From assembly GCA_025531455.1 (NCBI GenBank), contig JAMYHL010000041.1, positions 62,001 to 126,000 on the forward strand: a DNA stretch of 64,000 bases, in the 5' to 3' direction. A program made the translations under genes and the position numbers. This document shows, piece by piece, positions 1 to 64,000 of the stretch. Origin of the DNA: Apiotrichum sp. Y4204. Its lineage: Eukaryota > Basidiomycota > Tremellomycetes > Trichosporonales > Trichosporonaceae. Below the pieces are notes generated by a model that was not told the origin of the DNA, did no database searches, and saw only the letters and a program-made list of their open reading frames with translations. Every line of letters begins with the position of its first letter. The stretch's first letter is position 1.

Positions 1-153
1 GTGCATGCTGCCTTGCAACCTATGCAGGAAGTCTGGGTGGGCGCTCGTGCACCTGTTCAACGATTGGTGTGATGTCTGTTCCCTATTTAGGGCCGGACTT
101 TGAACTTTCCAAATGTTTACCAACCCAACGCCCAGCATTGTTGTTTTGACCAC

Positions 154-2152
154 ATGAGCGTCAATCCGTCTGCGGCCGAGCAGGGCCCGCAACCTGCCAT
201 CCACCAGCTTGCCTACGATGAGAAGGACGCCCACTCGGTAAAGCAAGAGGAGGTTAATCATACCGACTTGCACGACGCTGCCGCACGCGGCATCGCAGCC
301 ACTGATAAGCATGGTGCGTGGCCTGTTTACGTCTTGACTGCTAACTGCCCAGGACGCGCCCTTGTCACATTCGACCCGGAAGCGGAGAAGCGCTTGGTGC
401 GCAAGATTGACTTCTACCTCGTGCCAACAGTGTCAATCATGTACTTGTTCTGCTTCATCGACGTGGGTTTTGAGTAGGAGAAAAAGGCTGACCAGTAGCG
501 GGCCAACATCGGCAATGCCCGTATTGCAGGGATGGAGAAGGACCTGGGATTGAAGGGCTACCAGTACAATGTCCTTCTGACCATGTTCTACATCAGCTAT
601 ATCGTCTTCGAGATCCCGTGTAACATTGGTTGCAAGTACTTTGGTCCTGGCAAATGGCTGCCGTTCTTGACCGTTGGCTTTGGCGTGAGTTGCCTGAAAT
701 TCCGGAGACACACACGGCCGACATCCACGCCCCCGTCGTCACTCGCTTTCCCCCACCCTACCACCCCCACCCACCATCTCTTGCCATCCCGCACCCAGTC
801 AACACTATCCAAACAGCTATGCACCCCCCCGTTTCTGGTGTATACCTCTTTCTAAGCCCTCTCCATAATTGGAGGCTGTTGGCTCCTCAGGATCCCTGGC
901 AAGGGCACTGGAGGCAGAATGACCCTGAATACCCGACAATCGTGACTGACAACCCAAAGCTCTTCTCCATGCTCACGGCTTTCGTCACCAACTTCTCAAA
1001 TGCCTGCGGTGTTCGCTTCCTCCTCGGGGTCTTTGAATCGGGCATGCTGCCCGGCATCAGCTACACCCTCTCTCGATGGTACCGCAAAACTGAGCTCGGG
1101 TTCCGCCTTGGTCTCTACATTGTTATGGCCCCTCTTGCTGGAGCCTTTGGCGGCCTCCTCGCGTCAGGCATCCTTAAGCTGGATGGCATTGGCAAGGTTC
1201 ACACATGGCAACAACTCTTCCTCGTCGAAGGCATTATAACCATTGGCCTCGGCATCATCTCCTTCTTCACGCTCACCGACCGCCCGGAGACGGCGCGCTG
1301 GCTCACACAGGAGGAGAAGGACCTGTGTATTGCCCGTGTCAAATCAGAGCACGTTGGCACAACCGAGGTCCTCGACAAGATCGACAAGGAGAAGGTACTT
1401 CGTGGTATTTTAAACCCCAACACGCTGGCTACATCATTCATCTTCCTCTTGAACAACGTCACTGTACAGGGACTAGGTAGGTCAATTTGTCCACCTCCCA
1501 CTGACGTATCAGCATTCTTCCTTCCCACAATCGTGTCGACGATCTATCCGAAGGCAAGTGTGATCAAGAGGCAGCTGCACACGGTGCCACCATATGTCGT
1601 GGGTGCCTGCTTCGTCGTCCTCATCCCCTGGATATCGTGGAAGACTAAGCGCTCCATCCCGCTCTTCCTGTTCGGTACGCCGCTCATGATGATCGGCTAC
1701 ATCATGTTCCTCGCCAGCACCAATCCGCAAGTGAGGTACGGCGCAACGTTCCTCATTGCCTCAGGAGCCTTCGTCTTCGGTCCGCTTTGTAACGCGCACG
1801 GCGCAGCCAACGCTGTCACTGACACGGCACGGTCTAGTGCTATCGGCATGATCGTCATGTGTGGCAATATTGGCGGCCTAATCTCGACCTGGTCCTTTTT
1901 GCCGTTCGACGGGCCAAACTTCCAGTGAGTATTGTTTATGCTTCAATAGACTGACTTGTTAGCATTGGCAATGGTCTCAACCTGGCTACTTCCAGCACAA
2001 TGCTTCTCACTACTCTCTGCCTTTGGCTTTGGCTGTGGCGCGATAACAAGCGCCGAGCCCGGGTTGACGTCGACGCAGCATTGGCTGGTATGTCCAGCAA
2101 GCAGATTGAAAACCTTGACTGGCGGCACCCCGCCTTCCGCTGGCATACTTAG
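154..2152 (+). CDS. MFS permease, Dal5/anion:cation symporter type
   Basis: Six exons (154-313, 353-462, 499-684, 960-1476, 1513-1924, 1963-2152) join to 524 residues. The product is a plasma-membrane proton symporter of the allantoate/vitamin permease (ACS) branch of the major facilitator superfamily. Visible support: a hydrophilic N-terminus, the first membrane segment ending in the branch signature FIDRANIGNARI (split by intron 2), RFLLGVFESGMLPGISY in the middle, and a loop before the C-terminal half with DRPETARWLTQEEK. Twelve membrane segments are expected. I chose the ATG at 154; the frame is open further upstream but only through non-ATG codons. Intron 1 (39 nt) keeps the frame without a stop. 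Intron 3 is long (275 nt). The substrate (allantoate, nicotinate, biotin, pantothenate and others) cannot be read from sequence. Confidence 0.93.
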
Positions 2153-2453
2153 AAAGTATTGTACTGTACGGGCTGTGAATAGTTAGTCGAGAATTAGTGA
2201 ATCGTCAGCTACGAAGGATGCAATCTGGTTGTAAGAGGGTCGATGTTCAACGAGGCTTGGCATACGAAGGCTCCATCGCTCAATCGTGGTAGCCGTCGGG
2301 GGGCCTTGCCATCAGCAAATCCAGTACTCACCAGACTGCTGATAAAATCATTATGCATGCACGTGCGGGTATGATGATGCGTACGTTGTAGGGAATGTCG
2401 CGCCCAACCATCAACGGTTTGCCGACACGATCTTAGGGTCGATACTACACTGA

Positions 2454-4217
2454 CTACTCCCATGCGCGGCCTAATGCTGCCGCAAGACCGGGAGATTGAC
2501 GTGACTCTCGCTGAAGACCGCCGTCGCTCTGACGGGCCGACAAGGGGCAGACAGACATCTCGGTCCACGAGTCCCACACTCCCTGGACGGCGTTCGTCAC
2601 AGAGGGTACGTCGACGACGAGGAACCACACAGCATCGTAACCGCCCGCTGCCAGTCAGTACAAGTTCCTGGCTTTAGAAGACCCGTTGGAGATGGTCTGC
2701 CATCTGCCCTTGGGGACTCACCGCCAGGCACACCACCGCCAATGACACCAGGGCAAGCGGCACAAGCATCGAGAAGACGGGTCTGCTCAGGGGGCTCAAT
2801 GGGCACCCCGGATGCAGTAGACATTGAACGCATGCCCTCCCGGATCTCTCCGATCGCCAAGCGGGTGCGCTTCAGCAACCTGGCAATCTCCGAAGTGGAA
2901 GCCAGCTGCAGTCAGTATGAGTCAATGATCACCTGCTTACCTCCTCAATCGGCGCCTTCGCGGCAGCGGCGATAACGGAATCGTAGTCTGGGTCTCCCTC
3001 ATGCGACACCAGGGCAGCGAAGCATGCTTCGAGTTCACGATTGCAGAGGTCAACTGAGTCCCAAAGAGCGTTCGCTAAGACGTCAGAAAGGTTTTATTCA
3101 AGTTCTTCAACTTACCCTCTTCCGGCTTGTTCTTTCTCCACTGGAGCACTTTGCCAACAAAGCTCGGTGTGTCCGTCCCCGCATCGACGTCGGCAAGCAG
3201 CAGGCGCATACCTCGAGGGAGGCGGAATGACCGTTGCTCAGTGTCCCACTTGTCACTCCGAACGACGTCCAACACACTGGCTCCACTGCCGTCGAACAAC
3301 GGTTCAAGCGCGACGGGTGAGAAACGGCGATAGACATGGGTGCCGAACACTGCCGACGACACATCAAATCCACTGCCAACCTTGCCCTGTGCCAGACAGT
3401 GAGCTGCCTGGGCAAGCGAATGGATCTCGTCGCGGGACGCCGGCGATTCCAAGTCCGCTAAGCCAAAGTGCAGCAACAGCCCAGAAACGAGGGAGGTCAC
3501 CAACGAAGCCGATGAGCCGAGACCGGTCTTATTCGTGTCACCGATGGCACGAGGAAGGGGGCAGAAGGGAGTGAGCTGAGCCAGAGAGTCTAGACGGGTT
3601 GGAAGATTGGCGACGGCGAGCTGCATGGGCAATGATCGTGAGCGAAGTAATGTCGATGTGCATGACAAAGGCAATGGTGTCAGTGAAAGCAATGGCAGGA
3701 CAACAACAGCTCAAACGATCCTGTCTTGCGTCATGGTACGAACCTGTTCCCTTTGAGAGTAGAAATCGTTGTCGGCAAGTACGACGACGTCGATGCCATG
3801 TCCGATCCTCTCGATGAGCGCAAACGGTCCCATGCGCTCGGCCGCGTATCGAAGAACGTTGAGAAGAGTGACTTCGACGAACTTGTTCTTGTTGCCATTG
3901 GGCTGGGAGAGCTCGACGCGCGCGATGCCGTCTTGCATCATGGAGCTCACGTCGTAAGACCATGTCGACTGCTCCGCGGGGAACTGACCGGCGCGCACAG
4001 TGATGCGCCCAGACCACGGGGACTCGGAGTTGGGGGCATCACGCACCGCACAGAAGAAGCGCGATGATGTCGCCACGACCAGCCCCGTGTATTTTCGATC
4101 CAAAACAAGGTATCCTCCGGCGAGGAGCACCTTGCCTGGCGCCGATACAATCGTCTCCGCTGGGTGCACGGTATGCGGTCCGTCGTCTCCAAAGACAACG
4201 CTATACGCTGCACCCAT
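2454..4217 (-). CDS. ERG8: phosphomevalonate kinase (mevalonate pathway)
   Basis: Phosphorylates mevalonate-5-phosphate to the diphosphate in the isoprenoid/ergosterol pathway. Five exons on the minus strand (4217-3744, 3620-3116, 3074-2941, 2905-2722, 2647-2454) give 496 residues, close to the fungal Erg8 length. GHMP-kinase features: N-terminal APGKVLLAGGYLVLD near residues 26-40, the phosphate-binding TGLGSSAS near 190-197, and a C-terminal GVPGAGGYDAVW motif assembled across the last intron. Exon 1 ends in CAG and the 123-nt first intron falls just before the glycine-rich half. It shares a divergent upstream region with the Siw14-type gene (604 bp between start codons). The product is soluble; no targeting signal is visible. 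Confidence 0.95.
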
Positions 4218-4820
4218 CGTGTTGTTGAATATGATTAACGAAGTAGAATGTGGGAGCAGACACAAGATGTCGGGGGTGATCGAGGGAAAAACGAACGACA
4301 AAACGAGATAGTGGTGACAATCGAGGTATGCGGATGGGTTATAGAGAGCAAAGAACAAAGATCCGAGACAAAACTTGTTTCTTTGCGCGTTTTGTTCATT
4401 GCCAACTTGTTCAACATCTCCATCCATTAGCCCGTAGTCTCTGTCGCTGGTCACTGACGCTCGCGCCTCCGCTGCACACGCGGAAGCTGGATCCGCGATC
4501 AAGACATTTTCATGAGACGATGACAGCCACCCGCGACGCGCGATAGACCACACAATACAGCACAGACCTCCCGCTTCTAGATCGGCTATGATCGGCAGGA
4601 TCAGCAGGAGCCATTCAATCTCCACGTGAAGCCTGCATGTAATTTGTGGGGCCCCTAAATGTTCCCCATTTTCCCAACTACGGCTGGCGGCCATTGCCAC
4701 AGTAGACGCTGGGCGCTGGTGCATACGAGCCATCTGGCCGTATGTTGTCACGAACGTGCTGGATGAACACTCAGACTTTCTTATTCGTCTCACATCCCAA
4801 CCACTCCGTTCCGGCCAACG
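4218..4820. promoter_or_regulatory. divergent intergenic region ERG8 / Siw14-type gene
   Basis: This 603-bp stretch separates two divergently transcribed start codons and must hold both promoters and 5' leaders. I see no convincing TATA element, repeat or ORF in it. Confidence 0.5.
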
Positions 4821-6040
<1,220 letters not shown>

Positions 6041-6213
6041 ACGGGCATCGACCTCTGTTCTCGCCATTTGACCCCCTTTCTGGACTCTCACACAGCAACT
6101 CAACCAACTCCCCGTAGTGTATTCCTAACCATAACTTATATATCTGTATAAATGCATAAAGGGACCCACTGTACCCTAGCTACACTATTGCTGCATTTTG
6201 CTTCCAATATCGT

Positions 6214-7779
<1,566 letters not shown>

Positions 7780-8327
7780 CCTGTGAGCAGAGGGCGATGA
7801 AGGGTGAACCTTGAAGAAGGAAGGGTACGGTGAGGGTCAGCCGGAGTGCGGGACGTGCTGATGCGAACAGGACCGCGCGGGTTGAGCCAGTACGGATGAC
7901 GAAGGAAATGGGATGATTGCAATTAGGAAGAAGAATGAGGATGATGTGAAGATGGGTTGTTTGTTCCAAGATGCGACATGCAAATGTGAGGGACCGAGCG
8001 TGTGGAAAGACGCGTTTGTCCTGGCCAAGAACAGTCACCCAACATGTGAGAGCGCGCGCATCATCATCCCACGCATCATCATCCCACCCCCGGGCCTGGC
8101 TGCCCTTAACGCTGGCTTCTAACAACCACGGCCAATTCTGATTCCGCTCCCCGCTCCTCTCATGGCCTCGCTTGCAACATTACACCGCGACAACCTTCGA
8201 CGAGTGCTTCTCCACACTTGATATGCACGTATAAGCACATACAAGGATGCCCACATCAACATCTCGTCTCCTATAGAGCCATTGCATGTCCCTAGCTGGT
8301 GCGATGGTGTTCTAATTATCAGATTGC
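7780..8327. promoter_or_regulatory. upstream region of the WD40 gene / 3' region of ATP synthase e
   Basis: 548 bp between two minus-strand genes: the promoter and leader of the WD40 gene and the 3' end of the ATP synthase e gene. The open frames here look like chance frames; I see no gene. Confidence 0.4.
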
Positions 8328-9161
8328 TTATGCCTTGGCCTCCCAAGACTGGATGAGCTTCTCGAGGTCGAACTTGGGGTCCTCGGGGTCGGTGACGACT
8401 GCGTTGTGTTAGCATTGGTCGTAGAATGTTAGCATTGGTCGTAGAATTCAAACATGGGTGGAATGTCCCCCCGCTCAGCTTCAACTAGACCATGAAAGGA
8501 TGGAGGTGAAGCGCCAGAGGACGTGAGGACGCATTGCGCGATCAACAGCGCGTCATTTGTTCGTGTGACTGTGACCCTTCTTGTCTTCGAGTTCCTCCCC
8601 AATTCACGATACTCACTGCCCGAGGTCGACTTCGCGGCCTTCTGCTTGGCGGCGTAGGCTTCCCTGGCCTCCTTAATAAGCTGCGCCCGGCGAGCGTTGG
8701 CGTGCTCAATCTGTCGTTGACATGCAGTTGTTGAACATTGTGAGGTTGGTATTGCGCGGGAAAGATGTGGATCGCAAGATGTAGATCGCGAGATAACATA
8801 GACAGTGTGTGAATCGAGGCCATCGTCCATTCAATGTGGTGCGCGAGATAGGGTGGAGTACGCATAGAGATGAGGAACTTGGTCAGCACCAGATAATAGA
8901 TGAACGCCAGTAGACAAGTGCGGCATGGCAGGAGGTGAACGAATGTCACCGGCGCGCCCCGACCAACCACACGGTTGTCCTTGCTGTTAAACGTACCGCG
9001 TGCTCGTCAGCGTCGCGCTGGAGGGTGCGCTGGTGGGAGAAGCCGTAGACGATACCGGCGAAGAGCGCAGAGTAGCGCACAACCTGTATTCGAGTTAGCG
9101 GAGGGCAAGAATGGTGATGGGCAACATCTGGTACCAGGTCACTCACAGTCTGGGTGGACAT
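8328..9161 (-). CDS. ATP21: mitochondrial ATP synthase subunit e
   Basis: Four small exons on the minus strand (9161-9147, 9083-8997, 8710-8617, 8398-8328) encode 88 residues, the usual size of subunit e (yeast Tim11/Atp21). The protein sits in the inner-membrane part of F1Fo-ATP synthase and promotes dimerisation and cristae shape. Visible: MSTQT, then VVRYSALFAGIVYGFSHQRT, a membrane segment with the G-x3-G-like face typical of the family, then a charged helix (IEHANARRAQLIKEAREAY) and a short C-terminal LEKLIQSWEAKA. Introns make up two thirds of the gene (63, 286 and 218 nt). The last intron carries a 20-nt tandem duplication that doubles its branch-point region (see the repeat entry). 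The 15-nt first exon was placed by the splice consensus. Confidence 0.9.
8407..8446. repeat. 20-bp tandem duplication inside the last intron of ATP synthase e
   Basis: Two exact head-to-tail copies of a 20-base unit occupy 8407-8426 and 8427-8446. Read on the gene strand each copy carries GCTAAC, a match to the fungal CTNAC branch point, so the intron has two candidate branch points 20 nt apart upstream of one acceptor. Confidence 0.9.
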
Positions 9162-10113
9162 TTTGAAAGGATAGGAGAAAGAAAGAGGGGAGAGGAGGGG
9201 AAAGGGGGGGTAACGGGAAAAGGGAACCGGTTCTCGCCGGAATGAAAGATGATGATGGCCAGACGATGGATGGTGTGGTCGAGCGACTGAACGACGGCGC
9301 CGAGTGCAAGGTCTTTTCCAGTTGGCCAGTTGCCGGTTGGCCAGCTGGCTCTGGCTCTGGCTTTGACGGCCGAGCCAGGGAATAAGATTGCCCCTTGCTT
9401 GACGGCTCGGATCGGAGATGGTGCTGGTCCTACAAAAAGACCGCTCTCCGGCCCCCCTCCCCAACACAACAACTCCAACCACAACCAGGCTAGTGCCCAC
9501 GTTGTAACGGCTGCTAATCAAACAGAGTACCTAATCATGTTCTTCTATTTGTAAATTATTGTTGAATTAGCATGATATTCTGGTCGAAAACTAGCCGATA
9601 TTAGGTGTTAGTGTTCTTTGCTAATAAGCACAATCTTGCCATTAAAAACTCACCTTGGACGGTCTCCAAGCTTCAAGCTTCAGGTCTCCCCCAAGTTAAT
9701 CCGAGCTTCACGCCTGGCGTGCTCGTTATGCGGAATTATCGGCGAATTACGGTGTGGCTTAACCACGTGGCCTTTTGAATCCGTCGCTTGTACAGCTTGT
9801 TCGCTTGTCAGCTTGTGGCCTTGCACACTCAAGCCTGATATTGTGTGACGCGCTCCAGCTCATCACGATTCAGGACCACTGCAAGCGTGTCCATCGACGA
9901 CAGCACACGCTGGCACTCGAACTAGACAGCCACAGGTTATCATCATCGTCACCAGCAACATCTGCCAACCACTCTCGCCTTGTCAACAAGAACAGCAGGA
10001 CCTGTCGCCGACGTCGCCCAGGCAAGAGAGACTTCCCTACTCGTTCCGCTCTCTTCTTCCTCGCTGCTTGCTCTAGTTACGTTCCGCTACGACACGTAAA
10101 ACAGCCGCCTGCC
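9162..10113. promoter_or_regulatory. divergent region ATP synthase e / SEC26
   Basis: 952 bp between two divergent start codons. The 9165-9230 part is purine-rich on the plus strand, which is pyrimidine-rich in the leader of the minus gene. About 9535-9660 is A/T-rich and is the likely core promoter area. No extra gene is supported. Confidence 0.45.
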
Positions 10114-13100
10114 ATGGACCCCTCGGCGACGTGCTACACTATCATCCACGATGACCTCCTCGACGCGCCGTCCTCGCAGGATCTCCGGAACGCTCTTCAG
10201 AAGGGCTCTGATGAGGTCAAGCTGGAGACGATGCGTCGCATCATCGTGGGCACGTTGAACGGCCAGAGCCATGTGAGTCGAGACCAGGCGCCGCGTTGAA
10301 TCGCGGACTGTCTCATGCCTGTCGTCAGTCCGGCGTGCACGCTATGAGACTGAACTCTATGAACGCTTGCTAACGTCTAGCCATCGCTGCTTATGCCGAT
10401 CATTCAATATGTCTTGCCGTCCCGTAACAAGCAGATCAAGAAACTGCTTCACTTCTACTGGGAGTAGGTATCATCCCGTCCACACTATGATACGCGTCAG
10501 TTAACACCACAGAATCTGCCCCAAGCTTGACGACTCTGGCAAGCTGAAGCAGGAGATGATCCTGGTGTGCAATGCTATCCGTAACGATCTGCAACATCCA
10601 AACGAGTACATTCGTGGCGCAACGCTCCGTTTCCTCCAGAAGGTGCGCGAGGCCGAGCTCCTGGAGCCTCTCGTGCCATCCGTCCGGTCATGTCTTGAAC
10701 ATCGCCACTCGTTTGTTCGCAAGAACGCCGTCTTCACTGTCTACACCATCTACCAAGATCACGAACACCTTATTCCGGATGCCCCAGAGCTCCTCGACAC
10801 CTTCCTCGCGGCCGAGTCCGATTCGACCTGCAAGCGCAACGCGTTTGTTGCTCTCTCCAACATTTCCCAGCCCACTGCTGTCCGTTACCTTCTGAGCGTG
10901 GCCGACCAGCTCTCGACCATGGACGAACTGATGCAGATGGCCGTTATCGAGCTTATCCGAAAGGACGCGCGCAGTGAGAGTGGTCACAAAGCCAAGTGGA
11001 TTCGTTGCATCTTCGAGCTCCTCAACTCGCCCAGTCACGCTGTCAAGTACGAGGCTGCGACCACTCTCACCACTCTCACGCAGAACCCTGCCGCGATCAA
11101 GGCTGCGGCTCAGGCCTTTGCCGAACTCATCGTCAAGGAGTCCGACAACAATGTCAAGCTCATCGTCCTCGACCGATTCGATCATCTCCGCCAGAAGCAC
11201 GAGCATGTGCTTGACTTCATGGCCGCAGACATCCTCAAGGTCCTCAACAGCCCTGATATGGAAGTCAAGCGCAAAGCTGTTGGAATTGCGCTCCAAATGG
11301 TTTCAAGCCGCAACGTTGAGGACGTCGTTCTTTTCCTCAAGAAGCAGCTCCAGTCCACTCTGGGTACCGACTTTGACAAGAACATCGAGTACCGACAGCT
11401 TCTTATCCAGAGCATTCATTCGTGTGCCATCAAGTTCTCCGAAGTGGCAGCGAATGTCGTTTACGTTCTGATGGACTTCCTCGGTGACTCAAACAACCCC
11501 TCGGCGGTCGACGTCATCTCTTTCGTTCGCGAAGTGGTTGAGAATTTCCCCGACCTGCGCCCTGCCATCACCGAGAAGCTCATCCAGACCTTTGGTGAAA
11601 TCAAGTCGGGCAAGGTCTTCCGCGGTGCGATGTGGATTGTCGGAGAGTACTGCAATGGTACCGCTGATATCAAACGTGCCATTTTCGAGCTTCGCAAGGT
11701 CATTGGCGAAGTCCCCATCCTTGCCTCGGAGCAGCGGCTCCTGGATGAGGCCGAAGCTGCGGATGAGGCGGAGGGTGTCCAACAGGAGTCGGATGCGCCC
11801 AAGGCTATTACCACGACTCGCGTCCTGGCTGACGGCACGTATGCCACCGAGACTGTCTACACGTCGAACGCCGCCGCAGCTCGTCTCGAGCAGGTCCGCT
11901 CAGCCGCCAAACCCCCGCTTCGCGCTCTTATTCTGGGTGGTGATTACTTCACTGCTACCGTCCTCGCTACGACCCTCACGAAACTCGTGTTGCGTTACTC
12001 GGAGATCAAGTCGGACGAGCAGGCGTTCAACCAGCTCCGGGCCGAGGCGATTCTTATGATGACTTCAATCGTCCGTGTGGGCCAGTCTAAGTTCGTCACG
12101 GCCCCTATCGACGAGGACTCGCAGGAGCGCATTCTCAACTGTGTGGAGTCTTTGGCTCAGCTGCAGAACTCCAAAACCGTGCAGGAGGTGTTCCTGCATG
12201 ACACCCAGGCCGCGTACGCCAAGATGTTGCGTGCGGAGGAGGCGAAGGCCTCTGCTAAGAAGGAGTTGGAGTCCAAGAAGTCGGCGATCCAGGTTGACGA
12301 CCTCATCAGCTTCAGCCAACTGTCGCGGAAGAACGCCGGCGGTGATGACGATGATCTCGACCAGGATGTTGTTCGTGCAACCGGTGCCGCTGAGGTCAAG
12401 GACGACTTTGTTTCCAAGCTTTCGAGGATAGTCCAGCTCACTGGTTTCTCGGACCCCGTGTATGCCGAGGCGGTTGTCAACATTCAACAGTTTGACATCA
12501 TGCTTGATGTTCTGATTGTCAATCAAACCCCGGAAACACTGCAGAACCTGACAATCGAGTTCGCTACGCTCGGAGACCTCAAGCTTGTCGAGCGCCCGGC
12601 ACCATACACTCTTGGCCCGCATGGTTTCCACAGCATCAAGGCGACCATCAAGGTGTCGTCAACCGAGACAGGTGTCATCTTCGGCAACATTGTGTACGAC
12701 AAGCAGGGTGCATCGGACGCAAGCGTCAACATTGTTCTCAACGATGTTCACGTTGACATCATGGACTACATCAAGCCCGCGTACTGCAACGAAGCACAGT
12801 TCCGCAGCATGTGGACAGAGTTTGAATGGGAGAACAAGGTCAACGTCAACACGTCCATTAGGTGAGTAACAGCGAGAATGCGCCGGTGCTGACCCTTAGC
12901 GACCTCCGTGTCTACCTCGACCACATCATGAAGTCGACCAACATGGCGTGCCTCACACCGGACGCCGCGCTTTCGGGCGACTGTGGCTTCCTTTCGGCCA
13001 ACCTGTGTGCACGGTCCTTGTTTGGTGAAGACGCACTTGCCAACCTCTCGATCGAGAAGACCGAAGACGGCTCGATTCAGGGCCACGTTCGTATCCGATC

Positions 13101-13170
13101 GAAGACGCAGGGTATTGCCCTCTCACTCGGCGACAGGATTACTATCCTGCAAAAGACCGCCCAGACATAG
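10114..13170 (+). CDS. SEC26: coatomer subunit beta (beta-COP)
   Basis: Four exons (10114-10272, 10381-10463, 10513-12861, 12900-13170) encode about 953 residues, the normal beta-COP length. It is a core subunit of the COPI coat for Golgi-to-ER and intra-Golgi transport. The N-terminal ~600 residues are adaptin-type alpha-solenoid repeats; [25 protein letters not shown] and [12 protein letters not shown] are typical stretches. An acidic linker follows ([10 protein letters not shown] near residue 680). The C-terminal appendage carries [28 protein letters not shown], which I recognise as beta-COP. The ATG at 10114 starts MDPSATCYT. Several antisense frames of 100-200 codons are codon-bias shadows. 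Confidence 0.97.
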
Positions 13171-13564
13171 ATCTATGTGTAGCCAAGCTCTCTAGAGAGA
13201 TGGGCGCTTGTTTTGGCGCCGAGAGGGGATTGCGGACTCAGATGTACTACAGTTGCTAGCATGATACTACGAATGGAAGTTATTGGCTCTAGCAATGGAA
13301 ACCTGCGGTTGTGGTGATCCCGTATGATCCCGTACAAAGGTAGCACACAGGAAGGACAATCCCACCTGTGATAATCTCTACATCTTGGAGGCGTCGTGGC
13401 GTCGCGGCGTCGTCCACCCAACTGATTAGCTCCCGTGCCTGTCGAAGCATGAGATTACGCCTGGATCCCCTAAACCTAGGTGCTCGGTGCGTCACACCCG
13501 GCCTTGCTGGTCAACTTGTTGTTGTTCGGTCCTCATCTCATATCTCACCTTAGCACGACACATC
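13171..13564. promoter_or_regulatory. SEC26-GRASP intergenic region
   Basis: 394 bp between two plus-strand secretory-pathway genes; it holds the SEC26 3' end and the GRASP promoter. Nothing else is visible. Confidence 0.4.
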
Positions 13565-14856
13565 ATGGGTCAGAGCTCCAGTACATCTATCACAACACTA
13601 CCGGATCTGGCGCTTCATTGCTTGCGCGTGGCGGACGGCTCTCCGGCGGACGGGCTCATTGAGCCCTTCTTTGACTATCTCATAGGCGTGGACGAAAGCG
13701 CAGCGAGCGTGCCGACCGGCGCTACGGCCGTGGCTGTCCCCACACCAGCGGAACTGCAGCGTACACTAGAGGAGAACGAGGGACGGCGCATTGGTTTGGT
13801 GGTGTACAATGCCAAGACGCAGCGCATAAGAGGTAAGTCTTAACCGACAAACCTCACTGTGGATATCAGCGAGGAAGGCCCGGTGTGGTGCTTTCCGAAC
13901 GTGCTGCAACACGCAGTAGGGTGGCACCCCTCGGTCGCTTCCTGGCATATTATCTGTTCTTGTTATGCTCGGACACTCTTAAGAACCTGACAGCGCTGAC
14001 ATACAGACGTCGCGCTCACACCATCGCGGGCGTGGTCCGATACACCGGATGCGTCCCTGCTCGGCATCTCGGTGCGCGTGTGCAGCCCTGCACAGGCGCT
14101 CGAGAGTGTGTGGCACATACTAGAGGTGCTTGAGGGCAGTCCCGCTGAGGTGAGCCACACTGGTCCGGGATATGGGGCACGAACGCACATGTTTGCTGAC
14201 AAGACAGATGGCAGGACTTGTCCCCTTTGGTGACTGGATTTGCGGCTGGGCTGGCGGGCCACTTCACGGCGAGAACAGTTTCTATGATCTGGTCGAGGCT
14301 GTAAGTATGAGTAATAGACAGTACTAACAAGAAGCACATCGACAAGCCGCTGCGACTCTACGTCTACTCTGCAGACCTGGAGTGAGTTGCCTGAAAAGCC
14401 GGTCAGGCCAAATCGATTGCCTGGTGACTGGCCGTCAGATACGCGACGTCTTACTAATATCAAGTAATCTCCGAGAGGTCGTCGTGATTCCCAATGAAAA
14501 GTGGGGCGGTTCAGGCCTTCTTGGTTGCGGAGTTGGGTGAGTACTATTCTGGGCTCTTAAGAGTGCCGAGACGAAACCCAGCAGAGGAACCGTCGAGGGG
14601 AGGAACATTCTGTGGCCGACTCAGCCTGTCATTTACATCACACCTGTATCCACGTTTGATCGGGAATCAGTGGTGGACTTGTCAGCGATCGCGTCGAATG
14701 AAGCGCTGGTCGAATGGAGGCCCGAGGCGTTCACAGACACGCGCTAACGGCAGTTACGGCATTCTTCATAGGATACCGCGCCCCGCGACGCCGCCACCGT
14801 CGACCGACATCTATCTGTCCTCGGCGCGCACATCTCGTGATGCCGGGCGTGCTTAG
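13565..14856 (+). CDS. GRH1: Golgi reassembly stacking protein (GRASP/Grh1)
   Basis: Six exons (13565-13832, 14007-14149, 14208-14300, 14335-14381, 14465-14536, 14754-14856) encode 241 residues. GRASPs tether Golgi/ER-exit-site membranes and take part in unconventional secretion. The protein starts MGQSSS, fitting N-myristoylation (fungal members may instead be acetylated). Two PDZ-like domains follow: the first has LPDLALHCLRV..SPA..GLIEPFFDYLIGV; the second has MAGLVPFGDWICGWAGGPLHGENSFYDLVE. It closes with SGLLGCGVGYGILHRIPRP, the last conserved GRASP strand. The Ser/Pro-rich C-terminal tail seen in larger homologues is nearly absent: only ~20 residues follow. Introns interrupt both PDZ domains. 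The last exon overlaps, antisense, the open frame of the doubtful gene at 14744-15323. Confidence 0.93.
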
Positions 14857-15323
14857 GTCTGGGAGAAAGGAATATCAGGAGCGTAGAATTCCGTGTGCGG
14901 ATTGTCGTGCGCATGCTTGAGGCGGCGCTGGCCATGACAGGGTTGATGATGTACGAGTCCCATAGCTTGCTTGTGTCCACATTAGAATAGGGTTCCGACG
15001 CGGGGTGTCCACTGTAGTCCGCGACAATGTGCGATGCCGTGGCCTGCAATATTGAGCCTCCTGCTCGACTAAGACATTGAAGCAAGGCGGCGTCAGTGTC
15101 GGAAGCCTGGGGAAGCGAGGTCACCGAAGAACACTATGCAATGCCCTAGCAGTCCAGTGAGATTGATCAATCGGCGCGCGCAATATGAATTTCCGTTCCG
15201 TTGACTTACACTGAGTCCGACAGGCACGACAGGCACATGGTCTCCGACGCAGACAGTAAGCAATAGGGCAATAAGGCAAGACGACAAAGGAGTCGAGATT
15301 ATGGGACTGGGAACTCGGCCCAA
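14744..15323 (-). CDS. possible small spliced gene of unknown function
   Basis: On the minus strand a frame ending at a GTAAGT donor joins, after an intron of about 100 nt (acceptor CCCCAG near 15115), to an open frame encoding a helix-like stretch (LLQCLSRAGGSILQATASHI) and TSKLWDSYIINPVMASAASS. Joined, this could encode 150-170 residues. I do not recognise the family. The start is unresolved: no ATG with good context lies at 15323 and a further 5' exon is likely. The last ~100 nt of the frame run antisense through the final GRASP exon, so the true end may be earlier. It could equally be a chance frame in the GRASP 3' region. Confidence 0.3.
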
Positions 15324-15333
15324 CAGTGGTCAT

Positions 15334-17677
15334 GGATGCGCAGCAGGATACGCAGCGGGCATCATGTTAGCAACCGATTGTCATGTGTGACCTGGCTTGG
15401 ACGACGGAGTAGCGGAGGACGAACAGGCAAGAGGCCAAGAGGGCAACAGGCAACAGGGTAATAGGGCAACAGCTCAACAGAAAAGCAGTACTACGGTGCA
15501 GGGCCTGGCCAAAGGTGACGGGCCCTGTCAGGCCTGTCACCCATACATGCCTTGCACCCACTTCACTTCGCCGTCCACCGCACCACGCCCCACTTTGTGC
15601 GTATCTCGTAGCTACCAACCTTAGCTGTCGCAGCGACCTCGTTCACCATCCTCGCGCGGACGTTGCCCGGGGGGATGGACGGGGCAAGAATGAACAGACC
15701 CCCATCTGCATATCCATGTCCAGCGCACCTTATTATTTGTTTGAGCTTTGGGCTCCCAAACTTTGAGTTCTGAGTCGCGAGTACTTAGCTGAGCGAGTAG
15801 TTTACCATCCGCATTTGTCCCGTTAACCCGTTAACCCGTTCCTGTTCCCGACCACACTGGCCATTGGCAGGCCGCGATCGCCTCTGCAACTGTATACCCC
15901 TGCGAGCCTCTTCTTTCCTACATCTTCGAAAGACTCCCATCGCATCTTCTAATAACATCACATCACTACTGCACTACTACTGGAACAACTAGGCTTCAGT
16001 GATTTACCCATCGACAACGACCCCTGGACAATTGTGATTGTGCTCTGCATTGCGTGCGCCACCGCGTCACCTTAGCCACCTTGTGACTGTCCCGCTCCGG
16101 CCGCTCCAGCGATCCAGCCCTTCCGTCTTTCCCAGCCGTAGTGACCTGGCATAAAACATCCCAGAAGCACGTAAGGGCACAACAAGGGCTCCCCATCTGG
16201 CCTCCCTCGCGCCTCGTTGCCCCGCACGCCCTCGACACGCTCTCGACTTGGGCAACACGCGTCAAATACCTCAAACACTCCAAACACCTCAAACACTCAG
16301 CGTCCTCCAATCAACCCGACCCTCTTTCGGTCCTTCCGTCCTCATCAGTTTGGGTTCCTCAATTCTTGTTTCCGACCAGTCCTCGATCCCCAATTCCTTC
16401 CCTAGCCACCGTGCTTGTCACCCAGGCTTGTGCGCCGCACTGTCCTGCAGGTCCTGTGATCTTGTGATCCTGTCTGTGTTGGACGATTGTGAAAGGAAGA
16501 GCAGCACTGAAAAGCATCCGTCGACAGTCCCAACCGTTTCTGAACACTTGTTCTTCTCTTGAGTGCGGTCCATTTCGCGCTAGACGGCGAAAAGTCAAGA
16601 CGTTTACGCATCGTCATCTACTTTTATTATGGTGCGTATGCCCTCCCTTCCCATTAGCGGCTGTCGTAGCGCGTATCGAACATATCTCTCGCGCTTGTTG
16701 CCCTTTATGCCCGTGCAGTGTCTTTTTCCGTCTCGAAGGGATGGAGATGTTTCCCTTTTCCTGATTCTGTTGGTGGTATTATTCATCATTATTATTTTAT
16801 TTACTGGGTTGTGCAAGCATGGCTTGCAAGACTTTGGCTGTTTAGCATGTTGGCTGGCAGGTGTCTGGGCCGTCTGGGGCTTGTCGACACGTCACGCACT
16901 AAGTATGGCAGCTACCAGCCCAAATACCCGCTGTGCGCGCGACCCACTTCCCCTCTAGCTTCTAGGCCTCTGGGTCATCCTCCCTCATCCTCTCCCCCAT
17001 CTCCATTCCCTGCATTCTCCTCAATCCTGGCATCTCCTGCGATCCCGCTGCACCCACCCACACATACACACACACACACATACACATACATACACCACAG
17101 TCATCTGGCCACCCTCTCTTCCAACAACACTCTACTCTTTACCGCTCCCTCCCCATTCCATCAATCGAGTGGGGTGTGCACACGTCGCGCAACAACACTC
17201 CGCGTAACGATTTTTGGTGGTTTCGCTGCCGCGTTGGGTCCAAAGGCATCGTTACTGCTCCACAATCGGTGTGTCCGCCCTCAGGACACTGCAGACAGTT
17301 GGCCAACAGGCAAACACCGGAGGTGCGACACGCGGACCAAGCTTGGACGAGCCCGGGCGAGCGTTAGAGCTTGTTCGTTACACGTGCCTTGACTCGTACT
17401 TGACACTTTGTCGGCGCTGGTCGAAGGGTCATTCAACCTTCAACCACCGACTCAGAAAACACAAAACCGCATCAACAGAGCATGCCACCAGGCGACCTGC
17501 TCTTGTGACCTTCACACTCGCGCCATTATCTTCACACTCCAACCACTACCATCTTGGACTGCCCACTGCGCGCTCCGGTCTTGGTCGCGTATCTATCAGC
17601 CACTTCTGCCCATATCCCACTCTGACTTTGCTCTTTCCTTCCACCTATTCCATCGCGCCTTGAGCTCCCGTCTGACA
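15334..17677. promoter_or_regulatory. long pyrimidine-biased upstream region of the GCK-III kinase
   Basis: This 2.3-kb stretch has no gene I can support. From about 16000 it is markedly C/T-biased on the coding strand with many C-A-C/C-T-C runs, as in long 5' leaders. It holds a CA-rich microsatellite (17051-17099) and several short ATG-started frames that could act as upstream ORFs. The ATG at 16629 is directly followed by a GTGCGT donor-like hexamer. A TSS cannot be placed from sequence alone. Confidence 0.5.
17051..17099. repeat. CA-rich microsatellite
   Basis: A run of CA, with interspersed TACA units, in the presumed leader of the kinase gene. Seen directly in sequence. Confidence 0.85.
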
Positions 17678-20430
17678 ATGTCGACCACGTCCTCGCTCAC
17701 ACATTCGCAGTCCTATCTTGCCAACCAGGGGCCAGATCCCGAGTATTTCTATGTCAAGCAGAATAGAATTGGTACGTTTCTTTCCCAACAACCTCTAGGA
17801 GCGCTGTGACTCCCACTGTGCCTCGCTGTTGTGGGATAGGTCCCAATTGCAATCGCGATTGCGATTGGGAGTGTGATTGCGATTGGTGCCTGCCAGCTTT
17901 CGTTTGACCAGAAGACATGTTGTCATTAGCTGCCATCGTAGGACAGGACCAGGCGGTTGATGGCAAGGAGTTGACATGCGGTCATTTTGAGCCTCATTTG
18001 GGAGCCAACTGCCTCGGGGCGATGACCTTGTCATGGAATCTCACGTCACCACCGCACATCCGGGCTGATGTTGCCCCTCTACTTCTTATTGTTTGGCGGT
18101 AGACGGGCATTCCTGTCGATGTGACTGTCTACCCAACTTTACTCGACGTAGCAGAGAAGATGACAGATTGACTAACATCACAGGTCGCGGAAGCTTCGGC
18201 GAGGTGTATCGAGGGTGAGTCGAATGATCGCGCGCCGGCCTCCAACGCGTCCACATTCTTGCACTGGCAGGACAGAATCTGTCTACATCATCCAGAAAGA
18301 TGCTTGTCTGGAGCGTGTCGCGCCAGCGAATCCGCTTTCCAGCACAAGCATCTATGTTTCAACCCGCAGAGAAAAGGATCGTGCTGATGAACAACAGATA
18401 CGACCGGCGCACCACTCTGCCTGTGGCTATCAAGATCATCGATCTAGAAAGCGCAGAGGACGAAATCGATGATATTCAACAGGAAATCCAGATCCTTGGT
18501 CAGCTTGATAGCGACTGCATCACAAGGTAGACTGTCAGTTTCTGTATGCGTGCTAATCGTGAACAGGTATTATGGCTCTTTCCTGAAAGGGTCAAACCTT
18601 TGGATTATCATGGAGTACTGCGCTGGTGGCTCATGCTCTGACCTTGTGAGTGGACCTATGTTGAGAAGCCTTGACAGAGCTTCACTGTCTACGATTGCAA
18701 TCTTACAGAGCAGATGAAGGCGGGAACCTTCAAGGAAGAGTACATTGCCATTCTACTGCGGGAACTCTTGCGCGGCCTCGAGTATCTTCATGGGGAGGGG
18801 AAGCTGCATCGTGACATCAAAGGTGAGCTACGGTTGTTACAGAATGCTAATGGGTCAGCCGCCAACATTCTCCTGACGGCTAATGGCGATGTCAAGTTGG
18901 CGGACTTCGGTGTCTCGGGGCAGCTCACTGCAACCATGACCAAGAAGAACACCTTTGTCGGCACCCCATACTGGATGTCCCCCGAAGTGATCAAGCAGTC
19001 GGGATATGATCACAAGGCAGACATTTGGAGCCTTGGTATCACTGCAATTGAGCTGGCAGAGGGCGAGCCGCCGTACGCGTCATTGCACCCCATGAAGGTT
19101 CTCTTCCTCATTCCGAAGAATCCTCCTCCAGAACTGGCCGAGCGCTTCTCCAAACCGTTCCGCGATTTTGTGTCGCTTTGCTTGCAACGCGATCCTCGGC
19201 AACGCCCTTCTGCAAAGGACTTGCTCAAACACAAGTTTATTCGCTCTGCACGAAAGGCATCCTACCTAACCGAATTGATCGAGCGACATGAGAAATGGAA
19301 GGCAGAGGGAGGACAAACGGAGGAAGCATCGCGGGATCCAGGACCTCAGGAGCCTGGGTTTGGCCCAGCTGCTGACGATATGTGGGACTGTGAGTATATG
19401 TGTGTAGCGAGGTGAATTGCTAACCTTTTAGTTGGTACTGTTCGGAGCACATTGCCTGCTACTGTGTCGCGGGCATCCCGTCCCCTCCCGGCAACAGGAG
19501 CGCCCCATGTGCAGGAGACCACACATCCGACTGTACCCGGCATGGACCCCAATGCTATCTCGAACACAATGCAGCGTGCGCCGCCGCGATCCGATCCGGA
19601 TCACATGGCACCCCAGGTTGCGCAGCACATGGCGAAGATGTCGCAGCAACCGCAGCAGCCGCAACAACCGCATCTCCATCATCAGCAGCCCCACCATCCT
19701 CAATCTCGCACTCCCCAGCCGCCACAGCACCACCCGCACGCTTCCCAGCGCTCCCAGCACTCCATTCATTCAGTCCACTCTACTCATTCGACACACTCGA
19801 TTCAGACACCAACGCAGCACCATCCTCAAATGCATGGGCATCCGATGGCGCAACCGCACATTCAACAGCACATGCCGCCGCACATGTTGCCCTCGCCTGT
19901 CTCTCACCAGCACGTACCGCATAGGGCACCTGAGTCACCACTCGACGATGACGAAGACAGTATGCTGGACAATGTCATTGTCCCGGCTATTGGAAGTGTA
20001 AGTGCAGATAAGTTGTCGGGGATGAGAGAAATGTGGAAGAACATCTCGGTGTCTGCGCCGTTGTGTTCGTCAACAATGGCGTTGGTGCTTCCCCATCGAT
20101 TCATGTCACCATGACCACTCCACGGTCGTCTTGACAGCATTGGTGGCGGTGCATGATCCAGGGCCCAACGGTTCCAGCCCATTCCGTACCTGTGAAGGAC
20201 AACCGACGGCTGCGTTGGAAGTTTGAGGAGCTTGCACTGCCACAGTTTGACGCGGTGTTGAACTGACATCTCAGCTTGCGGCCCGCATACCCAACGATGA
20301 AGCTGCGCGTATTGTTCTCGAGCGTCTGCAGCAGGCGTTTGAAGCGGCGGAGCGGCAGATTCCAGGAGTGACATCGGCCTTTGTCCTCGAGATTATTGAG
20401 AATGTCGAGCAGGTGGACGAACACCCCTAA
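17678..20430 (+). CDS. Ste20-type protein kinase, germinal-centre kinase III group
   Basis: Eight exons (17678-17771, 18184-18214, 18398-18526, 18567-18645, 18711-18822, 18859-19389, 19432-19997, 20275-20430) encode 565 residues. The kinase domain starts near residue 27: glycine loop IGRGSFGEV (32-39), catalytic Lys54 (AIK), HRDIK (144-148), DFG (164-166) and activation segment NTFVGTPYWMSPE (179-191, Thr180 the likely activating site). This matches MST3/MST4/Kic1/Sps1 kinases, which act with an Mo25-type partner in polarity, cytokinesis or RAM/MOR signalling. A His/Gln/Pro-rich low-complexity linker (about 330-480) follows. The C-terminus, brought in by a 277-nt intron, is helical (LAARIPNDEAARIVLERLQQAFEAA, split here by domain description) and ends DEHP. 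Tiny exon 2 (31 nt) encodes the glycine loop. Confidence 0.93.
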
Positions 20431-21723
20431 TGAAGCATGGCGTTGTAGCAGGGTACAGATGCAGATGGTACATTTTAGTATACAGTACATGTAGCTCATG
20501 TTGGATGCACATGTCATAGACCCCATAGTGGTGAAGTGTGTAAGTGACGCGTCCACTCCTACGGAAGTCGAATACCAGACGTTGAATCTCGTTCATGGTT
20601 GTTTACAACAGCCAGATGTGCGAGATCGAAACTCAAGACCAAGCAAGGGTCGTAAATTCCCGATCGCCCGACGACGAAACGGCGGTGGAGACCGCCAGGA
20701 ATTGGGCGGAAGCAAGGAGGCGGTGTGCGGGCGTTGGCATGTGACCTGTCAGACGCAGGGCGCAGCCGGCACAGGCCGCGCAGGGCACAAGGGTGTGTGC
20801 AGGGCCCAGAGGGGAGCGAGGGGCTCGTTCGCGTAGGGTGTGGCCAGGTGGGCCCAGGGAAACTGAATTGAATCAGGAAAGGCTAAAAATCGGGCTAGGC
20901 AGGCATGGCGATCAGGAGATGCGAAATGCGATCTGCGCCAGAAGGGCGCTTCTGAACAACAATCCCAAAAAGCCGAAACCGTGACGCACACTGATAACAC
21001 GCGGCCAACGTAAGGCATGGGCGGCCATAGCGGAGGGTGGTACGTAACACCAAAGCCACCGTGCTCGAGCGGCAGAGAGCTGTGCACCCACCCGCTCACC
21101 GAGTTCGGAGGGCTGGGCCAGCTGGACAACAGCTGGGCACGGCGGTACGCGTCACTACGGCATGTGTCGCCATCCCGCGGCCGCGCACAGTGACAGTTCC
21201 TAGCGCCCCGCTTCACAGTGGAACGGGGTGTGCCAACCCAAAACCTGCGCGTGCTCGAGCTACTCGGGGATGCATCGCTGCTTGTGCACTTGACAGAGAT
21301 CGGGATCTTGCGGCCCGGGGGCGCCGCGGAATTGGTCTGCCGGCTGGGCGGGCCGTAACCATGAGTGACGTGGGGCGGCGGGGCAGACGGTCTTTGTGGC
21401 CCGTGTTGCGGATGGTTGTAGAACAAGACTAGTGAGAATGCGGGTGGTCGGTGAGTGTGCAAGTGGCATTGATGGTGACTATTGAATACATCCAATTCAA
21501 GCTTCTAGCAAATAGTCTATAGAGTGCTCCTACTATACAGTAATGTTGTTCTGATACGTGATTTAGAGGCGGGCTTGTAACTTCTGAGACGCTTCGCTGA
21601 TACTTCGTCGAGATGGCTGCCAGCAGCCTTTGTTTCTTGAGGCTTTCCAGGACGGCACCGCCGTGCTGGGCTTCTAAACTGCAAGGATTTCTTGATAGAT
21701 TGTTTACTTTGGGTGTTGGAGCT
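20431..21723. other. convergent intergenic stretch without supported gene
   Basis: 1.3 kb between the 3' ends of the GCK-III kinase and the Zn2Cys6 gene. A 248-codon minus frame (20749-21495) and a 131-codon plus frame (21037-21432) are open, but both overlap, are rich in Pro/Arg/Ala and lack domain signs, introns or a good start context. I regard them as chance frames in GC-rich DNA. Confidence 0.5.
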
Positions 21724-24639
21724 TTAAGGCATCGCAATACCCTGATGTTGTTGTTGCTGCTGGGACATGGCGAGGCTCTGCGACTGCTGTTGCGACTGTT
21801 GGGAAGTGTGGAGTGATTCACCAGGAAGCAGCTGTTGGGGCAGCGCGGACATCGGACCCTGCATTGGCGAAACACCAGCGCCGGCCGGAGCCGGGGGGAA
21901 CACGGGACCGGCGGTTGGAGGCGCCGACTGCAGGCTGGGGGAGTGAAGACCATAACCAAACATCTCCGAGAGAAGGTGGTCCAGCTGATGGGTTGGTGTC
22001 TCAGTCGGGGCAGCAGGAGGCGCGGTGAACGGTGTTTCCTCGGAGCTCATCCGCTGCTCGCCAGTTGGGGGTGTAACGGTCATGATTGGCGCGACGACGC
22101 GAGGCGGGGTGATATCGATGTGGCTCATCGACTGGGACGGAGCGGAAACTGCGTATTGAACGGACATGGCTCCACTGATGCTGGGAGCAGTCATCGGACG
22201 CTGCTGCTCGTCGGAAATCCAGCTGTCCGAGGACACGTAGCTCGTGGGCGGGAGGCTTGGAGCCATTGGGAACATGTTGACCTCCACTGACAGAGGGCCA
22301 TCACCCACAGTGCTGGAGCGACGGGGCCCGGGAAACAGTGGAGAGACGCTTCGGGTTGAAGCAGATGGTGTCGAATGGTGACGCGCTGGTGGCTGCTGAA
22401 CAGCAGGAGCCAGGTTAGACTCGACGTCAAGCGAGTTCATCCATTTCTGAACCGTGTTCACCATCGAGCCAAGCAGGTTGCTGCAGCTGCTGGAGATGCT
22501 CTCGCCGGAGACACCGTCGTCGTTATCAGATCGAAGCAGAGAGAGCTTGCGAAGAATATGCGACACCTGTGTCAGGCTGGGTACCCAAGACGGCATGGTC
22601 ATGGGTGCCACAGCGTTGTACACCTGCTGCTGGAAGGTGATCTTTGACGCCTGAATCTCCATGAGAGCTTTGGCGCTCTCAAGAGTAACGGCGAAGATGT
22701 CGTGAAGCGGCATGATGTCCGCCAGGCCACGGTGAGGAGGGAACAGGTGGTGGGAGATTTCGATAAACGACTGCAGCTGCTGCTCGGCAAGCTCACCACG
22801 GAGGCGGCTGCAGCGGCGGATTTCCTCGGCCGCGCTCGAGTTGGTCGAGTATGCATATAGAATGTCGTTGGGGTCATTGGACCGGTTGAGGGCGTAGTGC
22901 ATTGCCTGAGCTGCATTGAGTCCAAGAGGAAGATTAGGCATAGCGTGGACGGAGCCCGGGAGGAAGTGCAGGGCCACCAAGGTTTGCAAGGCCGAAAGGC
23001 ATGCCTTCATAGACTCCCAGCGGCGGCGCATCGTGCGGTACGCCAACCACCCAGAAACCAGGGACTGTGGCATGGCGAGTAATCCTGCGGAAGTGGTCAG
23101 CAAGAAGAAAGAAAAATATTTCGTTGAAAAATATTTCGTTTCGTCAAACCCACCCAAGACATCATCGTGGCGCTTGTCGATTGAGGCCAGACGATGACAG
23201 AAAAACTGAAGCTCCTCCACGACAGCGACGGTCCCGTTGAAGTTGGCAATGGCGTATGTGTTCTCGAGGACGCCATAGAGACGAATGATGTAGTCGTGCA
23301 ATTCGTCAAGACGAGCAAGGCGGTCGCAGATGGTCAGCTTGCCGAGTAGTTCAGCTGGGTCCTCCATGCCAACCGACGAGGTCCAAAGAGCTTCATTGTC
23401 GGGATTGATCATGGCAGCCGAAGCGAGGCGCGACTCTCCCAAGAGCACTGGTTTACGGGGGCGCTCATCCTCAAGGGCAACCTGTGCTTCGGTCATACGA
23501 ATACCGAGCCAGAGCCAAAAGTCGGGGTTCTCCCAACGCTCGATACGGCTGTTGACCAGAGCATCAAAGTTGAGCTGCTCTGAAATGTTGCGGGCAACAC
23601 CAATGAGACCACGAGAGGGAGCCACCGTGCGAGGGTCGGTCAGCTGGAAAGGAAGGGCCGGGGCAAATGGTGCGTGGAGAGACAACAGCTCGAGCGCCTG
23701 GATGGCGTGAAATGAGTTAGGCTGCTGGACCAGGACCAAGTTGGCAAGATGAGCGACCGAGGGGGCTAGTTCGTCTCGGAGGCGCCGGGCATCCATGTCC
23801 TCGGGGAGCGACTGGAGTGCGATGTAGGTGGATGAAGCCAACAACAGCTGGATAGAGATGTCACCCGGACTCTCCCGATTGAGACTGAAGAGGACGTTCA
23901 AAGGCTGCAGGTGCGGGTGAAGCACGACAAGCTGGGCGTATCCTCCGCCAAGGCGCGAGCGGATCATGGGGCTGATCAGCCGATCAAGGTCGAGATCGTC
24001 GGCGATCATGACGCGCCGAGGAAGCCCGTTTGGAAGTTTGCGCGATGCAACATTGAGCATTGCGCCCAAAAGCGCAAGCGGCCGACCATGAAGACGGACA
24101 GTCCGCGTCGAGGTGCTGCTCTCCGTGTCATCGGGGCTCCCTCCTCTCGTCGGAGACAACAGGAACGCCGGCGAAATGTCAACAGTGTGGTCGATGGGAT
24201 TGATAATTGGGGCCTCCTCGCTCCGGCTAGCTCTGCTCGACCGGCGGCTAAAGCTACGCCTCAACGAGGCCTCTTCAGGAGACAGCGTCCTGGGAGAGAT
24301 TTCTCCGGTAGTTATCGAAGTTCGGCTAGCTGCTCGTTGACGTTGCTTTGCTGGTGTTCGGGTGGTTAGGCCCGATGTTGTCGATGCGGAGCCGGAAATT
24401 ACCGAACTCGCCGAGTCGGACTTCTTCTTACGCTTCTTCATGTGGCTATCGTCCACCACACACGGGAGCATGAGGACCCGGCAGCGGTGGCACGACTTGT
24501 CCTCTGGCAAAGGGACAGATGATGCCGGAATGTCGAGGTCGGGAAGCTCGCACCGCGTCTTGCGGAGCTTGCAAACATCACATGATCGGCGAGCATGTGT
24601 GCGGCGAGCGCGGGGCTCGCCAGCGATGGTGGGGGGCAT
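21724..24639 (-). CDS. Zn2Cys6 transcription factor with fungal-specific middle region
   Basis: A nearly intronless gene with a 971-codon open frame. The start is the ATG at 24639 (MPPTIAGEPRARR); a stop lies just upstream in frame. The zinc cluster has Cys at 20, 23, 30, 50, 53 and 60 (C-x2-C-x6-C-x19-C-x2-C-x6-C), followed by a basic MKKRKKK patch for nuclear import/DNA contact. A Ser/Arg-rich stretch, then about 450 residues of helical regulatory domain and a disordered Pro/Ser/Gln-rich tail ending in a Gln run before HQGIAMP. A probable 69-nt intron without a stop (23085-23153) hides in the frame; removing it gives about 948 residues. DNA target and ligand are not deducible. I could not assign it to a named regulator. 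Confidence 0.88.
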   Translation of the reverse strand: MPPTIAGEPRARRTHARRSCDVCKLRKTRCELPDLDIPASSVPLPEDKSCHRCRVLMLPCVVDDSHMKKRKKKSDSASSVISGSASTTSGLTTRTPAKQRQRAASRTSITTGEISPRTLSPEEASLRRSFSRRSSRASRSEEAPIINPIDHTVDISPAFLLSPTRGGSPDDTESSTSTRTVRLHGRPLALLGAMLNVASRKLPNGLPRRVMIADDLDLDRLISPMIRSRLGGGYAQLVVLHPHLQPLNVLFSLNRESPGDISIQLLLASSTYIALQSLPEDMDARRLRDELAPSVAHLANLVLVQQPNSFHAIQALELLSLHAPFAPALPFQLTDPRTVAPSRGLIGVARNISEQLNFDALVNSRIERWENPDFWLWLGIRMTEAQVALEDERPRKPVLLGESRLASAAMINPDNEALWTSSVGMEDPAELLGKLTICDRLARLDELHDYIIRLYGVLENTYAIANFNGTVAVVEELQFFCHRLASIDKRHDDVLGGFDETKYFSTKYFSFFLLTTSAGLLAMPQSLVSGWLAYRTMRRRWESMKACLSALQTLVALHFLPGSVHAMPNLPLGLNAAQAMHYALNRSNDPNDILYAYSTNSSAAEEIRRCSRLRGELAEQQLQSFIEISHHLFPPHRGLADIMPLHDIFAVTLESAKALMEIQASKITFQQQVYNAVAPMTMPSWVPSLTQVSHILRKLSLLRSDNDDGVSGESISSSCSNLLGSMVNTVQKWMNSLDVESNLAPAVQQPPARHHSTPSASTRSVSPLFPGPRRSSTVGDGPLSVEVNMFPMAPSLPPTSYVSSDSWISDEQQRPMTAPSISGAMSVQYAVSAPSQSMSHIDITPPRVVAPIMTVTPPTGEQRMSSEETPFTAPPAAPTETPTHQLDHLLSEMFGYGLHSPSLQSAPPTAGPVFPPAPAGAGVSPMQGPMSALPQQLLPGESLHTSQQSQQQSQSLAMSQQQQQHQGIAMP
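23085..23153 (-). other. probable stop-free 69-nt intron within the Zn2Cys6 gene
   Basis: Read on the gene strand it begins GTGGGT, is T-rich, contains two copies of an ATATTTTTC-type element, has CTGAC near the end and closes with CGCAG. Its length is 23 codons with no stop, so the open frame runs through it. If translated it would insert a Phe/Lys/Tyr/Ser-rich stretch of different composition into the regulatory domain. Confidence 0.75.
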
Positions 24640-27127
24640 GAGCACTATGATGGCAACGGTTTACTAGGGCCAGGGGGGGATGAAGGGAGAAGAAGATGGG
24701 GTGGAAATGTGAAGTGATAGTCTGGTCGTGTGCCACTGTGAAGCGAAGTGGTGTCAAAAGGAGTGGATGAGCGAGTTAAAGAAGAAACGCATTGAGCGTT
24801 GACAGAGATAATGTGTGATGAGAGCGTGATGGCGAGGAATGGGGAGGTTGAGGAGTGAAGAGGTTGAAGGGGAAAGGTTGGAGAGACACAGTTGTCTTTG
24901 TAGGACTATATGGCCATTCAGCACATGTTGCCAGTAGCCATGCTAGGGGTTGAGTTGACAAGCTACAGGAACCCGGGAGGTAACCGAGGCGTTATGCTTG
25001 AGCGTTGTCGGTATCGTCGTCAAAGAGGAATGATGATGGCCGAGTGGACTCCAGATCAAACTCTCCAACTGCCGTTGGAGTTGATGACATGTGCGGAGAA
25101 CGAGGCAATAAGATTGCTTGCTGTGTACCCGGATTGACCTGTTTCCTGCTTCTTGTGTCACCTATTGTCACCTGCCCGCGGACCGCGTCTCGTCTCGGTT
25201 CTCAGCAGCAACAGCAGCAGTAGGCGCAGGAGAGATGGGAAGCGTTGATGACCGTCGTCGTTGGAGTGATCGAGCGACCCTTTGTTCCCTTATCGGCAGA
25301 ACGCGGTCCCTGGTTAGCTGCAAGGTACCAAAGCCCAAGTAAAGCCGGCGCGCTACAGGCGTCCGGCGTCCAGGCTCTGGTGTGTGTTGTATTGCTTGTG
25401 GAGGTGATCCGGACAACCAGTTATCAGATGAATGATCAAGGGCGAGGGCTGGTGAACAAGGACAGGGACAGACGGAAAGAGGGCGGGGCTGTGAGTCGGT
25501 ACGTGCGTGCTCTGGAACACCTCAGGAAGCGACAGCGGGCCGACGAGAACAGGAGAACAGGAGAACAGGAGAACAGGAGAATAGCAGGACAGCAGGAGGG
25601 GAGATGAGGTAGCAACCGCCATAGCGGCGGAAGTGCTCGTGGTGCAATCTCGTCTTCATCTCCCCTCTCCGATTGTGTGTTTCTCGGACCGGGCCCGACT
25701 GTACCCTTTGTGCCCTGGCTTTTTGCTCTTCAGGATCCAAACTTGTGTATGTGTGACAACTTCCGTCGGACTGCAGGGAGCAAAAAGGAGCAAAACGAGG
25801 TGACGAAGCGAGGGCGGGGAGAGAGAGACAGGTGGAACGCCGGAGGTAGACTCGATGATGGCACTGTGCAGAGCTACGTTGTACAGAGTACGAGTGGGCG
25901 CGAAATGATCATGTTTCGAGGAGAGGAAAGAGGCAGAAGGAGCAGTCTGCATGCCGTGCAGTGCCATGCCAGTTGCCTCGCTCGCCTTCCGCTCTTGCGC
26001 GCTTTGCCTCTTTTCCTCGGAGGAATCAGTTGCGGACCTGTTACCTGTCGTTTCCACCCGTGCCGAATCAATAATAAGTCTATTCCATCCCCCTCTGCCC
26101 CTTTCCTCTCCCTATCTTGTTACCCCCTTCTCCGCGGGGGCTGAAGAAGCGGTGCTGCTTAGCGCGTGTTGGCGCGGCTTGTGCGTGTGTCTCCTGTAAT
26201 CCTGTGTGTCTCGTGTGAGTGAGTTGGCGCTTTTGGTGAAAGGTAGGAAGGAGGTGGTGGCGTTTCCTTGGGCCCAAAAAGCTTAAACTTTGCCATGACG
26301 GAAGGGGGGGCGAGAAGGAATCCCTGGGCCGCTCTTTTCCCTTTTTCTTTGCCTTGTCAATGCTCTGCTGTACTACACTGCTGTTCTTCTCGTGCTGCTG
26401 GCCACCGATTTGACTCTGCTCTGGATCTCGGTTGCTGGCTTGGTTGGCTTCTATTACGTAGCATTCGGGGTGCAAGGGCACAAAGCCTGTCAACTGTATC
26501 AGATGCATGCTTAATGATACGGTCCAGGCGTAAGCGTAGCTTTTGGGTAGGACGGCATTGTACAGCAGTGCGTACCAAGTGGTGCCAACCAAAGCAATGG
26601 CTTGCGGAGATGCCGTTGCGGAGTTGCAGACCTGCAGATTGTGCCGCTGGTCACAGGTCGTGAGAGGCGATGCACGGCGCGATGATGCACAAATTGCAGA
26701 ATGTAGATCCACTGAGCCTGGGGATAACTCTAGAAGTCTCTCCAGTAGGATTACAATAGAAAAGGGTCAAATAAGTAATAGCGTATATCACTACCCAGTA
26801 TACCACAATTTATAATTGGGCTTTCATGCCATGCGGAGCTCCACCCCTCCGAGCTTTTGGAGCTTTGGTCGCCTTTTTGGACAATTGGGCCGTGAGTCTG
26901 AAACTTGATGCCGCGATATGCCGCCGCGCTCTTCTGCCTCATTTTAAACTGTTGTTTTGTTGTTGTTACGCCTTTCACCTCATCCTACAATCCAACTCTC
27001 TTGCCGCCTCCCGTTCCTGTTTTTCGGTTTGCGCTCCACTCTCCCCGATACACACAAACATTCCCTGGGACAGATAACAGACGATACCAAACCACGCAGG
27101 TCTTTTGACCGACCGGATCTTGTCATT
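24640..27127. promoter_or_regulatory. divergent region Zn2Cys6 gene / NKAP-like gene
   Basis: 2.5 kb between divergent starts. 24660-24900 is purine-rich on plus (pyrimidine-rich leader of the minus gene). A GAGAACAG-type microsatellite lies at 25547-25585. The 210-codon minus frame 26080-26712 shows no domain. From about 26930 the plus strand is pyrimidine-rich, consistent with the NKAP-like leader. Confidence 0.45.
25547..25585. repeat. short tandem repeat, 8-base GAGAACAG-type unit
   Basis: Four or more head-to-tail copies of a GGAGAACA unit followed by degenerate copies. Seen directly; too short and without unique spacers, so not an array of any kind of system. Confidence 0.85.
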
Positions 27128-29078
27128 ATGCCCTCACCATCACCGCCACGGCCAGCATCCTCTGAAGCCAAAGAGAGCAACCTCAAACAGCGCCTCCTTG
27201 AAAGGAAGGAACGAAGAGGAGGAGCCGAAAGGAACATGGCCGACTCCGTCGTCACTCCGCCCATCTCCGACCGGCCCGACCCACCTTTTCAGCACAGCAT
27301 TCAACAAGGCGATGCAGACCGTAACACATCCGTTGCATCAGGTGCAGATGCCCGTGTAACTCGTCCTCTGTCAGCTCGGTTACATCCATCGCTACCCTTG
27401 AAGCCTGTGGCTGCGATGGCCGCTGCTGCAACCCACGAAACGTTTGGAGATGATAAATTCTCATCAACGAGTACATGGCGTGGGCGTGAACTGCTAGGCT
27501 CAGACGCACGCGACGGCCCGCGAAGTGGGCGAAGAGTCGATGGGGATGATGACCGTCCGCACCGCCGATACGATCATGATGCCAATCCGGCCCGTGATAC
27601 ACGAGTTGTGGAGCAACCACGTCGAGGAGGCGGTGTTGGTCGTAGCGATGGACGAAGCGACTGGCGTGAGCCCCCACCGCATGCCATGCACACCGCCCAT
27701 TCCCGTCACGATACTTCGGCATCCTCCATGGGGCCGGGACGTCGTACATCGCCATCTCTACGCGACAGCTATCGCCCAACCTACAGCACCAACAGCCCGC
27801 CTCGGGACCGGAACAGAGAGTCCTCACCTCACGACAATCGTCACTACAATTCGCGTGGGCCCAGGGATCGCCGCGATCACAAAGATACGATATCTGAGAC
27901 AGGTACCGGTTTGTCCAGACATGCCGACCGAGATCCACGAACGATGCATGGGGATCTGTCATTACCGCCTCGACCCCCAGTCATGCCGCCATTCGGCCCG
28001 ACCATGAACGTCCCTAGGGAGCACCCAAACAAGGGAGGGGGTGGCAATGCAAACCTTACTCCAACCGCTCCCATGAACTTTGAACAGTAGGTCCCCTCAC
28101 CTGGTCGCGAGCTAACGAACAAAGGCGACGGCAGCTGCGAGAGAGTACTCAGGTAAACATCTGGCCCGAATCGCCAAAGCGGCCTTACGTTGAGGATGTC
28201 AAGTAAGTGTGATACTGATAAGGCGGTGAAGGTTGCAACATTGCAGTGCTGACCAGGCCCAGGAACCTTGAGTCAAAGTCTCGTCGGGGGAAATCGTCCA
28301 AATCGTCGTCGAGGCGCAAGCGTCGCTACGCTAGCGACTCGGAAAGTGACAGCGAGGAGGAGTATGAGCGCGAGCGCCGTCGCAGGAAACGTCGTGAACG
28401 CGAACGCGAACGTGAACGTGACCGTGAATCTCGAGGGACCTCGCGCGACACCGATATCGACCAACGACGTCGTGTTGATAGTGACGATCAACGCGAACGA
28501 GAGCGCAAGCGCGACCGTGGACGACGATCTCGTCGCCATTCGTCTGAAGCAGGGTCTGACCGGCCTACATCTTCCACTAAAGCGGTTGAAGCGGCCGATG
28601 ACGGACCCGAAGTCGGTCCGCAACTGCCCGCGGAGCACGGCACCACAGACCGGTATGATCGTGAAGCGTACGTGTTTTGGCAGCAAGCAGTTATCGGCCA
28701 AATAGGGTGACGAGCTAACCTAACAGGTTCCGCGACCTGCTGCCCGGTGAGGGACGCGCAATGCAGGCGTTTGTCGAAAAGGGCGAACGTATCCCGCGCC
28801 GTGGCGAGATCGGAATGGATATGAAGAAGATCCAAGAGTTTGAGAACTCGGGCTACGTCATGAGCGGTTCACGACATCAGCGCATGAACGCCGTGCGCCT
28901 CCGCAAGGAGGGGCAGGTGATCAATGCGGAGGAGAAGCGCGCCATGCTAATGCAAAGCCGGGAGGAGTGGATCGAGAAAGAGGGCGCGATCATTTCACAG
29001 TTTAAAGAAATGATGGATGAGCGTCTCAAAATGGAGGAAAAACGCGAGCGCGAACGCGACAAGAAGGACCGGCGGTAG
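27128..29078 (+). CDS. NKAP-like nuclear protein (splicing/transcription regulator)
   Basis: Four exons (27128-28086, 28125-28202, 28263-28667, 28727-29078) encode 597 residues. The C-terminal ~120 residues are the NKAP family domain: LLPGEGRAMQAFV, then RIPRRGEIGMDMKKI, GYVMSGSRHQRMNAVRLRKE and AEEKRAMLMQSREEWIEKE. Metazoan NKAP binds RNA and splicing factors and joins a Notch corepressor complex; fungal members are presumed splicing-linked nuclear proteins. Upstream are ~400 residues of disordered Arg/Ser/Pro/Asp-rich sequence, then an RS/RE-rich stretch (residues about 350-410) of RRRK and alternating RE pairs, typical of spliceosome-associated proteins. The third exon's acceptor is GGCCCAG, 17 nt after an unused TTGCAG; using the latter would stop the frame. 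It converges with the Tea4/Bud14-like gene. Confidence 0.9.
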
Positions 29079-29711
29079 CACGCGCAGCGAGCCAAATGGT
29101 CGACAACAGTGGGTGATTTGGTGATGCACAGGATTGTTGGACCGCCTCGCACAGGATGGCACCGCATCATCACCGCCGATGACAGTCCAACACTGTAACA
29201 CAGCCGACACGACAGCTTGCTGTGCATCATGTAGCACAATATCCTTGACATGCATGTATCACTGTGATCATACGGTATGGTACCATGGCCTTGACACCAT
29301 TATCACTGATCGCGCCTGAATCGGCGGTGTGGAGCCGCAAACACACACCAAGCAGGCACCAATCTTGCTATCCGTAGCGGCGATGACGAATAGCATCGAC
29401 AGTACATGCCTAGGGTATTCACTCGTTCGGCAGTGGGATGCATATTCTATCTAGCGTATACAGGCAGGGTGTGCGACTCATAATTATACAACCGCTGCAG
29501 CCCCAGAGTCGAAGCCTGTCGAAGCCGCTGATGGGCCAGGCGGATGGAATATGGTGCAAAGACGGGTGTGGATCGAATGGGTTGGGTTGCACGTTCGAAG
29601 GACGGGTGGAAAAAATCGTATCGAGACACAACAGTCGATTACCAAAAGTCGGAAATCAGAATCAACGACAGAAAAAGAAATCAGAAATCGAAAACGAATC
29701 GAGAACCATGT
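29079..29711. other. convergent 3' region, NKAP-like / Tea4-like
   Basis: 633 bp holding both 3' ends. A/T-richer than the flanking exons. No gene supported. Confidence 0.4.
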
Positions 29712-31528
29712 CTAATGGGCAGCGACCAGCGCCCCAAGGAGGTTGTCGATTTCGCGGTCAAACGAGTCCATCTTGGCCTGTAGATGAACGTAACCAGCGC
29801 GAATGTCGGGCTGGAGGGCATCAAGCGCAAGCTTTTCTCCGTAGTATGTCTGTTGCACGGCATCGGCCTCGAGGGACTTTGGTTGGCGGCGTGTACGACG
29901 ATCCTCATCGGCTCGTGCCCGGATGATGCTGGTCAAGCGAGAGATGTTGAAAGCATCGGCGTTCCATGTGGGGAGTCGGCGCGGCTGGGTGCTTGCTGCT
30001 CCGGTAGGAGGACCAGGAGATGTGGCGATGCTAGCGGTGACGGGGCTCTGAGGGGTCACTGCGGTGTTCACTGACGGAGCCGCTCTTGGTGACCCAGTCG
30101 CCGTAGGGGCACGGGTAGAGCCAAGGGCCCGGTGGACCGATTTCGGAGACGGTGTTGGCGCTTGCCTCTGGGCTGGAGTAGGCGAGGGAGTATTGATGGT
30201 GGACGAGCCTGTTGTTTCCGCGGTGGAGGAGGTAGGAAGCGGTGTGGAAACGTCGCGCAGGTACGCTTCGGGGCTTGTGTCCATGTCAGGCGACATGACA
30301 CCAGCCCGATGCGGTGGAGGCGTAGGGTTGGTGCGGGCAAGCGCGCCTGACGGAGCGGCAGGCGAGGGAGAGCGGTTGGGAGGGGGATGGGCAGCGACAA
30401 CAGTCGCAACGCCCGCTGCGGTGCTAGCAATACCGGCACCGGCAATGGTTTCGACACCAACCATCCCCTTGGAGTCCTTGTCGTCCGCGACAGTTACGTC
30501 CGCCATAGGCGCATTGTCGGGAGTAACGATGTCAGTCTCGCGCGATTCAACAGCCATGCTATGGTCGGTAGACGAAGACTCAGGAGCAGTGGGAGTGACG
30601 CCGGAGCGGACGGCCTCGACGGCATCCTGCGCCCACTCGACGCCGTCATCTGGCTCAATGTCGTAGCCCTGGATCTCGGGATGCCCCTCGTCCTCAAAGC
30701 TGTGGTCATCATCATCGGGGTGATGGTCGAGTTCGTCCTCGTCCATGTCGTCGTCCTCTTCGTCGTCACTCCAAATGTCGCCAGGGTGGTCAACATAAGT
30801 CGGGGGTGCAAAAATCACACGTCGCCCCTCGCGTTCCTCGACCACATCGTCCTGGTTACGGTCACGGCTCTTCCATCCAATAAAGCTTTTCAGCTTATTC
30901 TCGCGAGGAGTTTCGCCGAGTGCGGCCTCCTCTTTAGTTGGAGCGGCTATGTCGACATTGCGGTGCTTGTTCAAACGCGCTAGACGCTCGTATGGTGTCT
31001 CAACATTCTCAGCAGGGATGTACCCCACATCCTCAGTTTTCAGGACGCGCACGAGCCACCAGTACGAGTTGGCGTCATCCAGCAAGAGGAGTGAGTCGCC
31101 CTTCACGACGGACGCCTGCCCTTCCACGGTGGCCAAAAAGGTATGTCTACCGGTGTCAGAACTTTGTTTGAGCTGATGTTGACAACTTACAAGGCGTATA
31201 TCAAGCTGAAGTCAATGTTCTCGTCCGGAAGGATGCTCTCGTCTGAACTCTCATCAGAGTAAACCTCGTCTTCTTCGAGGTCGTTTTCGTCGTCCCCGGG
31301 CTGGTAGTGGTGGTATTGCAGCTGCTCGGGGTGCATTTGCTGTTGGTAATGGTGGTGTTGGTAATAGCGCTCCATGTCTTCTTCCATTGACACGTGCTCC
31401 GTGTACTCGTCATCGTGGTCGCCATCCTCGGAATCCTCCATGATAGATATGCCGTTGGGGTACGCGTATCCGCGCTGCATACCCATATGGTCACCCATTT
31501 GCGGCGCTAATCCGACGGCTGCCGCCAT
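29712..31528 (-). CDS. SH3 protein of the Tea4/Bud14 polarity family
   Basis: Two exons on minus (31528-31191 and 31146-29712) encode 590 residues. The intron falls inside the SH3 domain, so the domain is only visible after joining: DFSLIYALHTFLATVEGQ, VVKGDSLLLLDDANSYWWLV, IGYIPAENVETP-type end, then YERLARLNKHRNVDI, a block shared with fission yeast Tea4/Wsh3 and budding yeast Bud14. These adaptors bring type-1 phosphatase to sites of polarised growth. Just after it lies RRVIFAPP, which fits the RVxF phosphatase-docking consensus. The N-terminal ~110 residues are acidic with His/Gln/Tyr runs; the middle is acidic, then Ser/Thr/Pro-rich; the C-terminal ~80 residues look helical (ALDALQPDIRAGYVHLQAKM). 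An upstream in-frame extension to 31705 exists but starts without ATG support. Confidence 0.88.
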
Positions 31529-34500
31529 TTTGAGGTTGCAACTGGTATCGAAGAGAGAATAAGAGCGACGAGAAAGTGTTCTACCCAAGAGATGGGGGGG
31601 GGGGTACGAGATTGATCGGCGTCGGTTGGTCAAGAGGGAAGATAACGCAGTCGCGGGAAATGAGGAGGGAAGACACAGGATCCGCACGCGCTGTGTTTGG
31701 TGCACTGATATGCGTGTCGTGGGCGAATGAGAATCTAAAAAGGTGGACCAAGTCGTGATGTTTGGGAGTGTTCTGGCTGTGTGTAGCGCGTCAGGTCAGA
31801 CCGGCTGGTTGAGACGCGGCGACAGAGGTTGCCCGAAACGCGTGTGCACGAGGAATGTGCGACGTGCTGATGTAAATGTCCGTGGGAGGTCGTAAAAACT
31901 CGTGGCCTTCGAAAGAAGGAGCTATACAGAGTGAAACGAGGGAGTGGAGACTGTGAGGGGATGGAAGAAGGGATGGATGGGGTCCAGAGGTGGATGAAGG
32001 ATGGAGTGGAGTTGTGGATGGATGGGATGGAGGGTTTGGTGTAGTGTGTGGAAAGAGAGTAGTGAGTGGGGGGGGGGGGGGGCGCTAGGTGGAATTACTG
32101 TCCTTGGCTTGTGAGCGTGTGAGCGTGTTGGGATTTTGGTGGCCTGGCGGCCTGGAGGAGCCTGGTTGGTGGCATTGGTGGGAAGCTGTCCCAGGTGGGA
32201 CAGGGGGGGCGTGCGCGGGCGTCGTGCCTTTGGGCAGGCAGTTGCACAACCCAGGGCGCGTCCTGGGGCACAATACCCAAGGACCAACTGACTGCCCAGT
32301 GCCAAAATGGCCCTTCGGTCCTGTTGAGCTCTCCAGCGCTCTTCGCTATGCATCCTCGCCCACTCAAGAGTCCGTCTGATACGGCAGATCAGAGTAGCAA
32401 CTAGTATGCAGGTGGCGCGAGATCATGCCTGCAGAGGACTAACTAGACGACGTGTGTCATCTTGTCTCCAGATCTCCATGTTGATATGGGTTTCATGGTG
32501 AAAGGTGAGTTACCCTCGGTTTTCCATGGCCGACTTGCTTCTTTCAGACTCTTGTCGAGCCTCTCCCGTGCGCCCATATCTACCCTGCTTCTCCTCTTTT
32601 CCTGTTCATGGTCGCCAATTGCAAGTTGTCGCATGGCCCACGAGCTACTTATGGATCGATGGAAGCATGCTAGCTTGCGCTAGCTCACAATCTAGTGCGA
32701 GCAGAGACATCTAGCGCCAGAAATTCAAGCGACAGCACGCTGGCGGCGGTTAAAGGTCGCGGTAGACATCACGTGATTAGAAGTGCCATGGTGATATGGT
32801 TATATCGTGACCATCGTGGACAGACAGATATGTATCGACAGATCGACAGACCATCGTCCTCGCATGCCTCGCATCGTCGTTGCTTCGCATTCTGTACACG
32901 GGTCAATATTTTCTGAATCGAGTTAACCTGCGATCGGCCTTCGATCCTGCGGGGTTTACAGGCTACACACAGCGCAGGAGCCACAAGGAACGTCCAACTG
33001 GGCCCACAAAATGCACACGAAGGGCCAACCCATCGTGCCGCGAGCCCGAGACTCCCGCGTCGGCCGAATTACGAGAGACGGTCGTTCGTCCCTTCCAGTG
33101 CCGCTCCAAACCTGCCACCTCCGCGCTCTACCGAACTGAAAGTCACTTCCACACGTTCCGCTACAGCAACGTTGCTGCAGCGCTGCGCGCGCTGCAGTGC
33201 GTGTAGTGCCATCACGTGGGGTCGCGTGGGACGCACCGGTGGGGCGTGGGCGCTCGGGAGGGCGCGTAGACGCGTCCGTGGAACGCAACGGACGTGGAGG
33301 CTGACGGACGCGCCTCATTGGCTGCACCCGGCTTCGAGACCCGTTAACGCCTTTACTGTTTGGCGGACGCCAGACTGTTGTTACCCTCGTCCCATGCTGC
33401 TGGCATGCTGGGGCCATCTCGTCACCATAGCCCGTCTTCCAGAGCTCTGTTGGTACAGTTCCTACTATTCTGGTCGGCCTGTAACACGGGGACCCGAGGA
33501 TCCTGAACTTGAAGCGTTGAGTTGTGGTCTGGCTCTGTCCAGATCGAGTATGAGAAGCAATAAGCTTGCCAAACCGGCCGGGCTGGAGTGCAGATCAAGA
33601 TCTGATTCCCAGGTCATGCAGACTTGGAAGTAAGGTCTTGGATCTTTGACAGCGAATTCTTGGAACCTTGAACACGGTCGAAACACACTGTCAGTCGCGC
33701 TCTACGCTTTACACTACGAAGCGACTGTGTGTCCGACCTCGCAGTGCGCATACCGAGCGGAGTCTAGGACACACATTCCCAAAGTGGTCAAACAATCCTC
33801 TCCGCCTTGCTTCCCTTATTTTCTCTTACCGCTTGACGAGGACCAGAGTAATAGAGTACAGAGTGCAGCACCTTCCTCTCCTCCTTTCCTGCCTCTCCTC
33901 CTTTCCTGCGCTGCACAGAAGAGGAGAGTGGACTGCTTGAGAAGCGATAGAACTGCAGCGCTACAGGCGCTGTGGACCTGCCGCCGAAGGGCATTGGCGC
34001 ATTGGGTTACCAGAGGGATCGAGGGAGATCAGGGGTTTGAAAGGGTCCACGGGTTCGGATCACTTCTGAGTCCCTTGCGCTCCCTGGAGCTTCCTCGCTG
34101 GGAGCGAGTTGCTGACGACTAGTCTAGTTTCAGAAGATCGACGATTCTCGGTGGCAACGATCCGCGATCCTCCGCAGGCGCAGAGGCCACGCATCAGTCG
34201 ACCAACCGATCGGCCAGCTATCGATCCTCGTCGGTCTAGTCGATTTCCAGTTTCGTACTCTGTACTCTGTGAGCTGTAAACGGCTGCAGAAATATCGTCT
34301 TCAGAAGTCAAAGTTGAATCTCACGATGGAAGAGAGGCGGATAGAGAGGAGTCCCGTATCAGTCCACCAGGCCCTCAGTGCCATGGGGCTGTCAGCACCA
34401 CCGGACAGACCGGCACAGGACTACGAGGTCCGTTGGATCCGCTGCTGTTGAATTGACGGTCGTCGGTCAATGGCGATTAATCGTCGAGCTCTGCCTGCGC

Positions 34501-34699
34501 CTATACAGTACATGCACTTGATACGTGGTTACGATGTAAGCCGCAGTACCGTAGTGCTGTAGAGCTGTATTCTCGAAAGCCTCCCGCACTCCCGCTAGCC
34601 CGCACGCACCCTTTCCATCAGTCCCAGGATTGTCAATCCCATCAGCCATCAGATATCATCAGGCCTTTCAACCTGGCGCACAGGTACTCTGATCTCTGA
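31529..34699. other. gene-free stretch upstream of the Tea4/Bud14-like gene
   Basis: No gene is supported. 31530-32090 is purine-rich on plus (G-G-A-T repeats; pyrimidine-rich leader of the minus gene), with G runs of 11 at 31594 and 15 at 32068-32082. A perfect 14-bp palindrome sits at 33164-33177, next to a 9-bp inverted repeat (33175-33183 / 33189-33197). A 17-bp unit is duplicated at about 33878-33911. Open frames up to 158 codons show no domain. Confidence 0.45.
32068..32082. repeat. 15-G homopolymer
   Basis: Fifteen consecutive G on plus. It may be polymorphic or an assembly-sensitive point. Confidence 0.9.
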
Positions 34700-36999
34700 G
34701 CGCCAAAGCTCCTGGAATCTTGGACCAACCACTTCTACGCGTCTGGCCGCTCGGTCTCCACCCTTCCTCGCCTCCCCCACACGTTCTGCGCTATCCATAT
34801 CGGCCGTCTCCCGTACAACAGCAACTCAACATACATCCTCGCAGCTCACCGACCCCGCACATTCGTTACCTCCCTGTTCTCACTCAGAGCCGTCAGCTTC
34901 CAGCGACAACCCTGTTCTGCTTATTCCTATCCTTACTATCCCCTGCCCTTTCTTGCCTCGTCTTTCTTGACAACGCTTGCGGCGCGCCGCGACCAGGCCA
35001 TCGCTCACGTCCCTTTATTTTGGCACTCAGTCCGCGTCACACACTTCCGCCCCACGGTCTACAAGAACATTGTGTCCCTTGTTTTCTGTGTCGCTTTTTT
35101 CTACCACCAGACCTCAAATCCTCAAGACTCGTGGACACACCCGCGGGCACGCTCCCACGCCACACGGCTCCCATCCGCCAGTAGTACAACCCTCTGATCC
35201 TCAGAACCCCGATCTCAGCAGGAGGATACAAGGCCCCAAGGTACTGACGACAACACGGTACACCGTGTTTTGGTCCAGTTGATTCCTTGAAATCTGTGCT
35301 CGGGCTCGGAAGCTGCAGACATCCTGGGTTCCCACTGCATTCAATCATACTCCACTATCTGTGCCTTTCCTTCACGCTCTGCACAACGACACTCTCAGCG
35401 CTAGTTGGCGTAACGGCTATACTCGGGTGGGCCATCTTCCTCTGGTTCCATCATCAGCATCCCCTTGTCAAACCGGCTTCCTTGTGCACACAAGCCACCC
35501 GACGCTCGGCGTTTCCCTCGTGCACAGTACGGTGTCCCGACCTACTATCCTGTCGTCAAGTGTTTAGCGCTCTCTCCATCCAAGTCACTCGTTTACTCGC
35601 TGTTCCTCGCCTCTTTCCCTAGTCCTGTTGGACTTTCTCTGGGCACGCGCTTTTGGTATACGCCCCCTGGTCCGCACAGACCCGAACGAAACGCCTGCCG
35701 CCTGTTGTGACTGCTCGCACCGACCACTTCAAAAACATCGGCTGTCGTCGACGTGACACCCTTTGATCTCAGCCAGGCCGCCTCTTGTCGTGGTCTTTGC
35801 ACCATTTGGAGAATCTCAGATCCTAAGATCCTAAAGACTCTAGTCCCTTTGGTGCAAGGTGTCTTCCCTCCCTCCGTCCTATACTCCTACAAAGGGACTC
35901 GCTACCTCGTATTCAGGGTTCACTCCATTCCGACCCACTTTGGTCGCCTGTTGCTAGTGGATCGTTGATCTCGAGGCTGTATATCACGGACCACTGCATC
36001 TCTCGTCGCTGTGGATCGTGTCGCGACCCCATCGACTTCCATTAATTCCACCATCGACGCCAAACTACCGTGCAGTCGTCCATTCTGGTGCTTCAAAAAG
36101 TGGAATCTATCCTGCTTGCGACTTGAAAACTCAGTGCCCGTTCGTGTCTACCACCTTTGCCCCGCCTCTCTGGCCCCTGCGGTCTCGGATCAACACCCCT
36201 GCACCCTGCTTGCAGCTTGGAGCTGGGAGCCGAACTCTTGCAGGTTGCACTGCGCCGCACACCAGGCGCCAGACAAGACTTTTTTTTATTCCCTGCTTCT
36301 TTTTCCCTTTCCTTTTTTCTTGTTACAGGTCAGGTTGCACGGCCAGGCACCGACGCCAGGTGCGCTTGATCTTAACAAACCAAGCCGCGTGCACGCGTTG
36401 TCTACTACTGTAGTCACTACGCCGCCACTCCGTGCCGCGCGCGCCGTACCCTCGGCCGCCTCGAGTCTAGTACGACCATCGTCCTGACCCATCCCACCAC
36501 CTGGCCTCCCGCTGTGTCCCTGCAACAACTCCACCCCGGGCCACGCACGACATCTTTCACTAAATCATCGTCGCCATCAACAACAACAGCCGTTGTTGGC
36601 GCACACAACTCATCAACTCACCGACTCGTCTGGCAAACACAGAAAACTCAGACCGTTCAGACGGACGGTCTCGCAGACCGCTGAGAATCTATCGTGTGGT
36701 TCTCGACTTCGCCTTTCGGTTCTTGCCGCCAGCCGCACGGTGTCAGTGAAGGGGCCTGCGACCAGACTCTTTGGCACCACGCCCCATACAGTACGTAACT
36801 TGGGCATCTCACGATGGACCCCGTTCAGCTTGGTCGCATTGTGGCGTGCTGGAGCAGGGTGTCACATCATCCCAGTTGTCTGCCTCGACCCACCTCTGGA
36901 CACGAAACACTGACAATCACAGCTTGATAGCTTTTGTCTTCAACACCTACTACCCACTCTCGTTCACAACCACTCTCGCTTGACATCTTCGCAAGGGCC
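34700..36999 (+). promoter_or_regulatory. 2.3-kb pyrimidine-biased leader/promoter of the AGC kinase
   Basis: Strongly C/T-biased on the coding strand with no supported gene. A textbook intron 3' end occurs at 36275-36328: long T tracts followed by TTGTTACAG. This suggests that the 5' leader is spliced. Many short ATG-started frames precede the kinase ATG. Transcript start is not readable. Confidence 0.5.
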
Positions 37000-39900
37000 A
37001 TGGTCTCGGTACCATACAAGATACCCCTCCCTGCCTCTCCTCCCCCGAGCCCGCCTCGAGGACACACCACCATGCCGCTTAGCACAAGCCCATCGACGTC
37101 GAACAATGCGTCCATCCAGCCTGCACCAATTCCCAGCCCCGACGTTTCCAATGATGACCTCAATATCTCCCCCAAGCGCGACACGCATAGCCAGTGGCGG
37201 TCGCCCAGTCGTCGGGAATCGCATTCGCCCCGGTTGAATGACTTTGAGTTAATCCGCGTCCTTGGGAAGGGCTGCGCAGGTCGTGTCCTCCTCGTCAAAC
37301 ACACCCCGACCGCAAGAGTGCATGCCATGAAGGCCATCTCGAAGCGCGCTGTTCTGGCCAACGATGAATTGGACCACACTCTCACCGAACAACGCATCTT
37401 GCGGCACTTCACATCGCGGGAACGGCGGAGCGCATTCGTCTCTCGACTGTACTATTCATTCTGCGACAAAGAGAACTTTTATCTGGTTATGGAGTTTTAC
37501 CCCGGTGGTGATCTCGCGACCCAGATGGAAATCCACGGCATCCTCGGCCCCCTTCGAACTCGATTCTACACTTGTGACATTGTTGCCGGACTGGACGCCT
37601 TGTATGTGGGATGCGTTGTGTGGCACTGACAACATTAGGCACAGGGAAGGCATCCTTGTTCGTGACCTCAAGCCTGAGAACATTCTGCTCAACTGGCATG
37701 GACATGCCGTCTTGGCCGACTTTGGTCTCTCAAAGTCCTTTGGATACCGTGGTGATCCTATCCCCGTCAAGCTCCCTGCGGACTACATCGAGGGCAAGGG
37801 AACGCCTCCACCGCACGCCGGCCGGGGCTTTGGCTCGTATCGTGGTGGCGAACTGACCTGGGACCGCGCCTACTCGTTCGTCGGCACTCAAGAGTACCTC
37901 GCGCCAGAAGTCATCAAGCGCAATCACTACACATATGCCATTGATTGGTGGGCACTCGGGTGCATTGTGTGCGAATGTTTGACTGGTCGCGTCCCCTTTC
38001 GCGGCCATGACGACGAAAGCAATGTCAGTCATCAGCAGCTCGCGAAATGGAGTGAAACTGACTTTGAAGGCGGAACTGTACGAGCGCGTCGTCAATGCTC
38101 CATGGGACGCGATGTACCGTGGCGACCACCCGCGCAGCTACCTAAAAGAGCGATACCGGATTGACTCCACAACATACGACTTTATCGATGGTCTCTTGGC
38201 CAAGGAGCCAATGTTCCGTCTCACTGAGCCATGCGTTAAGACTCATGCGTACTTTACGAATGTCGACTGGGAGACAGTCGACAAGGGCGACTATCAAGAC
38301 CCATTTCAGCTCGAGATTGATCCTATAGCGGAGTACAACACGCAGTTTTTCCCCCGTCTCTGCCTGGAGGAAACCCCTACTGTGGACATGTCGGGTCACG
38401 ACTATGGCAAGGAGCCGGATGGGGAGCAGAATGCTCTGAACAACGACGCCATCTACGCTGCTGCTCAGGCAGAGTTCCAGAAGGACTTGGAATCGTTCGA
38501 ATGGACTTGCAACACTAGTGTTTTGGAGGAGACTGACCAATCCTCCGTCGAATGCCACTCGGAGACGTCACCCTCTGGTATAGCCGTGGATGAGGATGTC
38601 CACGAAGACATTGAAGTGGATACCCCTCCCGCGACTGAGACGGTCGATGATCCCATGATTGGCGAACAGGTGGAACCAGTTCAGGAGATGGCCGAGTCTA
38701 TTGTGGATGAGGTCGCATCGACCGTTGATCAGCCTGAGTCTGTTACGGATACCATTCCCACAATCCCCAGCGAGTCGGAGGAGCACCGCATGGAGTCACT
38801 CAAGGAACCTGAGCCCTCCGAGGAGAGCGAAAGTCAACTCTTCTACCGTCCGCCTCTGCGATCCGCATCCCTCCGATCAGACAACGCACCATCAGTTGCC
38901 TCGACAACGCAGTCACCGCCTGACACGATGCCACGCAAGGAATCCGTCTCCTCTGGAAAAACCTCTGTGCACGCCCCGTCCATCGCACCTTCCAACTCGA
39001 CCTCCAACGCAACGTCCGTTTCCATTACCCATTCCGTTAGGACCCCGTCCTCTCGCACTCCGTCCATTGTTCTGCCACCTCCTTCGGATAGCCTTGTCGA
39101 ACGTCGTGATACTGCCGACTCGATCCCCGCCGTTACAGTCGACAACATGGAGACTATGTCTCCCGTCTCGCCATCAGTGCTCGGAATCACCCCCAGCGTG
39201 GAGGGCATTGTCCCCCGCCTTCCCTCGGGTCCTCCGCAGAGTGGTCTTTCCGTTTCGGACGTTATTGCCGTTCCCATTCGCGATGGTGGCAGCCCGAATC
39301 TTATCATTCGCCGTCACCGGCAACAACCCAGCGTTGATCAGTTCCCGCATGCGCGACTCTCGGTCGACATCAACGGATCATTTGGCCAGTTGGGTGATGA
39401 GGACTGGGAGCAGCTCGATCTGGATGCCAACGACATCCCTGAAGCTGTGAATGGCGCCAACGCTTCTGGCCATTCGGGTTTCCTGCGTGGTCTGGGCGGT
39501 GTTCTTGGTCGTCGCCAAGGAGGACGACTTGTCTCGATCCGTTCCGGTCGCGCCGCATCGAACCGCGTTCCGTCTGGCCTCCGCAAGGCCTTCACCTCGG
39601 ACTCTGAGGCCGACCTTGAGCAACCCACCGAGTCCAAGCGGCAAACACTTTTCGCGACGCGTGGTCTGGAGAACACGAAACGGGCCCTCACTCGGATCAA
39701 GGCGTTCCCTCCGTCCAAACGCGTGGGTAGTGGTCAGGGAAGCTCACGTCTCTCGGCTCCTAATTCCACCTCCCCCTCACCTGTCGCATCTGTCCGCGGC
39801 ACGACTGTGACACCTAATTCGCGATCTGTATCCATGCAGCGTGATGGGTCCAAGGACGAGAATCCTCGTTCCGTACTGGGGACGCTTTCGCCGTCTGGGA

Positions 39901-40235
39901 AGCGTGGCGCCCGCGCGGAGCTGCCCTCCTTTTTCACACGTCCCAAGACTCGTCGCGCAGTCACGAACAACAACCTTGGCGTGAAACATGCGGCCGCCCG
40001 ATCTCGCTCCTCCGCGAGCGACAGCACCACCACTGCTGAGTCGACGACTGGCATCAGCAACGGACCACCGACACTCCCACCCCTATCATACTCTGTTCCA
40101 GTCTCGGGATCGCCGACCCCTTCAGTCACCACACCCTCAACCTCAGGTGCGCCCCGTCTCGAACTGACAACGACCGGACCGATCGTTTGGGACCTCTCCC
40201 TCGGAAGCCCCAAGCACAGCCCAGTGAAACGCTAA
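37000..40235 (+). CDS. AGC-type protein kinase with long C-terminal tail
   Basis: Three exons (37000-37601, 37639-38023, 38070-40235) encode 1050 residues. Kinase domain about 80-400: glycine loop LGKGCAGRV (88-96), Lys111 (AMK), catalytic loop VRDLKPEN (208-215) with Asp210, DFG 228-230, then GTQEYLAPE (283-291). The DFG-APE activation segment is 64 residues, much longer than usual, with a Gly/Pro-rich insert. Most AGC kinases have YRD; here it is VRD. Exon 3 supplies the end of the domain (YERVVNAPWDAMYRGDHPRSY in two strands) and a NTQFFPRL-like AGC extension. About 600 disordered Ser/Thr/Pro-rich residues follow, with many S/T-P sites. An ATG at 37000 is chosen; the frame upstream has only TTG. 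The subfamily is unclear; substrates unknown. Confidence 0.9.
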
Positions 40236-41445
40236 GTGGAACCAAGGACGATCCCGCGACCTCCAAGAGAAGTGACGCATCGTGGAGAAGAAGAAAATAT
40301 AAAATCAAACCACCAACGAACGACCCCGACGTAAATGCCAAACCACAATGTGAAGGTGCACGGCACGTTGTCAAGCTGCCCGTCCCGCGACGGGTACTTG
40401 TATTCACAGCACTCTGCCTCACCCCACCCCGACATCCGACCCTACACGACCATACGAGACGACCCTCAGACGCATAATCACCACCATGTCATGATACCCT
40501 AGTTCATTCTTCATATCCGTTCTTTCAAAGACGCACCTTACTCCAACACCCCAATCTCATCTTCATCTTTACTTTCACGTTCTAGCAACAACTTTACACA
40601 TGCGAGCAGTGTACCCCGTTTCCTTTCCCTTTATGTTTTCATCCACCCATCTCACTTTCATGGCATGTCGAGGGCTAGTGACTGTAGTGGACATGCAATT
40701 GTCTATTGAATGATCCCGCAGTGCGCAGAGCCACAGCAACTACACCCTGATACTATTACCATATGTCTACAACTCCTAACCCCCAGGAGACTGACCTTTT
40801 GTATTGGGTGTAGGGAACTTCTAATCAACTGACGTTCACCAAACAACACAAGCCACAATGACTGGTCCTAATCTTACGTAAAAAGGGGAACCTCTACGAC
40901 GCTACCCACAATCTGAATCAGCAGACGACCAAACGAGGGCGAGTGCACAACCAACAGGACATCGGCGACTGCTTTGGCGACCCTGTAACTGCTGGGTGCT
41001 GCTGGTTGATTGACCGTGGCTGATCGCTCGGCAGGGTTTGTGGCGGACAGAAGCTCACCAACAGCACAATGCATTCCCCGAGCCTGGGCGCACACGGACT
41101 TCCGGACACTGGGACGGAAAGGGACTTAAAGGGGAGGTGAAGTGGGGAAAGTTGCAGGGATATGGTAATCAGCAGCGTTGTGCTGGTTGTTTTTCTTGTC
41201 ACGACAATAGGGTATTCGGATTACGGCGAATGAAACCAAGAAGAATGTTGTATAGCACGCCCGAAGATGACGACACGGCGTGGAAGCCCCACGGTCGAGC
41301 GGGGGCAAACGGGACACTAGCTTAACGGTTCCACTGAATGATGCATGCGGTATGCATTGTGCTGATTCAGATTCAAAGTTCGCAGCGTGTGGGTGACAGG
41401 TATGGACTGTCGTTGTGATCACTCCACTTTGCAATCCTGGCGTGT

Positions 41446-41453
41446 TATAAAAT
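41446..41453 (+). promoter_or_regulatory. candidate TATA box of GLR1
   Basis: TATAAAAT, the clearest TATA match close to a start codon in this window. With usual fungal spacing it would start transcripts at roughly 41480-41510, so the leader would be short. Confidence 0.5.
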
Positions 41454-41489
41454 CACCCTCGTCGTCACATTTGAGCACACATCCCGTGT

Positions 41490-41660
41490 GTGCCATCTGC
41501 CAACCTGTCGCCCCTCACATCTCTTCCTCGGCGTGCACTTCCCGTCGCCAGCCGCCTCCCCTTTGCCGCAGTAACTCTCATCCCTGCCCGCATCGCACCT
41601 CGCGTCGCTGTCTTTACACCTCTCGCTGCACGCACGTTCACCACATCCACTCCCATCAAT
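41490..41660 (+). other. open in-frame N-terminal extension of GLR1 without ATG (possible mitochondrial presequence)
   Basis: 57 codons upstream of the GLR1 ATG are open and in frame. The encoded sequence has seven Arg and no Asp or Glu, is rich in Ala/Leu/Pro/Ser/Thr, and ends AARTFTTSTPIN, which resembles an R-x-F cleavage site for the mitochondrial processing peptidase. There is no ATG in this frame before the upstream stop at 41472; near-cognate candidates are GTG at 41490 and CTG at 41505 (A at -3). The properties are seen in sequence; translation is an inference. Confidence 0.5.
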
Positions 41661-43267
<1,607 letters not shown>

Positions 43268-44139
43268 GTGCGTGCTCGCCGGGGATGCTTGTGGTGGTGT
43301 TGAGGACGGGTTTGGTGGTGAGGGGTGCCTTTGTGATGGTGACACAAGTGGTGGTGCTATGGTGGAGGCGCCCTGGTGGAGGTGCCACAGTGTTGGGGGT
43401 GGAGGTGCCACAGTGGGTAACTGACACGTCCAGGTATATGTCGATCCGGATGACTGGACTGGATGCAGAAAATAGTGCCTTCCCTCTGCCTTCTGCCTAT
43501 CTATAGTGTTGAAATGTTTACTCACCGTGCTGACATCTCTTGCGCGACACCTATCAAGTATATCGAGTGCAGTGCACAAAATTTGACGACGAGCCTGTTG
43601 CATCGAAAAAGGAACGCGACGAGCACAAGCTTGAGCGCTTGAGCGCGCTGGGAGACAGCAAGTGGTGAACTCAGAGAAGCAAGGCATCATGGGATACCGG
43701 TGCGGTCAACTTTGCGGCTCAAAAGAAGACGTGGGAGCCAGCGGAGAAGAAGCGCAAGCGCAAGCGCGCAAGCGGAGAAGAGCCGCGGCGCTTCGGAGGG
43801 AGATTGACTCGTAGTTGAAGGACCAAGGCAACGCTTTTTCTCTTTCCTACTAACACAGTCCCGTTTGCTTTACCCTCTCCCTCTTCCTTCCTAACTCCCT
43901 AGCTTTGTGGTTGACACGACGCGGATATTGACTTTGCGTTCGCAGAAGTATGGTAGTGGAGTGAGTTTAACGTTCTCCATGCAACATACATACACACAGC
44001 AACTACACGCCGGCTTCCTGACGATCTCGGCTGAAATGAATGTTCATCCTGTTGCTGGTTATCACACCCAACTCCATCACGACTTCCCCGGCCGCATCCG
44101 CGATTGCATACAACCGACTAACAAATCAGATCCATTTCC
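43268..44139. other. GLR1 3' region and upstream of the finger gene
   Basis: 872 bp. 43285-43420 is GGT/GTG-rich and includes two copies of an 18-bp unit (43375-43392 and 43398-43415). 43735-43795 is rich in GCGCAAGCG-type short repeats. 43835-43905 is T/C-rich with CTAAC, the likely promoter/leader of the next gene. No other gene is supported. Confidence 0.45.
43375..43415. repeat. 18-bp direct repeat, two copies
   Basis: Two identical 18-base copies (43375-43392, 43398-43415) separated by 5 bases, in the GGT-rich 3' flank of GLR1. Confidence 0.85.
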
Positions 44140-45134
44140 ATGGTTCCGGCCCCCCAGAATCTATATGCCCTGCCCCCTGTCCTGTTCTCATGGTGGTCGC
44201 CACTATAGATCATGTGGTGGTCTCCAAACCCACGATCGTCACCTTGATCAGCATGGATTCTGTAAAGAAAACCTGCCCCGGACAGGCCCACCGAACCCCT
44301 ACTCGATGTCTACATCTGCGACCGCTGTGGCCATCAATTTAAGGGCAAGGTATGTAGTGACAGGTGGTTTGACGGCTGACGTCCAGAACCGCCATTCAAA
44401 TTATCTTCGACATCTACAGACCGACAGCTACCGCGACCGTACGTGCAAGGAGGCCTCGGGGCCGCAGACCTGTGACCAATGTAACACGACCTGGACGTCG
44501 GGCGTGAGTTCACCTCCTCCGAAGCCCTCACTGATCCGCAGGACCGCATGGAGCGCCTTCGCGCGCACAAGCAAACTAAGGCATACAAGGAGGGTCGCTG
44601 CGGGTCGATTCCGCAGCCCAACTCTATCCCGGAGGTGGTTGCCTGTGAGAAATGCGGTGGCCAGTGGACAGGACACGTGAGGGGAGCAGTAGCTTTCGCT
44701 GACACTCCAGTACAGGAACAACATGCTCAAACAGCACCGCCGCTCTAGGGGCTATGCAAACGGGACGTGCGGAAGCAACACTCAACGTGGCTCCGTGCCG
44801 GAGACCGTAAGCTGTTCTCAATGTGGCGCATCGTGGACAGGTGTCGTATGTGTATTCTCTCTTGTCAAAGACTAATGGCCAGGGCCGTAATGACGCTCTG
44901 AAACGCCATCAGTCAACTCAGCAGTTCAAGGACGGATTCTGTGAACGCGACTCGAAGTGGGCGACTGCAAACGAGACGGTTCAATGTGACCAATGCGGGA
45001 AGACTTGGCATGGACTCGTGAGCTTCAGATAGGTTGCCTGATCAGAGCTAAAACTTTAGGGCCGGAACACAGCACTGACCGGGCACAAAGCGACCAAGAG
45101 ATACCAGCAGGGCAAGTGCGCGACTCGTAAATAG
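44140..45134 (+). CDS. protein of five tandem zinc-finger-like CCHC modules, unknown family
   Basis: The 3' five exons are clear: 44387-44503, 44542-44676, 44711-44845, 44883-45017, 45060-45134, with introns of 34-42 nt. The first finger half is in the exon ending at 44349. My 5' end (ATG 44140, intron 44193-44285) gives 237 residues in frame but is the weak part. Five copies of C-x2-C-x15-H-x10-C follow (Cys/Cys/His/Cys at 29/32/48/59, 68/71/87/98, 113/116/132/143, 158/161/177/188, 203/206/222/233), with Trp or Phe four after the second Cys and Leu before the His, as in C2H2 fingers but with longer loops. Each phase-0 intron cuts seven residues after the second Cys. Three exons are exactly 135 nt. 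Nucleic-acid or protein binding is likely but inferred. I recognise no named family. Confidence 0.78.
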
Positions 45135-45399
45135 GACATACGTGTCAGTACGATTGAGGTTTGGAAAACGGCAGATGGAAGAGCGAGTTATTACTGTAAT
45201 CCCCAGCAGCGACGGTGAGTCCCTACGTAGTACAGTTATAGACCGCTATAACCGCAAAAGTTCTACACACGAACGCGTTTGTGCCACGGCACGAAATTGG
45301 CAAAATCGCCACCCATCTTGTATGGAGAGAATGCCTCGACAGCGCCGTTGAACCGTCTGCAAGCTCGAGCCCATCGAGCTCGATAGGTGCAGCGTTCAG
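45135..45399. other. 3' flank of the finger gene
   Basis: No gene supported. It leads into the repeat-dense block. A 180-codon minus frame (45263-45805) is open across this flank and the repeats, but it is made of repeat translations and no domain is visible. Confidence 0.4.
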
Positions 45400-45405
45400 G
45401 CGGCG

Positions 45406-45462
45406 TCGGTGGCAACGGCGGTGTTGGCGGCAACGGCGGCGTCGGCGATGGCAGCAACGGGC
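45406..45462. repeat. GGCAACGGCGG-type short tandem repeats
   Basis: Imperfect 15-base units built on GGC-AAC-GGC-GGT. Read on plus they would give Gly-Asn-Gly-Gly-Val. Seen directly. Confidence 0.7.
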
Positions 45463-45639
45463 GATGTCGGCGCCGCCCAGGCCGCCGTTGCCGTCGGCAA
45501 CAGTGCTGCAGGCCTCGGCGATGGCCCCGCCGCGGCTTAGGTATTATCAGTACCCTGCGCCGCATCGGGTAGCCCAGGCTCCACCCATAGTGCACCCAAT
45601 GGGGTAGGGTGTGCCCCGGTAGCATGCACAGCCGCCCTG

Positions 45640-45723
45640 ATAGCAAGCAAACGGTGTTGGATAGCGGGCAGACCGTCTCTGACAGCGAGCAAAGTGCTTT
45701 TGGCAGCGGTGGTGATGTCTTGG
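45640..45723. repeat. 21-bp imperfect tandem repeat, four units
   Basis: Four consecutive units of 21 bases start near 45640. On plus they encode seven-residue units of the form D-S-x-Q-T-V-x (DSKQTVL, DSGQTVS, DSEQSAF, then a diverged one). The period is a multiple of three on both strands, so both strands stay open. Confidence 0.75.
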
Positions 45724-45805
45724 GGGAGACATGTTGGCACACTCGCCATACAAAATGGCTTTTGCGCGTTATAAGCACGCGGCGCGTTCGCGCGTTAACA
45801 GGCAA

Positions 45806-45829
45806 GCCACGTGGAAAAAACCACGTGGC
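45806..45829. repeat. perfect hairpin: 9-bp arms around an A6 loop
   Basis: GCCACGTGG, six A, CCACGTGGC. The arms are perfect complements, and each also contains the palindrome CCACGTGG (an E-box-like CACGTG core). Confidence 0.85.
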
Positions 45830-45872
45830 AGCTATTTTGGCCTAGTATCCTAATGGCGGTAAATGGCGCCTA

Positions 45873-45935
45873 AATAGTGCTAATGGCCTTTTAGCCCAGC
45901 TGGCTATAGCTGGCCAGCTGGCCTATTGCACTATT
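45873..45935. repeat. foldback element with nested CAGCTGGC palindromes
   Basis: AATAGTGC at 45873-45880 is the exact reverse complement of GCACTATT at 45928-45935. Inside are imperfect complementary segments (TAATGGCC / GGCCTATT) and repeated CAGCTGGC/GCTGGCCAGC palindromes. This looks like a miniature inverted-repeat or foldback remnant. No target-site duplication is certain. Confidence 0.6.
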
Positions 45936-45939
45936 ATTA

Positions 45940-47120
45940 TTAGCTTAGAGAACTAGACCGCCCGGGCAAGCGGCGCGAAGCGGCGTCTCACTGCTAGTCG
46001 TAGATGACATTGCACCGTACACGTAATTAGTAGTGACAATGGAAGATTGATGTACTAGCTGCTGTCTGCAGCTCTGCAGCTGTGTTTACAGACAGCTCTC
46101 TCTCTCCCTCCAGGATCGTCTTTGGCGTTTAAAGTGAAGAAGGAGGTATGGGAGCTGCACATGCATACAGAGTACAAAATTAGTCCCATCTCATGCACCG
46201 ATGCATTAGATAATAGCTCGTGAGTTGGGCGGCACCTCCAGCATATTTTGATGCCGGTGCTTATCGGGTACGCGAGCAATCAGATATGACATTCAGTTGG
46301 TTGATGATTGTTTGGTTCATGTTGATTGAGGGGCGGCCATCACAGGAACAGGAACGGAAAATCAATACCTTGCCAAGCAAGCAACCTTCGGCCGACTAAC
46401 GACTGAGAGCAACGACGGTCCTCACATCGTGTCGCGTCGCGATGGGCTGGGTATCGGCTGCGCGTATGTACTGTGAACATGCTTTGCGGCGTACTGCCGG
46501 TTGCCGGAGTAGTTCAATGCAGGACACCGGTGTCGAGATCTCCCGGTGTCGCCGCAGAAAATAGGGCACCGAATGCCCTCATCCAGCTTGCTCCGTCCAA
46601 AGAGGGACGGCGGAGCAGTAACAGGCCCGCCGAGCCCTACAAACATGCGACAATACACACACCCATGCACCCAACTTTGCAATTGTCACAGTGAGCGCAA
46701 TGTATGGGTCATGTCGAGTTGCTTCTGATGCGCCATCCACTCGAGCCCTGGTTCCTGTGTGCGTCCAACGGACGCGAGAGAGCGTGACGCGACGAGCTTC
46801 TGGCCCTGCATTCTGTTATCCTGTACTTGTCCTGCATCACGCATTGTACATCATGTAGCGCGTATCGCACTGTCTATCCAGCTGGCCGTGACTGTCATCA
46901 AACACAGTCTCACACAGCGTCAATCAGTCACAGTCTTACACATTTCGTGACCTGTGCAACTCGGAGCCTGTCGACTCGAACCGCGTCGCCGTTGTTGACT
47001 TTCATGTCGACTCTCACACGCTGCCTAGGATAAAGTTACTTGCAACCAACAGCGAAGTCCCCACAACAATACCGACATACGACGCGATCCCGAACATTTG
47101 TCCGTTCCTCAGCGTGCAAA
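45940..47120. other. gene-free stretch upstream of the 47.1-kb gene
   Basis: Nothing is supported. The first ~100 bp is A/T-rich; the rest has ordinary composition. 46870-47120 is the probable promoter/leader. Confidence 0.4.
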
Positions 47121-48248
47121 ATGCGGACGCCAACACCATCGACTCCGCATCGACACATGCTCAACGACCGCCGAGAGGCCACCATCTCAATGCCCGATGT
47201 CGAGAGCCGCTTTGGCTACGTCACTCCTCCGACGTCGCCGGGCCTTCATTCTGGCTGCTTTGTGCCGTGGGACTGGAAGCAGGGCGCGGGGTTGGCGTCA
47301 ACGAGCACCTCGGTACCAACAAGTCCGAGGATTGAGCAAGATGGAGAAAATGCGAGTCCGTCCGTTGCCACAGCATCGCAAGTCGACTTGCAGACAACTC
47401 CCACGCGAGTTTCGTCCAGGACATTGCGGAAGCCTCCCACGCCATCGCCTCCCACACCATCAGCTCCTCAACGCCAGAAGCGAGGCCTCCGGCCATTGTC
47501 ACTCGGCGTCCGCCGGACGGAGAAGACTGCCGGTTCAAGGCTGTCCGCACCGTCCTCTCACCTCTGCTTGGTGCTGCCCCCACCACGGCGCCCGGTCCCC
47601 CTCTCGCGGTTCACTGCCTCTCCTTCTCCTGCCTCTTCGATCCCCACCCCTGTTCCATCTTCGCCGACCCTTCCTCCTCTTCCCACCCACGAGGACCGAT
47701 TGGCTATCCTTGCCTTCTTTGCGCGCCGTGCACCCTCAAATACAATGCCTAGCATATGGGGAACACTCCGGGTCAGCCCGCCATTCGTACAGTGCATTCG
47801 CATCGGACGCGTAGAGGTGAGTCAAGGAATGCAAACTCTGGCGGAACCTAACACCAGATCACGCGTTCAAAGCTCAAGTCACTGCTTACCTACTTTGAAG
47901 GCATGCGGCAACGATATGATGCATATGCAAACGCCAGTGCTGCCCTGCCGGGCGCAAACCCGTATGCGGCGCGCATCTCCGCCGCACAAGTCGAGGTGAG
48001 TTGGATAAATATCCTCAACTTTCTGACAGCAGGCCCGGCAAGACGAGAACGCACTTGCGAGTCTCATCCTCACATTGGCGGAACTCGAACGCGGCTCAAC
48101 GACTCTGGCGTTTCTTCGTCTTCGCGCGTTGTCAGAGGGAGGGGCAGTGTGGCTCACAGCCCACCTGAAAGAGGAGGTGCCTGCGTGGCTCGAGGACGTG
48201 AAGGGGATGCTGCGGGAGCTGCATGGGCTCGCAGGTGGTGCGCGGTGA
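47121..48248 (+). CDS. uncharacterised protein, disordered N-half and helical C-half
   Basis: Three exons (47121-47816, 47858-47995, 48033-48248) give 349 residues with clean donors, branch points and acceptors. Residues 1-200 are Ser/Pro/Thr/Arg-rich and probably disordered. From about residue 195 (THEDRLAILAFFARRAPSN), the sequence is helical; exon 2 has SKLKSLLTYFEGMRQRYDAY and exon 3 ENALASLILTLAELERG and WLTAHLKEEVPAWLEDV. The pattern suggests a protein-protein interaction or coiled-coil-like module. I do not recognise the family. The start MRTPTPSTPHRH is the first ATG in frame. It converges with DBP3. Confidence 0.8.
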
Positions 48249-48576
48249 AGCTGAAGGAGTGAAGAAGTCCGGATTTTGAGAGATAGCCACTTTGTATCCG
48301 TATTGTAGGCTTGTACAGGGCAGATAGATTAGTCCGTATCGTGTCATCGATGATCGGGCATGTACGCATTGCTGCACGTCGCCAGTTGTGTTGGTACCAA
48401 ATATGATCCATGCATACACTACATCTACAGAATGAAAGTCTAGTGGCACATGGACGGACGCAAGACTCTATCTAGGCTCTATTGCTAGGCTACGCGTAAT
48501 CCGTATTTTGTTTATCGTTCGCTTGACGTATAGGCAAGCAGGGTATGATAGGAGAACAAAGCTGAGTGGAACCCGA
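48249..48576. other. convergent 3' region
   Basis: 328 bp containing both 3' ends; no other feature. Confidence 0.4.
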
Positions 48577-50342
48577 TTAATCGAAAGTGATCTTGGTAGG
48601 CGCAGGTGCGTCGGCAGTGTCGTTGAAGTGGGCGCCGTAAATGGGGTGGGCCTTCTTCTTGATAGTCGACGGGAAGCGGTCCATCTCCTTGGGCACCTCG
48701 GCGCCAGCGTCGCGGAGAACACGCATAAACTCGCCGGCAAGTGCCCGCTCGTGGTTTTCACCAGTGAAGAAGGTGATGGCCTTGCCAGTCTTGCCTGCAC
48801 GGCCGGTACGGCCGCAACGGTGGACAAAGTCCTCGGTGGTGAGGGGGAAGGTGACATTGATGACGAGCTGGACGTCGGGGATGTCGAGTCCACGGGCGGC
48901 AACATCAGTGGCGACGAGGACGTTGACAGAGCCGTTCTTGAACGCCTCCAGGGCCTTGAAACGGTCGTTCTGGTTCATGTCGCCGTGGAGCGCGCCAACC
49001 TTGAAGCCGGCGCGGCGGATCGTGTACTCGAGGCGCTGGGCCTCCTTCTTGTACAGACCAAACACAAGGACTCGCGATCCGGGCTGGGCCTTCTCATGTG
49101 CGCGAAGGTGGTAGGTGAGACGTCCGTCCTTCTGACGGGGGTCGTCGAGAACCTCGACCGCCTGCTCGATGCGCTTGTTGGCAGAGAGCTCGTCCGATCC
49201 AACAGTGACCTTGATGGGGTTGGTGAGGAACGATGACGCCAAACGGCGGACGGACTCGGGCCATGTGGCGGAGACTGCACGTTAGCATGTTATACTGAGT
49301 TAATTCCAAGTAGCTCACACATGACGGTCTGGCGACCACCGGTGTGACCCGGGCAGTGGGCGATAATCCTGCGAATGTCGTTCTCGAAACCAGCGTCCAG
49401 CATGCGGTCGGCCTCGTCAAGGACGAGGTACTTGATGGACGAAAGGTCGAGATCACCGGCATCCGCGAGGTCGAGGGTACGGCCAGGGGTACCAACGACG
49501 ATACGTACACCCTCGGAGCGGAGCTTGTAGATCTGCTCGTTCTTCGGCATTCCACCAAAGAGTGCAACGGCACCAATGCCTAGACCAGCACCAAGCTTGA
49601 CAAGAGTGTCAAAGCTCTGCTGCGCAAGCTCACGAGTGGGCGCGAGAACGAGCATTGCGAGCTTGCCCTTGCCGTTCTTCCCCGGCGGGGGAAGGGAGGC
49701 GAGGTGGTGGACACCGGGAACACCGAACGAGAGGGTCTTGCCCGAACCGGTCTCGGCAATACCAACGACGTCGCGCTTGGCGAGGAGAGCCGGCCACGAG
49801 ACGGCCTGGATGGGGGTGGGCTTCGGGAACGCGGAGAGGAATTGGGAGATCTTCGGGTGCACAGAGAGAGTCGCCATGTCAAGGTGAGGGGGGAAGAGCG
49901 ACGGCTCGAGGGTGATGTTCTGTTCGGCAAGGTACGCCTTGTGCGCAGCGGTAAACTCGGACGGCGTCGGCATCGCCTGAGCAGCAGCGTCGGCAGCCTC
50001 GGAGGCAGCAGCAGCGGCCTTGAGCTTCTTGAGCTGCTTCTTCGAGAGGGCGGGAGCAGCGACCTCGGCATCGCCCTCGGCGGGTGTGGCGATGACAGTC
50101 TCGGCGGGCGAAGCAGGCTCAGACTTGGCCTTCTTCGTCTTGGACTCCTCGCCGTCCTCGTCACGAGACCGCTTCTTGTCCTTCTTGTCCTTCTTATCCT
50201 TCTTCTCCTTCTTGTCCTTCTTCTCGACGACCTCGCCGGCGTTGGCGGCGGCCTCAGCCTTGGCGGCCTTGCGCGCCTTCTTCTCCTCCTTGAGCTTGCG
50301 GCGCTCCTCCTTGCTGAGCTTGACTTCGGTTTCGACCGACAT
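48577..50342 (-). CDS. DBP3: DEAD-box RNA helicase Dbp3
   Basis: Two exons on minus (50342-49319, 49274-48577) encode 573 residues. Dbp3 acts in the nucleolus in 35S pre-rRNA processing. N-terminal ~100 residues are Lys/Glu-rich with [11 protein letters not shown], as in yeast Dbp3. Helicase motifs: Q-motif FPKPTPIQA (Gln179), Walker A AETGSGKT (196-203), PTRELA, GGMPK, TPGR, DEAD (309-312), SAT (343-345, rebuilt across the single 44-nt intron), [17 protein letters not shown] and [13 protein letters not shown]. The C-terminus [21 protein letters not shown] is short. The intron cuts exactly within motif III. Neighbouring eL31 also serves ribosomes, both on minus, 578 bp apart. Confidence 0.95.
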
Positions 50343-50920
50343 TTTGGTGGTAGGGTATGGGGTGGGAGATGTAAACGACTACCCAGTGGCGAGCTCCTCT
50401 ACTTTTATGCAAAGTCGCGTGTGACCTGGGATTGCGTCAAAAAAAGCAGTTTTTCTCTGGTCACGTGACAAGGAAAATCTGATCAGCCGCTTTGTTGGGG
50501 CACCAGATCTGGATATCTGGCCCGCCGTCCTGCAGCGTCCTGGCACTGCGGGGCATCATGGAAGCGCCGAGCTCCGTCCATGCGTCCTTGCATCCTTGGC
50601 ATGTACGGAATCGGAGTTCCTCGATTGCAGGCCGGGCACGTGCACCACAATCGGTCACAACCTTCAACCGTGAACTGACGCATCCATCTCTCCTTTCCGA
50701 CAAGACGGTCCTCTGACACTCGTCCAGAACTTGAATTGACGCTCTCTGTGCTCTGCTAAAACTCCCAAAAAACATCACTGCTCCTGCGCCCACATATCTG
50801 CGCATTCGCAACCTCGCAGCTCAAGTGGCACAATATACACGGCTGATGAATGTCATGACGGGCTACAGCCTAAAACCCTCGCCAACCCAGGCAATCCCCA
50901 ACTAGCATGCTAGCTGAAAT
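50343..50920. promoter_or_regulatory. DBP3 promoter and eL31 3' region
   Basis: 578 bp between minus-strand genes; no gene supported. Minor: ORFs up to 116 codons are chance frames. Confidence 0.4.
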
Positions 50921-51889
50921 TTACTCCTCGTCGCCCTCGACGACAACGGTCTCAAGACCCTTGAACGAGGTGACGCCCTCGACGACCGAGGCAACGACGT
51001 AGAGCTTCTCCTTGGCACCCTCGTCGTCGTTACGCTTGCGCTCAAGACGGACGCGGACACGGCGGGGGGGCGAGCGGACACCGCGCGACCAGAGAGCCTG
51101 GTTGAGGCCGGGCGAGATGCGGACGTCCTTGACGCCCATGGCCTTCTGAGCGAACTCAGTGACGGCCTTGACGGCCTTGGGAGCCTCTGCGAAATGTTAG
51201 ATTACTTGCCACAGGAAATAGATGGGCCAAGCCATCAGGATGATGCTGCCAATGGTCGGGTCGAAGAGCAGGAGTGGTGCTTCAGCCCGTTGCTGATCCT
51301 ACTCCTGCCCGTAGATCTTCCTGCAGCGACTCACTCTTCTTGAAGGAGAGGTCGTGCACACGCTTGTGGAGGTTGATGGTGTACTCGCGGGTGACGACGT
51401 CCTGAAGAGCCGAACGCGTCTTCCTGGTCTAAATGGTCAGCATAATTGATTGGTATCGGCGCGACGCGGATAGCTCGAGCTCTTCCTTGGCGGCACTTCG
51501 ACAAGAGACGGATCGCTGCACATTGTCGCAGGCGCCTTTTGCTGGTCGTGAAAACCAGGAGAAAGGGGCACAGCGCATGTCGACGCAGCGTCGTTCCTCT
51601 TGGGTCCAAGCTTCGCGACGGGACACGCAAAACGTCCTTCCCACGCATTCCCTCCTTTCCTCCGTACAAGCTCGACTGCTATCCGAATCGCGCGTTCGTA
51701 TCGACTCGACTAACCTTCTGAGTGGGCGCCTGGGATGTCAGCGGCATGTCCTGTTCTCGAATCAAAGTTCAACAAGCCGTCAACGAGTTCATCCTTCGCT
51801 TCGCCGCCTAGCCTCCCGCACGTCATTCCTGGGCTCGGCGGCATCGCACGCGCGCTCGTTGACGCTGTCGTCGTCGTCTGACTTACCAT
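50921..51889 (-). CDS. RPL31: 60S ribosomal protein eL31
   Basis: Four coding exons on minus (51889-51887, 51729-51715, 51428-51335, 51186-50921) join to 125 residues, the normal eL31 size. Recognised by [24 protein letters not shown], then [18 protein letters not shown] and [18 protein letters not shown]. The first coding exon is just ATG, directly followed by GTAAGT. A 15-nt exon (APTQK) follows, its acceptor preceded by a good CTGAC branch point, then TRKTRS. The introns are 157, 286 and 148 nt, long for this genome, as is common in ribosomal-protein genes, which may host snoRNAs; I found no clear C/D or H/ACA boxes. The microexon is inferred from splice signals. Confidence 0.93.
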
Positions 51890-52935
51890 TTTTGAGAGTG
51901 CTGAACCGGGTACTTGACGGATGGCAGTCAGGAAAGCTTGACAATCATCAACTTTGCAGTGGTGGCGCCGTGCCCAGCAACCAGCCAGCAGCAGGCAGTG
52001 AACGCGGCGTCTGCCACCCATGCACCCACACACCCACACACCACCGTACCAGGTCACGGTGACCAGCCAACCAGCCGACACCAGCCCAGAACAGAGCCAC
52101 TGGTCCTACATGGGCAGAACCTTTTGATCCCGCTTTCGGCGATTATTTGTTAACACCGAGTTTAGCGATACATTCACAAAGTACGGCCAGAATTTTTGTA
52201 CTCACATCTTTTAATTCCGTCTCCCGTTGAGCTCAGGGTCCGGTTACCCCAGCTGGAGCCTGTCAACATCAAGGCCAGCTGGACGATCCGAGACCCAAAG
52301 GGGGATCCAAGCCGCAGGGACGATCAGGGCCTCATGGCGTCCTAAACCTGGCCCCGTTTCAAGGGGGTCCCGTTTGAATCTCATTTCACTTTGCTTAATC
52401 TGGATCAGGTCAAAATTTAACATTTGGATACAATCAATCCATCCACTCCTCTCCCCGCACACCACCTCGGATCAACGGCGCAATAACGGCCCCTCAAAGG
52501 CCATGGGCCAAGCTAATTTTTCCGACCTGGGGCCTCGGGACTGACTGGCACTGGTGATCACCTGTTTCGAGCTTGATTTCTCTTCTCGGCGGCTCGAGAG
52601 CGCTACACTCGAGATGTCAAGCCCAGGGGCTTTTCTCCCCTCTCCCTGTTCCCTCCCCGGCCTATCGCCCCCGATGGCCCCATGCCCCAATGGCCCCATG
52701 CCTCGATCGGATACAGACACGATCTGATTTGCTTATGGCATGGCGCGCATACAGTGTTGAAAAAATAACTCTCTCTTACGTGCGACGCGCAACAAACGTG
52801 TATCGCGGCCTCTGATATGCAGGCCATGCAGGACAAAAGTCTAAGCGGGATAAGAGTCTGTGACACGTTGGGTGGATAGGATTTTCCACTTAAGTGGTGT
52901 GAGCTTTCTTGTCTTGACCATTCACTCCTGTCACC
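51890..52935. promoter_or_regulatory. divergent region eL31 / desaturase
   Basis: About 1 kb between divergent starts, holding both promoters. T/A-richer near 52140-52220 and 52380-52440. No gene supported. Confidence 0.45.
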
Positions 52936-54674
52936 ATGCTCCGCCAACGCGTCGACGACAAGGCCGCTAAGGCAGCGCCCTCCAAGACTAGGGCTATCAA
53001 CAAGCTCAGCGTCGACGATGTGCCCGAGGGCAAGCGGTGCGTATCTTGAACCCAGTCGCGCATCGCTCCATCCTGACACGCCACCAGCTTTATGGTGCCC
53101 AACTACACCAACAAGCAGCTTATGGATGCGATTCCCGCGCACTGCTTTGAGCGCTCGGCTCTCCGTTCGAGTGTGACGCTTGTGCAGGATGTCGTGGCTC
53201 TGGGTCTCCTTGCCTGGGGCGCATCGAACATTGACCGTTTTGTCGCCTGGGCTGGTCCCCGTGCTGCCGAGTTCGCCCCAGTCCTCGGCTCGGCCACCGC
53301 GGCCACCATCACCCGTGCAGCTCTCTGGACGCTCTACTTTATCTTCTCATCGTTCTGGGGCATGGGTCTCTGGGTTGTTGGCCACGAGTGCGGTCACCAG
53401 GCGTTCTCTACCTCCAAGACCCTGAACAACGCGGTCGGTTGGGTTGTCCACTCACTCCTTCTCGTGCCCTACCACGCTTGGCGCATCTCGCATGGACGTC
53501 ACCACGCCTCGACGGGATCGCTCACTCGGGACGAGGTGTTTGTTCCCCGCACTCGTAAGGAGCGCGGCCTCCCCGAGGCCAAAGACGAGGATGAGATTGT
53601 TGGTCTTGAGTAAGTCGCGGTGCAGGCAGCGAAGACAAGAGTCAGGCTAACGTGTACAGGGTTTCCGAGGACTCGCAGTCCGCTCTCGCCGAGGCGCTTG
53701 ACCACATTCCCATCGCTGCGTTCTGGGTCGCCATGTACCAGCTCCTTGGCTTCCCTCTCTATCTCGTCATGAACGCTGCTGGCCAGAACCGCTACCCCGC
53801 GTGGACGAACCGTGAGTTTTGGAGTCAAGCCAGAAGCTAGAAGCGGGAAGCCTGAGGTGCACGGATGGGCATGGTGCCATACAGCCTGACGATCCGTTGA
53901 TCTGCTGATTGTCACTTCTGCCGATCGCCACCCCTGCCGATCTCTGGCGTCATGGGGGGACTCTAGTCGGCATGGCGCGATGGCGATCAGAAGCGGCGAG
54001 CTTGTCATCCGGAGGACGCCGCTGACAATTCAGACTTCACCCCGTCGTCGATCATCTTCCGCAAGAACCACAAGTGGCAAATTCTCTGGTCCGACCTTGG
54101 TATCTTCGCTGTTCTTGCCGGCGCCGCGTACTGGTCGTACAAGCGTACCTTCACCGAGATGATGCTCTACTACGGAATCCCCTACCTGCTGGTCAACTCG
54201 CATCTCGTCATGATTACCTACCTCCAGCACACCGACCCCGTCCTGCGTGAGTCATGCTGTGCCACAGGCACTCTTCTATATGTGTACTGACTCGGTGCAG
54301 CTCACTACTCGGACAACCTCTGGACCTTCCCCCGTGGCGCGCTCTGCACGATTGACCGCACCTTCTTCGGCCCTATCGGTGCCTGGTGCGTCCACGGCCT
54401 GTGCGAGACCCACGTCGCCCACCACATCTGCTCCAAGATCCCTCATTACCACGCGTGGGAGGCAACTGAGGCTCTCAAGAACTTCCTCGGTGAGCACTAC
54501 CACCGCTCTGAGGAGAACATGCTCGTTTCTCTCTGGAAGTCGCACCGCCAGTGCCTGTTCGTCGAGGATGGGGCGGACGTTGCCTTCTACAAGAACGCCC
54601 GTGGCCAGGCCCAGCGCGCTGGTGTCGTCGTCGCCCCTCCGGACTCGGGTGTCGAGCTTTCGGAGGGTGCTTAA
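52936..54674 (+). CDS. membrane fatty acid desaturase, delta-12 (oleate) type
   Basis: Five exons (52936-53036, 53088-53609, 53660-53811, 54034-54246, 54301-54674) encode 453 residues. It introduces a double bond into oleoyl chains at the ER membrane. Three His boxes: HECGHQ (133-138), HGRHH (169-173) and HVAHH (367-371), with ICSKIPHYHAWEAT after the last, as in fungal FAD2-type enzymes. Hydrophobic stretches flank the first box (two) and lie near 215-240 and 280-320. N-terminal ~30 residues are basic and soluble. Exon 3-4 intron is 222 nt, the others 50-54 nt. A delta-15 or bifunctional enzyme cannot be told apart by motif. Confidence 0.95.
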
Positions 54675-56978
54675 GCATTTTCAACCAACTCAAAGGAGTG
54701 TGGACTGTACATTATTACACCTACACACATCACATACGACATACACATACACTTGGGCCACCTGCCCGCCATCTGTTTCTGGGATAGAGAGATATACACG
54801 TGTTAGAGTCTCGTAGAGTTCAACCTGTATGTGATCATGACATTGATAGATCTAAAAGAACGGGACAAAGAGTACGATGGAACGGTCCATAGAACTGTCA
54901 ACTGAAATGACGGAATTTGGGGCGCCGTCGGCGATTGGCTCTCGACAGCTCGATCAGTTTCTCGTTTCTGCGCCTCGCGTCTTCTGTAACATGCGTCATC
55001 GGCACGCAGGTACTGTGACAACCAGACACATTGTTGGAACCAAAATAGAGGGAATCCCAAAGAGGCATGGCGTTCATGGACAACGGACTGGTGGACTGGC
55101 AAGTCTTGACACGTGATCGTCGGTCCTGGGACCTCGATGCCTCGAGGACGCGCAGATCGTGGATCGTGAATGCGGTATTTCTGGTTGAATCTGGCACAGA
55201 TGAGTGGCAAATTCCGTATGTTCGGACGAGAACCTGGAGCAGAGGCAGAACAAGTGAGAATAACACATGCAAGGCTATCAGTGAGGTATTGTCGGGTCGT
55301 GTCTGTCTCTTCGCCATTGTCCCTATATCCAGATTCCCCCCAACGTGGTCTCAACCTCGTCCTGCTCCTCCACACTGTGAGCACTCATGTTCCGCCACTC
55401 CCACTGTTGTTCCATGAGTTGTGAAAATCAGTGAATGGCATGGAATGGGAATTGAGGGGTGCTTCTATGAAGGGATACAGTGCTGTAGCCTTGGGAACCT
55501 CCCCGATGTAATAGCATCAGTTCTGCGGGGTTCCCGCCTTTTAACTCGGCCGTGTCGCTGATGTTAAAACCTATCGTCACCAGAGCAAGCTGCAAGTTGA
55601 ACAATGTACTGTACAGCTCCACGGACAGGGTATAGCATTCCGCAGAGGAATTCCGGACTATGTCTTGGAACGTTCTCATCAGTAGCAGGTTCTCATCATT
55701 AGTAGATGATCCAAAAATACCCATGAACCCCGGCGAGGCGTCCAACTTCTTGGCTAGGCTGTCCATGTGCAACACTGAACGTTCTGCCTTTGCGCTCGGG
55801 TACACGGTGCACTTATTCAATGTCTGGGGAACGCGGGTCGCTCAGCTTTTTCCACTCCAACGACGTCCTCTGTCATGGTGTACCGAGACCCACCCAGCTG
55901 TGGCAGAGACTCTACCAATTGATCACATTGCAATGCCCTCAAGACGCAACACAAAAGCGCACATCTGTGTTGCACAGGTTCGGTGCCAATATCCAACACT
56001 GGATGCGGCCAGTGCAGAGTGTAATGGCACTTCGGGAATCCGTGCCTGATTCGCCTTCCAGGGCGAGGCCAGGCCCCGATTCCCCATTTTCCATTATGAA
56101 GTGCTGGAATTCCCGATGCTAATTCCCGATGCCCCATGGGCCGCAGGTGTAGCTCTTCTCCCCAGGCGGCTGGTTGAAGGCTCAAGCTGACCAGCAACGG
56201 CCTCTACTTTTACCAAAATGCGACGTTTGTGCTGGCCATGGTTCCCCGAATGTGCTACACATCTAAACGCTCCTCCGTTCCGTTCCCGCACCATCCGTTC
56301 CCGCACCGTCCCCATCACCAAGGATCGAAAACGGAATCGAGCCATGCAGTCGCTTAAGCGCCCCCTGGCCAGGCCATGCCCTTGTGCCTGGCGCAAACCG
56401 ATAAACAGCGGTGTCGTTGCATGGGGACGTGTTTCGAGGAGTTGCTTTACACCGCCTTCCATGGCAATCTCCACCGCTTCCTACAACCTTACGACCAGTT
56501 GTATTGGCCCTCTCATAATGTTGTGTGAATTACTCTCCGTTGAAGGCTTCTGGTCAACGTAGAGTGGGCATGCATCAAGCTTGCCAAGCAATTCATTTAC
56601 GACGTAAGCATTCCTTGGAAGCGCAACGATCGAGGCATGTGGCGTACTTGGGGTTCTTCATACACACAGTTGTGGCACCTGCCAGAACACGGCCGGGGCA
56701 CGACTGTGGCCAATGCAGCACGTCTATTGAATGAGCTTGCCCCCGACAGTCTTCTGCACCGTTCATCATGTTTAACAAACAGAATACGCTAAAGCTACAT
56801 ATGTTAATGACCTTAAAACCCAAACGATACGCAACCGCGTTGAAAACATAAAATACTGTTGAGACAGGTTCGAAGTGTTCTGGAGATCCCAAATATTAGA
56901 GGCTCTCGATCCGCTCCAAGTACGCTGCGCTTCTCCGCTCCCTACGCGTTCCTTGATGAGACTTGCCCATCGTGTACC
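54675..56978. other. intergenic stretch with a degenerate open frame
   Basis: 2.3 kb between the desaturase and the second Zn2Cys6 gene. 54690-54770 (CA/TA-rich) is the desaturase 3' end. The only notable content is the frame at 55428-55820 (own entry). Elsewhere, nothing is supported. Confidence 0.4.
55428..55820 (-). pseudogene. possible remnant of a protein-coding gene
   Basis: A minus frame encodes about 130 residues of protein-like composition: SLAKKLDASPGFMGIFGSS, MRTFQDIVRNSSAECYTLSV and LFNLQLALVTIGFNISDTAEL. Upstream sequence continues protein-like only through stops in this frame, and I find no ATG-containing exon to join it to. It may be a decayed gene or the 3' part of a gene with unrecognised exons. 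Family unknown. Confidence 0.35.
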
Positions 56979-59503
56979 CTAGGTCGAGCCGTCCCAGCGA
57001 GACTGAACCCCCATCCACGACCAATCGGATGGAGCTGCACTACCAGCAGCATTGGTTGTGTTGGACGTCGTGGCGGAGCTGCTACCAACAAGTTCCGCTT
57101 CCGAGCTGAAATTCACCAATGGAGACCAATGCGGCACGCCTTGAAGGATGTTGTCGATCGCCTAACGGTGTTAGTCTTTTGGATGTCCATAGCTTCTTTC
57201 AAGCTTACCATCGCAACTTGAGGGTCCTCCGTCCCAGCCTTGAAGTCTTCAAAGGCCTTGGCTAGCTTTCGGTAAAAGCGGCTGATTCCCAACATTGTTT
57301 CATCTGGTCCGACGGTCACATTCCCGAGCCGAGCAAATATGTCCCTCATTTGGGCGCAAAAGGTGACTGCACGAATGCAGTCCTCGTGCGTGAAACGCCG
57401 TCGAAGCTGCTGTCAGCGCAAAATCACAATTTCAACATACGTTGTGAAGTAGAATACCCGGCATGGGCAGCACGCAACAGCACACGTCGTACCAATACAG
57501 GATTTCACCACTGTTGGCGAGCTGGTTAATAATGTTGAGGAATTCCTCTGTCAAGCTGAGGAGTGTAGAGCAAGTGATTTTGGGGTCTGAGTTCTGCAAA
57601 AACCCAACCACACGAAGCTTGAGGAGAGTCGTTTTGCCAATAATCTGAGCCTGACCGGCGTACGCTCGGAGATTGGGATTGTTGAGCCACAAGTTGAGAT
57701 GATCAACTAAACGTTTCTCTCTCATATCGTAGCTCCATGCACCAAACTGGACCACTTCCTCCAAATTGAAGTGAGCTCCCGCGAAGCTCTTCAGAATATC
57801 CCAAAGTCTTTCGTTAACAATGATACCTGATGTGTACCCACCCGGTAATAAATGCTTTGAAGTAGTCGCCCGCAATACTCTGGTGGCCGTGCTGTTCAGC
57901 CCAGTACATGACTTGTTGAACCGACGGAAGAACGAGAGAACCATTCGGGGGCAGTTGTAGAATTGTCGAGTACCACAAGTCCATAGCTGTCGGTTAGTCA
58001 TCCGCGATATTCCTCAAAAGGAGTCGCTACCCACAGACAACATCTGAAACTGTTAGCCCATTGCGTTGATGAAATGCACGACGTACTGAAAAATGTGCGC
58101 TCCTCATCCAGCTGCCGCCAATGTTGCTCTTCGGTTTGAGGGGGAGGCATTGACTGGTTTGACCAGTCAATGTGAAGTTCGCACAACAGTCGACAGGCAA
58201 TTCCAAGCTTGAGATAAATCGTTCTATCAGGCCTACGGCGCCAGTAAACCACAACTAGGAGAGCCTGAATGAGTTGAAGATCATAATCGCCATTCATAAT
58301 GGCACGAGTGACCAGATTGTCGGCAAGGCCAATAAGTTGGTTGCTGATATCTGGGCGAAAGAATCGGGCCGAGGTTGCCAGGATTGCAGTAAATACAGGC
58401 TGCGAGGCCTGCATGCGGTCGAAGGTGTGATAACCAATATCAAACAGTCCGGAGCACGAAGCAATGTTCTGCATGAATCTGTGCGAAAGTTAGTAATTTC
58501 CCCAGTGGTTGAAGAATTCATACGATACAGTAACCATGCTGGAACTCACTGGGTGAATAGTAAACGAGCCTCGGCATCGCTGATGATTCCCGTCTCAATC
58601 GGTCCTGGATACACGACCTCAAGATGACTGTAGCTGGCGGGAGAAATGGCTCGCGAGTCCTTGCCCAAAAGCTTGGGCTCAAGGTAGTCATGAATGCTGG
58701 GACTGTTGTTTTGATTGATCGAACTTCCGCTGTGGGTATGGTTCAAACCTCCATGAAGAGTGGGCGACTCGATAGATTCGCTTCGTGCTTCGTAAATATT
58801 AGGCGGGGTGGTATGAATAAGTGTGGAGCCGTTGGGAACATTCACGGTGTTCCAAGTTGAAGAGATCACGTCGAGAGAGAGCTGGGGGGAGATGAGCCCG
58901 TTGGAGTTGGGAGGATGGTTTGGTCGTGGGGGAATGGATGGTGCGAGTGGAGGGACGGGGACTGGCCGACGCATGTCCCACAGCATGCGACCATTGACCG
59001 CGTTCGCAGATGAATCTGCATGGATGGGGTGCTGGGGATGATTATGCATTTGATGCTGGCTGTTGAGAACCGTAGTCGACTGGTTGGGGACGCGCGGCGG
59101 CCTGGAGCAACGTAAGCTGGCGTCTGGTGACGGCGACTTACCTCCCCCGCCTCGCTCGCGAGTAAACACACTCTAGGCCGAGGCGCGCACATCGCGAACA
59201 TCGAGCATTGGGATGGCTGTGTTCACCGTCGGGAAGACATCGGGTCTGGAGGAATGGTGAGTTGAGCGGCAAAACGAACAAAACATTGCGTGCGGTCTGT
59301 CACCGAAACCGGTGAGATGATGCGTGTGCAATGCGACGGATGTAGTCGATCAGGGTCCAATCACACCCACCTTGAGCCCCCGACAAGTCGTGCATCTGTA
59401 ATGCATGTCAGCAAAAGGCCATCCCAACAAGCCCTAAGGCGCATGCTTACGCTTTGCGTGGTCGAGGGATAGGTGTCTTTTTCTCCGGTCCGTCGGTCGG
59501 CAT
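56979..59503 (-). CDS. Zn2Cys6 transcription factor, possibly frameshifted near its C-terminus
   Basis: Ten exons on minus: 59503-59451, 59395-59371, 59245-59142, 59101-58550, 58478-58087, 58049-58035 (15 nt), 57986-57842, 57807-57441, 57410-57209, 57161-56979. The zinc cluster is split by introns: CTTCRGLK, then TRCLPDGE, CSRCARLGLEC (Cys 19, 22, 29, 42, 45, 52). A disordered His/Asn/Pro/Ser-rich stretch and a fungal-specific regulatory domain (ARFFRPDISNQ, GIACRLLCELHIDW, MDLWYSTILQLPPNG) follow. The exon sum leaves one extra base: in the T5 run at 57358-57362, the frame reads RAVTF before and CAQMRDIFARLG after only if one T is skipped. A later acceptor could also restore the frame. Target genes unknown. 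Confidence 0.82.
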
Positions 59504-60700
59504 CGAGTTGGTAAACAGAGAGGGGAACAAGAGAAACGAGGAAGGAAACAGGAACGAGATGGGGTGGAGGAAGAATAGTACAACGTGTGATGCGGCTGAA
59601 AATAAGCTACTCCGAAGGGATACACGACGAGATGATTGTGTACGTGTACGAAAGACCAGTGGCGAACAATCACCCTTCCGTCAAAGACGAATGGATGCAA
59701 GTGACCAGTTGGGGAGCGAAAGCCGGATGTCCGCGACGAGAGGACGAGATAAATCTATAATCGAAAACAATCCCAAAGCCCGCAGCGATGGAGAGGAATG
59801 GAGAGCGAGAGAATCACGGGGGAATGACACAGATGGGGAATGGGAGCAAGACTGAGATGTAGGGAGAAAGAGGGGATCAGAATCGCGGAGAGGATGGGGA
59901 GATGATAGACAAGAAAGTGTGGAAAGGAAAAGAGATCAAAGGTGAGATATGCAGAATGCGATGCAAGCAAGCGGGGTGAGTGACTAATGAAGAGGGGCAG
60001 AGAAAGGGAGGGAGAGGGAGGACAGAGTTGGGAATGCAGGAGAAGAGCAAAGGGAGGGATGAGCCCATTGAACACTTCGCTGGTCCAGATTAAGGCCAAA
60101 GCCCAGGCTTGACAACGACGAACAGGCCAACAGCAACACCACCTGAACTGTCCATACAGACTCACAGAACGAAGGATGCAGAATACAGGAGTCATTATTC
60201 AAAAGAGAACGAGTGGCGGACGCGGCGTATAGACTGTCCATCTCGCATGCAGCCGACATGGTGACCCTCAAGCCCGTAAATCGCTCTCTCCACGCTCTCA
60301 TGCCCCACCCCAGGCATGTCCCAGTCACACGGTATGTGCGCGATGGCCAATGTGGGGCATGTCCATCTAGATCCAGGCATGAAATCTGAGTCGAGCAGTA
60401 GCTGCATACATCAAAGTATCTCCCCGGCCTTCTTGTGCAAAGACTAGAGTACACGCTTCTCGCCGGGGTGAAGGCGAGAGGAGAGGCGGTGGAGGCGAGA
60501 GGGACACCAGGCAGGGGTTGTGGAGGGAGTTCGTAATCGTTGCAACAGTAGCGCGTGTGGCTGCCACAAAGCTGGCTCTCTGGTTTCTGGCTCTGGCCCG
60601 GCCCCTCTGCGATTCGGGCGATTCTGGGCCTTTCAAGCAACAGGCCAACTGATACATAATACTCTTTGGTTGACAGGGATTCTCCGTTACCTCCCAAACC
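59504..60700 (-). promoter_or_regulatory. pyrimidine-rich leader/promoter of the second Zn2Cys6 gene
   Basis: Purine-rich on plus (many GGGAGAG, GAGAAAGA runs), hence C/T-rich on the coding strand, for about 600 bp, like the leaders of the kinase genes. No protein gene is supported. Confidence 0.45.
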
Positions 60701-63700
60701 CGAGATGCCGACACAGTCACGTTCTCCTTGGGTGGCCTTTACGGCCCGTCATTTTCTTGCATTCTCCGACTAAAAGCTACAGAATAAGATCTCACCAGAG
60801 CAGAATGAACGCACAAAGACCAACACTACGGCACTCCTTGGTTTTGCAGCAGGAAACCCCAGATCGTCTGGATGCCAATAGGTCAAAAGGGTCACCTACG
60901 AACGACGAGTGTCCCTCTGGTATTTACCCTGTGAGCACGCGATGGGGGGTGGGCGTGGGCAACGTCGTACTCGTTCGTGTGTTGATCTCGTCTAAGTCCT
61001 TGGACTCAGCTTGGACTAGCGGGTACACGAGTGGGAGGGGCGCGGATGTTCCTTTCAACAACAATTGCATTCCACACTAGCGAGCGACTGAGGGACGTTA
61101 CCCGTCGGCCGCCTGCCCTCTGTCCTCCTTCCTCTTTTCTAGCTTTCCTCGTACGGGTGGGCTATCAGATGACCTGAGCGATCCCGGGGGAGAACCATCA
61201 TTCCTCAGTCGATGAAGTGTAGACCTGGTCTAGTTGAAAGACCTCAGGTACGTCTCCTGCTTCTTGGGTCAAGGCTCCACACTGCGGCTAGAATAGTATT
61301 GAAGACGACCTGATGGCGTAATCCAATATCTCTGCTGCTCGCAGGCTTGGCGAGGAGCTCTGCAAGTTCGAGACCATCTCACATTTTCTCAAAACCAAGG
61401 CCACTCGAGGACTTCTTGCCATACTGACTGTCACTGGTAGAGCTACTCTCCAACCAATCGGGAAGTATCGAGCTGAAGGGCTTTCTTAAGAAGGGGTGAA
61501 GCAGATTCAGTGATACGCAGCTGAATTTTAATGGGCAGTGGATGGATGCGCCTGACACCAGACTGGCCGGCCGAGCGGCGGGGAATAAGTGGATGGACAG
61601 CGCTAAGCGGACCGCAAGAGAGGGGAGACCCATCTACGCCAACAATGTTCGGTGACAGAACGACAGTCATGCTCCCAGCAGTCCCACTGACATTTCTGCT
61701 TACGATGGCACAAACAAAAGGAAGCGGGGTCTCCCCGTCATGAGCGCAGTGTGAGATTTGAAACAACGACACCCGGAGCTGGTTAGCCGTCTTCCGAGCA
61801 ACCAATGTGGTTTTTCTCGACAGACCACAAAGCAACGGATTTACCTGTTTGCGGCCCAAGCAACTGGTGGCTCTTTTGGGTTGAAAATGAACGTTGGAAA
61901 ACCCCTTCCCTCTTGCGGAATTTGATGTCGGACAACAGAGCACCACTGTCACTGCCCAAGTGCAGCACCGCTTCTTTACCGTTCTGTGAAGCTCAACGCG
62001 CGAGGGGTCGTCCAAACAGGTCGTTCGAACAGCTAAGCCCGTACAAATGATTCTGGCCATCACGCCACCTGGTCTCACAAATGTTCAAAATTGACTTTCA
62101 CCATCATTAGCGTCGACGCATCGCCGAGGGTTCCGCGGACAGATCTTAAGCTTTGCCGAACCCATCAGCCGTCAAGCAGCCTCGTGTCCCTGCGTGTAGA
62201 TCCTTCACTGCCGTCTATGCATACCGAAGGTACCTAACGCCCCCACACCAACACCAAACTCTAATAAGAGCTTACAAGCTCTGGAACACGGCGGTGGACA
62301 AGTACTGCGAAACGCTTGTCAATAGCGTAACAAGACGGACTAGCTTCTCAGTCAGCCCACCTGCCCGCCGCGGCCAAATTCCAACAACATGGGGGTGCCT
62401 CACAACCAAAAGAAGAACCTCCTACAACAGTAGTGCCTCGCCAGGCGTACGCTTCCTTTGTTATGCCTTGCTCCACCTACTCACACGGGAGGGACGGTCT
62501 GGGAATTGAAAGCAAGTTTCTCCGAAGGAGGAATGTCGAATGTCACTACCTGATTGTCGATCCCCGGCGACGCTAGAACAGTTCCTTGAGCCGAGAACAT
62601 CTAACGACGTTACAGATTTCCAGATCTACAGTATAGGGAGAAAGTCCCATCTCTTAGAAGGTTTGCGACCGTCCCGCATACCTCTAAAGGTACTTCCAGA
62701 CCCAGACGTAAAATCTCCCGTGTGTCGATCCTGCCGCTACCGCAATGTCCCGCTCTAGACTGTGGCCGACGTTTGCTGGCCCTGAATCCCCGACGCTACT
62801 CGCGTTGCCGAGGCGAAATTACCAGGTCGTTGAAACCATTGCTTCCCCGACGGTTTGGTTATAGAAAGCCGTGAGCCGTGCCACCGCTTGTTTAGCTCGG
62901 AACAAGTCGTAAGCCACACCAGACTGCTCGAAGAGATCTCCGCTACGTTAAGATGCACCGAACGAAGTAGTTTCGCTAGACTGAACTTCATGTTCCTGTG
63001 GCTGTCGGCGATCAGTACTACTGCTCTGTCAGCGCGACTTCCCGTCCACCCTGGTTTGGTTACAGGGGAATGTTCCAGCGAGTGTCTGCGCCGTCTCCGC
63101 CTTAGAGAAGCTTTGTTGGGGTGTCTGTGGCGGGGAAATCAACGCCTTGTATAGCTTGAAGCCGGCAGCTTCATGGTGATTTACTCATCTCTACGGTTTG
63201 CACAAGACAGCAGCACAGCAGCCCACTTTACAGTACGTCGTGGTAAACTTAGCCCACCTGTCTTTGCAGTGGGGTTGATCGGCGAGCGGACCGTACTGTC
63301 GGGTGTAGTTTTGGAGTCCGTTCATCATCAAAATTTTTACTTCTTCGAACCGAGACATGGTTGCCCACTGGTGTGACAAAGCCTCACATTGCGGATGGAG
63401 CGGTTCGGAGTCGGTAGATGGCCGCCCCAACAGCCGTGTCACATTGTGATCCCGCCTACTGCACCTCAGTTTTGGCACATTGACCTCCTCAGAGCGCATG
63501 GGAGACCATTTTTACTCTCCAGGAATACCATCTACAGTATTGTCGCATCCGACAGTCCGCGACAGGCTTGCAACTTGCATTTAGGGCCTTGCATTCCTCG
63601 TCGTGCGTGATTTGCATAGAGAATAAGAGTGCCACATGCCACATCCGGCTGAATCGGGCAAAGGGCGGCGGCCCAGATCTGTGGCACCTGGTGCTTGGTG

Positions 63701-63945
63701 GCTGTACGCGAATGTCGCTCGGGCGAGACGCCGCATGACGTCGGTGAGCGGCCTGAGGGTGGCACGGTCACGTGATTACTTCTGTCACGTCATTATTCAC
63801 GGACATCAAGGAAACTCCGTTTGGAACACATATGCCAGCGCACTCGTCGTCGATCAACCCGATCGTCGTCACCGTCAGTCACCTACATGTACTGTATCTC
63901 CCTCTTAACCTTTGAGTCTCGGTATTCTTATCTAGACGTCTCACC
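60701..63945. other. gene-poor stretch
   Basis: 3.2 kb without a gene I can defend. Minus frames at 61443-62078 (211 codons, GTG start) and 63191-63499 (starting MSRFEEVKILMMNGLQNY at an internal ATG) are open, but no domain or consistent splicing connects them. It might be decayed sequence or hold a non-coding transcript. Confidence 0.4.
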
Positions 63946-64000
63946 ATGCTTCACCGTATCTTCGCCCTGCTCGCCCTCGCGGCCGTGACCGTCTTTGCTG
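63946..64000 (+). CDS. secreted protein, N-terminus only (cut by window end)
   Basis: The last 55 bases start with ATG in a good context (CACC before it) and encode MLHRIFALLALAAVTVFA, a textbook secretory signal peptide: short basic start, then a hydrophobic core of Leu/Ala/Val. The rest of the gene lies beyond the window, so no function can be given. Confidence 0.65.
   Translation, partial: MLHRIFALLALAAVTVFA

Follow-up and report, generated by a model that had tools for sequence, protein, structure and literature searches.

A putative exon-duplicated array of five altered C2H2-type zinc modules in Apiotrichum sp. Y4204

Introduction

Zinc modules of several described types offer points of comparison for the locus reported here. 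In the classical C2H2 finger the second His follows the first by 3–5 residues, fingers of the C2HC class (FOG, MYT and MOZ type) are spaced at about C-x2-C-x12-H-x3-5-C, and the retroviral-type CCHC zinc knuckle has the spacing C-x2-C-x4-H-x4-C. In the TFIIIA gene, the fingers are spread over separate exons, with introns at similar places in successive fingers. One account of classical C2H2 fingers places 12 residues between the second Cys and the first His (PMC12264921), and in mammalian KRAB-type genes the zinc-finger domain is described as contained within one exon (PMC2443715).

Here we analyse a locus within 64,000 nucleotides of the Apiotrichum sp. Y4204 assembly (GCA_025531455.1, contig JAMYHL010000041.1; hereafter the window, C119:62001–126000 in our numbering), for which an original prediction had described five finger-like modules built by tandem exon duplication. 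With moderate confidence, we read it as a spliced gene for a basic array of five C2H2-derived, C2HC-type zinc modules that grew by exon duplication.

Results

Layout of the array

The array occupies positions 44287–45131 of the forward strand and comprises five modules, each split by one phase-0 intron at the same residue. The part of exon 1 that can be traced (PTEPLLDVYICDRCGHQFKGK; 44287–44349) holds the C-x2-C half of module 1, and exon 2 (44387–44503; 117 nt) joins the H..C half of that module to the C-x2-C half of module 2. Three exons of 135 nt each repeat this arrangement one module further on: exon 3 (44542–44676; modules 2 and 3), exon 4 (44711–44845; modules 3 and 4) and exon 5 (44883–45017; modules 4 and 5). 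Exon 6 (45060–45134) closes module 5 with its H..C half, coding to 45131, and ends in the stop codon TAG at 45132–45134. Between them lie predicted introns of 37 nt (intron 1, 44350–44386), 38 nt (intron 2, 44504–44541), 34 nt (intron 3, 44677–44710), 37 nt (intron 4, 44846–44882) and 42 nt (intron 5, 45018–45059), all on the forward strand. The donors at 44350, 44504, 44677, 44846 and 45018 thus stand where the original prediction had put them, all five introns being GT..AG and phase 0, and the claimed run of three consecutive 135-nt internal exons behind one of 117 nt is likewise present. A later acceptor for intron 3 was considered and rejected, as it breaks the reading frame. From 44287 the traced product has 219 residues and a pI of 9.4, with 36 Lys or Arg against 19 Asp or Glu, and all of its 15 Cys fall inside the five modules.

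Every module spans 31 residues and follows C-x2-C-x15-H-x10-C exactly (5/5), as had been claimed; all five have Trp or Phe at +4 and share an Arg in constant position. Two further features attributed to the whole set hold for modules 2–5 and fail in module 1, where the expected Leu three residues before the His is Tyr and the G-x-C motif reads R-T-C. Modules of this copy are 29–48% identical to each other (ten pairs); their identical positions, summed over the ten pairs, number 116, whereas shuffled modules averaged 22 and 0 of 20,000 shuffles scored as high. The claim of a repeated finger-like module is borne out. The linker between modules has 8 residues once and 14 three times, while module length is constant, and a permissive pattern for the exon unit matched 4 times in the window versus 0 times in 100 Markov windows.

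A second copy and evidence for coding

A search of the 48.9-Mb assembly found the array at only one further place, the matching syntenic position on contig C89, next to the same glutathione reductase gene. Beyond these two loci there were matches at E values of 0.06–0.84 only (L013, L014, L021 and L024); inspection of parts of the first three, by sequence or lists of open reading frames, revealed no such module. In the C89 copy all five modules recur in unchanged order, and each is nearest its namesake. Identity between the copies is 83–95% in exons 1–4 and 86–90% in introns 1–4.

Within exons 1–4, read in the frames that the introns predict, the two copies differ by 34 synonymous and 16 nonsynonymous substitutions (expected synonymous fraction 0.25, P = 1.8e-10). 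Each of these exons shows the synonymous excess in its predicted frame and in no other plus-strand frame (exon 1, 5 synonymous to 3 nonsynonymous, P = 0.027; exon 2, 5 to 1, P = 0.005; exon 3, 8 to 5, P = 0.005; exon 4, 16 to 7, P = 1e-5), and successive exons use different frames, as demanded by introns of 37, 38, 34 and 37 nt. Support for the frame is weak in exon 5 (22 to 41, P = 0.025) and not significant in exon 6 (9 to 16, P = 0.21). As a point against, some antisense frames also carry a synonymous excess in exons 1, 2, 3 and 4 (P = 0.027, 0.05, 0.010 and 0.002), a signal that overlapping third positions allow, and these frames contain stops in exons 1, 2 and 4 and none in exon 3. Read through, intron 2 gives 3 synonymous and 0 nonsynonymous changes in one frame (P = 0.03), a small count.

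Constraint on exons 1–4 (dN 0.048, dS 0.453, dN/dS 0.107) equals that on the neighbouring glutathione reductase gene (3' 477 nt; dN 0.032, dS 0.293, dN/dS 0.110), at a dN/dS of about 0.11. Donor GTs are kept between the copies in all five introns and acceptor AGs are in place in three (introns 1, 3 and 4). The glutathione reductase gene itself has introns of 37, 38, 46 and 52 nt, as read by eye from alignment and sequence, and intron-like spans of 35–44 nt number 32 in the window versus 16.1 in Markov sequence (both strands), about twice as many. From these observations, we infer that the five short introns are spliced.

Toward the 3' end the copies part. Exon 5 is 53% identical between them, intron 5 42% and exon 6 65%, and local alignment ends at position 44943 of the window and restarts at 46339. 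The change from intron 4, at 89%, to exon 5 comes right at the exon border (window 44883–45131 against the other copy, L002); this abrupt loss, directly beside a well-kept intron, suggests that recombination brought in a more distant allele or copy. The C89 copy is decaying: the Cys that ends module 2 is replaced by Trp and that ending module 5 by Arg, the AG of the intron 2 acceptor is displaced by one base, and no acceptor joining the last exon in frame was found on reading the sequence. The window copy retains all 20 ligand positions, a GT..AG pair at each of its five introns and an unbroken frame running from exon 1 to the stop.

The genome looks doubled, as a hybrid or otherwise. A 5-kb stretch on the 3' side of the gene matches contig C89 at 94% identity across practically its full length, and 14 of the 15 matches in a genome search for C2H2 families fell in contig pairs with equal scores. 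Published reports that touch on this include assemblies of about 19–21 Mb in a three-strain Cutaneotrichosporon group (PMC10568926) and hybrid Trichosporon species with two sub-genomes (PMC6642101).

The 5' end

No start codon lies in frame with exon 1; in both copies an upstream stop closes this exon, with no intervening ATG. Models with a single upstream exon (introns of up to 400 nt) numbered three in one copy and five in the other, and none shared start, donor and acceptor, although one weak donor (44217) is present in both copies. Immediately upstream is a degenerate module 0 (44182–44263, forward strand), which does not share the frame of exon 1, has no intron inside, and reads CSHGG...GFC in the window and CSLC...GFC in the other copy; the second Cys is thus lost in the window. 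Its frame also looks constrained between the copies, with 8 synonymous to 7 nonsynonymous changes over 44181–44286 (P = 0.02) and 4 to 1 over 44248–44286 (P = 0.017), but 6 to 6 over 44206–44285 (P = 0.06). Across 44248–44349, constraint flips between frames near 44286 in both copies, and an intron explaining the flip was not seen; reading the sequence, we found no GT able to start an intron between module 0 and exon 1. Both copies may have a broken 5' part, the break perhaps having spread by gene conversion, or the region may include an unrecognized exon or a frameshift; it is this end that most weakens the case for a living gene.

Two other observations concern the region further upstream. 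At 43850–44130, both copies contain intron-like acceptors (CTACTAACACAG, CTAACTCCCTAG and CTAACAAATCAG) and a donor-like GTATGG near 43948, an arrangement that suggests spliced 5' leader exons. A block of 82 nt (44037–44118) is 97.6% identical between the copies, above the identity of the exons, with both changes non-synonymous in the open frame; it may be regulatory or converted.

Similarity to known fingers

A profile of ten modules, searched against the PDB, found 24 sequences at E ≤ 10, every one a C2H2 protein by name (best E 0.0066, ZBTB17/Miz-1), although the E values are weak. In 10 of the 11 domain alignments given for the three top-scoring chains, the classical finger is three residues short right after the aromatic residue, beside the intron site. 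A single-sequence search of solved structures gave three matches, all C2H2 proteins by name (best E 0.0012). In Pfam, the whole protein scored 27.9 bits to zf-C2H2_4 against a cut-off of 27 (0.9 over), as one stretch over module 1. This was the sole family above its cut-off among the 25 listed, where the best other zinc family was zf_UBZ (21.1 against 25.6). Taken singly, none of the ten modules matched zf-C2H2_4 at E ≤ 1, one matched zf-C2H2_6 (0.0022) and matches to other zinc families were weak; zf-BED reached at best an E value of 0.4, in one of ten modules, and FAR1 was absent from the Pfam families listed. Seven NCBIfam families were matched, all below their cut-offs.

With C2H2 proteins as the only structure matches by name and zf-C2H2_4 over its cut-off, however narrowly, the module is best described on these similarities as an altered C2H2 finger, related to that family and not a standard member. 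The statement that no known family has this motif was not supported, while the likeness to a C2H2 finger with a longer loop between aromatic residue and His was, the loop being three residues longer next to the intron in most alignments. Profile comparison supported kinship with C2H2 fingers; the spacing of 15 and the absent second His argue against ordinary membership.

Searches for relatives elsewhere were negative. In the protein database, the spliced protein had no homologue at E ≤ 1 (18 candidates), and the window array with part of the other copy had none at E ≤ 10 (1,087 candidates). That database apparently lacks the proteome of a close relative, since a control search with glutathione reductase returned Trichosporonales proteins but at most 80% identity among the best 120 of 8,000 matches. 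The closest named proteins there came from Apiotrichum porosum (75%), Cutaneotrichosporon spelunceum (76%), C. cavernicola (75%) and Vanrija albida (74%), which places the genome in or near the Trichosporonales. No relative of the array was found outside its own genome, in data that seem to be without close relatives. Viral contigs yielded 57 pattern matches, 0 of them confirmed, and scanning the window for Rfam families and tRNAs gave no match. A literature search on exon-duplicated or atypical fungal fingers turned up nothing on the array gene, judged by titles and the start of abstracts.

Adjacent transposon relic

About 120 bp 3' of the array stop begins a MULE-type relic. It extends from 45252 to at least 45760 in the window and is a short, non-autonomous remnant of a 3.1-kb MULE-type transposon with inverted ends. 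Longer kin of about 3.1 kb are present on contigs C57 and C177 (L042:3006–6090 and L043:2456–5569), whose stop-to-stop frames span 905 and 929 amino acids; a domain scan of the C57 element detected a MULE transposase domain.

Discussion

The claim that the array grew by duplication of intron-bounded exons is borne out by the layout: all five introns are phase 0 at the same residue and exons of 117, 135, 135 and 135 nt are all multiples of three. Sameness of residue, phase and length, with the 117-nt exon accounted for by a linker six residues shorter, suggests that an exon was duplicated together with its intron. The introns resemble each other clearly beyond shuffles in one pair of ten (introns 1 and 3; 9 of 1,000). 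As the introns are no longer alike, the modules are down to 29–48% identity and both copies have an equal number of modules, the duplications are old and precede the split of the copies.

Where the metal site lies is a separate question. The fourth ligand is most likely the Cys 11 residues after the first His, giving a C2HC set, as this Cys holds a constant place at H+11; both zinc binding and the ligand set are predicted from the residue pattern. One could instead place the site inside a single exon (H-x10-C-x14-C-x2-C), whereby each exon would be a complete domain and exon duplication would simply be domain duplication, and exons 2–5 do each hold one His, one Cys and one C-x2-C in the same order. 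We regard this as improbable: the distance from Cys to C-x2-C varies (8 residues in exon 2, 14 in exons 3–5), whereas C-x2-C-x15-H-x10-C is invariant; the array opens with C-x2-C and closes with H..C; and the PDB profile pairs C-x2-C with the His that follows it, as in C2H2 fingers. Module spacing that stays constant while the linker varies argues for a metal site within the module, across the intron.

Three other readings question the gene itself or its source. That the array consists of chance open frames and chance GT..AG pairs could draw on the lack of homologues in the protein searches; it is refuted by the frame-specific constraint between the copies, and similarity among the modules and the pattern statistics also oppose it, so that it keeps next to no probability. 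The original prediction had also suggested domestication from a mobile element; the array would then descend from the DNA-binding part of one. Transposases often carry zinc fingers and the MULE-type relic adjoins the array stop, yet the array was found at just two loci in 48.9 Mb, both syntenic, beside the same glutathione reductase gene and with the same 3' flank; the relic is unmatched at the other copy, and in a BLASTP comparison of the array with one MULE protein the best E value was 1.7. Given only one other copy and no similarity to the adjoining element, we rejected this origin as very improbable. More weight, if still well short of likely, goes to the reading that both copies are recent pseudogenes, with the gene functional until about the merging of two genomes, its 5' end then lost and the constraint purely historical. 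The copies lack a common start model, both switch frame near 44286, module 0 has lost its second Cys in the window, and the other copy is without two ligand Cys (modules 2 and 5) and the acceptor of its last exon, its intron 2 acceptor being displaced as well. Against this stand the preserved ligands, splice sites and frame from exon 1 to the stop in the window copy and a dN/dS equal to that of a housekeeping neighbour; moreover, a frame break common to both copies must either be older than their split, in conflict with the constraint seen downstream since then, or have passed between them by gene conversion.

Returning to the reading we favour, a spliced and exon-duplicated array, its history would run as follows. 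A C2H2 finger would have kept C-x2-C, the aromatic residue at +4 and, in four of five modules, L-x2-H, and would have gained three residues between aromatic residue and His, beside the intron site. The second His would have gone, with the Cys at H+11 taking the place of the fourth ligand, and the exon bounded by phase-0 introns would have duplicated in tandem before the two copies split. The modules would probably fold separately, joined by linkers of 8–14 residues, and by analogy with other finger arrays the product is probably a nucleic-acid binder. A bolder version, which we hold tentatively and think unlikely as it stands, is that of a lineage-specific finger class, turned from C2H2 to C2HC by a three-residue insertion beside the intron and a ligand shift to H+11, multiplied by exon, with skippable exons and sites completed only after splicing.

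If the bolder version is true, exon skipping could vary the length or content of the array, phase-0 exons being skippable without loss of frame. Omission of one internal exon would bring two half-fingers together in frame and so offer an easy way to make variant arrays. A real C2HC site would mean that a DNA-binding module very common in eukaryotes has been re-wired in nature. The locus also offers a finger array that seemingly grew with its introns kept, and a pair of copies in which the metal ligands are kept in one and lost in the other.

Compared with known systems, the array resembles the TFIIIA gene in the placement of introns across successive fingers and differs in the module. It shares the ligand order C, C, H, C with the retroviral-type CCHC zinc knuckle, whose spacing is met in none of the five modules. 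Three Cys and one His as likely ligands link it to C2HC fingers of the FOG, MYT and MOZ type, although the spacing C-x2-C-x15-H-x10-C is different. The closest likeness in sequence is to classical C2H2 fingers (Kruppel/TFIIIA-type; zf-C2H2_4 and zf-C2H2_6), with which it has in common C-x2-C, the aromatic residue at +4 (5/5), L-x2-H (4/5), tandem arrangement and basic character. Unlike these, all five modules have 15 rather than 12 residues from the second Cys to the first His, none has a second His at 3–5 residues, the Cys at H+11 standing instead, and the array does without a TGEKP-type linker and carries an intron inside every finger.
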